Positions 1-64,000 of a DNA stretch of 64,000 nt are shown here, piece after piece. The stretch spans positions 1,426,001 through 1,490,000 of the forward strand of contig WWBZ02000007.1 in the NCBI GenBank assembly GCA_011503125.2, in the 5' to 3' direction. The stretch's first letter is position 1. Every line of letters begins with the position of its first letter. Both the position numbers and the translations under genes were made by a program. Source of the DNA: Botryosphaeria dothidea. Its lineage: Eukaryota > Ascomycota > Dothideomycetes > Botryosphaeriales > Botryosphaeriaceae. A model generated the notes under the pieces. It was not told where the DNA came from, searched no databases, and saw only the letters and a program-made list of their open reading frames with translations.

Positions 1-839
1 GCGGCGCCGCGGGCCGCCGCGGCCGCCGCGGCGTACGCCCGCATGGCGCGCAGCGCGTGCGCGCGGATGCCGGTGTAGGTGGCCGGGCGGCGCATGGGCA
101 GGAGCGGGGCGACGAGCCGGCCGATGACGACGCCGGTCTGCGCGTAGAGCCACCTGGTCAGGGCGGGCAGGTGCACGGCGAACCAGGTGAGGCGGCGGCG
201 GGCGGGGTCGAGGATGTCGTCGAGGAGGGCGCGGTGGGCGGGCGTGCCGCGGAGGCAGGTGGTCGCGCCGAAGGCCGGGGTGCCGTAGAGGAAGGCGGTG
301 ATGGCGTCGAGGGAGTAGTGGTGGAGGGCGGTGAAGATCTCCATGGGGGTGGTGGCGGAGGGCGAGAGGAGGGCGAGGAAGTCGTGGATTTTGGATTCGA
401 CCATGGCGGCGACGGGCCCGCGGATGATGGCGGACTTGGAGTAGGCGTGGGCGAGGAGCTTCTTGCGGGCGGCGTGCTCAGCGGTGCCGTGGAAGGTGAA
501 GAGGTTCTGCTTGCCGTAGACGTCGAACATGCGGTAGAAGGTGGTGCGCTCGAAGCCGCTACCGGCGCCGTAGATGGTGCGGAGGGCGGAGTGGGAGTTG
601 AAGTGGACTTCGTTGGGGCCGATGCGGACGACGGGGCCGTAGAGGGCGTGGAGAGCGTGGATGGTGCGGGTGCGGCGCCCCGTCAAGTCTTCCCAGGCAA
701 GGCGCCATTTTGTCAATGCAAAGGCTTTGGGGCCCGGAATGCGGCTCAATGGGCTGAGGAAGAGAGGATGGATGATGAAATAGTGGATTAAGGCAATGGA
801 AGCTGTGGCAACGGCCAATGTACTCAGTGTGGAAGACAT
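1..839 (-). CDS. Cytochrome P450, N-terminal part (runs off the window)
   Basis: Reading leftward from the ATG at 839 gives 279 uninterrupted codons with no stop before the window edge. The product begins with a hydrophobic membrane anchor (about residues 5-31), then the proline-rich hinge SRIPGPKA (residues 32-39) and the typical fungal P450 stretch containing YGPVVRIGPNEVHF, followed by a C-helix-like region. The I-helix, ExxR and heme-cysteine loop would lie beyond position 1, so substrate class cannot be judged. The visible end is Ala/Arg-rich and very GC-rich. A long open frame on the other strand (57-791) is a shadow caused by this GC bias. No intron is seen in the visible part. Endoplasmic reticulum location is inferred from the anchor. 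The family call is firm; the function is unknown. Confidence 0.9.
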   Translation of the reverse strand, partial: MSSTLSTLAVATASIALIHYFIIHPLFLSPLSRIPGPKAFALTKWRLAWEDLTGRRTRTIHALHALYGPVVRIGPNEVHFNSHSALRTIYGAGSGFERTTFYRMFDVYGKQNLFTFHGTAEHAARKKLLAHAYSKSAIIRGPVAAMVESKIHDFLALLSPSATTPMEIFTALHHYSLDAITAFLYGTPAFGATTCLRGTPAHRALLDDILDPARRRLTWFAVHLPALTRWLYAQTGVVIGRLVAPLLPMRRPATYTGIRAHALRAMRAYAAAAAAARGA

Positions 840-1258
840 GGTGGCATCTGCGGAGTGCTCGGAGAGAGGGCCTCAATTGGAAGAGTTGAGTAGATATGGA
901 GTTGTTTGACCCCGCTTGCGTGCTGTCGGAGGGTCCTCCATCGTGGTCATGTTCAGATAAGATAGGCGTCCGCCCGCCGCGCCGGGCCGCTCCTAGTCCG
1001 CTTTCTGTAGCAAGCGTTGCCAGCCTGATCACGTCATCTGTCTTCTGCTCGTATTCCTAGCCTACTGAATGGCTGTATGGCCGTCGTCTTCTCTTCTGCT
1101 CCTTGGCCGCTTATACCTTCCCGATACTGCTAGCCCAAGGGCAAGGGCGGAGGTCATGAAAGAATTGACCTCACGATGGACAGGCAGGACATGTGCATCA
1201 AGTGAAGTTTTCAAAGTAGTCATATGATATCGTTGAGTCAATGAATACCCTCAACCGA
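840..1258. other. Intergenic region upstream of the P450
   Basis: No coding sequence is supported. It is the upstream region of the leftward P450 and the 3' side of the permease. One TGTCGG half-site (924-929) matches the motif found as palindromes at 3412-3439 and 6873-6889, but as a single 6-mer it is not significant alone. Confidence 0.5.
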
Positions 1259-3124
1259 TCACTTCTTCTCATTCCTGCCATTGAACACTCTATCCAGCAG
1301 ACCCTCGACTTTCCCTTTTGGATTTGGCACAAACATCCTCTCATACTCCTCAATCTCTGTCACCAGACCTCCAACGCTGAGATCTGCCGTTCCAGGCCTA
1401 ACATACGTCGTCCTCTTGAAAACCTTCCACAGCACAAAAGCCAGCGGAAAAGCGGCCAGGAAGGTATAGTCCAAGAAAAAATACATCAGATCCCACCCCC
1501 CCGCAACGAACAAGTCATATCCCAGCAACAGCAACATAAGCGCGGTCCCACACATCGCGACATACGACGTATACGGCTGAAACTTCCCCTGATACGGCAG
1601 CGACCTGCGATCGACGCCTTGCCGTTCGAGCGCGGCGAAGAAGTGGCGGTATGTCAGCGCGACGGAGAAGTAGTTCAACAGCTGGCACGCGGTGATCAGG
1701 TCGACGAGCCAGTTGAGCACCTTGGCGCTCGAGTTGGCCGTCTGCAGGAACGCGAGCAGGCAGAACGCCAGGCCCGCGGCGACGCTCCACACGGGCACGC
1801 CGGACGCGAGCGTCTTGGCGAAGAAGCGCGGCGCCGTGCCGTGGAGGGCCATGCCGTGCAGCGTGCGTGTCGCCGCGAAGAGGATGCCGTTGCCGGAGCT
1901 GAGCACCGAGGTCATGATCAGCGCGTTGACCAGATGCGGCAGGCCGGAGATGCGGAGGCGGTTCATGGCGATGACGTAGGGAGAGGCGGCGCCGGTGCCG
2001 CTGCCTGATTGTTCGCCGGACAGGACGGCCGCGAGGGTGGGGTCGTTGTAGGGGATGACGATGCCCATGCCCAGTGCGGAGCTGCAGAAGAAGAGCAAGA
2101 TGCGCCAGACGAAGGAGCGGAAGGCTTTCGGGAGGACGCGGCGAGGGGACTGGGTCTCGCCTGCTACCATGGAGATGTATTCGGGGCCGCAGATTGAGAA
2201 GGTTGCTTGAACGATGCATGACAGCACACCGAGAAATCGGCCGGTTGATCCAGGAACGAGATGCTCGACAAAGGCTCCCTGCATGGTTTAGCTGCAAAGT
2301 ACGCATCGTGTTGGGGAACTTCGATAACATACCGGGTCTTTCCAATACCGAAAGCCGTACCTGTCATTCACTGGATTGCCTCCCAACATTGTCACAAAAG
2401 TAAAGGCAAGCAGCATGACAATCAGAAACACCTTGAATATCGAGAGGTAAAACTCGGCAACGCCGAAATACCGGACAGAGATGGTGTTTAACAGCCTACG
2501 TCAAGGTCAGTCCAAGAAAAGTAAGGAAAGTCTTCATGTGTGAAGGACTCACGCGTAGATAACCATCACAATCACAATGACTGCCTCAACTGGCACTTTA
2601 TCTGTCCAGAACCCTAGCAAGATATTGAATGCAACGATCTCAAACGGAACCAAAAGCGCCATATTCAGGAAGAAGTTCCAGGACATCGCGAAATTGAGGG
2701 CGTCGTCTACCCAATATCCGCCGAGTCGGATGAATGGCGAAGGGATGGGAGCATAGCAAATCATTTCAGCTGTCACTCCATCAGCAGACAGATCTCAGAA
2801 GCCTCGCACTGACAATATGGGCTTACCAAAACACTCATTCACACATAGCATCACCGCGCCCCATATCAAGAACCCCAGAAGCAACCCAGCCGGCCCTCCC
2901 TTCGGCAACGCCGATCCCATCTGCACGTACAGGCTGGTTCCGATGGCACCGCCAATGGCGAACAGTTGCACTTCTTTTGATCGGAGTTTGCGGTGCAGAT
3001 GTTGGGAGCCGGCCGAAACGAGCTGCGTGTCTCCGATCTCCACATCGCTGTTGGTGCTGGGTGGCAGCTCCCTGGGAGGTGATATTTTGGCGTCAAAAGA
3101 CGCCTTTTCAGGAATCGATGTCAT
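1259..3124 (-). CDS. Amino acid permease (AAP/YAT family, APC superfamily)
   Basis: Four exons (3124-2827, 2769-2553, 2495-2333, 2278-1259) join in frame to 565 residues, with donors GTAAGC, GTGAGT and GTATGT and AG acceptors. After a roughly 50-residue cytoplasmic N-terminus comes the family signature KEVQLFAIGGAIGTSLYV at transmembrane segment 1. About twelve hydrophobic segments follow, with the conserved FRYWKDPGAF before the central segment and ETQSPRRVLPKAF after it. The family imports amino acids across the plasma membrane by proton symport. The substrate cannot be read from sequence; a dicarboxylic (DIP5-like) or general permease is possible. It is divergent from the RidA-like gene, with a perfect palindrome between them, which suggests shared control. 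Exon joins are consistent throughout, so the gene looks intact. Confidence 0.92.
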
Positions 3125-3411
3125 TCGAGATTTGAGAGTATGCGGGCGTTGCTGGCTTAGGGTATCTGATCTTTACAGCCGATGTTGAAAGAGCTGGGAA
3201 TACAAACATGGATGGAGTGGCAAGGTCAGCCAGAATCGTGAGAAGCTATAGATAAAAGTTTGAAAGTCACTGATATCTCTTGTAAGCCTGATTGTGCCTT
3301 GCAGCTTCTTATCGACATGCTGTGCCCTTGCCGAGTCTGCCATCACGTGTTTGGTGTCAAGTGGATGGCGGACTGAGGCTGATGGTGCAGCAGTGGGGGT
3401 GGCGTGTCGGT

Positions 3412-3439
3412 CGGTTGTCGGGCGCCAGTCCGACAACCG
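3412..3439. promoter_or_regulatory. Perfect 10-bp inverted repeat in a divergent promoter
   Basis: CGGTTGTCGG, an 8-nt spacer, then CCGACAACCG lies between the permease (ATG at 3124, minus) and the RidA-like gene (ATG at 3564, plus). Each arm also contains CGG-N4-CGG triplets of the kind bound by Zn2Cys6 dimers. A further TGTCGG is adjacent (3405-3410). The same TGTCGG half-site forms the palindrome at 6873-6889. The rest of 3125-3563 shows nothing codable. The binding role is inferred. Confidence 0.6.
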
Positions 3440-3563
3440 CATTGCGGAGAGACCGTTCGGTGTGGCTTGTGGCTCACCATGAGATAATATTAAACCAGAA
3501 AAGAGTAATGTGAGAGTATGCTGCACTTTACGTCCCCTGAACTCGTGGCAACCCTGATTCACG

Positions 3564-4055
3564 ATGTCTGACATCACACCAATCCTCTCCGACAAAGCTT
3601 GCGCCTACCCTGCTGGCCTATTTCGTACGCAAACATGATACCTTGATAGCTTCATCAAACACACGCTGACAGACAAAGACCACGCCAAGGTGTTCAACGG
3701 AGTAGTATACACAACAGGCCAGATCGGAGCTGATGTCGTCGGCAACCTCGTCAGCAAGGACATCAAGCCTCAAACCGAGCAAGTGCTGAAGAACCTCTCT
3801 GCAATTCTTGAAGCAGCAGGTAGCTCGTTGGACCGGGTCATCAAAGTCAACATATACATGGTTGACCAAACGGAATATGCGGGCATGAATGAGGTGTATA
3901 AGGAGGTGAGAACACCGCACCCCGGCCGACATCTACATTAACCTCACAGTATGTAGATTATGCCTGATCCAAAGCCTCCAAGAGCTTGCGTGTTCGTCAA
4001 AGGCTTGCCTGCTGGCGCGAGCGTAGAGATGGAAATAGTGGCCGCAGTGAAATGA
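3564..4055 (+). CDS. RidA/YjgF/YER057c/UK114-family protein
   Basis: Three exons (3564-3624, 3673-3905, 3957-4055) give 130 residues, the usual family length. Visible landmarks are HAKVFNGVVYTTGQIGAD, the central DRVIKVNIYMVD strand-helix region and the C-terminal PDPKPPRACVFVKGLPAGA with the family's substrate-binding arginine in PPRACV. RidA proteins form trimers and deaminate reactive enamine/imine intermediates made by PLP enzymes of amino acid metabolism, in cytosol or mitochondria; no obvious targeting peptide is seen. The third exon is joined using the TATGTAG acceptor (up to 3956), because the earlier CACAG would shift the frame. Its divergent partner is an amino acid permease, fitting a role in amino acid use. 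Confidence 0.88.
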
Positions 4056-4131
4056 GAATTAAACTTTTCATATGGTATCATGGCTGTACAAACTTCAAAT
4101 ACACTCCATTTAGCATTGAGCCGGGACGGTA

Positions 4132-6465
4132 TCAGGTTTCGAAAGTGCCTCCCAGAAAATTCATGAACTCTTCATCAAGATCCATGTCTGCCGTTTCACC
4201 AGTCCCAATGCCCACTGCCATGAACTGTGCGGCAGCATCTCCGTACGGTGTTGTTGTTGCCGCCAGGCGGAAGTCCCTAGGTAACCCGCTGTCTGACATG
4301 GTCGACGTGGCATTTTGAGAATCACCCACTGCGCTGTTTGCGCCTGGAGAGTAGCCTGCAGCAGCCACCCGATGCTGAAGTTCGTCGAAAGACGAGTTTC
4401 CGGTCGTAAATGAGGGAAATGAAATTTCATCCATCCTGAACGCGTCAGGTGTCAATCTAGAAACCCCAGAAGACACACCAGCGACAGGAGGGTTGAGCTG
4501 GAGCGGACTAGATTGATCAAGCGTGGAAGCAGATGCACTTTCGGGGCTCATGTGAGACTGCAATCTCTGGGAAACGTCATGAACGATGTCGCGACATTTC
4601 AGAGCGGTGGGAAATTTTTGAGCAAAGTTCCCGAGGACACTGCTGGCTCTTTCCAAATCATTGAGAGCATCCGATCTTTGGAGATAGGCTGACAGGGCCT
4701 CGGGCTGGGCCGTGATGGAGTAGATGAGTGTCAAGGTTACAGTGAAAACGTTGAAAAGGTTGAGCCAATTAAATGCGTATCGTTGGTCGTGGTGCATGGT
4801 TTCAATTTGTCTGATTGCCATTGCAGATGCTTCCGCAATCAAGTGGACTTTTTCCAAGGTAAGAACAGGACACAGTGGTGACGGCCTGTAGAGCATGATT
4901 AAGTGTGTATAGTAGTTAAGATCGTACCAAGCTGTGCTTGTGTGGGGAACTTGAAGAATTCGCGCTTGCGGTAGTGGAAAAGGCATTGTGCGACGCCACT
5001 CAACAAGCTTTGCGTGCAGTCCATTGAGTATCTCGTCCCGATCAGCAGGAGGGAGATGTCGGTTCTTGTTCGAATAGACTTGCTCGAATACTTCACCAGC
5101 GATTCTCCTCAGGGCAAGTAAGTGCAGCGGTACGGCCATTTCAGAGGCCTTGAGTTGAGGCTGAGGCAGAATCCTGTCTGGGAGGATGTTCTCATCATCC
5201 ACTTCAGTAAAGAAGCCAATTTCGATGTCATCATCGCGGATACCAAATGGTCGGCCGAGGCTGATCGAAACAACCCTGTCCATCATGTACAAGCTCCAGA
5301 ACAGTCTTTTCCTGTATTCTTGCACGTCAAGGGGTAATTGCCGTGTTACGTCGTTCGGAGCAGTGTGCAGCCCCATGCCCACGGCCAATCTGATGGCGGA
5401 ACCCACAAGGTACCACGTGTTGGAGCCAACGCGGTTGAAGAATGAGTAGGAGACCTGTAATAGCAGAGCATCTAATGCAGCCATGTTGCCGTGCGACAAG
5501 GCGGCGTAGAAGTAGACCATGGCGTTCTTGAAGAACTGAGCAGATTCGGATTCTGACCCATCAGGAACGATGGCCGACCACGTCGTGGAACCAATGGCAA
5601 AGACCATCCACAAAGTGTAGAGCCATGGCGCAGAAGTTTCCAGGCCATGGTTTGCATCGGAGTACATTTTCTTCAAGCAGTCCATGAACCAAATCTTCCT
5701 GACAAACGGGTAGAGGGTATGGCTGTGAGACCAGTAGTACTCAGCCAGGCGGAATGCCTGGTCCTTTGGCGGCAGGGATGCCGGATACTGGAGAGCCGAA
5801 GATTCGCTATCGGGTCCATTGGCCGTGGTAACTACCAATGGTTCACTGTCCGAATCACAGTCTTGCTGAGCCACTTCGAAGCTGAAAGGGTACTGATCTG
5901 GCTTCAAGCGTCGCAACACAGCCTGGGTCAGACGCGCAAAAGACACGCCAGAAGACGAGCCCAAATATCTGTCTGCAGTGGCCTCGAGTGACAGTTGTTT
6001 CAACTCGGAAGCAAGTTGGTCGCCGCGGTCATCCCTTGCACTCGTTCTGGACCCTTGACCGACAGCGCTGGAAGAATCCGTTCCCTTATCGGACTGAGCA
6101 GCTACCGACCATCTGCGGCCACGATCTATCACTTCCGGAGGAGTGTGTTCTATGGGAGCTGAGACGGAAGGGTTCGGGCTGGTGGAAGAAGGATCACGAA
6201 GTTGGGCTTCTAGCTGGGCGACGCGTTTCTCAAGGCCGCGGACATAACTGGAAGAGGACAGGGTTAGCGCTGAAAGTCGAGAGTGAATGGCGTTGACTCA
6301 CGAAATATAGAACAGGCCGGTCTCTTCCTGTTGCTCCTCAAAGCTGCACTGGACGCCTGAGTGTTCGCAAGCATGGCATCGGGGGAGGGTCCTGGAGCAC
6401 TTTTTCTTGCGATTGTAGCAACGTCTACACGCTTGATTGGAGCGGGCGGGCGCAGAGGTGATCAT
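4132..6465 (-). CDS. Zn2Cys6 transcription factor with fungal_trans domain
   Basis: Two exons (6465-6302, 6247-4132) encode 759 residues. The zinc cluster has cysteines at 13, 16, 23, 30, 33 and 40 (C-x2-C-x6-C-x6-C-x2-C-x6-C). A short coiled-coil dimerisation helix follows (YVRGLEKRVAQLEAQL, around residues 55-70), then a Ser/Asp-rich linker. The fungal_trans regulatory region includes YRKRLFWSLYMMDRVVS and LGRPFGIRDDDIEI. The C-terminus is Ser/Thr-rich and probably activating. The start ATG has a good context (CACC before it) and the upstream frame adds nothing. It is a nuclear regulator; the target pathway is not readable from the protein. It sits between two divergent promoters that share a TGTCGG palindrome and transcribes away from the CYP504 gene, so it is the obvious candidate regulator of the neighbours. 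Confidence 0.93.
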
Positions 6466-6872
6466 GGTGGGCGTCTTGTACGCATCGCGACGTCGGCACT
6501 TGGCCGGGAGAGGACAGCAGTGGTGGGCGCGACCGGCATGGTGGAGTTGTGAGGGTGCATGCGAGTGATTGGAAATGCCTTATCGCAATTGGCAGGGAGC
6601 TTTGATAACGCGACTACCTCCTCAAGACCCTTCAAACTTGTTCATCCTCGCAGCCAGCTTGCACCGACAAGTTATTTTCCTGGGCATGTTGAAAGTGCAG
6701 CCGCCAGCAATTTGACGCGCGCTGGAATGCATGCTCTGACCTGAGCTCACACCATCGCTCGTCTTCCGTGCCTAACTTTGCAGCAATCATCTCCGCATCG
6801 GCTGCGCTACTTCCCCCGCTTTTCAACACCACCGCGCCGCCTTATCTCCATGTCACGTGCATCACATCCCGT

Positions 6873-6889
6873 TGTCGGCCCTGCCGACA
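6873..6889. promoter_or_regulatory. CGG-N5-CCG palindrome upstream of CYP504
   Basis: TGTCGGC-CCT-GCCGACA is a perfect 7-bp inverted repeat, equal to CGG-N5-CCG, a classical zinc-cluster dimer site. A third copy of TGTCGG follows at 6895-6900. It lies about 160 bp before the CYP504 ATG (7049) and about 400 bp before the Zn2Cys6 ATG (6465). A TTTATAG element near 6977-6983 could be the CYP504 TATA box. No other feature is seen in 6466-7048. Confidence 0.6.
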
Positions 6890-7048
6890 CACCTTGTCGG
6901 CTTGTCCTTATTCGGGTGTGAGCGAGCGGCCGTGAGAGTCCGCACCCGCTCGTCGGTCCCGCCGTTGAGGATGCTCTTTATAGAGCCGCATTGCGACCGC
7001 CTGGTTGAGCTTGGCCGATACTGACGCATCCGCATACCATTTGCGAGC

Positions 7049-8875
7049 ATGGCTCTATCTGCTCTTGACGTCAGCGCTACTGGGGCCGTGCTGCCCCACC
7101 ATTATCTCTATCTCGTTGCCGTCTTCGTCGCCGCCTACGCTCTGTACAAGGTACCATGAATATGTCCGTCCTGGCTGCGTACATGCTGACACATCCATCA
7201 GTTTGCGACCTACACCGATATCCCGTACATTAAGGGCATTCCCGAGATTCCCGGTGCGATTCCTATTGCCGGCCACCTTTTCAAGCTTGGCGAAGACCAT
7301 GCGACGACATGCGAAAAGTGGTGGAGGGAGTATGAATCCCATTCTCTCAGTAAAATACTCTACTGACGGCGCACAGGTACGGCTGGTCCGTTTTCCAGGT
7401 TCGTCTTGGCAACACTCGTGCCGTTGTCTTCAACTCGTTTGAAGACTGTCGAAATGTTCTCGTAAAGCACCAGTCGGCCGTCATTGACCGCCCGAAGCTT
7501 TACACCTTCCACGGCGTCATCTCCTCTACCCAAGGCTTTACTATTGGATCATCTCCGTGGGATGACAGCTGCAAGAACAAACGCAAGGCTGCTGGCACCG
7601 CTCTCAGCCGACCTGCCTTGAGGAACTACTATCCCATGTTTGACCTGGAGAGTTTCTGCATAGTTCGGGATATGCAGAAGGACAGCAAAGCTGGCGAATT
7701 CGAGATCAGTGTTCGTCCGTACATCCAGCGGTACGCCCTGAACACTACCTTGACACTGTGCTATGGCATCCGGATGGACGAGGTCTATGACACTCTGCTA
7801 CGCGAAATCCTTCACGTCGGCTCGGCCATCTCTCTCCTGCGCAGTGCTTCGGAAAATTACCAGGATTACATTCCGACCTTGAGGTACTTGCCTAATAACG
7901 AGAAAAACAAGAGGTCGAAAGAGCTCAGAGCCAGGAGAGACGCCTATCTTAACCATCTCCTGGACAAGGTCCGCGAGATGATCAAGAACGGCACAGACAA
8001 GCCTTGTATTTCTGCGGCCATCCTGAAGGACCAGGAGACAAAGTTGACTGGTGTCGAGGTCAGTTCCATCTGTCTCTCACTTGTTTCCGGTGGCTTCGAG
8101 ACAATCCCTGGCACTTTGACTTCCTGCATTGGGTCGCTTGCCACGCCAGAGGGTCAGCTCTTCCAGGAGCGTGCCTACGCAGATATCAAGAGACACTGCC
8201 CCAATATCAATGATGCTTGGGAGAATAGCTACCAGGAAGAGAAGGTTCCCTACCTTCGCGCTTTGATTCAGGAGGCTGGCCGATACTATACTGTCAGTGC
8301 CATGAGTCTTCCGCGAAAGACCGTGACAGAGGTGAACTGGAACGGCGCTATCATCCCTCCGAAGACGATGATCCTCATCAATGCTCAAGCTGGAAACCAT
8401 GGTAAGAATTATCACAAACTTCTATCTGTGGAGGCAGTGCTAACCTTCTGTAGATACCGATCACTTCGGCCCAAGCGGCAACAAGTTTGACCCCGAGCGC
8501 TGGCTCGAGCCCATCACCGCAGAAAACGACATGGGTCCTTTCGTGGAAAAGCCCCTCCACGGTGCAGCTCATCTCTCTTTCGGCGCCGGTGCTCGTGCTT
8601 GTTCCGGCCAGTACATCGCCGTCCGTCTGTTGTATTCCTCCTTGATACGCATCATCTCATCTTACCGCATTGTTGCGAGCGAGTCTGAGCCTCCGAATAC
8701 GGATTACGTGGACTACAACCAGTTCAAGACGGCTCTTGTCGCTATTCCGAGAGACTTTAAAGTCAAGCTTGTCCCCAGGGACCGAGGCATGACGGAAGAG
8801 TGTCTTGCAGCGGCGTACGACCGTACGAAGCAACACTACAAGGAGGATGTGAAAGGGTTTGAGGGGTATGATTGA
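7049..8875 (+). CDS. Cytochrome P450, CYP504 family (phenylacetate hydroxylase-like)
   Basis: Four exons (7049-7150, 7202-7329, 7377-8401, 8454-8875) join to 558 residues. There is an N-terminal membrane anchor, then PEIPGAIPIAGHLF. The I-helix motif GGFET, the ExxR (EAGR), a PERW motif and the heme loop FGAGARACSG with the iron-ligand Cys at about 468 are all present. The overall pattern, including GNTRAVVFNS near the N-terminus and the long charged C-terminus, is that of CYP504 enzymes. In Aspergillus, PhacA and PhacB of this family hydroxylate phenylacetate or its 3-/4-hydroxy forms on the way to homogentisate. Which position is attacked here cannot be told from sequence. It is divergent from the Zn2Cys6 regulator, with a zinc-cluster palindrome between. 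The enzyme appears intact. Confidence 0.88.
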
Positions 8876-9532
8876 AGTATTGAGTACGTAATGTACATAC
8901 ACCAACGCATAAATAGTGTCAGCATGACAGTCACGGTAAAGCATGAGTAACGAGCCAAATTATACATACAGGTAGTTACGTCCTCCGTTGACAATGTTTT
9001 AATTCAAAGACGCGCAGATGATAATTCAAATTGGACCTCGCGGTCGAGTCTGACAGAATCGCCAATAAAGAGCAAGAGGCGCGCGGTTGGGATTGGGTAC
9101 CCATTTCAGGGAATGTTTACTAGACTCGTCAGGACTCTCCCTGCAAGATAGGTCTGTTCTTTGCCGCTGTTGAACCTGGAAAGCCAAGATGGGGCAGCCA
9201 GAACCAGCTACCCGCACTGTTATGTATCGGAAAGAGATCTCAGAAATATCAAGACCACGGCAGAAATTTCACGTTAGTCTGGCATGACCTTTGAGGACCG
9301 GAAACATGAGCACGACGAGAAGAGACGAAGTCGAGCAAGTAGAAAAGCGAACAACCCTTTCGCCAAGGATTCGGTTCCTTCCATCCCACCTTCCCGATCG
9401 AGGCGTTTCATCAGGCAACAAGCTTCTACGAGCTCGAGCTCCAGAGTCGCTCTCTGCACTATAAGGCGACGAACATCGACATACAATTCCCTTTGCTCTG
9501 AGATAGAACCCCCGTACTGCGCGACCGCCACC
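8876..9532. other. Intergenic; TATA box before the GNAT gene
   Basis: No gene is supported. TATAAG at 9460-9465 is about 70 bp before the GNAT ATG and is a plausible core promoter. The reading frame stays open upstream of that ATG to 9284 but looks like 5' leader (basic, low-complexity translation). Confidence 0.5.
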
Positions 9533-10260
9533 ATGAGTCTCACAGTCAGCCCGATGGAGGAAGCCGACTTCCCCGTGATGACGCAACTGTTCCACAAGGC
9601 ATACTACTCCACCACGGGAGTAAGCGCGCTCCTCTACCACACCCCTCCATCCCAGGCATCTCTCGACAAGATCACCCAAGTGCGCCTACGCGCCTTCCAC
9701 GAAGACTCGAACGCGCATTTCATCAAGGCTACTGACTCGGAGACGGGCGAGATCATCGCCTGCGCCAGGTGGGACATCTACAAACACGCCCGCAGCGATG
9801 ACGACGTTGAACGCAGCGCCGCCTTCACCGACGATGATTTGATCCCAGAGTTCAACGTAGATGTGCATGCTGCGCTGTTCGGCCCTCTCCGCCGTGCGCA
9901 CAAGGATGTCATGGGAACTCGTCCACACGCATATCTCGTCGGGTTGGTCACCGATCCGGATCATGGTCGTAGGGGTGCAGGGGGTCTGCTGGTGCAGTGG
10001 GGATTGGACCAAGCCGACGAGCTCGGCTTGGATACGTATCTCGATGCCTCGCCCATGGGCAAGGGCCTCTATGAGAAGAATGGCTTCGAGACTGTCAAAG
10101 ACATTCCGTTTGATCTGGTCCAGTTCGGCGGTGAAGGCGCCATCTCGCATACGGTGAGTACGCGCTTGACAAGCCCAGACTCCGTGCTTTCACTGACGGA
10201 TGATGGCAGTGCATGTTTCGGAGGCCAGGACCTTCAAAGAGAAAGATCGTCGCGGCCTAG
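9533..10260 (+). CDS. GNAT-family N-acetyltransferase
   Basis: Two exons (9533-10153, 10210-10260) give 223 residues. The start chosen is the ATG in GCCACCATG, 70 bp after a TATA box, because it begins the conserved MSLTVSPMEEADFPVM segment; the upstream in-frame extension is not protein-like. The acetyl-CoA site is visible as LVGLVTDPDHGRRGAGGLLV (motif A, R/Q-x-x-G-x-G/A form), followed by the motif B region YLDASPMGKGLYEKNGF. The family transfers acetyl from acetyl-CoA to an amine. Small fungal members like this have unknown substrates. The short last exon replaces a long read-through frame and restores the typical C-terminus beginning TCMFRRP. Confidence 0.85.
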
Positions 10261-11181
10261 AGCTGGCAGAACTTGGAGTGACATATCGGCATGTCATCAA
10301 TCGCATCAGTTTGTGCGTCGAGAACATGAGCATCTTCGCGGCTTTCGCATGAGAACTCGTTTCATCCTTTCCTCGCTATTGAGAAATATTTTAGATGAGT
10401 TTTGCGCAATCCACCCTCCTATTCCAATGTCCAAAGCATGCCGCGAGCTCGTGTTCATTCTTTTCCGCACCCAAGTCCTTGTCCTTGGTGACCCTGCTAC
10501 ACAAAGCACGTGGTGCGGGGACACAGGCGATGCGGCGCAATATTCCTTCGAGCAGTGGGACCCCAATACTCCCCGGCCATCTCGTAGATGAAGGTTATTG
10601 TGGAAAATACGGGGTGCAGAACCGTTGATCCCTGGACATTCTCCTCTTCCACTAGTCACAACCCTGATCTACTAGACTGTTGAGCATCTGAAGATGAGTT
10701 CAATACCCCCCGCCAGCCCCTCTCAGTTTAGTCAGGTACCAATCCGATCCATACCGCACTCTATTATAGCCTGACCTCATTTTTAGCATTTTTCACGATG
10801 CCACTCTTTCTCGCAAGCCGCCTTGGCTATCTCCCACCGCTGAAGCCTGCCTATATGCTAATTGTTTTACTCAATCACAAGTAGCAAAACTTGTGACCTT
10901 CACCATTAGTCTCAGATATAGGCCAAAAACTAATCTTCAACATGTCCACGTTCCGAACGAGTCAACAAGGGATCACGAGTCCCTTGGTCCCTGGCGTCCC
11001 TTCTCATCCACGTGGAAGAACACAACCAAAGAATTCAACCAGCTCAAGCATACCGCCCCAATCTTCTGTAGTGCCAGCCTCTATAAAGCCGCACTCGACC
11101 CATCGAAACAGAGTCCCCATCACCACAGTATCAAGACAAGTGACACCACCAACGCGAACGAATCTCCTTCCACGACCCACC
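10261..11181. other. Intergenic region upstream of the HsbA gene
   Basis: No gene is seen. TATAAA at 11092-11097 is about 85 bp before the HsbA ATG. The long frame open from 10942 into the HsbA gene is not protein-like before 11182. Confidence 0.5.
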
Positions 11182-11757
11182 ATGAAGGCCTCGTCCATCC
11201 TCGTCCTCCTCCCCGCCGTCCTCCTCCCCACCGGCGCCGCCGCCGCCGCCGCCACCTCCACGCCCGCCGCCGACCTCGTCCCGCGCGACGCTCCCCACAT
11301 CAGCAACCTGCTCGGCACCATCGCGCCGCGGCTGAGCGCGTTCAACATGACGCTCAACAGCTTCGGCGCGAAGCCGAGCCTCTTCAACGCGCTGTCGGTG
11401 CAGGCGGCGTCGGGCCAGATCCTCGACGCGCTGCACAACGTGGCCAGCGCGGCCAACGAGACGGACGCGCTCAACGGCGCCGGCTCCGCGCAGCTCGTCG
11501 AGGACGTCGAGCACCTGCGCCCGCACGTCGTCTCCGCGCTCGACAACGTCGTCGCCAAGAAGCCCGCGTTCGACGGCCTGCTGCTCAGCGCGCTCAACGG
11601 CGTCGTCGAGAAGGGCCTGCAGGACATGAAGCGCGGGCTGGCGCTCTTCTCCGAGGCCATCGCGATGAGGATGATGCCCCAGTTTGTGCCGCAGATGGAG
11701 CATGAGGTGGAGGAGATTACGTGTGTATTTGACAAGACTCTTGCGGTTTATGCTTGA
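11182..11757 (+). CDS. Secreted HsbA-type (hydrophobic surface-binding / galactomannoprotein) protein
   Basis: A single exon of 191 residues. Start at 11182 because it opens a clear signal peptide (residues 1-24, MKASSILVLLPAVLLPTGAA...). The mature part has the HsbA-like alternation of amphipathic helices, with GQILDALHNV, LVEDVEHLRPHVVSALDN and KKPAFDGLLLSALNGVVEKG. HsbA of Aspergillus binds hydrophobic surfaces and recruits hydrolases; other members are cell-wall galactomannoproteins. The two visible N-x-S/T sites suggest glycosylation. Codon use is strongly GC-rich compared with the neighbours, which produces long shadow frames on both strands. Extracellular or wall location is inferred. 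Confidence 0.8.
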   Translation: MKASSILVLLPAVLLPTGAAAAAATSTPAADLVPRDAPHISNLLGTIAPRLSAFNMTLNSFGAKPSLFNALSVQAASGQILDALHNVASAANETDALNGAGSAQLVEDVEHLRPHVVSALDNVVAKKPAFDGLLLSALNGVVEKGLQDMKRGLALFSEAIAMRMMPQFVPQMEHEVEEITCVFDKTLAVYA

Positions 11758-12113
11758 GCGGTTTGGATCGCCGGGGAGGTTTGCCTTGCAATTGTTTGGG
11801 GGGGGGATATCGGTGGGAGCACATGGTGCTGGGTCGAAGAGGCCGGCGGTGGAAGGGCTGAGTGAAATCAGTGGTCTATGTCATGGGGAGTTTACATAGT
11901 GGTAGTGATGTAGCGAATCCAGGATTCAAGAGACGTGCAAAACGCATTGCTTTTTTGCTGTGCAAAACTGATACCCTTGAAGCTATCATGTAGAGCAGTG
12001 CGGTCACTTTTTCTTCATCGCTCAACAACCCAAGCTTTCAGACACGCACAAGAACCCGCCACAACGCAATGCAAGCACTGCAAGAGCACAAAAAGATAAA
12101 AAGAATGAAGGCG

Positions 12114-12274
12114 TAGTCCCACCGGGGATCGAACCCGGGACCTTTCGCGCTTCTACAATATCTTCCGAAGAACGGTTGATGGTTGTGAAGCGAACGCTGC
12201 GAGGCGGATTAGAATGCGTTCGGATGAACTCGAGGTGTTGTGTTTACTCACTCATACCACTAGACCATAGGACT
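12114..12274 (-). tRNA. tRNA-Val (anticodon CAC) with two insertions
   Basis: Internal promoter boxes TGGTCTAGTGG (A box) and GGTTCGATCCC (B box) are present. Removing 12197-12251 (55 nt) and 12150-12183 (34 nt) leaves an exact 72-nt cloverleaf. The acceptor stem is AGTCCTA/TGGGACT with discriminator A. The D-stem is GTC/GAC and the anticodon stem TTCGC/GCGAA with loop TTCACAC. The T-stem is CCGGG/CCCGG. The core ACGTTCGC..TCACACGCGAA is that of eukaryotic tRNA-Val(CAC). The 34-nt insertion is at the canonical 37/38 intron site. The 55-nt insertion falls between D-stem positions 24 and 25, which is not a normal nuclear tRNA intron site. Confidence 0.9.
12197..12251 (-). other. Ectopic 55-nt intron-like insertion in the D-stem of tRNA-Val
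   Basis: On the minus strand it begins GTGAGT, holds CATTCTAATC about 10 nt before its end, and ends CGCAG, i.e. donor, branch site and acceptor of a fungal spliceosomal intron. Its ends can also pair (GTGAG with CTCGC) and it contains a GTTC-ATCC-GAAC hairpin. The junction is unambiguous, and the D-stem pairs only when it is removed. Confidence 0.75.
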
Positions 12275-12826
12275 GGTTGCTGAAAGGCAATTTGCCACTT
12301 GGTTTTATGTATTGTAAAAAAAGTTGTGCGTGGGAGGGGGCTTTTCGCTGAGTGAGAAATCTCGGTTGTATGCGGGGCTGTGGGGTGCGCGGCCGAGAAT
12401 CGGAGCAGCTCCCTTGCTGCAGCTGGTGCCGTCTTACAACCCGGTTGATTCCACGTTCATTCCCTAGTATTTGTGGACCAATGAATTGATGGCCAGAGCT
12501 ATCAGGTTTGGAATGACTGCCTCCTGGTAGATATGCAACCTTTGTATCCTTGGAGTTTCATCCAATGGGAGAACAGCATCTTGTAAATTTCACCTGGGTA
12601 TCCACGCAATTGCCATTGTCGAAGTATATGGGGTTTTGTTCAACTGAGGCAGGCTAAAATTGTGTATAGTTTCGGTTACTAAAGCAGAAATATAGATGTA
12701 TGTATAATCCAACATGGATGTATCTCATCCCGTGTAGCATCTAGAAACGTCTATTCATCCACCCCAACTCCCTTGGAATGCAGAATTATCGGCGTCATGC
12801 GTCTTTACAACAGCAAGCCCTCACAT
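12275..12826. other. Intergenic
   Basis: No gene, tRNA or repeat is recognised between the tRNA-Val and the GPI-protein gene. Confidence 0.4.
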
Positions 12827-13733
12827 CTACAGAGCCAGGGCCGCAGCAAGCACACCAACAACACCAGCAATCGGCACCGCAAACTGCGCCGCCGCACCAC
12901 CAGTCGAAGTCGCCGACGCAGCAGAGCCCGAAGCGCTGCCACTCTTGGACGCGGTCGCTGCCGTGACGTTAGTCTGGTTCCACTTGTTGCGACGGGAAGA
13001 GCCAATCAACGCTGCAGCATGAATGAGGCAGGGCGAAAAAAAAAACAGATAGAGAAAGGGGATTAGGTTTATTACTCACCGGTAGAAGAGGCGGAGCCCG
13101 TGGTGGAAGCACCGGCGCTCGTCCGCGAGCCTGACTGCGCGTTGCTGCTGCTGCCGCCCGTCTCGGAGGCGGAGGAGGAAGAGCCGGTCGCGCTGGCCTG
13201 GCTGCCGGAGGCGCTGGCGCCGGCGCCGGCGGTGGCGCTCAACTTGTCGAAGCCGGCGGTGATGAGCAGGGAGCCCCAGGAGAGGTCGGTGCCGGTGACC
13301 TTGGGATTCATGTCAGTATTCGTTTCGTGCTGCACAAAGGAGCAGCTCAACACACGGTTGCGGTGGAGACGCCGGGGAAGTTGGCCTCGGAGCCGCCGGC
13401 GCTCTCGACGCAGACGGCCTGGGTGGTGCCCTCGACGGCGCAGCTGACGCTGTCGGAGAAGTCGGCCGTGTAGCCGCTGGCGGCGGTGTCGTCGGTGTAC
13501 TGGAACTCGAAGATCGAAGGGCCGGCGGTGACGGTAAAGCCGGTATAGAGCCCGCAGTCACCGTTGTCAATGTCGGTCTGGGCGCATCCGATGGAGTAGG
13601 TGACGGCGTTGGAGTCGGCGCCAATGACTGAAGCTAGGGGGACATTGTCGAATCCGAGGTTAAGAAACTGGGTGGTGATGGTGCTCTGGGCCACGGCGCC
13701 GGCGGCGAAGACGATGGGAAGTGCCTGGTACAT
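12827..13733 (-). CDS. Ser-rich GPI-anchored secreted protein (unknown function)
   Basis: Three exons (13733-13356, 13299-13080, 13011-12827) give 260 residues. There is a signal peptide (MYQALPIVFAAGAVAQS), then a compact globular domain of about 130 residues. This domain has paired cysteines (SIGC, NGDCGLY, VSCAV, AVCVES) and ends before VTGTDLSW. A Ser/Ala/Gly/Thr-rich stalk of about 70 residues follows, with an NxT site in the last exon. The C-terminus AAAQFAVPIAGVVGVLAAALAL is a GPI-anchor signal (small residues then hydrophobic tail). This layout is that of fungal cell-wall GPI proteins; I recognise no catalytic motif. The acceptor of intron 1 is CCCAAG; an earlier TGCAG would not restore frame. 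Wall or plasma membrane location is inferred. Confidence 0.82.
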
Positions 13734-14617
13734 GGTGTATTATTGGTCGGTTGGAACGAGCGTATGCAGAAAAGAGCGACTGGAGATTATCGACTGGTCA
13801 GACGTCACGGGCTTTGGAAGGAGAGACAGACAGCGCGGCGACAGGAAAGAAAAGGCGCGGCGAGGAACAGCAATGCAGTGGCATCTTATTGCTGGCGGCG
13901 GCGCCGGTTGCATGATCCGCTTGAATCTCCATTGAATCCTTCGCGGCACGGCCATTGGGCGCCACAAGGCAGCAGGAAGGCGCATTGACCACAGCTTTCT
14001 GGTGGCGGTTGATGGCTAGACTGCTCAAATGAGGATTCTGGTGGCGCTGGAAGAGGCAAGCTTGGCAGGGGGGAGAGGCGCTAGTTCTGCCGGCTTAACA
14101 CGCACAAGCTTCTCTACGCGAAATTCCTTCGCTGCGGCGTGCATCTCTTCCTCTCCAGACTGCCGTGCCGCAAGCAGTGACGGCCATCCCGAGTCAGCCT
14201 CACCGGCCCGCGTCCATTTCGCAGCATGATATGTTGATCGATATACACTGCTTCGCGCGGCGGCGCTTGCTGTACAGCTGTGATTCGCCTCGTGTGGCCC
14301 CCAACCTGCTCAAGCAATGTAAATCTTGAAGCTGCCATGAGATTACACCGGCCGGACTTTGGCCTCGTCTGAGACGCAAGACTCCGTGCCTCGGCCCGCA
14401 CCTCGCCTACAGGTACCCATCCGGTTAGCTGGAGGCTGAAAGGTTGTCCAAAGGAACTTACAACATTGGGGAGTGATATTCTTAAACAAGCAACATTATC
14501 ATCGTTTCATAACCCAAAGCGCCTCTATTCATTATTTCGTGAAGAAAACTCTGCACTTCTTCTGAACGTAAACCCATCGATCCCTCTCTCAAACGCCATA
14601 TCCCAACCCTCTCTCAA
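13734..14617. other. Intergenic, no feature seen
   Basis: 884 bp between the start of the GPI-protein gene and the stop of the MFS gene. Short frames on both strands overlap each other and lack family resemblance. It includes the promoter of the GPI-protein gene. Confidence 0.4.
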
Positions 14618-16545
14618 TCACGTCGTGTACCTAAAGTGCGGGTTCTGCAAATCCGTAACGTCGTTCTCGCCCATCTCGCGTCCCATGCGCTCCTGCTCCT
14701 CCGCGCTGACGCCCGTCTCGGCCGCGATGCGGTCCCTCTTCTTGTTCTGCCAGACGTAGTAGATGCGCCACGCGCAGATGAGCACGAACTCGGCGCCCAG
14801 CGCGACCGACGCGCCGATGGTGCCCGGGATGTATCGCGGCGCGTCCGCCGACTTGAAGATCTGCGAGCCGCACATGTTGCCGACGCAGTAGCCCAGGAAG
14901 GTGACCGACGAGATGATGGTCTTCTTGGTGCGGCCGGCCACGTTGGACGGGACTGTTGGCGGGGTAAGTCTGTGTTGTGGTTTGGCAAGGACAGCAAGGG
15001 GAGATGTGGGGAGGACTTACTCAGAGTCCAGGCCAGGAAGAGTGAAAGCACAAAAGGCACGGTCATCAGGTACATGCCCCACTTGATCCACCTGTTCTCA
15101 TGCGTGTTGGGCAGGAGCGCCATTGCAAGCATGCCGATGAACGGCGGGATGGTTGCCGATGCCATGATGTACATGCGTCTGTTCGCAACCTTCCTCGTGT
15201 AGATTCCGACGATCAGGAAGATGATGAGAGACACGACTGCAATAACACAAATCAGTTCTCGAGCTCTCCGTTGGTCAAGAGGGGGCCGCCTACCGGAACG
15301 CGGAATTTCAATGAGGAGGACCTGGAGTTCCGTGAAGCCAAAAGACTTGTACATGATGCTTCCGAAAGTGGTGAGAGCGCTAAAATGAGGTACCCAGTCA
15401 GACATTTATCCGGTTTCAGTGCCGAATCGAAGTAGAGAACAAACTCACCCGTTCGGGACGGAAGACAGGAAGGCATTGATCATGCTGAACCAGAGTTGAG
15501 GATCCCTGAAAGCTTCTCCGACTTGTGGCCACGCCCACTTAACACCGGTAACGTCACGTCCGGCTTTGTTCTTGAGGATACGAGCAGCCCTGAATTTCCA
15601 TCCGTTAGCATCTCCTTGCATCTCCCAGTTGATGGAGTTTCTCGCAAGACTTACGCCATACGCTTCTCCTCCTTGGTCATCCACTTAACCTCCTTCGGGC
15701 TTCCGAGTAGCACAAAGCAAATGAGCGCAAGCACGATAGTCGACGAGCCCAAGAAAAGCGAAATGCAGCGCCAAGGAGCGAGACCGCCATATTTCTCCGC
15801 ATGGGAGCCAATACCGTACATAACCAGGCTGGAAATAATACCAAACCCAGCATTGGCCGACTGCCAGAACAGAGCGCGCGAGGAGTGCTCCTCTCGCCTG
15901 TACCACGAACCGACAACGAGGACGAAGCCCGGGGAGATGGTGCATTCGAAGAAACCCTGGAGCGCTCTGATGGCCATGAGCTGGGACCAATTCTTCGCGG
16001 CCGCGATGGAGATGACGCAGATGCCTGGTCACGTCAGTCACAAGGAATCCGATTGGTTGGAAAGAAGGTTGGATGGAGCCACACGCACCCCAGCAAAGCA
16101 TATATATGCTCAAGGATCGGCCAAGCGCCCAACGCTGCAGGAGGAAGTTGGACGGGAACTCTCCGCAGAGGTAGGCGATGTAGAAGATGGTCGTCAACCA
16201 CGAGTACTGCTGGCCGACCAGCCCGGTGTCCTCGTGCAGGCCGAAGATGGCCTGCGTGCCGAGCGACGTCTTGTCCGTCTGCTGGATGCCGTAGCAGAAC
16301 CACATGAGCGGCAGCAGGTACCTGTCGATCTTGCGCAGCAGCTTCTTGTACTGCTCGTCCGTGTAGTCCGACTCGCGGATCACGTCGCCGTCCTGCTCGA
16401 CGGCCACGACCTCGACGTCGTCGGCAGAGGCGGCCTTCTTCTCGTCCATGATCTTCTCGTCGCTGCTGCGGGACTTGGTCAGCGAGGCCCGCACATCGGT
16501 GGTCGCTTGGGCCACGATGTGGGAGGGGTCGATGGTCGAGGTCAT
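14618..16545 (-). CDS. MFS transporter, anion:cation symporter (ACS / Dal5-like) family
   Basis: Six exons (16545-16089, 16024-15655, 15589-15449, 15379-15294, 15236-15021, 14952-14618) join in frame to 534 residues. After an acidic N-terminal tail with SDYTDEQYKKLLRKIDRYLLPL come twelve predicted membrane segments. Family landmarks are GIQQTDKTSLGTQAIFGL, GEFPSNFLLQRW, LQGFFECTISPGFVLV and SWYRREEHSSRALFW in the first half and GRTKKTIISSVTFLGYCVGN in the second. Fungal ACS members carry allantoate, nicotinate, pantothenate or other organic anions with protons across the plasma membrane. The cargo here is undetermined. A TATTTAAA element near 16640 could be its TATA box. No defect is seen. 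Confidence 0.92.
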
Positions 16546-17620
16546 CTTCCCGGTTGCGAAAGATCAGAAACTAGAAAGCAACAGAAAGCGGGGGCCAATT
16601 GACAGCAGCTCTACAGTGATCAGCATGTCCGGCCGGCGTCTCTTTAAATACAACCCGCGCAGAACGCACGTCTTCGCAGATGTCCGGTTGACAATCCCGA
16701 ATACATCGGCAGATAGGTTGCATCTGGGCTATCGACCATCCTTGGCGGGCAAGATAGGTTGGATATTCTTATCAGAAATGCTACCTTGGCGAACATTTGC
16801 CGATGCCCACCACAGTGCCGCACAAAAGGCGAGAGACGTGCCGGGGACGCGTATTCGAAGTGCAAGGGTCGCCACCGGCCGTCGAGAAAGAGAAGAAGAG
16901 AGATAACGGATGCCTTGGCGAGCTTACGATTCTTGCCTGGTGCTGGTTAGCAAAAGTGGGAGGCGGCGAAAGCTGGGGTCAAACGGTTTAAGCGGCCGGG
17001 CCTAAGCCATCTTGGCAATTCGACCCCCTGTCGCAGCCTATAGTGGAGCTTTCTCCCTTGATAGCCGTCCGCCTAGAAAATACCCGCGCCAAATTGTGGA
17101 GGCTTTGGCGACCGATGCTTGCAGGAGCTTATCATGCTTGGGCAATCTCTTTCGTGCTTGTACTCGACGTGCGCTTTTCTTCGCTTCTAAAATGCTTTTC
17201 GCTTAATGCCCAGAGTCAATAGAAACATGCCGTGGTCCTGCTCTTTTATTTTATTTTCTCATGCCATTCGTATGTTTGCGGTTTCTAGAAGAACCGAGTA
17301 CCTAAAGCCCCATTGTTGACCGAGAAATTAAACATTCGTCCGAGAAACGTACCTCATGTATCAGTGATCAGCGAATCACCAGGACAGACGCTTTCAGTCA
17401 TACTCAGCAGTCGGAGATGCTGGATATCCTCAGGGGGGAAAAGTAGTTAATTCAAATGAGGAGTCAGTCAAAGAAGATAAAATACACTTGTCCGGTGCAG
17501 AGATACCAAAGGCTGCACTGCCAGGAAGTTTGTTCGCCACAGAATCCCCGGTCACCAGTCCTGAGCAGTCCCGATTGAAAAGAATACGCAAAAATCACCT
17601 AGCTGCCTTCTCTTTCAGCC
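16546..17620. other. Intergenic
   Basis: 1.07 kb between the MFS promoter side and the 3' end of the LysM gene. No coding sequence, RNA or repeat is supported. Confidence 0.4.
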
Positions 17621-18575
17621 TTAATATCCACCACTCCCAGGCCCGCTACTCCCATGTACCGTGGCGTATGCGGTAGCGCTCTTCGTCCAGTTCCCTGTCC
17701 CCTCAGTCCCCGGATACCCTGGGAAAACACCGCACCGACTCGGCAGCGTGATGATCTGACCCGGCTCCAACTCGTTGGGATCAGCCTGCGGATTGAGGGC
17801 CAAAATCTGGCCGGCAGAGCTTCCATACTCTTTGGCCAGGTCGAGGAAGATGTCGCCCTGTTTGATGGCGTAGGGACTGATCTGGCAGAGCGTGCCTTCG
17901 CACACGGGGATGTTGACGATCTGGCCGACCTCGATCTGGTCTGGGTTGGGGATGTTCTGGCGGTTCGCCTGGATGATGGAGTCGAGAGTGATGTTGAAGA
18001 GGAACGAGTAGGAGGACAGCGTGTCTCCTTTCTTGACGATGATGAAGCCGGGGCCACCGGGAATGCAGGTCGCGGTCGGGGTGGTCTTCGGCCCGAGGCA
18101 GGAAGTGTTGTCGGGTAAGCATACCTGCGGTGGAATGACGAGTGTATCACCCGTCACCTATGAGGTGTTTTTGTTAGTAACTTTCCACCGCTGTGAGAAG
18201 ATAAAAGACGTGACTTACAATATAATCAGGATTGTTTAAATTGTTAGCCTCAAATATGTCACAGATGCCACGGTCAAATTGTTCAGCAATCTTCGTAAGG
18301 GTGTCCCCTTTTTGGATGACCTGCCAACATCTATATTAACTTCTGTGTTCTCCAGTGCGAAGAAGGGGCCCACGGACATATTGCTGGGTAGATGTGTCGA
18401 GGGTGATGGTGCCGTTGCAAACTGTTGACATGATTAGGAAAGTCTGAAGAGGCATTGCCGTAGAGCACTCACGCTGTCGAGGCTTCAACAGGGGACCAGG
18501 AGCTGGCGGAATCCCAGCAGCCGCAGCTGGGCCTATGAGAGCTGCGGCCGCAGCGAACATGGAGTCAAAACGCAT
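17621..18575 (-). CDS. Secreted LysM-domain protein (three LysM modules)
   Basis: Four exons (18575-18473, 18421-18378, 18320-18219, 18157-17621) give 261 residues. Start is the ATG at 18575; the preceding TTG codon is not a start. Signal peptide about residues 1-22. Three LysM modules of about 45 residues are visible: one beginning YVIQKGDTLTKIAEQF, one FIIVKKGDTLSSYSFLF, one YAIKQGDIFLDLAKEY. Each ends in the family's V/I-x-I-P or I-T-L-P strand. LysM binds chitin and related glycans. Secreted fungal LysM proteins without a catalytic domain often hide chitin from plant or animal immunity or coat the wall. No enzyme domain and no membrane anchor is seen, so it fits the LysM-effector class. 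Exon boundaries match the module boundaries. Confidence 0.9.
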
Positions 18576-19738
18576 CGTCAAGAAATTTTGCCGTTCTTTT
18601 TCTTAAAGGAGTGTGGTGATAAAACGCAAAGAAACCCGTCAAAAGAATGACAGCTAAAGAAATTGGGGAATGCGGCCAGTTTAATAAATACGCAGAGTCC
18701 ACGGAAGCATACTACATGAAGTCATCAACGCGTTAAGGCACCGGATGGGTGCGGATGAGAGCCACGGAACTGGTGACAATATGCCGCGAGCATCTCGAAT
18801 GGGGTAATTGCAAAAGCAAAGTATGCTGGTCTATTTTTGGTCGAGTTACCTGGCAGTGTACTAGTCAGTCTCCCACATTGAAGTCAGTTTAGGATTTTCC
18901 CCGGAACTTCGGAAGCTTAACATGTCAATGTCCAATATGCGGAGGAAGTCAAACTGCCGGGATAGAGTCGATGACGATACCTTCTTTCGATTACCTGACG
19001 TTCATGATCGAGCTTCTTCTGGCAGGAAGGTACAAAAGGTTATGATCCTCCGTGGTGATGAGTTTTGCGCGTACATTATAGTGGTTAAGCGTGATGGAAC
19101 ATTCAGAGTGAAGTTTCCCATACAATAGAACATTAGTATTGAGACATACTGACAGGGAATAAAGACCAGAAAGAAGCTCGTAATGCAGTGCGATCGAATT
19201 CGGGCTGAAAATTGGAGCACGCGGGAGCATAGCACCGAAGAGACTCCGCATAACAGAAGCCTCAGATGGAGATTGATTAAAGCAGAGATGAAGCGCATGT
19301 CGGTCAGAACTCCAGACGCAGAGCTGAAACTGGTCGGCGGTACTTCATATTACGCAATACGCAGCAGGGCGATTGCGAATGCCTTCGCTCGTGGCATATT
19401 GGTTCTTGGGCTACGCGGGACGAGTCGAAGGTGCTTGTTGCCTAGACCGAGCAAGAAGTGGCGCCCCAATATCCTGCTCTTGACTTCCAGCTCAATTGCC
19501 GACACCATCTCAATTCGTGAAGGCGTCGTCTGCGAGCAAGGAGTATTGTTGTACAAAAGGCGGGAGGGCGGATGCACTCTCGGAGGGGGTGGCGATTGAT
19601 TGCCCCACCGCGGCATGCCGATCGAAGGCCCCAGCTCCTGGAGGCACGCCGGAGCAAAACAGACGGGTGTGGAGTCATCTACCCACAATACTGCCAGAGC
19701 AAGACGAAGGCAAAAAGAGACGATTCCTCGGTTTGATG
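18576..19738. other. Intergenic
   Basis: 1.16 kb without a supportable gene between the LysM promoter and tRNA-Ser. Small frames (e.g. 19183-19599) show no recognisable product. Confidence 0.4.
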
Positions 19739-19850
19739 CGACACCTGTGAGATTCGAACTCACGCTCCCGAAGGAACTGGCTAATCGGCTTCCTCCACTG
19801 GGAGGTGAGAGTATAGCAGGCCAGCGCGTTAACCACTCCGCCAAAGTGCC
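19739..19850 (-). tRNA. tRNA-Ser (anticodon GCT) with 31-nt intron
   Basis: Acceptor stem GGCACTT/AGGTGTC with discriminator G, and A-box GGCGGAGTGG. The anticodon stem is CTGGC/GCCAG with loop CTGCTA-A. A long variable arm with TTCG loop is typical of Ser tRNAs. T-arm GTGAG-TTCGAAT-CTCAC. The intron occupies 19783-19813, directly 3' of position 37, the canonical site. Reads AGC/AGU codons. Confidence 0.93.
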
Positions 19851-22276
19851 TATACAAAGTGCACTTCGAAGATGAATAATCCCCGGAGTCTTCGATGGAG
19901 GGAAGGGTCGCCAGTAAAGGCTATATCGAGTGAACCTCACTTGAAGGAGGCGTTTGGGGCTGGGGACCCCGTGCAACATGGGCGGATGGTGGAAAGAGGC
20001 CAGTTTGTTGGAGGGATGCGGGGCTACGGGTCCCTGTGGGCTTGGCAGGAACAGAATGCCAATGAATCATGGTTTCTCGAGGACTGTTGTATAGGCTGAC
20101 GAGACGACAAAGTCCGCAGCTCGCCGGAGGGTGACAGCAGTGGGCCGGGGTAGGCAGTCCCGCTGGAGAGGAGCTGTAAACCAGTTGGCAGTGCGCGGGG
20201 ACTCGGGGTTTGATCTTGTCTTTGCGGTCGCTGAGAGCAGACGATGGACGGATGTTGATGTCGGGTAAGCGTAGCGCGGAAAATTGGAGAAGGCAGGCGC
20301 TAAACCCCACTCGCTAGTTAAAACCATAGACTCTCCTCGCAACCAATCGAAGGCTCACAGGATGAAACGAAGAGGAAGCCGCCTTCTTTGCAGACCCTGC
20401 CTCCATCAACTCACGCAATTCTGGATTCGAGAGGCCGGCACGACCATCCCGATCAGGGGGAGGACGCGAGATTGACGCAACCGAGCAGCTCTGATGCAGC
20501 GTGATAGGCATCACAACCTTATTTGTTTCAGGAACGACGCATGTGCAAGGATGGACGCCTGATCTCGACCGCAGACCAGATGATGGAGCACCCTCCGACG
20601 AAGGAATGCGAGTCAGCATGCAAGATGAATCCGCGCTGTCTGCGAATCAGTTGACGACCGAGAGTCAGCTGTCCAGAGACCCGGTTTGCCCAAGACGTGT
20701 AGCTCAACTTGGCCAAACAGCTGCCGATGTGAAAAGACTCTGTCAATTTCTCGCTCTACCCCGCTTCTCGCCACAGTGTTGCCGTCTCTCTTTGTGAAGC
20801 GCGTGCCGTTGAAAACATTAGGAATTAGCCTTGGTCCGTGGGCAGGACGATGGCAGCGGCCGGAACAGCGCTCGGGCTCTGTTGACAATATATTCGCCAG
20901 CTGATGATTTTTCACGCCTGCAGGCCTTGAGACACTGAGAAGGGAATCTTCTGCGCCACGGAGAACATCCCGCACTCGACTCGACCTGGTAACACTCGCA
21001 TTATTCGCTGCTAATTCGAACAGCCGCACTGACTATCATTTCCGTCCGTCGAGGCGCCCAGAGATAACCGACGCCATATGAGGACCGTTAGTCTTTACCG
21101 GTTAGATCAGCACCCTCTTCCCTGCAGCTTCGCCTGTCAATCATTCTCCCGTCTCCCCGTGCCGATCCTCCGCAAAACACCTTGTATCCGCATCAATGAC
21201 GCATCTCTGCAAGCGAGGGTTCAAGACGTTCTATCTCTGTTCTGAGGGCTGGACTGCGCTGACTCTTCAGATCTGCAGTGCAACTTCCACATACTGCCAA
21301 CGCAACCACTTCCCCACGACTTCAAAATGTTACAGAATTGTTGCCACACGGAGCTAAGCCCACGACAACATGGCCGGTCGCGAGTCACTTCACCAGACAA
21401 ACCTGGACATCTAGGAGGCGCCGACCGGGAGCTCCACCAATTCCTACACCGAGCAGGCGAAAGTGGGGGGTGGGGGTTTGCATGACAATGAGATACTTGA
21501 CGATACAGCCACCGCCACTACTAGGGACGGCACGCAGTGCCGTCCAAACCATGCCTTCGACAGCCTCAAGGCCACAAGGCCAGTCGTGTAGTATAAACTT
21601 AGGAAAGTGCGGGAACAGGAATAAACCCCAGTGACGCACTCAAAAATTATGTGAACTTGCACGTGCCTTCGCTCGCTATGCATCATTTGCAGATAGAGTA
21701 GCAACATTGCGAACATACCGTCCCAACTCGCACGCCCCAATCAACAGATCTTGTTTGGCCCCTGGTTTCTCTGTCAAGACAAGACAAATCGCCAACGGTC
21801 TCTACAAGGATGAAATCTTGATGACAGACAATGCAGTCTCCCACATCTGGCGCCTCGGCTCAGGTGTAGGAGCTAATGCAAGGGGAGGGATGTTCCAGGT
21901 TCAACATACCTTCAAGTTCAACGTACGCTAGCTCCTCGGCGTGCGGGTTCATCTTCCCGTTCGGTCACTTCCGAGCAGCCCACGCTGAATGGACTTGCCT
22001 CCTCCCAAGCTCATTCGTCCTGTTTCACAATCATGTGTGCCATAGCGCCATCCACTACGGCTCCATTGAGCGCTTCCGCTGGTGGTCTCTAATTGTAATG
22101 CCTGTAGTAAGGTTTGATGCAGATTCGTGAAATGGCCTGGCTGAGGAGGAGTCCATGAGATTGGAGAACGGGTACCTCTTGCGAGGTCTTAATAAGGTTG
22201 CACCCTCGAGAGTGAAAAATAAGTTGTCTGGTGGAGCCCGGCGTTGCCTTTGACCTCACACGCGCCCGTCGCAAAA
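19851..22276. other. Intergenic, 2.4 kb
   Basis: Nothing codable is supported. Frames on both strands are short, mutually overlapping and without family resemblance. It includes the promoter of the rhodopsin-like gene at 22277. No tandem or inverted repeat longer than background was noticed. Confidence 0.4.
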
Positions 22277-23676
22277 ATGGACGTCGAGCTGGACCGACGC
22301 CTGACGCAGAATTTCAGCCACTCACCCTCGGCCCAGGGGAGACCTCTGTTCATCTTCAATATCATTTCTCTCATCGTCATATGGTTTTCGGTATTTCTGC
22401 GCGCGTACGTGCGCTCACGCGTTCTTAAATCATGGGGCCCAGATGACTACCTCATGATCGCTACCTTGGTGGGTACATGGCCGAATCGGACTTTACGGTT
22501 GATACTGATTTAATGTTAGCTTTGCTTTTCGTGGATGTCCGGTGGCATGCTGGCTATCGTGTACTGCGGGTTCGGAAAGCATATGACCACAATACCCCCG
22601 GACTGGCTGATAGAAGGGTTTAAGGTAAGATCAGGATTCAATGAGTGGCCTTGAAGAATATATTTGACAGACGACTGATATTGTATGTTGTAAAGGGCTA
22701 CTTACTTGCTCAACTCGGATACATCATGACGGTGCTCTTCATGAAGTTGTCGGTAGCAACCTTCTACCTCCGAATCACGGTCCTCAGGTGGCAGGTTTGG
22801 ACGGTTTACGTATTGATGGGGATCAACATCATCTACACAATTGGTTACTTCATCATGATCCTCAACCAGTGTACCCCCGTCTCCTATTTGTGGACGCAAT
22901 TGGCGGGCGCAAAGGGACACTGTCTGCCCGACAGGGTGATTCTGGGGACCAGCTACACGCACAACACCCTCTCGATTCTGTCGGATTGGATACTGGCGAC
23001 AATGCCACTTTTCATGCTGAAAGACTCCAAGTTGAATCGGCGGACGAAGGTGATCGTACTGTTCCTGTTGGGGCTCGGATACTTGTGAGTGGACATTGAG
23101 GTCGCGAAAATGTTCTACTGACGAAAAGCAGTGCCAGCGTTTCTTCCATCGTGCGAATGCATTCACTCCCTAGTCTGAACAAATCCGATGATTACACATG
23201 TGAGTCGATATTGCTCTGCGGGAGCGGCCGGACACGTGTGTTGGAGACTAATGAGCGGTAAAGACACTGTAATTCCGATTGCGTTCTGGTCTGCGGTCGA
23301 GGCTGCAGTGGGGATCCTAGCGGCGAATCTTGCCACCTATCGTCCGTTGTTCTCGTCTCTGGTCGACACGGTGACAGGGTCGGGCAGCGGGTCTGGTGGG
23401 CGGTACAGCTCACGCTTCGCAGCGTGGTCCCTGGGACGGAGAGGCCGCGAGCACGGATACATCATGAGCGGCCATGGGCACGATCTCAAGTCGCTGAAGA
23501 CGGAGGCCAGCACGGAGCCACAGACGACAAACACCGTCTCGGCCGGACTAGAGTTCCCTGGCGTGCGGGGCACAAGCGACGAAGAGCTGGGCATCCTCAA
23601 GCAGACAGAGGTCGACGTGACCGTCCACGAGCAGCGACGATCACGAAGCCGGAAAGCGTCGAGGAGCCGCGGATGA
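22277..23676 (+). CDS. PTH11/rhodopsin-like integral membrane protein
   Basis: Five exons (22277-22468, 22520-22624, 22696-23084, 23132-23199, 23264-23676) join to 388 residues. Seven membrane segments are predicted. Fungal rhodopsin-domain landmarks are RAYVRSRVLKSWGPDDYLM after segment 1, MKLSVATFYLRI, the NQCTPVSYLW and GHCLPDR loops with conserved Cys, and AFWSAVEAAVGILAANLATYRPLF at segment 7. A Ser/Arg-rich cytoplasmic tail of about 100 residues follows. The family includes PTH11-type receptors of Magnaporthe, but this protein lacks the N-terminal CFEM domain, and most members have no known ligand. The intron 4 acceptor (TAAAG) was chosen because a CTAAT branch site precedes it and it alone keeps frame. 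Plasma membrane location inferred. Confidence 0.82.
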
Positions 23677-24758
23677 CAGGGCCGGCAGGCGTCAATAGAA
23701 GGGTGGCTATTTTCCGTGCAATCAGCAGCATCGTCGGGGTGCTGACAGCGGCGGGCGAGCCCCTACCCGTGTATATGCAGTTAGCTGGGGGACTAGAGGG
23801 GCGATGCCCATACAATATTACGGAGAAATTCTTCTGGCGAGCGTTTCACGTTGATGGAGAGAGGAAGGTGCATGGCCAGCTTCGGGGCCCTAGCTTCATC
23901 TCCTTCGGCTGTGGGCCCCGCATTCGGCACGCCACACGCCTCCCTGGCCCGACACGAGATTGAAACCACCACCACTTCACCCCCTCTCTCACCATCACCG
24001 CTCCGCTCCGCTCGGAAAAAATCCGCTCAGCTTTTTCCGAACCGCCCAAGCCCGTTCCATGCCCCCGCCCGTCCGGCAATTGCCCGTTGCAGTGTTTCGT
24101 CAGGCGGGCACTAATTCCACTTCAGGCACCCTCTCCGCTGTCAATGCCGCCCACGCGGTGCCTGGAAACAATCTGCATCCTCCTGCGTTTGACCAAGATG
24201 CCTCCACATGCCAAGCGCATCACCAGGCCAAGCTTCTCTTGTGAAGCTTGACAGCGCTGGAGATGCCGTTTTCCGTCTCCTGGGGAACTTCTGTGCCGAG
24301 AACCATGCATCATTGTTTCCTGTACATCGCGTGGTGTCACTTCGGCGCCTCTAACCCGCCACACGGGTGTTCGCCATTCATGCCATGTGTCAGTCTGGTG
24401 CCGCCGCCATCCTCCGGGAGTCCTAGGCCCGGCTCCCATCTCGCTAAGAGTGGTGGAAACACAGTCAAGCTTAGAAACAAGCTGCCGCCCAGCTGCCCAA
24501 TGCGTCCCCCACCCCGGTGCAGATCCAATCTTATCCCTCTAGGCCTTTGTATCACGGAACGAGCACGGCGACAGCCTTCTGGCCTGAGAGGCGGGAAGCG
24601 CCAGAACTCAGGCCAGACGTGCCGGTATATAAGACCATCACCAAGATGCCCAGAAGTCTTGTTTCTTCCCCATCATCACATTCATTCCTTCACTTCCTAC
24701 GCTCTACAGCATCCTCTCTTTCCAATCCTTCATTCGTTGAACGAACCAATCTTTCAAA
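23677..24758. other. Intergenic; polygalacturonase promoter
   Basis: No gene supported. TATATAA at 24626-24632 is about 130 bp before the polygalacturonase ATG. C-rich stretches such as CCCCACCCCGG near 24507 could bind a CreA-type repressor, which commonly controls pectinase genes; this is inference. Confidence 0.45.
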
Positions 24759-26033
24759 ATGGTCAAGGCCTCCACTCTCCTCCTCGGCGCCGGCGCCGCC
24801 CTCGCTGCCGCCGCCCCCACTGAGCTCGCTGAGCGGGCCTCGTGCACCTTCACCGATGCCGCCTCTGCCATCAAGGGCAAGAGCTCCTGCACCAGCATCG
24901 TCCTGAACAACATCGCCGTCCCTGCCGGTACTACTCTGGATCTCACCAGCCTGAAGGACGGCACCACCGTCACCTTCCAGGGCACCACCTCCTTCGGCTA
25001 CAAGGAGTGGAGCGGTCCCCTCATCAGCGTCTCTGGCAGCAACATCAAAGTTGTCGGTGCTTCTGGCCATGTCATTGATGGCAACGGCGCCAAGTGGTGG
25101 GACGGCAAGGGCTCCAACGGCGGCAAGACCAAGCCCAAGTTCTTCTATGCCCACAGCCTCAAGGGCACGTCCAGCATCAAGGGCCTGAACGTCAAGAACA
25201 CCCCCGTCCAGGGCTTCAGCATCAACAGCTCATCTGGGTTGACTTTGGACTCTATCACCATCGACAACTCCGCGGGTGACGTCACGAATGGTGGCCACAA
25301 CACGGATGCTTTCGGTAAGCAGCAAACTATCTAATCATGATGCGCAACGCTAACAGCCGAACGGATGTGGGATCGAGCACGGGAATCACAATCTCTAACT
25401 CTGTCGTGAAGAATCAGGATGACTGCCTTGCTGTCAACTCTGGTAAGTTTTCATCCACCAACAGACACATCATTTCAGAACAACGGCTGACGCGAAGTAA
25501 GGCGAAAATATTGTCTTTTCTGGCAATACTTGTTCAGGCGGTCATGGTATTTCAATCGGCTCCGTCGGTGGCCGTTCTGACAACACAGTGAAGAACGTGA
25601 AAGTGTCGAACTGTTCGATCAAAGATTCCGATAACGGTATCCGCATCAAGACCGTCTCTGGCGCCACTGGCTCCGTCTCGGGTGTGAGCTACAGCGGTAT
25701 CACTCTCTCCAACATCGCCAAGTACGGTATCGTCATTGAGCAGGACTACGAGAACGGCTCCCCCACTGGCACTCCTACCACGGGTGTTCCGATCACGGAT
25801 CTGACTATCTCAAACGCAAGTTTACCATTTTCTTTATTCCAGAGGAAATTCAAAGCTAACATCAATGCTTTATACAGGTCAAGGGCAGCGTCGCTTCCAA
25901 GGCCACTGACGTCTACATCCTCTGCGGTAAGGGCAGCTGCTCCAACTGGAAGTGGTCTGGTGTCTCGATCACTGGCGGTCAGAAGAGCTCCAAGTGCTCC
26001 AACATCCCCAGCGGATCTGGCGCTTCTTGCTAG
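24759..26033 (+). CDS. GH28 endopolygalacturonase, intron 1 splice site abnormal
   Basis: Four exons (24759-25314, 25365-25442, 25502-25815, 25878-26033) give 367 residues, normal for the family. A signal peptide (about 1-19) and short pro-segment precede the mature start near ASC. The right-handed beta-helix carries all catalytic signatures: [25 protein letters not shown] and RIK. The enzyme hydrolyses alpha-1,4-galacturonan in pectin and is secreted. Intron 3 is GC-AG (GCAAGT donor). Intron 1 is problematic. To keep frame and the conserved D-V/I-GSSTG it must end at 25364, where the sequence reads CGG instead of CAG. The AG at 25355-25356 shifts the frame and meets a stop within about 15 codons. 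So the gene may be damaged, or one base is wrong in the assembly. Confidence 0.88.
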
Positions 26034-26774
26034 ATGCTTTCTCCTGTCAATGGAACAATGAAAAACCTCGCTTGAGTGTGGGGTTGGTGACCGATGGGTA
26101 GTTTTGGGAGTTGAGCTGGAAATTTTGATCATTCTGTATATACTGCACTTTTTACCTCGCTTCTAATTCAGAGCGCTTTTGCTGCTTGCAGCGCATTATC
26201 ACACATATATCCTCCTGCATTGTGAAGTAAATATTTGACGAGCCCCTATTCCACCACCATGCCCACCAACCGGGGAAACCCTCCTGCGCCGCATCAACCC
26301 ACTACACCAGAACCCCACCACCCACAATCCGCAAATTCCCGTTCCATTCCACAACTGACGCGCCGAACGCCACAAAGTATCATGCGCGAGCACGTTCACA
26401 TCAATGCGAAACTTCCGGGCCGTCCCATCATCAACCACAAAAAAAACTCAAAATAAAAAACGAAATGCCGCCTTGCCAGCCGCTTGATCCGGCGAACCTT
26501 CTCGTGAATACGAAAGGGCCGAAAGGGCCAAAAGGTCCGACTAAATTTAGGCATGTCCCGCGTGCGCGAAATCAAGCATCTGTGACAAGCTTTCTCGTTT
26601 CGGCGTCGATCAAACACGGAGCTCTGGTTTCTTAAGGGGGTGGCGCGCATCATCTTTGCAGGGGACTATAGGAAGGGGCAGCTGTGCCGAATTCCAGATA
26701 TTTTTTGCCGTAATTCCGCGTATCAATGCTTCGACGGTCGGAGTTTTGTGGAATGTTGTGAGCTCGAGGGCATC
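26034..26774. other. Intergenic, AT-variable
   Basis: No gene supported. Contains a short A-rich run (near 26440-26460). At 26731-26744 there is a fragment resembling the arm of the hairpin element at 28759-28846 (AATGCTTCGAC), which may be a degraded copy. Confidence 0.35.
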
Positions 26775-26824
26775 GCCGAATGAGGCAGGTAAGTGGATGG
26801 GAGAAGTGTTTGCCGGTGCCCCTC
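26775..26824 (+). repeat. 50-bp dispersed direct repeat, copy A
   Basis: Begins GCCGAATGAGGCAGGT and ends TTGCCGGTGCCCCTC. It matches copy B at 28876-28925 at 44 of 50 positions, same orientation, about 2.1 kb apart. The broken zinc-finger gene lies between the copies. Sequence just upstream is also related in both copies. Confidence 0.75.
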
Positions 26825-26868
26825 ATGCACGGCCTGCTCGCTCTTCTTTGGCAGAGCACATGGACTTC

Positions 26869-26904
26869 GCTGCACGAACTGCAAACGCTGCACGAACTGC
26901 AAAC
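26869..26904 (+). repeat. Two perfect tandem copies of an 18-bp unit
   Basis: GCTGCACGAACTGCAAAC occurs twice back to back (26869-26886, 26887-26904). 18 bp is a multiple of three, but no gene is established here. Confidence 0.85.
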
Positions 26905-27458
26905 GAGACTGGCTACGGGTTCCAATGCTTCCCCTTTCCCAGCAGTGGATACTTGGAGTAATGGTGCACGCCATGCTTCAATTACCAGGAACGATACAGG
27001 ATGCTGCGTACAGCGTAGGTGTAGTTTCCTATTACGAACACAGTCATGAGCTACACCTGCCAACATGGGCAACGCCGCTCGCTCAGCTCATACTCTTATT
27101 GATCGCAGCCCTTCCTTCTCTTCTTCCTCATCGTCGTCCTCATCCTCTCTCTCAGTTTCACACTCGTTTCCTTCTACTCTCGCTGCATGCCGTGTCAACT
27201 TTAGCCATAGCGAGAAAAAGTCAGGCTCATGATCGCGCAACGACTTGGATAACAAGACAACCAAGACGTCGACGGCAAGATATACCACCGCCATGGTCTG
27301 TAGAGACATCCTCGGCGGCATCGTATTCGCAGAAATCCACTCCCTCCACTCGGGCACCGCCACGGTCTTCAGAGATATCCCCGGCGGCACCGTCTCCCAA
27401 GGACTCGACTATCTCGGCGGCATCGTATTCGCAGGAGTCCAAGTTTGTGGATTGCATC

Positions 27459-28658
27459 ATGCATTGCGTCCCCTACCCGGCCCAACTCTTGCTCGGATCT
27501 CGCACGTATACGGTCGCGGAAATCGCCAGCCTGCTAAGCGTTGATGTCGTTGCCGGAGGAATCTACGTCAGTGCCGTCCAAGGCATCCAGAAGAGTACGT
27601 TTTCCATCAAGCAGGACGTTTCCGATGGCCTATACACCGGCCAGGCGGATTGTTTTGGCACAAGATGGTACAACTACCAAGGTGTCCTGCTCAGAGGATG
27701 CAAGGGTGATAAAAAGCGTGCCCACATGAATGCGGCGAGCTCGCCACCTGATACTACCGTGGATCTCCGAGCCGTGGTGGTCCTTTCGGCAAGTGTCCGC
27801 GCTAGCAGGTCGTCTCAGTATGAGCTGCGATGCTCCCACTGCAGTGTTGCAAGATACGAAAACGGTTACGGATTTCGTTACTCTCCGCTCGGCAATAGTG
27901 CCTACTCGAGCTATTGGTGTACCCCTTGTTACGGCTACTGGGAGCGATGGAGGATTCCACGACCGGCGACCTTGATCCGCAAGCTCAACACACCGAAGCC
28001 TGCATATTGCCGGATGTGTGGCGTACTAACAGATGAAGTTCGGGAATGGTCCTGGATAGACGGACTCATGTAGGCAACATCTCCATTGGTTTTCTCTGGC
28101 GACAGGACGGAGGAAGGCTCGTGGTCCAAAGTCAGCAACCCAATGTCCCATGTGTAGTCGGCCACCGAAAGTCAAAAGCAATCCGTGGGTCGGAGACGAC
28201 GAGTACGACTGGATGTGCAATGCCTGTTACCAAGCCAAGCGCATGGCAGCGAGAAGGATTCCGTCCAAGGCATTAGGGGAATGGGAAGGGAAGAAAGAGA
28301 CTCCAAAGGGGGACAAGTGTCGCCGCTGCCGGATGCCAGCAAAGAAGGTTAAGAGATGGTATTGGTTGCAAGATACTCATGGTGGTGTAAAATTTGCCAC
28401 CACCACATGAGTAAGGCATATCCCCGTCGCAAGCCGAAGCGGACATGGCTGCAGATTACCAAGCCCTCGAAATGTCCAGTCTGCAAGAAGGGTGCAGGAT
28501 CATTTAAGCAATGGCGCTGGATGGTGGAGGAGAAGCGGTGGGTGTGCGAGAGCTGCGCTAACAAGGATAAAAATCGCAAACCTTTCAAGCCGAAGGACAC
28601 GACAGCTTGGCGACTTCGCCGTGCGCCCGCCCAGGGCATAGTCGCTCGAGTTGCTTGA
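27459..28658 (+). pseudogene. Tandem CxxC zinc-finger protein, two +1 frameshifts
   Basis: Not a family I can name. Across three segments in two frames runs a protein with five similar treble-clef-like fingers of roughly 40-55 residues: (1) RCSHC..YWCTPC, (2) YCRMC..SCRQH, (3) QCPMC..WMCNAC, (4) KCRRC..WWCKIC, (5) KCPVC..WVCESC. Most share W-x-W before the second CxxC and a basic stretch after it, loosely like GATA fingers. The frame breaks by one extra base near 28062-28071 (after WSWIDG) and again near 28373-28381 (after WYWLQD). Both breaks lie between the halves of a finger, and no plausible intron repairs them. The part before 27820 has no recognisable domain and its start (27459) is a guess. 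It could bind DNA, RNA or protein. Pseudogene is the simplest reading; assembly error is the alternative. Confidence 0.55.
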
Positions 28659-28758
28659 TAATGAAAATGCATTAAGAAAAAAAAAGGGTTTCTCATTGAT
28701 GTGCCGGTGTCGCCGTAGTGATCTGGGCTTATGGAACACTAGGGAAAAAGGCTCCTGC

Positions 28759-28846
28759 CATGGGGAGTGGAAGCATTCATCCGGACGTGAATGTTATTTT
28801 TTTTTCTTAAACATTTATGTCCGGACGAATGCTTCGACTCCCCATG
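28759..28846. repeat. MITE-like hairpin element, copy 1
   Basis: 37-bp inverted arms (28759-28795 and 28810-28846) match at 33 of 37 positions around a 14-nt T-rich loop. The outer arm, beginning TGGGGAGTGGAAGCATTC, recurs in both arms of copy 2 at 46527-46609. No coding capacity. Short non-autonomous DNA transposon is the likeliest identity. Confidence 0.75.
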
Positions 28847-28875
28847 AAGTTGTGTTTCTGTAAGTCCGAGAGCAT

Positions 28876-28925
28876 GCCGAATGAGGCAGGTGGGTGGATT
28901 GGGGAAATGGTTGCCGGTGCCCCTC
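28876..28925 (+). repeat. 50-bp dispersed direct repeat, copy B
   Basis: 44/50 identical to copy A (26775-26824). It starts 30 bp after hairpin copy 1 and 175 bp before the short-chain dehydrogenase ATG. 28659-29100 holds no gene. Confidence 0.75.
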
Positions 28926-29100
28926 GTTTTTGGCAGCGGGCAGTGCGCCCGCATTCCGTCGGCGCGTCCGACAGCGACAGGGATATTGCGGGTGCAACGC
29001 CGACCACCAGGCATCGCGCGGGGTATGAGGATGGCTTTGGGAGGCCGTCGTTCTCTCTCGAGCACCTTCCTGTTTGTCTGCCCTTGTGCTGAAGAGAAGA

Positions 29101-30614
29101 ATGGCTGCTACAATTGGAAATTTGTTTGACGTCAAGGGCCGCATTGCCCTCGTCACAGGCGGGAGTAATGGAATAGGATTGATGATTGCGAAGGTGTGTA
29201 AACTCATTTCTGGCATCTCTTTCTTTTTTCTCAACTTGCAGTTTCCATTATCGTTTCGCGTCTATCAAGATTATGTTGTGTTTCCTATTGTTCTACCCAT
29301 CGTTTCGCTCACAGTCTATTCCCACAATTCGCCACATCCTTGTCTGAGCACCCAAAAAAGAAAGGGACCAGCCGCGTCAGAGTCCTCTAAGGTGTACTTC
29401 GAAGTGTTTCAACCATAAGACAAACATACATTGGGAGTTGAAATATTCGTCTGGATAGAAGCGTCCTTCCAAACTATATAACGTTCACACGCGAACGAGT
29501 CTTAACACTCCGCGGTCATGGCATACTGCAGCTTTGAGAACAACTAAGATCAACACCAAAATCATTCAGCGACTACACCTACTGATATCCCTCCCCATAG
29601 GGCCTCGTCACCAATGGCGCCCGCGTAATCATCACCGCCCTCCCCACCGACCCCATCGACAGCGCCGTCTCCGAACTCAACGCCCTCGGCGGCCCCAGCG
29701 GCGGAACGGCCGAAGGGTAGTCACCCCTCCTCATCCCTCCCCCCTTCCATCCACCCCCAGCTAAACCCCTCCCTAGCTTCCCCTCCGACCTCTCCACCAA
29801 ACCCGCCATCGCCGCGCTGGCAGCCCACCTGACCGCCACGCTCGCCCTCCCGCACCTCGACATCCTCGTCTCCAACGCCGGCATCCGCCGCGACGCGCGC
29901 CAGCCCTGCGACGTGCTGGCGGCCGACCTGCCCACGCTGCAGGCCAGCCTGTGGTCGCACGCGCACGCGGACTGGGCCGCCACGTTCGCCGTCAACACGA
30001 CCGCGCACTACTTCCTCGTCGTGGCGCTGGCGCAGCTGCTGGCGGCGGGGGCGACGCGGGAGGTCGAGGGGGGGTTGAAGGGGAGCGACGTGGGGTGCGG
30101 GTGCGTGGTAATTACGAGTAGCTGCGCGAGCATGCACAACTGCACGAATGTCGATCTGACGAGCTATGCCGCGAGCAAGGCGGCGACGGACCATTTGGTG
30201 GCGATACTGGCGGCCAAGTTTGCGAGGTGGTATGTGAGGGTCAATGGGATTAATCCGGGGTGTGAGTTTCTCCGTTTCTCCGTTTCTCTCGTTGAAGACG
30301 AACTCTTGCGGCTTGCGGATTGGTTGAGGAGACCGCTGACGTGTGTGCGTAGTCGTTCCGAGCAATATGAACCCGGTGGGTGCCGAGGGGAACATGTTTG
30401 CGAACTTGTTCGATAAGGTGCCGGCGAAGAGGGCTGGGAAACTGGAGGATATCTCTGGGACGGTTCTCTATCTTTGCAGTCAAGCCGGAGTGAGTGAATT
30501 TTTTCCTTCGTATCGTTTTTCAACACGCTGATCATATGTCCGCAGGCATACGTGGATGGACGCTGTCTCTGTGTCGATGGCGGGAGAGTCTTGGTTGCCA
30601 ATGGACAGGAATAA
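29101..30614 (+). CDS. Short-chain dehydrogenase/reductase (SDR)
   Basis: Five exons (29101-29193, 29601-29716, 29777-30261, 30353-30489, 30546-30614) give 299 residues. Rossmann cofactor site TGGSNGIG near residue 20, VSNAGI for the NAG motif, the catalytic Ser in VVITSSCAS, and SYAASKAA for the YxxxK motif. A C-terminal GLEDISG-like segment KLEDISGTVLYLCSQAG and VDGGRVL close the fold, as in classical SDRs. It is a NAD(P)H-dependent oxidoreductase with unknown substrate. The first intron is 407 nt, much longer than any other in the window. It runs from GTGTGT at 29194 to CATAG at 29600, and without it the glycine-rich motif would not reach the next strand (GARVIITA). The third exon is GC-rich. 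Confidence 0.88.
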
Positions 30615-30777
30615 ATCAATGAGTTTATGGAAGGGGTGATGAAGACATTATTGATATATGCTCGAAACAAAGTTCGAGTGCTAAGGGGTATATTCAGCTA
30701 CAAAGGCTAGATTCCCAAACTCCAAGTCTATCATCTGCGCATCCAAAAGAACGTAAAACATCATTACCATTGACTCA

Positions 30778-32258
30778 TTAAGTACGTCCTGCGATTCCAT
30801 TGACAGCAAGTGCCAATGCCGCAACCTCAGTAGAAGGGCTTGCAGCGTCTTGGTCAAAGGTTCCGAACAGGTCCATATACAACACATTCGGATAGCTTGA
30901 CGAGGTGAAGTTACCGAAAGTCTCAAAGAGTGGCTGATACGCAGTACCCGCGAGCTCAAGGATGGAGTTCATGTCGCCAGGGATAGGAATGCTACCCCAG
31001 ATGGCATCAACGACACTCTCCGTCAAGGTCCAAGACAAGAGGAAGAATTCATCGTCTGGCGTCTTGCGGTTGTCGACAAGTTTGGTGAGCTGATCAGACG
31101 ACATATCATTCAACTCGTCTGTGTTGGAATACACGTTGTAGAAGGGAAAGTTGGGGGAATTTGCGACTATGCCCTTGGCAAAGTAGTCACCCAAAGTAAT
31201 ACCACTCGGAAGCTCGGCTACAACAAGTACGCTAGGGCCATCTCCGATGAATTGGTTAAGCGTACGTTGAGAGATGTCTTCTGAAGTAGAGACTCCGGTG
31301 GTGTTGAACCGATTGTTCAGGCTAAGAAGTTGATCGAACAAGTGGTTCCACTGGGCTTGGGACAAGTCGGCGTAATCATTGTCCGTGTCCATGGTATGTG
31401 AGATATCGAGGATGATGAGCTCATCATACTGGGCAGTAAACGAGTTGATGTTGTTGACGATGTCGCTCAGCGATTGTCCGTTTGCTCCTTGCCATCCGAC
31501 AATGCCAGTGTCGGAATAATGGCCTGCGTAGAACTTGCCGGAGCTGATTACCGGTCTGATGTCGAACCAGCGGGACCCGGCGGCCAATTGTTCAGCGATA
31601 TTAAATTTCTGGGTCAAGGTATTGGTATCCCTGACAAGGCCGGTATGGGCGTTGAACTCGCTCATACCTGCATCGTGCGAGCCGGGAACGCAAATGTGAC
31701 GAAGCTTACGATCACCGAGGATCCCAAGGTTTTGATGCATCCAATCGACGGAGGGGTTGTTTGAGGTAAAGGCATCCTGCTCGCCACCGACGACGAGGTT
31801 GACAGCATGGTTATGGTTCCATCCCAGGCTGATGGTGCTCCCAACGGCATTATTCTGAGTCTCAACAGCAGTCAAGTAGACCTCGAGGTTGAAACCGTCG
31901 GTGTTTCTGGCCTGGACTTGGAAAGTGGCTGAGGTGCCGTCCATGGAATACACAGCCTCGCCACCGTCGTCGCCCTGATCTTTACCGGGATCTTGGTCCC
32001 ATTCAACGTAGACTGGAACAGAGGCGCCTGAAGAGGGTAAGCGGATGGTTGTGGGCACGTGACAGGGGTGGTAAACACCAGAAGCAATGGTGGTGGGGAA
32101 GGTCCAGGCCTTCATCTGGTAGAAGCTCTGACTGCTGAGAGTCCATGGGTAGGGAGTCCCATTTATTAAGTCAATAAGTCCGCCTGGCGACAGTTAGTGT
32201 TGGAGAGGTGGGACGGGATTAGGGGCAGAGACGGAAGGTGTAACATACCCTCGCCCAT
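30778..32258 (-). CDS. PI-PLC X-domain-like phosphodiesterase
   Basis: Two exons (32258-32249, 32183-30778) give 471 residues. The first exon is only 10 nt (ATGGGCGAGG); an in-frame TAG precedes it, which fixes the start. An N-terminal beta-rich part (about 1-150) precedes the PLC-like barrel. The catalytic region shows ICVPGSHDAGMSEF with the first active-site His, then SRWFDIRPV and FYAGHYSDTG with the second His. Fungal proteins of this family resemble bacterial PI-PLC but lack the eukaryotic regulatory domains. Their substrate may be phosphoinositides or GPI, though many are uncharacterised. No signal peptide is evident. Convergent with the SDR gene; only 163 bp separate their stops. Confidence 0.85.
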
Positions 32259-33303
32259 GATTGATAAAACGACAGACTGCTGCTATTGGGAAGAAGAAGA
32301 AGAAGAAGAATTACCCTCGGCAGGACTAGGAATTAGCGACTGCGAATTAAGCGGTGATGCATTCTGCAGGAGGGGGCAAGGCACGACTTTATGTGGTTTG
32401 AGCGCATGGTAGTGAGTGAGCTCGTGAACTGGTTTCGGAACAGCCCCGCTGGCTCCAACCAGCTTGTGCATGTTGCCTGAGCTCAGCAGCAGGCAAAGTT
32501 GAGCGGTTGGGTAGGCACAGGGACCAATCAGGCGGGGCACATGCGGCCTCGGGATTGGAACAGGCACTTAGACCAGCTGCTATAGAGAAGGTGGTAAGAG
32601 AGCGGCCAATAGGCGGGTAGGCGGCAAGGCCGGCGGGAGCATTGATCTGCATCAGCAGGCGCTGCATTTCGGCGCGACGGCTGGGGCTGCCAGGCCCGAG
32701 AAGAAAAGGTGAGCGGGCGGCAGGCATGATTGGGCGGCGCGCACCCGCTGCTCGAACATACGAACAAGCCACCATGCCCGCTTTGAGGCGCAGGGAGAGA
32801 CAGGACACCGCCGCCCACGTGGGGCTGCCAGCGCGTGCTGCCTGACCGCTTGCAGGTGCAGCTGTTCAGGTGTCGAGGCAGCCTGACACCATGCTCGTAT
32901 GCGGCTCGGGCCTGCTTTAGGTTGATGACGCCCGTGGCTAGGGGCTCCTAGCCCGCCGCCGCCCGCCCAGGGACCGCCCGCCAACGCCACAACGCGTGCA
33001 ACAACAACCAGCAATCCCTCCCGCTCTCGTCCACCACCGCATCCAACCATTGCTACCGCCCGCCCTTCCCTGCGCCTGCGCTTCGCCGCGTTCGCCACTA
33101 GGGCTTCGGCCCGCCAGTCTCAAGCGTGACTGCGCTCCGTTCCCGCGTCCGCCTGCTCCCCCGGTATCGCTCCGCGACGCGTCGCCAGCCTCCCGCTTTG
33201 CTTTTGCGACACGCCGCCTCACGCGACAGCGCCGCCCACATTGCACCTTGCCTTCTTTTCGCGTCGCCTCTGCTACACGGCATTGCCTGTGCATCTGTTC
33301 GCC
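32259..33303. other. Intergenic; GAA repeat and pyrimidine-rich leader
   Basis: A (GAA)n microsatellite lies at about 32290-32310 just upstream of the PLC-like start. 33000-33300 is C/T-rich and probably the 5' leader of the LRR gene. No gene supported. Confidence 0.45.
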
Positions 33304-35009
33304 ATGTCGCGCTTCTCCAGCCCGCCGCTTCCGGGCCTCGAGCCCCCGAGCTCACCCCCGCTGCTTCCGACCACCACCTCTCGCAAGAAGCGCGCCCGCT
33401 CTCCGTCGTCGTACGAGACCAATGAATCCTCCCATCACACCTCCAGCGACCCCTTCGTCTTCTCCAGTGACGATGCTCCCGACGACGTCGAGAACTATAA
33501 CAGCCCAGTGCGCAAGAAGAGACAATACACAGGCACATGGTTCGCACACGGGCACAAGCCAAAATCCGCAAGGCCCCAGCCTAAAGCTGAATTTTCCAGG
33601 AACCAAGACAGTGGCGTCTGGCTGCCTAGCGACTCTTCAGATGACTCGCTGATTGAGAAGCTGGCTGCTGCCAGCACCGGCCCACCCCTCTTTGGCCAGG
33701 TCGCAAGACCCAGTGAGCCTGAGCCAACTCCGCTGCCTGCCGTGCGCTCGGTGCGTCTTGCAGAACAACCCTCAGCCGAGCAAAGACTCGCCCAAGAAAA
33801 GATACACCATTGCGTGGAGGAGGGTAATGAGAGGGTCGATCTATCGTGAGCCCCCTTAGGCGCATTGCAGTTCATACAATTCCTAATCGTGATAGGGGAA
33901 TGCAATTGCGCTCCATTCCCGACGACCTACTGCCGCAATTGAATCACCTGATTCGCCCTCCGAAGATTGGCCCCGAAGTCCCTTCCGAGGAAGCTTACGA
34001 GTCCTTCACCCCATCGCTTCAATTGTACCTGCCTAGAAACCAGCTGCGCACCCTGCCTGGCGCAATCTGGAATCTTGAGAACCTCGGGGTACTCAGTCTG
34101 CGCATCAATAAGCTAACCGAGATTTCTCCGGCCATTTCCAACCTCAAGAACTTGAAGGAGTTGAATCTGGCTGGAAATAGACTGCGATGGCTGCCTTGGG
34201 AACTTCTCCAGCTTGTGCCGCCAAAGGGGAACTTGACCCGTCTCAGTGTCACGCCAAACCCATTTGTTAAGGGGCTCTGTGCGTATGAAGCATTAGAGTT
34301 GCCCACGGACCCCGTGAAGATGCAGCAGCTGGTGAATGAATTCAAGACGGAGCTGGAGGAGGACGATTTCGAGAGCGTGGATCAGAAGGAGCAATTCCTC
34401 TGGTCTTTGAGGCTTCATGAGTCAATGCTCCAAAAGATGCGTGAGCACGCCGATATTCCAGAGCTTTCCGAGGACGCATCGACAGCGCCGGTGTCATTCA
34501 AGCCGCCGCTCTGGAAGCAAGAATCCGTCTTCATTGCCTCCACAGCGGTAGCCCGCATGGAGTTCGACGGCCGCCTGCAGTCCGGCTCGCCCCAGCGTCC
34601 CTCTTCGACCACCTACGAAACCACATCTTTCCCCGTCCCCTCCGTCGGCCACTCTCCCGCAGACGACCTTCCTGCTTCTTCCTCCCGCGTCCCTTCTCTC
34701 TTCGAGCTCTCCCTCCGCTCCGCCGCCAAGGCCGTCCCCAACACCGAAATCCTGCGCGACCTGCTCCCCTCCGACACGCCCGCGCCCGTCCTCGACGCCC
34801 TCGACGAGGCTTGGCGCGTCCAGCAGAGCGGCGGCCAGCAGTGCTCCGTCTGCAGGAAGGAGTACATCCTGCCGCGCGCCGAGTGGCTCGAGTACTGGCA
34901 CTACGTGCCGGACTCGCTCGTTTGCTCGGCCGACGACGCGTTTTTGCCGTTTTTGAGGAGGGCGTGTAGTCTTGGGTGCGCGGCGGCGGTGCGGGGTGGG
35001 GAGATTTGA
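33304..35009 (+). CDS. Leucine-rich repeat protein with C-terminal CxxC motif
   Basis: Two exons (33304-33845, 33896-35009) give 551 residues. The intron has a CTAAT branch and joins VDLS to GMQLRSIPDDLL, making the first repeat continuous. The N-terminal 170 residues are disordered, Ser/Pro-rich with basic clusters (RKKRAR, VRKKRQ) that could be nuclear signals. Then come leucine-rich repeats (LYLPRNQLRTLPGAIWNL, LGVLSLRINKLTEISPAISNL, LKELNLAGNRLRWLPWELL). A variable region follows, and near the C-terminus a conserved QCSVCRKEYILPRAEWLEYW segment with one CxxC. LRRs mediate protein contacts. Proteins with this layout occur across Pezizomycotina, but I know of no assigned function. Intact. 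Confidence 0.85.
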
Positions 35010-35752
35010 TGATGTTGACTTGGATTTTTCTTTTCTCCTTAAGGACGGCTTTTGATTGTGATATGGATTTGTAAAGGAGCGGTGTGTAAATCTTTTTAAT
35101 GCGCAGGCGTTTCGAGGCGGTGGGACACTGTGTTACGGGGGATTTCCATCTTTGGGTAGCCTGGCGTCGGTGGGTTATTCATTTTGTGTCTGTGACACGC
35201 GGGTCGAATATTTTTCGTTTTATTGCTGCGCCTGGCATATCTGGCTGCATCTCTGGGATATCTTCCGCGAATTCTTCCTGAGAGCTTTCTGTTTGGCCTG
35301 GGTGACTGGATGATTTGCTTGGGTGATGAAAGCTCGGAACGATTCAGGTTCAAGAGGGCAAGCTGTAAATTCTGTGAGCAGTTGACCGTGGTTAGATAGA
35401 TGTGCATGCAATAGCGGATTCAAGTCGAGTCTGCAGCCCCCGAGGACTGACAGAAGGAACCGGAAGCAGATATAAAAGGTTTGATGAAATCGAGAGTGTT
35501 TTCATTGCTTTGCAAGAATGATCCTCTCGGCCCCCGGTTCGGCGAAGTATTGATTTCATTCGAGATCGATGGTTTGAAAAGAAGGCTTACAGCGCTCCCA
35601 TCGCGCTACGAGGACCCGCCCCAGACCCACACGGTATGCTACCTGGCCTCTCCAACCTACAATCATGACATTGAGTACTGGTGCTGGCTTCAGAGGGTTG
35701 CCTCCGCTGTCCGGCAGGGTGAGTGGTTGTATTTGACTCGGCTTCGTTGAGA
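35010..35752. other. Intergenic
   Basis: 743 bp between the LRR gene end and the HET pseudogene. Nothing supportable is seen. Confidence 0.4.
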
Positions 35753-37150
35753 TTAGTTGTCCTTTTTGAGCGGTATTCGAGGAAGCGAAATCTCGAAGAA
35801 TATGCCTGCTGGCCTGTCATTGATCTGCTGGACGAATAGCGAACGGATTGCAGGTCCATACCTGGAATGGAACGACTTATCTTCCAAATCTCTGTACAAA
35901 TTCACGAGTTCTTTCTGATCAGATGAGCCGGCCCCGGTTACGGAAGGCGCAAGGACAGAAAATGATACAGTGCTTCTGCTTGACTTGATCAGTAAACCGC
36001 GGAAATGGAAATTCTCTGTCGACGAGCTCCAGGACCAACTTTGTAGGACAATACCATCTTGAACGCCCATCGTAAGATCTTCACCTCGTTCTGCTTCCCA
36101 CAGAATTACAAGATCAAAGTCTTTTTCGGGCAGGCCGTATATGCGTTCTTCCAAGTTTCCGTAGATGCGTCGAAAGATACCAGGCAGCGCGTTATAAATG
36201 TCTCCTTTGTATTGTGACTCCCGTCTTGCATCCTATCTTACACATTCTTTGAATAGGCCAAAAGCGTTTGCGTGGGGTTTGTCTAAATTCATGAGAGAAT
36301 CAGATTCTGACGAAGAATCCCACGGGGTTAGGTAGTTCCCCGTAATTACAGTGCGGGAACATTTGAAAGCCAGTTGCCAGTCCGTGAAAAGAAGCCTTTG
36401 AGAGAGTACTGTCTCCGGATATCGTCGTCTTGCACGATGTACAAGCGATCTACCCATAGATACGGCATATTTAGTTTCTCACACACCGTGATGGCATCCA
36501 AACCGGTTTTGGGCAAACCGGCGAAGTGCAAAGAATCATCTACACTGAACGCCTCGAGGTTTGATCTGGTGGTTCCCACTTAGTCGTCTTGTCTTCTGCC
36601 CCAAACATAGCTCAGAGCGGCAAAAATTGCCTGTTTCGGTGCCCGAATAATGCACTTCCTTCTGATGTCGACCAATTTGAAGTTCTCAGGAAAGTCTTCG
36701 GTAGTCACTGATCCATCGTCTGAGTGATGGTGATTCGAATTGCAATCTTCAAGCCAGGCCCTCACTTTTGACCAGTTTATCTGAGCTCCGGTTACTGAAT
36801 AGGGTGATGCTGGGTCTTTACTTGGCTGTCCCTGCGCACGCGCATAACTCAACAACATACGACATGCGGTCTGTCCCTTGGTGTGAAAAAAAAAATGCAG
36901 TCTTCCGATCCGTTGCGATTTTCATATGAATATTCGCATCTTTGATAATCATTCCGTCTTGAGCCCGACCATCAAACGTTTCCGTGATCATCCGGCAGAA
37001 TTGACAAGCGTAACGTTGCTTTATATGAGACAAAGGACCGAGGTCGATCATGGGAGCAGCTTCCTGCTCCAGACACACGAGTAAGTGGTGAAGCCGAAGA
37101 TGCTGGCAGAAACTGCAAAGAGAGGCTGAAGCGCGTTGACTCTTCGCCAA
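35753..37150 (-). pseudogene. HET-domain (heterokaryon incompatibility) pseudogene
   Basis: Pieces of one HET protein lie in order in different frames. The N-terminal LCSFCQHL..LGPLSHIKQRYACQFC segment is at 37150-36890. Then come FAALSYVWG and, after an in-frame TAA near 36580, LPKTGLDAITVCEKLNMPYLWVD. The C-terminal LQSWSWSSS segment characteristic of the family is at 36154-35753. A frame change coincides with a 10-base A run (36885-36894 region). The middle part of the HET domain after IVQDDD is missing or scrambled. Functional HET genes trigger cell death on fusion of unlike strains. This copy cannot make a complete product, so it is a relic. HET genes are often numerous and decaying in Pezizomycotina. 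Confidence 0.75.
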
Positions 37151-40100
37151 TGGAATTGTAGACGAGCTGTAGTGACTGCTTTGCCAACGCCCAAATTTGC
37201 GGGGAGACTCACCGCAAAATCAAGGGCAGCATCGGGCAATCTCTGGTCGCTGCATTATTTTACACTTTGCCCATCAGGACGATTAAGTTGAGGCTCAACC
37301 ATGAATCACGTATTCCCCACTCGAGGTGGGGGAACGCATGTATGGGGGCCATGATTCTGCGTACGTACATACACTGGTGAGAGAGACGAAAATTCCCCGA
37401 GCAATGCCTCTCGGAAGCGGGCCGAAGCGACATTGTGCTTCAGAGCAGCACGTAAAAGGAAGCTTGTGGACCGGTCGATAAAGACACGCGGTAAGGGGCG
37501 GCCCGCAGTTTTAAATAGGGATGTAGCAAGACTAAGATATTCTCCTGGAAGACTACCAGAAACGAAAAGCGGCGCATGCGGCACAGCAGGGAAAGAAGCG
37601 AGAAGCCGATTGACAGTTCGCTGATCGGGGCTCCCACATGACGCAAGCTTATTAAGGCCGAGATGGAGAGTCGAGAAGCATCCCGTAAGCACTCCAAGAC
37701 ACGCTGCGATTCAGGAAGTGTACCAAGCTACTGCTCCCACGTGTTCGATAGTCCCCAACGCTCGTGTTGAACGCCTCGTACCGGAGGATATTATTGCGGC
37801 ATTACGTAGATCCCACGTGCCTCTGGCGGACCAGTGACCCGCATCGGATGTTTTCCACGAAGATCCCGGACAATTGTGAGCGTGCTTCTAAGCCCCCACC
37901 GCGTGGACTGCGGCGCAGAAGAGAAAGATGATACGCGCAAGAAGGATGCGCATGCCTGCTCATCGAGATTCCACCTTCTGGCCGGCAAGTAGAGGCCGGC
38001 AACGGACGAGGGCGACGAGGGCGAGAAAGCCGCGTGTGAAGTGCAGGATGACAGAAGAGGCTTGCGCCCCGTCAGGAGACTGTTGTATTATTGCCACGTC
38101 TAGAAGCGGCTTGCTCGCGACGAAGACGCCACAACCGTGTCGCGGGTGGTGCGACAATATCGCGACTTGCCAGGTACCACCAACACGCCGGCCGGCCGGG
38201 CGAACGGCCGTGGCAGCCACACGGGAAAGACGGTTTGACGGTATGTGCAACAAGGGAGATGATCCGCATCAGCGTATGCCGTATTTGAACGATGACAAGA
38301 GAAATAGTCGGCTTTTCTTGGCGAGTGGGAACACCAAGACCACCGGCGTGGAAAGACAGATGGAAAAAAAAAGGGTAGCCGATAGCCTCGCGGCAGACTT
38401 TCTCTCTCCACACAGCATTCCTGTCTCCGCGGATTCGGGGACACGCACGTAATATATTCGGATGTAACCGACCCAGACCGGCAGTCAGGCCGAAACCGGT
38501 TCCTTCGAGCCGTTCCCTCGCCCCTCGCCGTGCCGTTGTGCCCGGCAACCAGGTTATCCCACTCGTGTCTTTTCTGTCTCATAACGACTCCTGGCCCGAG
38601 GCGCACCGGCTTGCGCAAGAGAAGGAAAAGAGGGGACCGCGCACCCCTTCCCGCCAAGCGAGGCGGGTGGGGACGCCGCACAACGCCCATTGCGAGCAGG
38701 TCCCCATAATTTTTCGCTTTCGACATCAGCTCTCAAACCGATCGAAATGCAGCCTCTTATCAAAGTGAGACGGAGCAACACCAAGAGAGCGAACGACCGC
38801 AGGTACAAGCGAGAGGGGATCAGGCAAAGCAAGGGGGGCTGCTGCCACGAGGCAGGCCGGGATCATCCTTCGACACCAAGCTCCTGCGTTTGGAACCTTT
38901 TGCTCCTCGACTCGAGACGGGAGAGCCTCGCCAAGCACGGCTTGCATCAGCCGCATCATTGCTCCATCGCCCATCGTGTCGAACGAAAGGGTAAGCGAGA
39001 ACGTGTGGAGATCTGGCCGGCGATGATGATCCACTGCACTTGGGCTACGCTACTGTTGCGTAGGCTCTTTCTCAATAGCATCGACAGGACTGGCCCCCAA
39101 ATCATCCCTCAAATGCTTATCCCCCCTTCCCATGACTCGCTCACGACCAATCCCCTTTCCCAGTCCGAATTTCGGACCATCCCCGCCGCCAGCCAACCCG
39201 TTCCTGATCTCGACCTTCCCCTTCCTTTCAGATTGCCCTTGCCCCGGTCTTCTTCGCTGCAACGCCGTGGCAATTAGGCAAGGCGCCACCGCAGATCACC
39301 GCACCGTTGAGGTTAAGAAGCCAAAAAGTGGGCGAAAGGGGAAAAAAAAGGGGAGACCGCCGCACGACAGATGCCTCATGCGTACGTAGTTCGAAAAAAG
39401 GGTCTTCTGTGGCGCTAGGCTGCTCAAACCCGCTGGCATCCGGGAACAAGGACGAAGGGTGGGATGGTCGATTCAAAGCCGAACAAAACACCGCGATTGC
39501 CTTTTCTCGCGTATCGGCGTGTGTTGTCTTTGCGCTGCATATAGACCTGCAGGCCGTATTCCCGTCGGGAAACAGCAAAGGGAAGCGACGTACCTGAACC
39601 CTGGGAAGAGGGAAAGTGAGGAGGATCTCCCTCTTGGCCGTCCTGCTTGTTGTTGCGTGTGGCCGCGCGTGAAGATCAGGCGTTCAGTGTGCGTTGCGAA
39701 CTGACTCGAATATACCGCGCCCAAAATGCACGTCGATGTGTAGCTCGAAACTGTAAATCAGTCCTTTTTAACCGGCGATGAAGTAAAAGGCGCTGTCGCA
39801 CAGAGGGCGCTCATCTAACCCCCCACCGGCGAAGTGACATGTCCGTCAATGGGACAGTTGTTGATTGAGCGCATGAAATGGCGAGATCTAGGTCCAGTTT
39901 TTGTTCGCTTCAGCGGTACGCTTTGGGTTGTTCGCCATAGGCCGTGTGGGGAGACAGCTCATTGATATTGGGATATGCTTAGTCGTCGACACAGGTACAG
40001 ATTAGTAAACTGGCACTGGAACGCTTGTGAGGGAGCCAGAGCATGTTTCGGGCTGGTGGGGAAAGCTTGGGCCCTGGTTGAAAAGTTGATACTACTGTCT

Positions 40101-40580
40101 GACGACGACGCGCCCCCGGCCGGCTATTCTCTTTTGCCCATGGTCGGAGTGGCCCACGCTTTTCTGACAGGAAACGGTCCGGTCTGTGCCACTGGTTCTA
40201 AATCCGTCGGCCAGAATCTTAATCCTTAAGTGGGGTGTAAATCCGTCTCCGTCGGAATCTTCTGCACGTGCGTCGCTGGCGGTCGCTATGTCCGGCTGCT
40301 TGGCATATCATAGTATTTGACCCTCATCAAAGGGGTATTAGGTATAAGCTATTGGCTGCTTGGCCATATTGCTGACGTACACGGTCGTAAATGGGTTTTG
40401 GAGACGAAGTTGAAGATGATAGCACAAAGGAAAGAAATGGTATCTGATGTCCCACCAAACTGCGCCATAGACGCCCGAACCCCTGTGTACGCATCCTACG
40501 TGCACAGATCAAACTCCAACGTGTCCCTCACTGGTTTTCCCCCCCCCCCCCCCCCCCTCACTCTCCCATTAATAGATCCC
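37151..40580. other. 3.4-kb gene-poor stretch
   Basis: Many short overlapping frames on both strands, none with recognisable domains, biased composition or plausible splice structure. Contains GGCCGGCC-rich palindromic sequence near 38190-38215 and a C19 run (40539-40557). It may hold unannotatable small or orphan genes; I see none I can support. Confidence 0.4.
40539..40557 (+). repeat. Homopolymer of 19 C
   Basis: An uninterrupted run of 19 cytosines just downstream of the stop of the 40581-41900 gene. Length is likely unstable in replication and sequencing. Confidence 0.9.
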
Positions 40581-41900
40581 CTACACAATACTATCGTCGG
40601 AGCGCCTCTCGTTATGGTAACGAGGTGGCGCTGTTTCCGTTATGTGCGTCACTTCCACGCTCTTGCTAATGTTCAAAGCTCCCGGTCGTGTTGCTCCGGC
40701 AATAATGTTCTCTTCAGATTCGCCGTCGCTTCCATTCCACTTTCCGCCGCCGGTCACGGTTGTTCTTGTGCCGGACCCATCGGGGCGAAGGGTATCCATG
40801 CCGTGAGAGTAGCTTGGGCTGCGCACGTATCCTGCCTTTTTCGAGCCGAGTTGGTTGGCGGAACTGCCCCAGTTTGGAGTGAAGCGGCTGGGATTCGTGC
40901 GTGGTGTGGAAAGACCAGTCTTGGAGAGAATCTTCTGGAGAAGCGGCCGAAGGGTGGCAACGCAGGCTGCCGTCATACCAACACCCGGCTCAATGGTAGA
41001 CCAGATTGCAACATCAGTGGTTTCATCTGCAATGAAGATTAGCAAAGTGATACTTTCGTGTGCCTTGAGCGCTTCAGTGACTTACAGAGGAAGTCATCAA
41101 GGGTCTTCAAGCTCTTGATGTAGGGAATGCGGACAAGGGTAGCTGTGCTGCCAATGGCTGCGAATCCGAGAATGATAACAACGACCATCTTGGTTCTCTG
41201 ATTCATATGAAGATCCCACACAATGAATCCCGGTAGAATGCCTTCAGGCAAAGTCAGTCATACATCCAGAAATGGCAAGGTAGAGAGGGAGAGGACGTAC
41301 CAAACGTCCAATCGGCAAAGGCAGCCAGGGCGCTTGCGGCGTAAGTGATGTTCGCGACCGTCTCTCGCGGCAAGCAGTGCTCGTTGTTGGGTTTGATGGT
41401 CCAGAAGGTGTGAATGGGCGTACACTGGAAAATGACGACGAAAAGATAGGCGGCTCCGAAAACGACCGAGGCGCCGTTGATGAAGTAGATGATCAGGATG
41501 TGAAGTCTCTTGACAGCAATCCGAAGTAGGAAAAGGCCGATTGCGACTTTGAGTGTTGAAGACGCTATCACGTAGAAGAGTTCACATATATACCAGAACT
41601 GCACAAGCGTTAGTGAGGGGTCGAGCGAATGGGTTCAGCACTGAGGCATACATGCAAAGCTTTCTCTACATCCTTTGGATCAAGTTCTGTATTGCGTCTT
41701 CCAGTTCCATAGTAGACGCCTCCGAGTTGAGCAACGAGATAGACGGTGAAGCAGCCCAGGGCGAGCATCATGACCCAGTCATCGATGCCCCAGGACTTGA
41801 TCATGTAGGCGCGAACATAGATGCGGAGGAGGACGACGAGCCAGGCGAGGATGAAGAACGTGGTACCAATGGCCAGCACCTGCTGGCTTCGATCATCCAT
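40581..41900 (-). CDS. PTH11/rhodopsin-like integral membrane protein (second)
   Basis: Four exons (41900-41652, 41598-41301, 41241-41086, 41026-40581) give 382 residues. Start is the ATG at 41900 (GCCATGG context); the open frame further upstream lacks an ATG. Seven membrane segments are predicted, with RIYVRAYMIKSWGIDDWVMM, KVAIGLFLLRI, FQCTPIHTFW with HCLPRE, and a final-segment motif (AIWSTIEPGVGMTAACVATLRPL) matching the rhodopsin-domain family. The cytoplasmic tail is Ser/Gly-rich. Same family as 22277-23676, but sequence similarity is limited to family motifs, so it is not a recent duplicate. Ligand and role unknown. Confidence 0.85.
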
Positions 41901-44900
41901 GGCGACGGGAGCGAATGGTGGAGTAGGTTCTGGCTGGGATCCGAACGAGGGGACGAGGAGCACTTAACCGCGACCTCGCCAAGGCCGGGGAGTGTGATGT
42001 CAGGCAGCGGGCAGGGTGAGAGGTTGGGAGGGTAATGGGCCAGACGGGACATATTTGCAGATTGACGTGTCCACGGTCTAGCTTTAGCCTGCGCAGGATG
42101 GCTCAGGAGGTAGGGATCTCTGCGGGAAGATGTGTCGCAGGACAGGCGGAGTGGAGCGCAAGAATCCCGCCGTGGCATGCGCCGGCGGGCATTATTGTTG
42201 GCAGCGATGACAGGCGACGCATGCAGCAGTTCGCGGCCGGCGCCGTGCCTGGTCACGGTTGGATGAGCAGGCAGTCGACTCACAAGGAAGGCGCTCCGGC
42301 GCTTGACAGTTGCTAACCGCTTCCACGCGGGCGCTCTGGGGGGCTCCCAGGCAGGGTCAGACGCAGGGGGCGCTGCAAGATCGTGCGGCGCTGGGCAACG
42401 CGGAGATTGGTGTAGGCGACGGCAAGCGGCCAGGCAGAAGGGCCAGAATGGGCAGCGCAGGCCCGGCACTTGCTGACCCGGTGCCCTCGCCCCGGGATCG
42501 CCTACTTGCGAAACAGTTAGCCGTGCCTGAAGATTGATAACTTAAAGCTCCGGCCATGCCGGACAGCAGCAGGTGCCCGCTGACATGTGAAGCCGCATGA
42601 GCTCGTGTGTGCGCTGACCCGCTGACGCTGCGTCCGCGGGGGCACGGGGTGACTGCTGTGCATCTGGCCGGGGAACAGCCAGCTTTTCGGCTGCTGCGTG
42701 ACGGTGGTGTGCAGCTGTGATGGTGCGAACGAAGGGCGCCGGTGCCTGGCGCGGCGCGGCAGGCGAATGGCAAACTTTTTCGCGCGTGCTAGCGGCGGGA
42801 GCGGGTTTGGGTCCAGATCTCAAACAACAGCATGCCTCATTATGATTCTTGTCCTCGTCAGGCTCTCGCTGCTGTCTCCGCATGCCTTGGAGGCGGGCCA
42901 CCAGCGCCTCGGTCGCTGGGAGCCGATCCTTGCCGGACTGGACCCAACGCACCCACTCCCCGCTGGGCCGCTGGGCGGACCCAGAGATGATTGTCTTTTG
43001 CCGGCCGCGCGTGCCGGAGGGCGCACCAGATGAAGTGCGCGAGAGCCTCATGGAGCGAGGGCGAGGGCGAGGGCGTGTGCACTCAGGTTGTGCAGGAGCT
43101 AGCGCGGCGGGCAGTGTTTCTTGCTGCAAGGAACGTGCCCGCGGCTGGGCAGGCGGCGCCGGATGGGGGAAGTCCTCGCTGCCAAACCTCAACGGCCTGC
43201 CCCTCAAACCTCCACGCTCGTCCACATGCAGCCATCGCTGCAGCCGTCGCCCTCACAGCCTGCCCGCCCTTCCGCGTGGCGATCCTGCCGAGGTGCTCAG
43301 GGCAGGCGCGGCCATCTCCCGCGGCACTCCCGCGTCGAGGCGCCTGCTGTTTCTGTCTCCACGTCTTTTCCTCCCTCTCTGCCAATCGCGTCCGCGCGCC
43401 TTTGGGCTGCAAGCGACCGAGTCAGCGCTGGCCGACCGCCAGGCACTCCCACCACCAGTTGCGCCTCTCCCTCGTCGTCATTCACCGCTCAGAGACGATC
43501 GCTCTTTCGGTCAATGTCGCTTCGAGTCAGCGCCTCTCTGATTTAAGCACGATCAGCGCCTGGATCCCCGCTGCAGCGCCACACCAACACGAGCAGATCC
43601 TCTTGCTCCCTTAGGACCCTGTCCCGTTCTCCTGGATTATTCAACATGCTCTTTGTCAATGCCTTTGACACACAATCTCCACGTCCTCTTTGCGTGAGCT
43701 CGGCTTTGCGCGGCTGCCAGAACGCGCCCCAAGGTCAATCGCTGGTGCGCTTGCAGTGGCGCCGCCGGAGCAAACATCGCTGCTTCAGGGCCGCTCGCTT
43801 CCTTCGCCCGCCGACTTCTCACACTTGCATTAGGGCGCCACACTCTATAGTAAAAACACCATCCTACGCCAACGCCTCCTACTGCTATTCTTCGGCAATC
43901 TTGAAGGAGATTTGACATTCTGAAACGCTCGTAGGTCATTCGCTCAGCGGTCGATCTCGATCTGGCGGTAGTCAGCTACGGGCCTATGTTTCCGAGGACT
44001 TCCGTTTGCACCGTGGAATTGCCGCTTTCGGAAAGCTAGACTCTCCAGCTCTGGGTGCGCTTCAATAATAGTGTATGAATTCAAGCTTACGACGTGCAAG
44101 CTTGGCGGAAGGCAGTTGCTTGTCGGCTGCGATGCCCATGTAGATGCAGCGTCACTCGAGTAGGGATCCGCTACTCACTGCTGATCAACGCGTAATAGGT
44201 GCAACATATTCGGTACTTGCTGATCCCCCAACTTCACTGCTTCTCCTTCCTGTCCCCGTGGCTACCCCGCTCTGCAGGTTGTCGATGAAACAAGGCTATG
44301 CGCATTGTTGAGGATAAGACTTTTGCCGACGCGTGACTAGCTGGCCGGCCTACGGTCTTCAGCCTGTGTGAGCATGCATATTTAGCGTACATCTTCGCCA
44401 TTTTGCTTTTTAGCTTGAGGAAGTTGATACCTATTGCTGAATCCCACCGGATAGCGCAGTTGGGATACCTATAAGGCTGCTATAACACCGGCTTCCAGGG
44501 CTGAAACAGTAGTCGCCGTTGCGAATGACATCCTGACCTATAGGCTCTGCAAGAATGATCCCATTTGAGCATCTCGACTTCCTGAAGCGGATCGGAGCAT
44601 TGCCGGCAAAATGATTAGATTGACCGGACATACTTCCGCAGCACGTTAACCTCCCGAGCCGCAAGGCACGCTGCCACACCTCACGATAGCGCAACGGTGG
44701 TAAGGCTAAGTGTCTGCTGTCGTCCTCGTTGAGCCACACCAGCACCAAATCCCACCGGAACACGAACACGATTTTGCGTCGAAAACCCCCATCCTCCACG
44801 CCGTCGGTATCTGCATTCCATGTACATGCATAAGTGTACCACAAATGCTCTTCCGAGGTTTCCTCCCAGCAAAAGCCTATAGCGGCTACTCCCGGAGCTT

Positions 44901-46526
44901 TGACCATTCTCGAGGCTTGGTACAATGCCCATGCAGGAATCTCACGCCCTCGTTCCGCCTTCTGGATTCACGAGCGAGCGACTGTCAGTAACCTTCTTAC
45001 CGAGCCCGCCTGCGCCTTCAACACGTGCGCGCACAGGACCGCCCCGTGGACGTTGCAACGGTGCGTTGCTTTCTTTCAATTCCGGCCGTCCCTATATTTC
45101 TTTTCCCTCTCTGCCGGGATCGACCGGATTGAGCCTCGAAATTTTAACTTTGGGGCTATCGGCGCCCTCGGCTGGAAACAGCTGCGCGAACGCTACATCG
45201 GACCGACGAGCGGTGGGTGCAGCATCCGTTCTTGATGAATGCCCTGCAGGCGAATTTCCGGTGAGGTGGACGTGCGGGTAGCTGGATTTGGACCGGGGTG
45301 CGCAGTCGAGGGGAACCTTGGCCTCCGCGATAGAGTTCGGGCGCTGCTGGCCGTCAGAAAAATCTTGTTTCTTCTTCTTCTTGCAATCGTGAGCCGAGAG
45401 AGCGATGCGGGACAGAGGGAAGTCAACGTTGGATCGTATGTAGCGTGGAGGTCCGGCACGAGGACCGTTGTGGTGGCGCTGGTGCATGAAGGTGATCGTC
45501 ACTGGTTGGCCATGCGCGCGGGACTGTTGAACTTGAGAGGTGGAAAATTGCGGACTGCGCTATGCGCATAGTGGGTGCATGATGGGAAGGAGGGACATTT
45601 GCGAAGGCGAGGCAAGCGCAGTGGGAGGCGGGTGTTGAGTAACGATGTTGGAAGGTTGTAGTCTTGCAGCGTGTTTCGGGCCGCGCTGCGTTCAGCTGAG
45701 ATTGTGAGTATGCCCATTTTCACCACTGAAGAAAGGAAATTGTCACGTAAATGGAGAGGCAAATGGGGAGGCATTAAATTGAAATTCAGGGTAAAATGGT
45801 CACTATTCAACCTGTATGCAACCCTGGACATATGTAGAAGGGGCGTTTTCGTTTGCTCTGGCTGCGGACTCCTCACCTATGACCACCGGACCAGCTCAAT
45901 CCTTAGTTTCTACCATGACCTCTGCTCTGGGAATTCTTTCCATGATGCGCACCTCAATTCCCATCACGATACCTACCGCAGCCACCACGCTGTGAATCGC
46001 CTCCTTATCCTCGGGGGTGAACCTGTTGAGCAATGCAACCGTATGATGACAGCCCATCTTGGGTTTGGGGAGGCTTCAAGAAGTTTTTGAAACTCAGTCC
46101 AACTGGATCTTGTTGCCTCATCTGCATGCCAAAGTGAAGCCCGGCGATGAGGTGTCTTTTGCTATCCAAGTTGATTAAAAGACTGCGGGAAGTGAAATAC
46201 TTCCCCGAATTGAACTCCAGCACTGAGACCGAGAAGCCTGACCTGACGATGCTCATCCACCCTTGGAAATTACCGAAGATGAGGAATTTGCACCTGGCGC
46301 ATGATACCTTCATATCCAGCGCAACCTTTCAGACGTATCCAAGCTACTTCCTATGCCACTTTCACAACCGACGGCGTAACATCTGTTCACAAATTATCCT
46401 CCGCACAAGCGCTTTAAGCATGGCGTAGACCTGTGGGCGCTCGAACCCTCCAAGCTCAGCATTCGGCTTACCAATTCTCAGAGGCCATCATTAAAGCATA
46501 AACAAAAGATCCCTACCTTCTCCGCG
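41901..46526. other. 4.6-kb gene-poor stretch, GC-rich at left
   Basis: 42000-43600 is GC-rich with long but unconvincing open frames on both strands. 43640-46520 has mixed composition. One minus-strand frame (44431-44925, 164 codons) is the least bad candidate, but shows no domain and is not called. Confidence 0.4.
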
Positions 46527-46609
46527 TGGGGAGTGGAAGCATTCATCCGGACAGCTTTGTCATTAGAAATATGCGACAGTTGCGCCCGGACGAATGCTTC
46601 CACTCCCCA
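46527..46609. repeat. MITE-like hairpin element, copy 2
   Basis: The left terminus (TGGGGAGTGGAAGCATTC at 46527) and right terminus (its complement ending at 46609) form a 27-bp inverted repeat with two mismatches. The same arm defines copy 1 (28761-28844), 17.7 kb away. The internal sequence differs between copies; both are about 83 bp. Confidence 0.75.
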
Positions 46610-48101
46610 TGGCTTTCCTTATATGGTCTTCGTATTCGGTGCTGGCCATCGGCTGCAACACCCCCTTGTACGTCTTTCTCCGGCCCACGAATGGAATGCG
46701 ACCCTGGCGAAATTTGAGGATTTTCCAATGACAACCGCACCCATAGTGCTCTGCAGGCAGTCCAGACAATTCAGAAATGTTTTGAGTGGGAAATGTTCAT
46801 TAAGCTATGAAGTTCTCCCATCATGTCCTGTTTGAAAAGTGGCCTTGTTTTTCCTTGTTCGCAAAGAAAAGAGAAAGACCCGCAAAGGAGGTTGCAATGT
46901 CCCACCATCGGATATTGATTAAGGTTGCGAACCACCAAATGCATTGTCCTCCCACATCCAATCCGATATTATGTCTCGCGACCCTGGAGTTGACCAACAC
47001 AATACCGGAAGAACCTTTCTGCAATGATGTTTCGTAATCCTCTGCCGTGGCGGACGCTGTAGGTTGTTGTGATGAAAAATGCTTTTATATGCAGAGCGTT
47101 CTACTGCAGGACGGTGGTTGGAAGATCGGATTCGGGATGTGCCAAGAGGGGGAAGGGAAGTGAAGTTAGTGCTTTTGATTTTTGCCTTTGATGCAGGCGC
47201 AGAGCATTCAACTGCCAAGTTCTAAAGGGCTGCTGCCTAAAGGCGGACAGCGGACAATACCGAAGTACCGTCTTAGCGAATCTCACCTAAAGTGACAGTC
47301 ATGTTGACATCTTTGCTTTCAGGCGCGGAGGGGAAAACTACCTACAGTTAAGTGGTCTTCACTAATAGTGAGAGCAGACGTGGGTCTGCCTCGAGAGAAG
47401 CTGCTTAGGGCGCAGGTGAGCCACTGGAGAGGAGGAGGGTGTGTGCAGCAGAGGCTGTGAGGGCGAGGGTGCGCTGAGGGCGCAAAAGTGGGGAGGTCGC
47501 CCGGAGGCGACCAGAACGAGAGCGCGAAAAGAACCACCAGTCGCGGAGGGTTTGGAAATTGTTGATGGTGGTAGGTGGAGGGAAAGAGAGGAAGAAGAGC
47601 GAAGAGAGGCCTTTTATGTTTGTGGGCGGTGCAGCTGCGGCGCTAGCTCGAAGAGGAAAATCATTCACACTGGGAAGGCACAGCAGGTGCAACTGATCGG
47701 CGCAACCCCGGACCCCGCATCACGTGGACCCTTGGACCCTTGGACCCTGCCGCGATGCATGGAACCAACGACCATCATCCATAATTGTCTTCAGTAGATG
47801 TTCTTTTACAGCGAGCCTTTATCTGGTTTGTTGTAGTGCTTCGCGCAAAGACGTACGCGATTTTCTCGCACCGGATGGGTGGCGCGAAACTGCTTTATTG
47901 CCAGTCGACTGCCAAAGACAACAATGCCCAAAGCATCTAATAATCGAACTGGATAAACAGACACAGTATTTCATTATCCGGGGCACTGGTTCTGTTCGTG
48001 CTGAACGTCGGCTGCGAGAGGACGTGTGCTGGGGCGTGGGTTAGACCTGGTGTTGGCGTGGCGTGGCCAGACCCCTCCACCACCTCCTTCATAATTTCGA
48101 G
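46610..48101. other. Intergenic upstream of U6
   Basis: No gene supported. A small tandem run of CCCTTGGA (three units) lies near 47728-47750. Confidence 0.4.
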
Positions 48102-48109
48102 TATATATT
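48102..48109 (+). promoter_or_regulatory. TATA box of the U6 gene
   Basis: TATATATT about 30 bp before the inferred U6 5' end, the spacing expected for a pol III TATA-containing snRNA promoter. Confidence 0.65.
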
Positions 48110-48132
48110 CTATTGCAGCGACGACTTCTCTC

Positions 48133-48233
48133 GCCGCTTTGCGGCATTTGGTCAACATTGAAACGATACAGAGAAGATTAGCATGGCCCCTGCACTAAGG
48201 ATGACACGCTATACAAAGAGAAGCTACCAGTTT
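48133..48233 (+). ncRNA. U6 spliceosomal snRNA
   Basis: The transcript starts with a short 5' hairpin (GCCGC-TTT-GCGGC). It continues with GGTCAACATTGAAACGATACAGAGAAG, which holds the invariant ACAGAGA box at 48168-48174, then GATTAGCATGGCCCCTGCAC for the U4-pairing/AGC region and AAGGATGACACGC for the internal stem-loop, and ends in eight T (48231-48238), the pol III terminator. These are the universally conserved U6 elements, which pair with the 5' splice site, U4 and U2. No intron interrupts it. The exact 5' end is inferred from the hairpin and TATA spacing. Confidence 0.93.
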
Positions 48234-48248
48234 TTTTTGCAGGTTGAG

Positions 48249-48259
48249 AGTTCGACCCC
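48249..48259 (+). promoter_or_regulatory. B-box-like element just after the U6 terminator
   Basis: AGTTCGACCCC agrees with the pol III B-box GGTTCGANNCC except at the first base. It begins 11 bp after the T-run. There is no tRNA fold around it. Yeast SNR6 uses a downstream B block for TFIIIC, so a similar role is inferred. Confidence 0.5.
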
Positions 48260-48791
48260 CGTTGCGACCACGCACGCGTAACGCCCGCGCTTATTTCGCT
48301 TTGCCACCTTAACACTGGCCGCTACACTCCTCCGGAGTAGTTTTCTCAAGTGCGGGTTCTATTAGCGCAAAACGGGGAACTGATTGATTTGCTTGATCCT
48401 CTTTACTCGATTTTTTCCCTTACGCCTAGAATCTTTGTTGGCCTTCGCTTGATGTAAGTTAATTTCAGTGCGAGAGAATCGCTGGTTGTAAGAACGATAC
48501 CCTCGAAATGTGCTGTTGGGTAATAAATCCCACTGCAGCCCTCAAGGGTGGCACCCAATACATGGAGAAGTTGCCAATTTAATCTCTCCGCCGACACGCG
48601 CACACAAAATACTGCAAGGCTTCTATTTGCGATTTTATTCCACTTGTTTTCCTTGCCAACGTACGCGGTTTTCGATTTCATTCTTGCCCAGCTCAGAAAT
48701 GACTCGGCTTGCCACTTTGCTTTGTCAGCATTTACGCCGCGCCCACAAGTGCGCCGGAATCGCGGATCCTTAATCTTCAACTTCACACAAC
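48260..48791. other. Intergenic between U6 and the C2H2 regulator
   Basis: No gene supported; short frames on both strands only. Contains the promoter of the C2H2 gene. Confidence 0.4.
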
Positions 48792-51293
48792 ATGCCGAGT
48801 GAACCGCGCGTATCGGGGAGAGGTAGTCGCCGAGTGCCAACCTGCACTGTGTGCGACCGTGTGTTTGCGCGCAGTGAGCACCTGCAGCGTCACCTCAGAA
48901 CCCGTGCGTTTCCCCCGCGTCCCTTTGCCGCGCGAGCGCTGTAGCCGACTAAACCGAGGCCGCGTGTAGATACCAAAGAGAAACCATACTCGTGCCATTG
49001 CGGGCGCTCCTTCACCCGCCGTGACTTGCTCACCCGGCATGAGCGCTTTACCACGATACGTCACCCCCGGATGATGGCGCTCAAGTCAGACGCGACTCAG
49101 AAACCAGACCGGGCCATGTGTCTGAACCCAGTTCCTTGTTGACTACACCAGACGCCCACAGTTCTCTGGCTTTACCAGCACCAGGCTTGTCAAGTGGTAA
49201 TCATCAAGACGCGACCCCACACACCACCCTTGAGCCATGGAACTCAACATCTCAGCCGGACATAAATCCTTCGCAACCATCCGATCCCGCCTCTGAGGTT
49301 CATGGATTCGATGGCATGATGCTTGACTTCTCAGCTTTCATGAATACCGTAGGACTCGACTTCGATCTTGGCATTATTTCCCAGCCTCTTTGGAGCAACC
49401 AGCTGGGACATGATTCGACCGCAGGTGCGACTGTACCTGGCTTTGGATCTCCTTTAGTATTAGAGAATCAGGATGCCAAGCAGCGTCGGATACCTGATTC
49501 CTCCATCGGAGATGGTGAAGTGCCCGACGCCGAATCCGTCTCCATTCATACTGACGTATGTATTGCCAGATGATTTCCATGAACTCAAGCCGCTGTCCAA
49601 TCCATGGCAGATTACCGAGCAACAAAGAAGCCAGTTCCAGCGCACGTTGAACACATTCAAGGATGTGCTTGGGAGCTTCTCACTACCGTCCAGACTTTCC
49701 TTGGCACGTTATATCGCTGGTTACGTGGACGGCTTCAGCAACCATCACTCTTTCATCCACATACCAACGTTCAGTATTACAGCACATTCGAGAGCCCCAG
49801 AACTTTCTCTTGCATTTCTCGCTATCGGCGCACAGTATCGGTACGAAAAACGGAATTCACTCATGCTCTACAACGCATCGAGGTCGATCCTCCTTGAGCG
49901 TATTCGAAGACGAGATCCACCACCGGAAACATCAAATGAAGGAGGCGAAAACAGCCACAGGAACCCTTTTAACCGTATGCAGCCTACACGTATGGAGATT
50001 GTGCGGACACTGCTTCTACTCATAACGTTCTCGGCTTGGCGAAAAGATCAATCTCTCGTCCGTGAATCTTTCGAATACCAAGGACTGGTTACTAGATACA
50101 TCAGAGAAGAGGGCCTTTCCGAAAGCAATCGGGATGCGGGAGATGACTGGATAGAATGGTCTGTGTCTGAGGCTGACCGGCGCACGAAATTATCTGTTTT
50201 CTGCCTCCTTAACCTGCAGACACTGGCGTACAACCTTCCTCCGGCAATCCTGAGCAACGAAATCGACTTGAAATTACCATGCTCATGTGAAGAGTGGTTT
50301 GCCCGCGGACCTTTGGAGTGGCAAGAGGCAAGAAAGCAAGCACCCAAGACTTTTCCCTTCAAGGAAGCTTTGAACATTCTGCTCCGAAGCTCGAAACAGC
50401 CCGCAGCACAACCGCTTCCTGTTACTTCTCCCATGGGAAATTTCATCTTGATCCAAGCAATCATTCAGCGAATATACATCACCTACCAGCTTTCTATGGA
50501 GCCAGAAGAGAAACCGTTCCAAGACAAAGATTTAAGCGACTTCGAGGAAGCGCTTGACCGCTGGAGAGCAGGATGGCAGAAGGCACCAGAATCAATACTG
50601 GATCTGAAGAACGCCAAAGGATCACTGTCGTTCGCCTCGACCTCTCTCTTGGGCCTCGCTCATGTCCGGCTGCACTACGAGCTTGGCCGAGGACGACAGC
50701 TGCAGAGTGGAGATCCGGACGTAGTTGCGACGGCGGCGTTCGAAGCTCCCTTGCCACAGCGGTCCCCACGGTTACTGCAGGCGCTGCTGCACTCTGCTCA
50801 CTCGCTGAATATCCCGGTCCAGCTTGGCGTGGATTATTTGACGAAGTGTCAAGCGTTCTTCTGGGGCGTTCAACATTCGCTCTGTAGCTTTGAATGCGGC
50901 ATATTTCTGAGCAAGTGGTTGTATAGACTTGCGAGCAGCTGTTCCTCACAGCCATTGACAGGTCGGTGTGCATGACTTTGCGCATGACTATAATCCTACT
51001 GACATCTTCTGATTCAAGAACTCGAACAGCAAATTGTCCGGTGGATCGACAGCATCCTACAAGAAGCCAAGACATCCTTGGACCAGGCGGACGAGATCAT
51101 GTACACTGGAGATGAGACGCCGAGCGGCCGATCGCAAATAAGCATGGATCTTTACCATCTAAGCATAGCGGTCGTCAGGGTCTTTGCTCACATGTTCAAG
51201 CGAAGTAACACTACCTGGCCTGTTGTGGAAGTAATCGGGCAAAGCCTTGAACAGTACGCAGACCTGCTGCAGGATAGCGGCGGACCGCGGTAG
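48792..51293 (+). CDS. C2H2 zinc-finger transcription factor with fungal_trans domain
   Basis: Five exons (48792-48903, 48970-49059, 49101-49514, 49570-50961, 51019-51293) give 760 residues. Finger 1 uses C18, C21, H34 and H38; the linker HTKEKPYSC is canonical. Finger 2 begins C46-x-C48 and has H61 in RRDLLTRHER, but its last ligand is unclear. A Ser/Pro-rich region and an acidic stretch follow, then the fungal_trans region (RTLNTFKDVLGSF.., HIPTF, FLAIGAQYRYEK, FCLLNLQTLAYNLPPAI). Intron 3 (49515-49569) has a CTGAC branch and removes an apparent GTATGTAT frameshift. Intron 2 (49060-49100, donor GTCACC) is the weakest join, so the second-finger border may differ. It is a nuclear regulator of unknown targets; C2H2 plus fungal_trans is a known Pezizomycotina combination. 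Confidence 0.83.
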
Positions 51294-52195
51294 TTTAGGT
51301 GGAAATGATGAAGCTACTGAACGGGATATTACAGAGGGGTAGACCTAGCAGGATCCTGTCGCGGACAACACCTGGTCCGGCCGAAAGCTCCAGATTTGAA
51401 CTTCACGTGTTGATTTCTTCCAAACCACTGCTACCATTCGGCTCGTTATTCCAGTTCCATCCAATCGACTGAGGTAATTGCCCCTGCCTGAGTCGTGGAG
51501 AGCATGCTGCAGACCGAGGCGACAGCACTTAACTTCATTCGGGCCGACGAGCAACTCTGCGAGCATTCTGACCGGTGAAGACGTTCGGTTGCCTTCGTGC
51601 TAGTTTACTCATCTCACTTGTGTCATTGTTGCTGGCGCTTCAGCACTGGAGGTATGGTTGGTTTGAAGCTCCATGCAAAAGCTGAAGATTGCCTACATGT
51701 CGAAGCCAGACTTTGAGGGTATTCTGAGATCCCGAATCTTAGTCACCTATTGCATAGCGAATCAATGTTCCTTTTTGATCATGAAAGATATCATTTCAAA
51801 GCTTCCCCCAAAGATCCGCAAACGGACCCAGACAACACAGTGCACACCGTTTCCTACGACATGAGCTTCTTTGCATCCATTACCAGAACGGCGGCCGGAA
51901 CCTCTTCGGTTGATGCTCTCCATTAATGCAGATCAGTGTCGGCTTTGCTACCGATGTCTGTGGGAGAAGTCCGTAGATCTTGGCTTGCCTGGTTGCAGCC
52001 TTTTGATCCTCGCTCCCTTGTCACCATTCCATTGGCCACACGCGGTACTCAGCATGCAGGCGCTCTTTTAGGCGCCCGGAAAGCATAGGTGCAAGTATTA
52101 TTTCCCACACAACCCTCTCGCACAAATCTTGTAGCGTCTATTATCTCGATCTCTCACTTTCTCAAATCGCTTTGTGTGTGTTCTTCCATAGCATT
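51294..52195. other. Intergenic
   Basis: 902 bp between two same-strand genes. No gene, RNA or repeat recognised. It includes the promoter of the 7-TM gene. Confidence 0.4.
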
Positions 52196-53275
52196 ATGTC
52201 CACCAGTTCAACGCTCGAAAATGAGATAGACTCGAAAAACGATGCGGCCAATACGCCATCCGCCATGTCTCTGGCCATGATGGCCTTCCTGGGGATCGCC
52301 ACCTTCAACGCCGGGCAGCTACTTCTGCTTGTCTTGATCACTTTCAAACGATACAGCGGACTTTACTTCTGGAGTGTCCTTACAGCAGCTGGTGGGATTC
52401 CCATGTACTGCGTTGGCTTCGTCCTCAAGTTCTTCGTTGGGAAAAATGTCACCAACATGAATTACATCGGAACGGCTGTCGTGACCCTGGGCTGGGTTCC
52501 CATGGTTACCGGGCAGTCACTGGCGCTGTATTCTCGTCTCAACCTCGTAGTACACGACCACCGCAAGCTTCGCTGGATCCTATACATGATTTTGGTCGAT
52601 GCGTTTGTATTCCACGGCACGACAAGCGCCTTTGGACTCGTCGGGGAAGCCTCGATGAAAATGGCGAAGGTCTACTTCATCTTCGAGAAGATGGAGCTGG
52701 TAGCATTTTCAATCCAGGAGATCATCATCTCCAGTCTCTACATCTACGAGACTTACAGATTTCTGCGTCCCACGAATGCTGCGCAGGAGAAGGGAATCAT
52801 CGCTGTCAAAAAGAATCTCATCTACGTCAACCTCGTGGCCATTTGTTTGGATGTTTCCCTCATCAGCATAGAGATGGCCGGCCAATACAAGATCCAGACG
52901 ACCTTCAAAGCGTTGGTCTACAGCGTCAAGCTCGGCCTCGAGTTCAGCGTCCTCAATACCCTGCGCCGCGCCACGAAAGGTCCGAGGGGCCGCATCTCCA
53001 ACGATTCACGATGTGCATGTTCCTACCGCTCCGGTCACACGATGGAATCGTTCCGCGGGACGCAAAAGACCAGCACTGGCAACACGGAACATCCGAGCAG
53101 CTTCTCAAGCGTCAGCAAAGGCGACAGTACCGGCATGTGGGAAATGACCGACGCTAACATCATGAAGACTACAGAGGTTTGCGTCAGGCTGAGCGCCGTC
53201 GAGGAAATCGGCACGGGATCGGGAAAGCAGGAGGAACACGGAGCTGCGTCGAATTCGACCTCCAATGTGCCATAG
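52196..53275 (+). CDS. Seven-transmembrane protein of unknown function
   Basis: A single exon of 359 residues from the ATG at 52196; the frame upstream lacks an ATG. Seven hydrophobic segments occupy about residues 20-265 (starting MSLAMMAFLGIATFNAGQLL, ending near VKLGLEFSVLNTL). Short charged loops such as YSRLNLVVHDHRKLRW and the helix ETYRFLRPT follow segments as in fungal receptor-like DUF7703 proteins. The tail (about 90 residues) is Ser/Thr-rich and hydrophilic. No CFEM, kinase or enzymatic motif. Plasma membrane localisation and sensing are guesses from topology only. Not closely related to the two PTH11/rhodopsin-like proteins in this window. Confidence 0.8.
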   Translation: MSTSSTLENEIDSKNDAANTPSAMSLAMMAFLGIATFNAGQLLLLVLITFKRYSGLYFWSVLTAAGGIPMYCVGFVLKFFVGKNVTNMNYIGTAVVTLGWVPMVTGQSLALYSRLNLVVHDHRKLRWILYMILVDAFVFHGTTSAFGLVGEASMKMAKVYFIFEKMELVAFSIQEIIISSLYIYETYRFLRPTNAAQEKGIIAVKKNLIYVNLVAICLDVSLISIEMAGQYKIQTTFKALVYSVKLGLEFSVLNTLRRATKGPRGRISNDSRCACSYRSGHTMESFRGTQKTSTGNTEHPSSFSSVSKGDSTGMWEMTDANIMKTTEVCVRLSAVEEIGTGSGKQEEHGAASNSTSNVP

Positions 53276-54677
53276 GATCTCGCTGCTACACCATCGCAAG
53301 ACTCCGGCAGGCAGTGCGATCCTCTGTGCTGTCAGAACTCGTGTGGTTCAGCACCCATGCTCGGCAGTGTCCAAATCTTCTCAACGACGGTACGGCCCGA
53401 TTTTGCACCTGATGTCAACACGGGTGACATGGGGTTTCCTAGTGCAGGCCCTGATTAAGCTTCATGGCACAGTTTTGGACCTCCAGAAAAGTGCCGAATG
53501 CCGAAACTTTCGGTTCCCGAAGGGGGTTCGACTTACCTGGCCAATCGGAACGTCGCCTTCGTGTTCATGATCTCGGAAAGAGAAGCTTGAGAGCGGAGCA
53601 AGTACCCGTAATACGCTTTACGACCGGAAATTCCGGTGAAAAGAGAACCATGACCTAATACACTGTCCAGTCTAATCGCGAGGGAGGTGAAGGATCCGAC
53701 ACCATCTTCTCTGCCTGTCTCGCAGGTCGTCGATGAATTTGCCGGCAAGGGCTATGCACCCATTGAGTTAGTACATCTCTTAGAAGACATGTGTTGCATC
53801 TCAATGGAGGAAGAAGAAGAAACATAAACCTACATTGAAAGTGAAGTCTCGCTAGAATGCTTGCTCATGTAAGCGTAACTTGCGGCAGGCCCCACTAGCT
53901 GATCCCAATAGCAAGGGGTATATCCCCAAACACTTCAGCCCCAAACGGGATCTTCGAATAATATTGTAGATCTTATGTAGTAAATATTCAGCATGGAGGG
54001 TGCCTTGTAACAAGTGCACATGTTGATTATCACAAAAGACCTCATCAATGGTTTCCTCCAAGGCTGCTCATGTCAGTTGTCCTGCGAAGCTTCCTGATCA
54101 TGTCATTTTTTGAAGTTACAATCAGACCATTCATCGGGACCGAGCCAAGGTCAATGCGGAAGAGCCGGGGAAGAGGAAGATATCATCCGCTGCGTCATGA
54201 TGGTTTCGAAGCCAGACGGCGACCCCCACGCCACCCCGGGATTCGAGGCAGGGACGTGCGCTTCCGCGCGAAAGTGGTTCATGCAAATGGTGTTTTGAAA
54301 CCCGGTTCGAGCCAATTGGGTAAATGTTTAACGCTTCGGCATAGTACGTGCACTCTGAATCTGTCAGCTTCCGTTTCCAGCAGGGGACTCAACCGCGACC
54401 GTAGCGAAACGCTGACGCGGAGACGGAAACAAATGTTTAAAAACGAAATCTGCCGGTCCACTTCGGGGCCGGCGTCGTCAACGTGCGTTACGCCTGAGAC
54501 GCACCAGCTAAGCAACATCATGCACTGACTGCGCCGCCACTTCTCCGGACCAGAACCCGCTCGTCGTTGAAATTCGGACAATTTCTCTAAAAGATTGGGA
54601 TGAGCGGAAACCTCACTTACCGTCTCGATATCCATTCACCTCGACTCCATATTCTTTTTCTCCCCACAACCAGCAAC
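53276..54677. other. Intergenic, 1.4 kb
   Basis: No convincing coding sequence. A frame at 54070-54528 has no domain. It includes the upstream region of 54678. Confidence 0.4.
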
Positions 54678-55667
54678 ATGCCGTTCGCTTCCTTCCCAAA
54701 ACGGCGAGGCGAGATGTTCGTCGCCGTCTGCACCACACCAAAGGCCTCACCCTCGCCGACTCGACCTCATAAAACGTGGTCATTCCTAGGTTCCCCAGAC
54801 TGTACCACTCCGCCTCCGGAAGAACTGCTGGAGAAATATTACAACGAAACTCCTCCTACCTGCGATCCTTTCTCGGACCACCACCTCTCAGACGAGCCGC
54901 TATACGAAGAGCCATACCCGGAATACCCCTCCGCAGAAGAGCCATACCTCTCAAGATCCCACCTCCAGGGCCCTCCATCAACAACCACCTGCCCCTACCC
55001 CGAAGACCCCTTCGCACTCCTCAACAACCGCCCACCAGTCTCCTCCGCCTTCAGCCCCCTCAGCACCCCCAGCCCACCACCCTCGGTGGAAGCCCCCTTC
55101 CCCGACCGCATCGCCATCATCAACCTCAACAACAACAACAACGACCAAAGCCTCCACCTCGCCAACCACCTCTCCGCGCACTTCCCCACCCTCCTCTACA
55201 CCCCTTCCCCGTCCTCCCACCACCACCACCATGCCGCGGGCCATCCCCTCCTCACCACCACCTCCAACCCCGCCCTCCTCTCCCGCGCCGACTACCTCAT
55301 CCTCCCCGCCTCCGCCTACACCACGGCTCCGCTCCGCCGCGCCGTCGCTGTCATCGCGGCCCACGTGCGGCCCGGCGCGACCGTCATCGTCGAGTCGAGC
55401 GGCTCCGCCCTGCCCGTGGGGACGACGCGCGCGCTGCTGGGCGGCTTGCACGCGCGGCGGGGGATGCTGGGCGGGGTGGTGGTGAGGGGGGCGAAGGCGG
55501 GGGCGGAGGCGGCGGTGGCGGCGGGGCTGTGCCACGCGTCGCTGGCGGCGGTGGTGGGGCTGTATGGGCGGGTGTGTCCGGCGGTGCTGGCGGTGGCGGG
55601 TGTGGAGGTGGCGGAGAGGGTTGGCGGGGCGAGGGGAGGAGGGGGAAGGGGGTTTCACGGGTGGTAG
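54678..55667 (+). CDS. Hypothetical protein with UDP-sugar dehydrogenase-like segment
   Basis: A single exon of 329 residues from ATG 54678; the frame is open further upstream, but this ATG has the better context. The N-terminal half is Pro/Ser/Tyr/Glu-rich and disordered. From about residue 145 a Rossmann-like pattern appears: FPDRIAIINLN, ADYLILPASAYTTAPLRRAV, HVRPGATVIVESSG then PVGTTRALLGGL. The last resembles the VIVxSTVPPGTT strand of UDP-glucose/GDP-mannose dehydrogenases. The catalytic cysteine domain is absent, and glycine-rich cofactor residues are not evident. It is therefore not expected to be an active dehydrogenase. The end is a Gly/Val/Ala-rich, very GC-rich stretch. Possibly a degenerate or neofunctionalised paralogue; moderately sure it is a gene. 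Confidence 0.55.
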   Translation: MPFASFPKRRGEMFVAVCTTPKASPSPTRPHKTWSFLGSPDCTTPPPEELLEKYYNETPPTCDPFSDHHLSDEPLYEEPYPEYPSAEEPYLSRSHLQGPPSTTTCPYPEDPFALLNNRPPVSSAFSPLSTPSPPPSVEAPFPDRIAIINLNNNNNDQSLHLANHLSAHFPTLLYTPSPSSHHHHHAAGHPLLTTTSNPALLSRADYLILPASAYTTAPLRRAVAVIAAHVRPGATVIVESSGSALPVGTTRALLGGLHARRGMLGGVVVRGAKAGAEAAVAAGLCHASLAAVVGLYGRVCPAVLAVAGVEVAERVGGARGGGGRGFHGW

Positions 55668-56388
55668 AGAAAGAGGGGAGGGAAAGAAGAAGGAGGGGAG
55701 ATGAGGGACGGGGGAGAGATTGTTCTTGTGTAAATCATTTACCGCTCCGCAGGACTTCGGAGCTTGTATATATCGTCAATCTTGGCGTTTTGAGGGGGTT
55801 TGCATGGGAGGGGAACTCTGGTGTGATACCGATATACCATTTATGACCTTTGAAGTCCAGGAAAAGGAAACCTTGGCGAGGACAAGTTTAGCCGTGAAAA
55901 ATGAGGCCGTTGGGGTTTGATTAAATTTCGTATATTGTGGTATTTTTTTTCGTCCTTTCAGTATGAGTGCTACGTGCCAGTACGTCTCCTGTTCACCGAT
56001 TATTACAATACAAATAGTACATCGAATTCGCCGTCGAACGCTGGCAACATAACGAAAATCCATGCAAAGCAGTAAACACCCTATTATGTCAGTCAGCGCC
56101 TCCAATTCACCAAAGAACCCAGAAAGGACCAGTCGAAGCACACATTGTGAATTTCGGTAATTCGTCCATACGGTTACAGTATTCGTACAGATAACGTGTA
56201 TTACATGGTGGACATATGCGTCCTGGTGAAAAAAATTCCAAATATTTCAGTGGAGTTCGCCAAAACATCTCATCCCAAGTGAGCTGATTGAAGTAGCCTC
56301 CCCGGACAAAGATATCCAGCGGTAGATGAGCCAGAGGGGAAATTCAACCATGGCTGTCATCGAGAGCGGGAGGTAATGAGACTCTTGC
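55668..56388. other. Intergenic between convergent genes
   Basis: 721 bp; nothing supportable on either strand. Confidence 0.4.
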
Positions 56389-58819
56389 CTAGAGTCCCCA
56401 ATCCTCCTTCAGCATTTGGATCCATTGCTTGTAATGGACATGTTCGCCGTCCAGGAGAACATGGTCCTTCGGAATTTCGTGTGGAGCCGGTCCATTGGTC
56501 TTGAAGAAGTCGTGGATGGGGCTGCAGCCGCGGACCTTCAAGGTCGTTTCTTCCAGGTCCTTGTGGCAGGAATCGCACAGGTCGACCTTGCAGTACCTGC
56601 AGGTCTGGAAGTGGCCCCACGTAAGCTCCGTCTCGCAGGTCTCGCAAGGGCCATAAGTCTGTGCCTTGGCGGAGCGGTTCTCGCTGTCGTTTTCGGCGCC
56701 CAGGCCGTAGTGGTGTTGCAAGAATAGAGACATCGCTCTTGTTGCATTCTCGTCACCTTCGACGTGGCCCTCCCAGTTGTCGGCAGCCGTCATGAGCGTC
56801 TCGGCCAGGAGAAGGAAACCGCTCTCGGCATTGGAAGGATTCCTGCCCTCCAGCTTTCCGACAGCGCACTTGGCATTGAACCTGAAGTTCTCCAGTGCCC
56901 TGTCGCTGTCGTCGTATATTTGGTGCCAGGCCGTAAGCATCAATGATGAGCAATGGGCATACCACCACATGTTCGTAACGGGGTCCGCGCCCCTTCCGGC
57001 TGCCTCTTCGAGCTTCTTGGCATATTTCGATGGGTCCTCGCCGGAAATGTGAGCCTCCAGAGCCTTGGTAAAGTAGATGTTGCAGAGTGATCTTGTCGCA
57101 TTGGTCCTCGCCCGGTAGACAATGGAATCGCTGTCACCGTTCGCCGAGTCGCCGAGTACTTTCCTCCAGAGCTTGATGGCCTGCTTATCCTTGTGGTCTT
57201 CCCAGTAGAGTTGAGCCAGCTGTTCCCGCAAAATAGGAAGGTAGATGCGGCCTTCGGTCAGCTCCACTTCACTCAAGCAGTTCTCCAGCATCCGCGTCAA
57301 AACCACCTTGGTCAATTTCACGGCAGAATCATCTCCGTTGGCCTTGGGCTTCGGAAGATACCTCTGGAACAACTTCCAGTCTGACCTTCCATTGATGATG
57401 TAGGCTTCGATCACCCTCTGCAGAACATTTCCTTGCTTGTTGTTAGGGAAAAGGCGAGGCACAGTGATCTTCTGGTCAGAGCCCTTGGGAATGACAGAGT
57501 CCTCTCTGGTGTGGGAAGGCTCCGGAGCATCGGTGGTGTGAGATGATGCGTCATCGTCCAGGTCCGTCGCCGTGGCAGAGGCTGCTTCCGAGTGCGTATC
57601 ATCGTCCTTGGTCAAAACAACTGGAGGATCGACGGGCACAACTTCCGTTGATTGAACAACAGACTCCGTGGGTGCGTCATCCTCAGTCTGTGTAACCGGA
57701 ATTTCGGGGATGATTTCCTCCGGCGACACGACCACGCTCTTCTCCTCGACAATGGTGACTGCTTCTTCGGTAGGGGAAACGGGAACAGTAGAGGTCTCGG
57801 CCGGCGAAACCTCTTCCTTGGTAGTCGTCTGGGCCGTAAGTGTCTCCGTAGAAATCTCATCCTTGAGGGGAACAACAGGTTCTTCCGATGACAAATCCTC
57901 TTTCACAGGCTCTTCAACTGCAGGCGAGGTGCTTTCCTCGACGGGAAGCTCGGTCCTCGTCGAGGTTGCAGAGGTTTCGATGGGTGATTCTTCCTCGGTA
58001 GGGCTGGCTGATGCCTTATTCCGTGTTTCGGCCTTCTCGGGAATAGCAGGAGGTTCGTCGGACGGCAGTTCCTCTCTTGGCTTCTCCTCGGCTGGGGTGA
58101 AAAATAGTTCGGTGTTCTCGGTCGTGGCAGTGCGAGGGACATCCACATGTAAATCTTCCTTGGCTGGTGAGGTAGGTGTCCTAGGGATGTAATCATCCTC
58201 TGCGGCCTTGGTCGAAGTGTCATGCTCTTCAGCGTCCGTGGTAATTTCCGCAGTAGTCGGAACAGCAGCTTCCTGGGCAGGTGCATCATCCGCTTCAACG
58301 TTCTTCTCTGATGGAGAAGCAGAGACCTCGGCAGGTAGCTTCTCGTCGGCGGGCTTCTCGGTGGTGTCGACGGGAGCACTCTCGGCGACTGACTGCTCCT
58401 TTACATGCTCTGCAGCTGCAGGAGCGGCGTCGGTCTCGGCGGGCAATTGGTCCTTCGCGGTGTCTCCACTCAGCGGAGCAACTGTCTCAGGTTTTTGCTT
58501 TTCCTCCGTGATCACTTCCGCTTCAGTCGAGGCAGCAGCCGGCTTTTCGGCGGGTAAATGGTCCTTTGTGGCCTCCTCGCTTGTCGGAGTCTCAGGCTTC
58601 TCCGTGGATAAATCCTGCCCACCACTCTCCTCGCCTGCCTTCACAGCCTTGCTTGCGCCATTCTGCTCCTCCTTCCTGACCTTTCCACTCGAGGTCACAC
58701 CAGATCTGTCCGACTTTCTCGGGAACCTGCTTCGCGGGCTTGACTGGAAGGTCCGACTCGGGCTCATCCTTGGGTCCACAGCAGAAAAATCGCCGCATGC
58801 CTCGACGCTTGGGCGGCAT
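56389..58819 (-). CDS. Large acidic protein with C-terminal ZZ-type zinc finger
   Basis: The frame 58680-56389 (763 codons) is continuous. The natural start MPPKRRGMRRFFCCGPKDEP lies at 58819 in another frame. A small intron ending GAAAG at 58681 (34, 46 or 64 nt depending on donor) would join them; with 34 nt the product is 798 residues. A lysine-basic N-terminus with Cys-Cys is followed by about 400 residues rich in Glu, Thr, Pro, Ser with imperfect EE-x-P repeats. Then comes a helical, TPR-like region (LREQLAQLYWEDHKDKQAIKLW) and a ZZ finger with CETCETELTWGHFQTC, YCKVDLCDSC and CSPIHDF. ZZ fingers bind N-termini or partner proteins. Function unknown. The antisense frame 58208-59104 is a shadow of the acidic repeats. 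Confidence 0.8.
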
Positions 58820-60182
58820 GTTTGTTCAAGACAAGAGGTTGGGGTAGCAGCAGGTAGTCCGACAGGGGGACGAGGGATTGCGCCGTTTTTCAACTTCTTG
58901 GATTGCGGGCAGCGCTTTGACCCCCCACTGCGCTCTGTCCGTATATGCCAATATGAATGCCCCACCAAGCGTCCGATGCGTAAGCGTTGCCGCCGCCGCG
59001 TCTCGAGAGAATCCTTAAAAGCGGTGTGGATTGGGTGTAGATCCGGGTACCTGAATCGGTCCCCGCATAAAACTTTGCTTCCCGATCCAATGACGAGAAG
59101 TTGAGAGGGTCGGGGCTTGGGGCTGAGCTCGCTGCGGTTATGATTTCCCACAAAACCGATGTCGGTCCGCGCAACCAGAGGGACCAAAGACGTTCAAGCG
59201 AGTAAGGCCAATAAGTTTGCGGCGAAGTTGCTCGGGAGGACCTGGGCTGGACCCTCCCGCGGTAGCTCCGACGTGGAGGTCGACTTAGTCAGCGTAATGA
59301 TTGGGTGCGTGGGCTCCGCGTGCTGCCACCGGTCAGTGGTCGGGCCGGGCAATCGCAATACTGGGCTGATTGCGAAGGAGTCTGTCTTGTGACCCTCGGC
59401 ACGGACTGAACAGACGACTTTCGACGTGATATGTACCTACTATGATGCTTCAGACCCCAGGTCACACGGCCGTATCAAGGACTCGAAGCCCGCAACCTAG
59501 CAGCAAGAAAACGTGAGGTGCAGACAGGAACGGCCAAGACATACGAAATCAAACAATGCACGACTGAGACGGAGGTAATAAAGATTCTATGTCAAAAGGA
59601 TAGCTACAGGTAATATGCATCTTCTCATTAAGGTGTTTCAATGCCGTCTTAAGGGGGGTCGTCATCCAATTCATCAAGGGTACTCTCGTGTCAAGTCATG
59701 AGTTCGTCGGCCGTCGCCTTCCTTCGGCTTTGTTCTTTTGGTATTTTGTCTTTTCGGAGTGGTAGTGCAGGTCTGAAGTCGCGGGTATAAAGAGTATAAT
59801 CGCTTTTCCGTCTCGACCATTGGCTAACAGAGGCGCGGACGCGGAGCTGCAGGCTGCATCCTAGGATGAAGGTGACGTGCAACCTGGGGCCCATGGTTGA
59901 TCGGTGGTTGGAGAAGGGGGTTTGGTGGCACGCGGCTCTGGCGCGCGCGACAACCTCCTGAAGGAGAGGATATGTGTCCTCCCGGCGGGATGCCGAACGT
60001 CCAGAATGAATCGGCTCCTCGAAGAGAAGCACGAGCGATCAGGAAATGAATACGCTCCGGATTACGTGCAGCGGATGGGGGGTGTGGGCGCTGGGTGACC
60101 TTGCGCATTGGCATGCCGGCCGTCGGTGGCCCCTCCGACATCATCTCCTGTCGGGCACCTCATTGTTTGGGGGGCTCCGGCC
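58820..60182. other. Intergenic, 1.36 kb
   Basis: Promoter region of the ZZ-finger gene on the left; no gene supported. Open frame leftward of 59187 lacks an ATG and is not protein-like before 58819. Confidence 0.4.
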
Positions 60183-60668
60183 TCAAATGAAGTGTTTGGC
60201 CAGGCTCGCAAGACTCATCAAGCTGCCGAGGTTCAAGCCGTCGCTGCCTCCTCCGTAGTCATTGCCGTACCCGGAGCTGCCATAATATCCGCCAGAGTAG
60301 CTCCTGGCACCATAGCCGTTAAAGCTCCCACCAAGGCTCCCACCACCGAGCGCGCTTGTTCAGGGCGCGCGGCAGGCTGATGCCAAACTGTCGCAGAACG
60401 CCGTGCAGAGCACCGCTGCTCAACAGAGGCATGACGACCATGAAGAACAGCTTGACTGGGTGGCGGCGCGCATAGATGTAGAGCTCGCGCAAAAGCTGCT
60501 TGATCTTGTAGAGCAGGCGAATTGATGTAGCCGTCCGCGCGGGCGGCGCTTGTAGTAGGAGGAATGCGAATGCGACGAGTAGGTGCTGCCGGCGCGACCC
60601 CAGCTCGGCTTCGAGTAGTAGCCGCCGGAGGAGCTGTAAGGCGAGCGCGAGGGCCCGAACCAACCCAT
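60183..60668 (-). pseudogene. Small Gly/Ser/Tyr-rich protein gene with three +1 frameshifts
   Basis: Starts MGWFGPSRSPYSSSGGYYS at 60668 in frame 1. After YYKRRPR the sensible translation moves one base to DGYIN. It moves one further base to RLLYKIKQLLRELYIYARRH with the hydrophobic segment KLFFMVVMPLLSSGALHGVL. After LPRALNK it shifts one more base to a GGGSLGGSFNGYG tail ending MSLASLAKHFI at 60183. Skipping one base at each of three places (about 60497-60514, 60498 and 60349) gives about 160 residues of coherent composition. No intron can do this. Either the gene is dead or the assembly has three single-base insertions. I recognise only a loosely similar fungal small-protein pattern (RRPRDGYI followed by a membrane helix). 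Confidence 0.6.
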
Positions 60669-62254
60669 TGTCGGAGCGCGCTGTCTCGTGGTCGGGTAGT
60701 GATAGAAGGTCGAGGTGGAGCGCACGTCACTGGGGGAGTGGCGGCTGAGCGGGACGTGCAGGTAGTCGTTGCGGCGGTGTGGGTGCTTGCGGACGATTCC
60801 ACGAGGGCGTGAGACAATCATCGAGGAGATCAGAGCGAGAGAACAATACCTATACGAGGAGGATGTGCGCGGATGCAGCGGGAACCGGTTTGCGCTCGGA
60901 CAGCTTCGTTCTCTTGTAGGGCTTTGCAGCAGCTGTGAGTGATGGAGACGGACCGAACGGGACGCACAGATTTCTGCGCGGCAAGTGGGGACGCTCCAGC
61001 TGTCAGTGCATTTGGCACCAAACCGACGACGTGCAGCTTTTCCGGTCAGACAAGTCTGGAAACGCGACCGGTGACTGGCGCGGTGCAAGCGCAGGGAGTC
61101 GGGTTGCAGTGGTGAAGAAGGGTCGCGCACGGACACTGGCTCGAGGCCGCGAGGGGCCTTTTTGCAGCTTGGCCGTGCAGTGTTCGCTGACCGCAAGTTG
61201 GAGGCTGGGGGGCGGCCGGTTTGCGAGCCAGTGGCAGCCCAGCTAGGCCGTAGGCGGCTTGAAGCTTATGCAGGTCGTGAAGGTTCGCAGGGCAGATCAC
61301 CACGCGTTCCGCACGCCAATCGCGCGTCGCTCCTGAGAGATCCAGACACTCGTCGATCAGCGGCGCCCGGCAAACACAGCAGAATGGATGCGTGCGAGCT
61401 ATCAGAAGACAATTTCTGCCTGCATTGGCCGAGTCTCGAACTCAAGCAGCACAGTGGAGCTGTTGTCGTGGTTGGGCGTCATCCGTCGCACGCTCAGCCC
61501 ACTGCACCGCGGCCAAGAGCTCCCCAGCAATAGCACCAACGCCCGTTTTCGTCCCGTGTGTCGGCTCCCGCGCCAGCCGTCCAAATGCCAGGATCGCACT
61601 TCGCGCCGTTTCCACACTCATTGCCACTTCGGGCCACAAGGTTCAGCACGCAGTTCTCTGGACAGACGTGAGGTTGATCCTGGTGGGCTCGTGCTCAACG
61701 CTGGGACTCTGGACCGCCCTGCTGGAAATCATGAGGCGGGTCGCTGCAGGCTGGACGCTGCTCCTCGGGACGGGGCGACGGTCCAGTCACTGTCTGCGAG
61801 AAATCTCGTAGGAGTCATTTGTGGGGAGCATCTCCGCTGTCGTCTGTGGAACAGAGCATGTCCGGGTAATTTCCGTTGCGTCACGCAGACTGTACGGGTC
61901 TGATTCTGGTGATTTCCTTCAGATTGACACTGATGAGGATGAAATGAGGTTGATGCGTCGTTTCACAAGGCCTGCAATAATGGCAGACCTAATAAGGCTG
62001 CTGTGCGCGTGAGACTTAGTCAGGAAGGGGAAAGAGCACGTGAAGATAGAGAGATAGATAGAGACCCTGACCGCGCCACGATGTGGCGGTGAAGAATACG
62101 TCATGAGCGAGAGGTGTCCAGACGAAGTCCAGGCAGCCCAGTTCCATCGCTCTCCCGCTCTCTCTATCCAACTCTTCCCCTCAGGTGCTCCGCCCGCCTC
62201 CTGATATCCTCAGAGTCCTGAATTCACCTAGCTCTGCGCTGCTGCCCCGCAACC
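60669..62254. other. Intergenic, 1.6 kb
   Basis: GC-rich frames on both strands (e.g. 61388-61903) lack domains. The left end is promoter of the small gene and the right end (62150-62254, C/T-rich) that of the J-domain gene. Confidence 0.4.
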
Positions 62255-63077
62255 ATGTCTGGTAAGCTTAATTTCCCCGCCTCTCTGGCCCCAACGTAAG
62301 GCTAACCTACTGTGAAGCCCCAGATTACTGTAAGTCTTGATAATCACGAGAACATCATGGCCCCTATAACTCAGTCCTCAAGACAAGATCCTCGACATCC
62401 CGCCCAAGGCGACCCAGCAACAGATTCGGGATGCATACAAGAAGGCCGCATTGAAGCACCATCCCGACCGCGTCCCCGCCGAGTCCCCTGAACGCGCCTC
62501 ACGGACCAAGCGCTTCCAGCAGATCAACGATGCTTACTACACCCTTTGCGATCCCGCTCGCCGTCGCGAATATGATGCTGCCCGCACCTACAACAATTAC
62601 ACCGGAGGTTTCGATGACAGTGAACCGGAGGAGGAAATCCCCAGACCCCAGGGACAGCAGGGCACGACCCCCGGCGGTTTCCCCTGGTCGTCCTTCTTTG
62701 GCGGCAGTACTTCGAGCTCGGACAACAACGGCGGCGCTTCGACAGAGAACGAGCGCGAGCGCTTTAGTAATGAGCAGTTCGGTAACGTCTTCGAGGAGAT
62801 GCTGCGCGAGGAAGGCATGGCGGAAGGTGAGCAGGCACAGCCAACTGGCAAGTTCTGGAGTCTCGTGGGTGGGCTGAGTGGTGGCGCTATGGGCTTCATC
62901 ATCGCCAATTTCCCTGGAGCGGTTGCGGGAGCTGTAGCTGGGAACAGACTGGGCGCGGTGCGTGATGCGAGAGGAAAGAGCGTCTACGCCGTCTTCCAGG
63001 AGCTGCCGCAGGCGGACAAAGCCCGTATGCTGAGCGATCTTGCGAGCAAGGTCTTCGCGCACGCTGTGAGCTCTTGA
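62255..63077 (+). CDS. J-domain (DnaJ/Hsp40) protein with glycine-zipper membrane segment
   Basis: Three exons: 62255-62261 (7 nt), 62318-62329 (12 nt) and 62383-63077, giving 237 residues. They join as MSAPDYYKILDIPP, the canonical J-domain start, which proves both tiny exons. The J-domain (about 5-75) contains AYKKAALKHHPDRVP with the HPD motif that stimulates Hsp70 ATPase. A Gly/Ser/Asp-rich linker follows, then an acidic region, then GLSGGAMGFIIANFPGAVAG, a glycine-zipper hydrophobic segment, and AGNRLGAVRDARGKSVYAVF. The layout is that of class C J-proteins conserved in filamentous fungi, possibly membrane associated. Client unknown. Confidence 0.9.
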
Positions 63078-63971
63078 GAGGGCTATGGCGGCCAGCGAGA
63101 TGGTGCACTGAAGGGGGTTGCGAGCCGGACATGACGAAACGGTTACGATTGTGATATCCCTGGAATTGTTTGCTTGGATATTGGCGTTTTTGCTTGGTAT
63201 AGGATCTGTTGAGTGCAGGACAACAGGAGCCGGATTGGTGCAGCAGGACAGCGAGAATAATGCAGAGGCCGGGCCACCGAAATGGACCTAACCCTGTGTT
63301 GCAACGTCGTGGAACGCCCCTTTCATCATGCGTTGAGGTTCTGCGAGTGCTTTTTCGTGTATGTAGGAAATAGATAACTCTTCACGCGTTTTGAAACCCC
63401 GTGGTTTCCTGTGAGGCGCGCGGCTACACTAGACGGAGGCTCAAAAATCGGGATCCTGGGCTGCGGGCTCTAGACGAAACGCAGCGGATGAAACGCAACG
63501 GCTTTGGTTGGGGAATGGGATCAAGCTTTTGCTGCGGAACCTTGCTCTGATCGGTTGCGCGCAGAGCGAATGATTCAGGCACACGCCAGGACGCGAATGG
63601 TCCGGGCCGACAGCGCGCCGGGGGCTTCTTCGTCATAGCGAGCGATGCTTGCCCGAGGCCCTGGCCCGCCGCTCTTCTCCAATTCTCACTCCACAAGCTC
63701 GCTTCTCCCTTCTCTGTGTGCGCCCAGAGCCTCTCTCTTTGCTGCCTGTGCTGCTGACACATTGCGCCGCACTTTGCCCGAGTCCTCCCGCCAATTTCCA
63801 TCTTCCTCCATCACCTGCCTCTTCCACCAAGACCTATCCTCCCACCTGCTCGTTTTCTCCCGCTTTCCATGCTCCACAGCCTCACACGCGAACACGCCAG
63901 AGTGACTGTTGCCCTTTAGCCGTCCCCCGTGCCCTGCATTTTACAAGCAAACATTCTAGCAGTCCGCAACC
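63078..63971. other. Intergenic; probable promoter of the next gene
   Basis: No gene supported. 63650-63960 is strongly C/T-rich, as in 5' leaders of fungal housekeeping genes. Confidence 0.4.
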
Positions 63972-64000
63972 ATGACGAACAAAACTCGAGTGGCGTACAT
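63972..64000 (+). CDS. First codons of a gene cut by the window end
   Basis: An ATG in CAACCATGACG after a pyrimidine-rich leader opens a frame reading MTNKTRVAY to the window edge. Too short to identify; the call rests on context only. Confidence 0.35.

Follow-up and report, generated by a model that had tools for sequence, protein, structure and literature searches.

Introns of tRNA genes and introns of mRNA genes are taught as separate worlds that are served by separate enzymes. According to passages of PMC10484740, U6 of fission yeast is a Pol III transcript with an intron that is removed by the spliceosome, and, by an excerpt of PMC5832005, frequent interruption by an intron is known among small structured RNAs for fungal U3 and U6 alone. 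Spliceosomal introns have also been described in ascomycete rDNA (Cubero 2000 and Bhattacharya 2000, as cited in a passage of PMC11889510). For tRNA genes, the relevant part of PMC4090602 ascribes the non-canonical introns of archaea and Cyanidioschyzon merolae to the tRNA endonuclease and the bulge-helix-bulge motif and calls the mechanism in nucleomorphs unknown, and an excerpt of PMC8450103 describes the handling of non-canonical introns by tRNAscan-SE 2.0 for archaea. Our search of 5.39 million open-access papers, which included exact-phrase searching, brought up no paper, among those listed, that describes a tRNA gene with a spliceosomal intron.

A doubly interrupted tRNA-Val(CAC) gene

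The window, which is the whole stretch of 64,000 nucleotides of Botryosphaeria dothidea DNA that was analysed, contains a tRNA-Val(CAC) gene of 161 nt. What remains once the 55 and 34 nt are subtracted is a 72-nt sequence that has an acceptor stem of 7 bp, a T-stem of 5 bp, and the anticodon CAC. The features of the gene, together with their counterparts in a paralog on contig C1, are as follows.

12114..12274, minus strand: tRNA-Val(CAC) gene with three exons and two introns; Val(CAC) by ARAGORN after both inserts are taken out
12252..12274, minus strand: exon 1, tRNA nt 1-24; 22 of 23 nt are the same in the C1 paralog
12197..12251, minus strand: putative U2-type (mRNA-type) intron of 55 nt that separates nt 24 from nt 25 in the D-stem, reading GTGAGT...CTAAT...CAG; C1 has an intron at the same site
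12246..12251, minus strand: putative 5' splice site GTGAGT, from the sequence; GTAAGT in the C1 paralog
12208..12212, minus strand: putative branch site CTAAT within CATTCTAAT, conserved in C1, with the predicted branch A at 12209
12197..12199, minus strand: putative 3' splice site CAG, from the sequence; CAG in C1 too
12184..12196, minus strand: exon 2, tRNA nt 25-37, including the anticodon CAC; identical in C1
12150..12183, minus strand: ordinary tRNA intron of 34 nt at 37/38; the C1 counterpart is 31 nt and diverged
12114..12149, minus strand: exon 3, tRNA nt 38-73; the C1 counterpart is split at 60/61 by a third intron
12256..12267, minus strand: presumed A box TGGTCTAGTGGT, intact, before the D-stem intron
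12125..12135, minus strand: presumed B box GGTTCGATCCC, intact
12090..12102, minus strand: two T5 runs downstream of the gene, probably terminators for Pol III

Based on the internal Pol III promoter consensus, we take TGGTCTAGTGGT to be the A box and GGTTCGATCCC to be the B box. The features of a Pol III tRNA gene that are present here are then an A box, a B box, a T-run, and an intact mature cloverleaf.

The RNAfold minimum for the spliced sequences is not the cloverleaf and, for this reason, ARAGORN was used to call them. No tRNA was called in the unmodified 161-nt gene. With the 55 nt removed, ARAGORN called a tRNA-Val(CAC) with a 34-nt intron, and with both inserts removed it called a 72-nt tRNA-Val(CAC); removal of the 34 nt alone gave a Gly(ACC) with an intron. 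An earlier note, made from the letters of the window alone, had proposed that two blocks (12197-12251, 55 nt, and 12150-12183, 34 nt) interrupt the 161-nt gene and that their removal restores a 72-nt tRNA, and our analysis agrees with it on each of these points. The placement of the 34-nt block at the canonical 37/38 site was confirmed from the sequence and by ARAGORN, and the placement of the 55-nt block within the D-stem, at 24/25, was confirmed with a single possible boundary that permits no sliding. The window gene was absent from the matches to the Rfam tRNA model; this carries little weight by itself because an ordinary single-intron Glu(CTC) gene (L077) escapes the model as well.

An HsbA-like gene (window 11182-11757, plus strand) adjoins the tRNA gene in convergent orientation. 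Its protein is identical at 153 of 160 positions to a Botryosphaeria dothidea protein and, used as a query, it revealed no related loci in viral contigs.

Other interrupted tRNA genes in the genome

The window gene is found twice, with no difference, in the 51.7-Mb assembly, once on the contig of the window (C3) and once on contig C12. A comparison of the fetched C12 stretches with 62 kb of the window gave 0 mismatches and gaps only, and from these sequences C3 looks like the second haplotype of C12 or an assembly duplicate. The C3 and C12 copies were counted as one locus and are not independent.

When the gene and its flanks were used as the query, one further locus was found, C1:2008324-2008470, with 75% identity. 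Its mature tRNA is identical to that of the window at 71 of 72 nt, the exception being a T to C change in the D-loop, and three inserts have to be taken out to obtain it: 53 nt from the D-stem, 31 nt from 37/38, and 61 nt from the T-arm. The 53-nt insert, GTAAGT...CATTCTAAT...CAG, occupies the same site as the D-stem insert of the window. The 61-nt insert, GTAAGT...CTGAC...CTAG, lies between nt 60 and 61, and the window T-arm, which is without the 61 nt, is an exact empty site with no sliding. The C1 locus would carry one ordinary tRNA intron besides two of the mRNA type. ARAGORN called the C1 gene Val(CAC) only when all three inserts were out; with the two GT-AG introns removed and the 37/38 intron left in place, the call was Leu(CAA). 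The T-arm intron of C1 starts inside the end of the B box and changes its last bases (L071, minus strand, near 1500), which may leave this copy with a weaker Pol III promoter and reduce its transcription.

Between the D-stem introns of the window and C1, the donor, CATTCTAAT, and CAG have been kept and the remainder has drifted. The exons are identical at 71 of 72 positions as compared to 56 of 82 aligned positions in the two shared introns (p 1.9e-7). Global alignment flatters introns: the D-stem pair is identical at 36 positions, where shuffles gave 28.7 on average and at most 37 in 500, and the 37/38 pair at 20, where shuffles gave 17.3 on average and at most 23. Within 20 kb of C1 around the Val gene, no further similarity to the window was detected. 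Since the exons are nearly identical while the introns and flanks have diverged, the duplication is, by this measure, an old one, with selection probably maintaining the exons. Such selection is difficult to account for unless the inserts are taken out.

The C1 gene as a query revealed no further copy in the genome. The 72-nt mature Val sequence retrieved the C3 and C12 copies and no uninterrupted gene; the same query missed the C1 copy, so its power to pick up short exons is low. The D-stem intron is present in every Val(CAC) copy found (C3, C12, and C1), and an empty site for it was not found in this genome. The earlier note had considered an intact Val(CAC) gene set elsewhere, with the window copy silent, and this is not what the searches showed, as the one further Val(CAC) locus that they revealed shares the D-stem intron and has one more. 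A place on C2 (L015) that ARAGORN called Val(CAC) was read as Leu(CAA) from its long variable arm and its loop CTCAAG and was not counted. Patterns for the Val(CAC) anticodon loop and B box matched 2 and 11 places which, beyond the known Val copies, are other tRNAs or no tRNA. A pattern of the exact Val D-arm plus donor gave 0 matches in the viral collection and 0 in the prokaryotic collection.

By chance, the Val(CAC) pattern search turned up a tRNA-Glu(TTC) gene on contig C58. This gene carries a 57-nt insert, GTAAGT...CATTCTAAC...CAG, with the branch sequence CTAAC, in the anticodon stem at 30/31, as well as a 15-nt intron at 37/38. The insert boundary has one alternative, shifted by one base, and the GT-AG choice is given here. 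ARAGORN called the gene Ser(AGA) as it stands and Glu(TTC) without the 57 nt. A paralog at C12:3030489, with a counterpart on C3, has the same mature tRNA (72/72) and an ordinary 37/38 intron and is without the 57 nt, which makes it an exact empty site. Beyond the earlier note, we add the GT-AG ends and the branch site as well as the further copies and the Glu gene, which bring such introns to three loci and three positions. Because they are found at two positions in addition to the D-stem (the Val T-arm and the Glu anticodon stem), the gain of mRNA-type introns by tRNA genes of this fungus was probably not a single event.

We examined 59 nuclear tRNA places, which are not the full tRNA set, consisting of 45 from Rfam, 1 Gln(CTG), 2 Glu(TTC), 7 Glu(CTC), and the 4 intron-bearing places. 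The Rfam tRNA search had returned 61 matches, of which 16 on C14 and C26 were taken as mitochondrial by their clustering and left out. Candidate mRNA-type introns are present in at least 4 of the 59 places, that is, at three loci, at three positions, and in two tRNA families, with Val(CAC) affected at both loci found; this count is a lower bound, as tRNAs of plain structure are more readily detected by the tools used. The 45 nuclear Rfam places include none with such an insert, in a search that is biased against interrupted genes. ARAGORN, which permits introns in the anticodon loop only, called 44 of these 45 places, some under the wrong name (L015 and L016), and drew four (two Lys and two Trp) with a long variable arm that we read as a 37/38 intron. 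Searches for Lys and Glu(CTC) gave 7 and 9 places, 15 of the 16 being called by ARAGORN and none with an extra intron.

Several other tRNA places are recorded here for their own sake. L016 and L066 were read as Gly(GCC) genes with long introns of ∼66 nt near 37/38 and unlike sequences, L016 being called Thr by ARAGORN. L023 (C58:2826308) is a truncated tRNA-Lys copy with no ARAGORN call and is probably a pseudogene. The window also contains a tRNA-Ser(GCT) gene (19738-19850, minus strand) with an intron of ∼31 nt in the anticodon loop, and the same gene is present in C12.

The U6 snRNA gene of the window (48133-48235, plus strand) matches the Rfam model over its full length and is apparently intronless; U6 introns occur in other fungi. 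Two U3 matches in this genome (Rfam) are 217-218 nt long and apparently have no intron either, so small RNAs do not seem to be generally affected.

Splicing signals within the inserts

With its boundaries fixed by the tRNA, the window insert reads GTGAGT...CATTCTAAT...CAG, and the presumed branch A lies 12 nt upstream of its 3' end. None of 200,000 mononucleotide shuffles of the 55-nt insert reached the strict signature GTRAGT...CTRAY...YAG, and 3 of 200,000 reached a relaxed form. Across both strands of the window, the strict signature was present in 2 of 127,890 stretches of 55 nt, one of which is the insert itself. A scan of the window for signature matches of up to 85 nt gave 12, as compared to a mean of 3.6 and a maximum of 7 in 30 local shuffles. 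The 11 other matches span 47-69 nt, which places the 55-nt tRNA insert in the middle of the range.

All four inserts, in the order window D-stem, C1 D-stem, C1 T-arm, and C58 Glu, have a GTRAGT donor (GTGAGT, GTAAGT, GTAAGT, and GTAAGT), an AG end (CAG, CAG, TAG, and CAG), and a CTRAY branch site before the acceptor (CTAAT, CTAAT, CTGAC, and CTAAC). For comparison, we assembled 16 other introns, consisting of 5 that were placed in two protein genes of the window and the 11 signature matches, of which ∼3.6 are expected by chance. The protein genes encode a cytochrome P450 and an endopolygalacturonase, the latter identified by the match of its first exon to PDB chains. Their 5 introns resemble the inserts in their donors and end in AG, with CTRAC at the branch site; one is a GC-AG case and one has a weaker donor, GTACCA. 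A likely GC-AG intron in the endopolygalacturonase gene (window 25816-25877, plus strand) reads GCAAGT...CTAAC...CAG by eye. The inserts measure 55, 53, 61, and 57 nt as compared to 42-69 nt in the 16 others, 11 of which are signature matches only. The trinucleotide TTT is present in none of the four tRNA-gene introns and in 11 of the 16 other introns or intron-like matches (Fisher p 0.026, with small numbers); among shuffles of the four introns, TTT was missing from all four in 2,335 of 20,000.

Other intron types were considered and set aside. The U12-type consensus used here consists of the donor ATATCC(T/C)TT and the branch sequence TCCTTAAC, and both are absent from all four introns as read by eye. 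The extra inserts are not canonical tRNA introns, as they sit at 24/25, 60/61, and 30/31 and not at 37/38, where the other intron of each gene is located. An introner copy was likewise rejected, since whole-gene DNA searches, which score the best candidates only, gave 3, 6, and 3 matches, each of them located at a tRNA gene. BLAST did not match the Val introns to the Glu intron. The sequence CATTCTAAY (window 12208-12216, minus strand) is common to both Val D-stem introns and the C58 Glu intron, which is otherwise unlike them. It occurs once in the window, with 0.61 occurrences expected, and may reflect either chance or a longer branch-site motif that is preferred in tRNA genes.

Proposed maturation and comparison with known systems

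Judged from these signals, the 55-nt insert is very probably a U2-type spliceosomal intron, whichever polymerase makes the precursor. The extra inserts are most likely spliceosomal introns in Pol III genes that would be taken out before the endonuclease removes the 37/38 intron, and maturation of tRNA-Val(CAC) appears to need two splicing machines. In the proposed pathway, Pol III would make one precursor from the intact A and B boxes, ending at the T5 terminator. The major spliceosome in the nucleus would then recognise GUGAGU, CUAAU, and CAG and release the 55 nt as a lariat, a step for which U6 is a precedent. This removal would restore the D-stem and the tRNA fold that is needed for end processing and for the endonuclease, after which the tRNA splicing endonuclease and tRNA ligase would remove the 34-nt intron at 37/38. 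In yeast, the tRNA endonuclease lies outside the nucleus, and such a location would place the spliceosome first.

A variant of this proposal keeps the spliceosome and changes the transcript, such that splicing acts on a Pol II read-through RNA and not on the Pol III precursor. As general knowledge has it, the normal substrates of the spliceosome are Pol II transcripts, and yet the A box, the B box, and the T5 runs are all in place at the window gene. T runs are stops for Pol III, and the absence of TTT from the four tRNA-gene introns would therefore fit transcription by Pol III, if weakly. Furthermore, U6 demonstrates that Pol III transcripts can be spliced, according to a passage of PMC10484740. 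We consider the Pol II variant unlikely; its probability forms part of that given to the spliceosomal reading as a whole.

A second alternative is that the inserts are ectopic introns of the tRNA type, for which a tRNA splicing endonuclease of relaxed specificity would recognise and cut a bulge-helix-bulge, the mechanism of Crenarchaeota and Cyanidioschyzon. An excerpt of PMC4090602 documents tRNA introns outside 37/38 in archaea, C. merolae, and nucleomorphs, also alongside a 37/38 intron, and the window D-stem insert can form 7 of the 10 possible pairs of the motif. However, 1,023 of 5,000 shuffles of that insert reached 7 pairs as well, and the C1 D-stem, C1 T-arm, and Glu inserts form 5, 4, and 6 of 10 pairs, equalled by 4,974, 4,976, and 2,560 of 5,000 shuffles. 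Four 37/38 introns used as controls formed 8, 8, 8, and 7 of 10 pairs, numbers that 327 to 2,282 of 5,000 shuffles also reached, which makes this a weak test. The endonuclease reading leaves the GT-AG ends and the branch site in all four inserts unexplained. In addition, the yeast enzyme is stated, in a passage of PMC4033280, to cut solely at 37/38, and an endonuclease limited in this way should not remove the 55 nt. We regard this alternative as improbable, and the evidence points away from the archaeal and algal introns that the earlier note had mentioned beside it, as the insert has spliceosomal signals and, by the same weak test, no convincing bulge-helix-bulge.

It is equally improbable, in our estimate, that the genes are dead, with ordinary insertions in tRNAs that are never made. 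ARAGORN and Rfam are both blind to the window gene, and an excerpt of PMC4090602 treats insertions in the D- or T-arm of one among many synonymous eukaryotic tRNA genes as a supposed mark of a pseudogene. Against decay stand the single difference in 72 nt between the window and C1 exons, whose introns and flanks have diverged, the Glu mature sequence that matches its paralog at 72 of 72 positions, and insert boundaries that restore the tRNA to the base; a search with little power for short exons also revealed no uninterrupted Val(CAC) gene. An assembly error or chimaera, for which one could cite that the C3 and C12 copies are not independent and are identical over the fetched stretch save for indels, can be dismissed given that the diverged C1 locus and the separate C58 Glu locus have the same kind of insert with exact ends.

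Returning to the spliceosomal reading, we lean towards a broader proposal: all tRNA-Val(CAC) would pass through the spliceosome and then the endonuclease, its supply, and with it GUG decoding beyond Val(TAC) wobble, would be tied to the spliceosome, and Pol III transcripts would be continuing targets of intron gain. If true, a tRNA that needs both machines would show that the spliceosome can process tRNA precursors, and the order of splicing would be fixed, with the D-stem restored before the endonuclease can measure its substrate. Because paralogs with and without the intron are present within one genome, these genes also offer a clean place to study intron gain. Finally, tRNA finders can miss or misname such genes, as ARAGORN did when it called no Val and turned Glu into Ser, and more of them may therefore lie unseen in fungal genomes.

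The earlier note had judged a doubly interrupted ascomycete tRNA with an intron outside 37/38 to be new or very rare, and its great rarity stands as far as the literature that we found. The type of intron is known; as far as could be found, its tRNA host and a maturation by two machines are not. The canonical 37/38 introns are the second intron of these same genes, and the extra inserts differ from them in position, size, and signals. Non-canonical introns of archaea, C. merolae, and nucleomorphs also lie outside 37/38, sometimes together with a 37/38 intron, and 30/31 occurs as a position in archaea (excerpt of PMC4090602); the inserts described here differ from those introns in carrying spliceosomal signals. 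Ascomycete rDNA introns are likewise spliceosomal and interrupt a non-coding RNA of Pezizomycotina in its conserved parts (passage of PMC11889510), but their host is rRNA, which is made by Pol I. The introns of fungal U3 snoRNA are also normal spliceosomal introns in a structured non-coding RNA, although U3 is not a tRNA (excerpt of PMC5832005). A further close parallel is fungal U6 snRNA, in Schizosaccharomyces and others, where the same U2-type intron is found in a short structured Pol III RNA (passage of PMC10484740). As compared to U6, the host here is a tRNA that has a second intron for another enzyme, and the putative spliceosomal introns are found at three positions and in two tRNA families.
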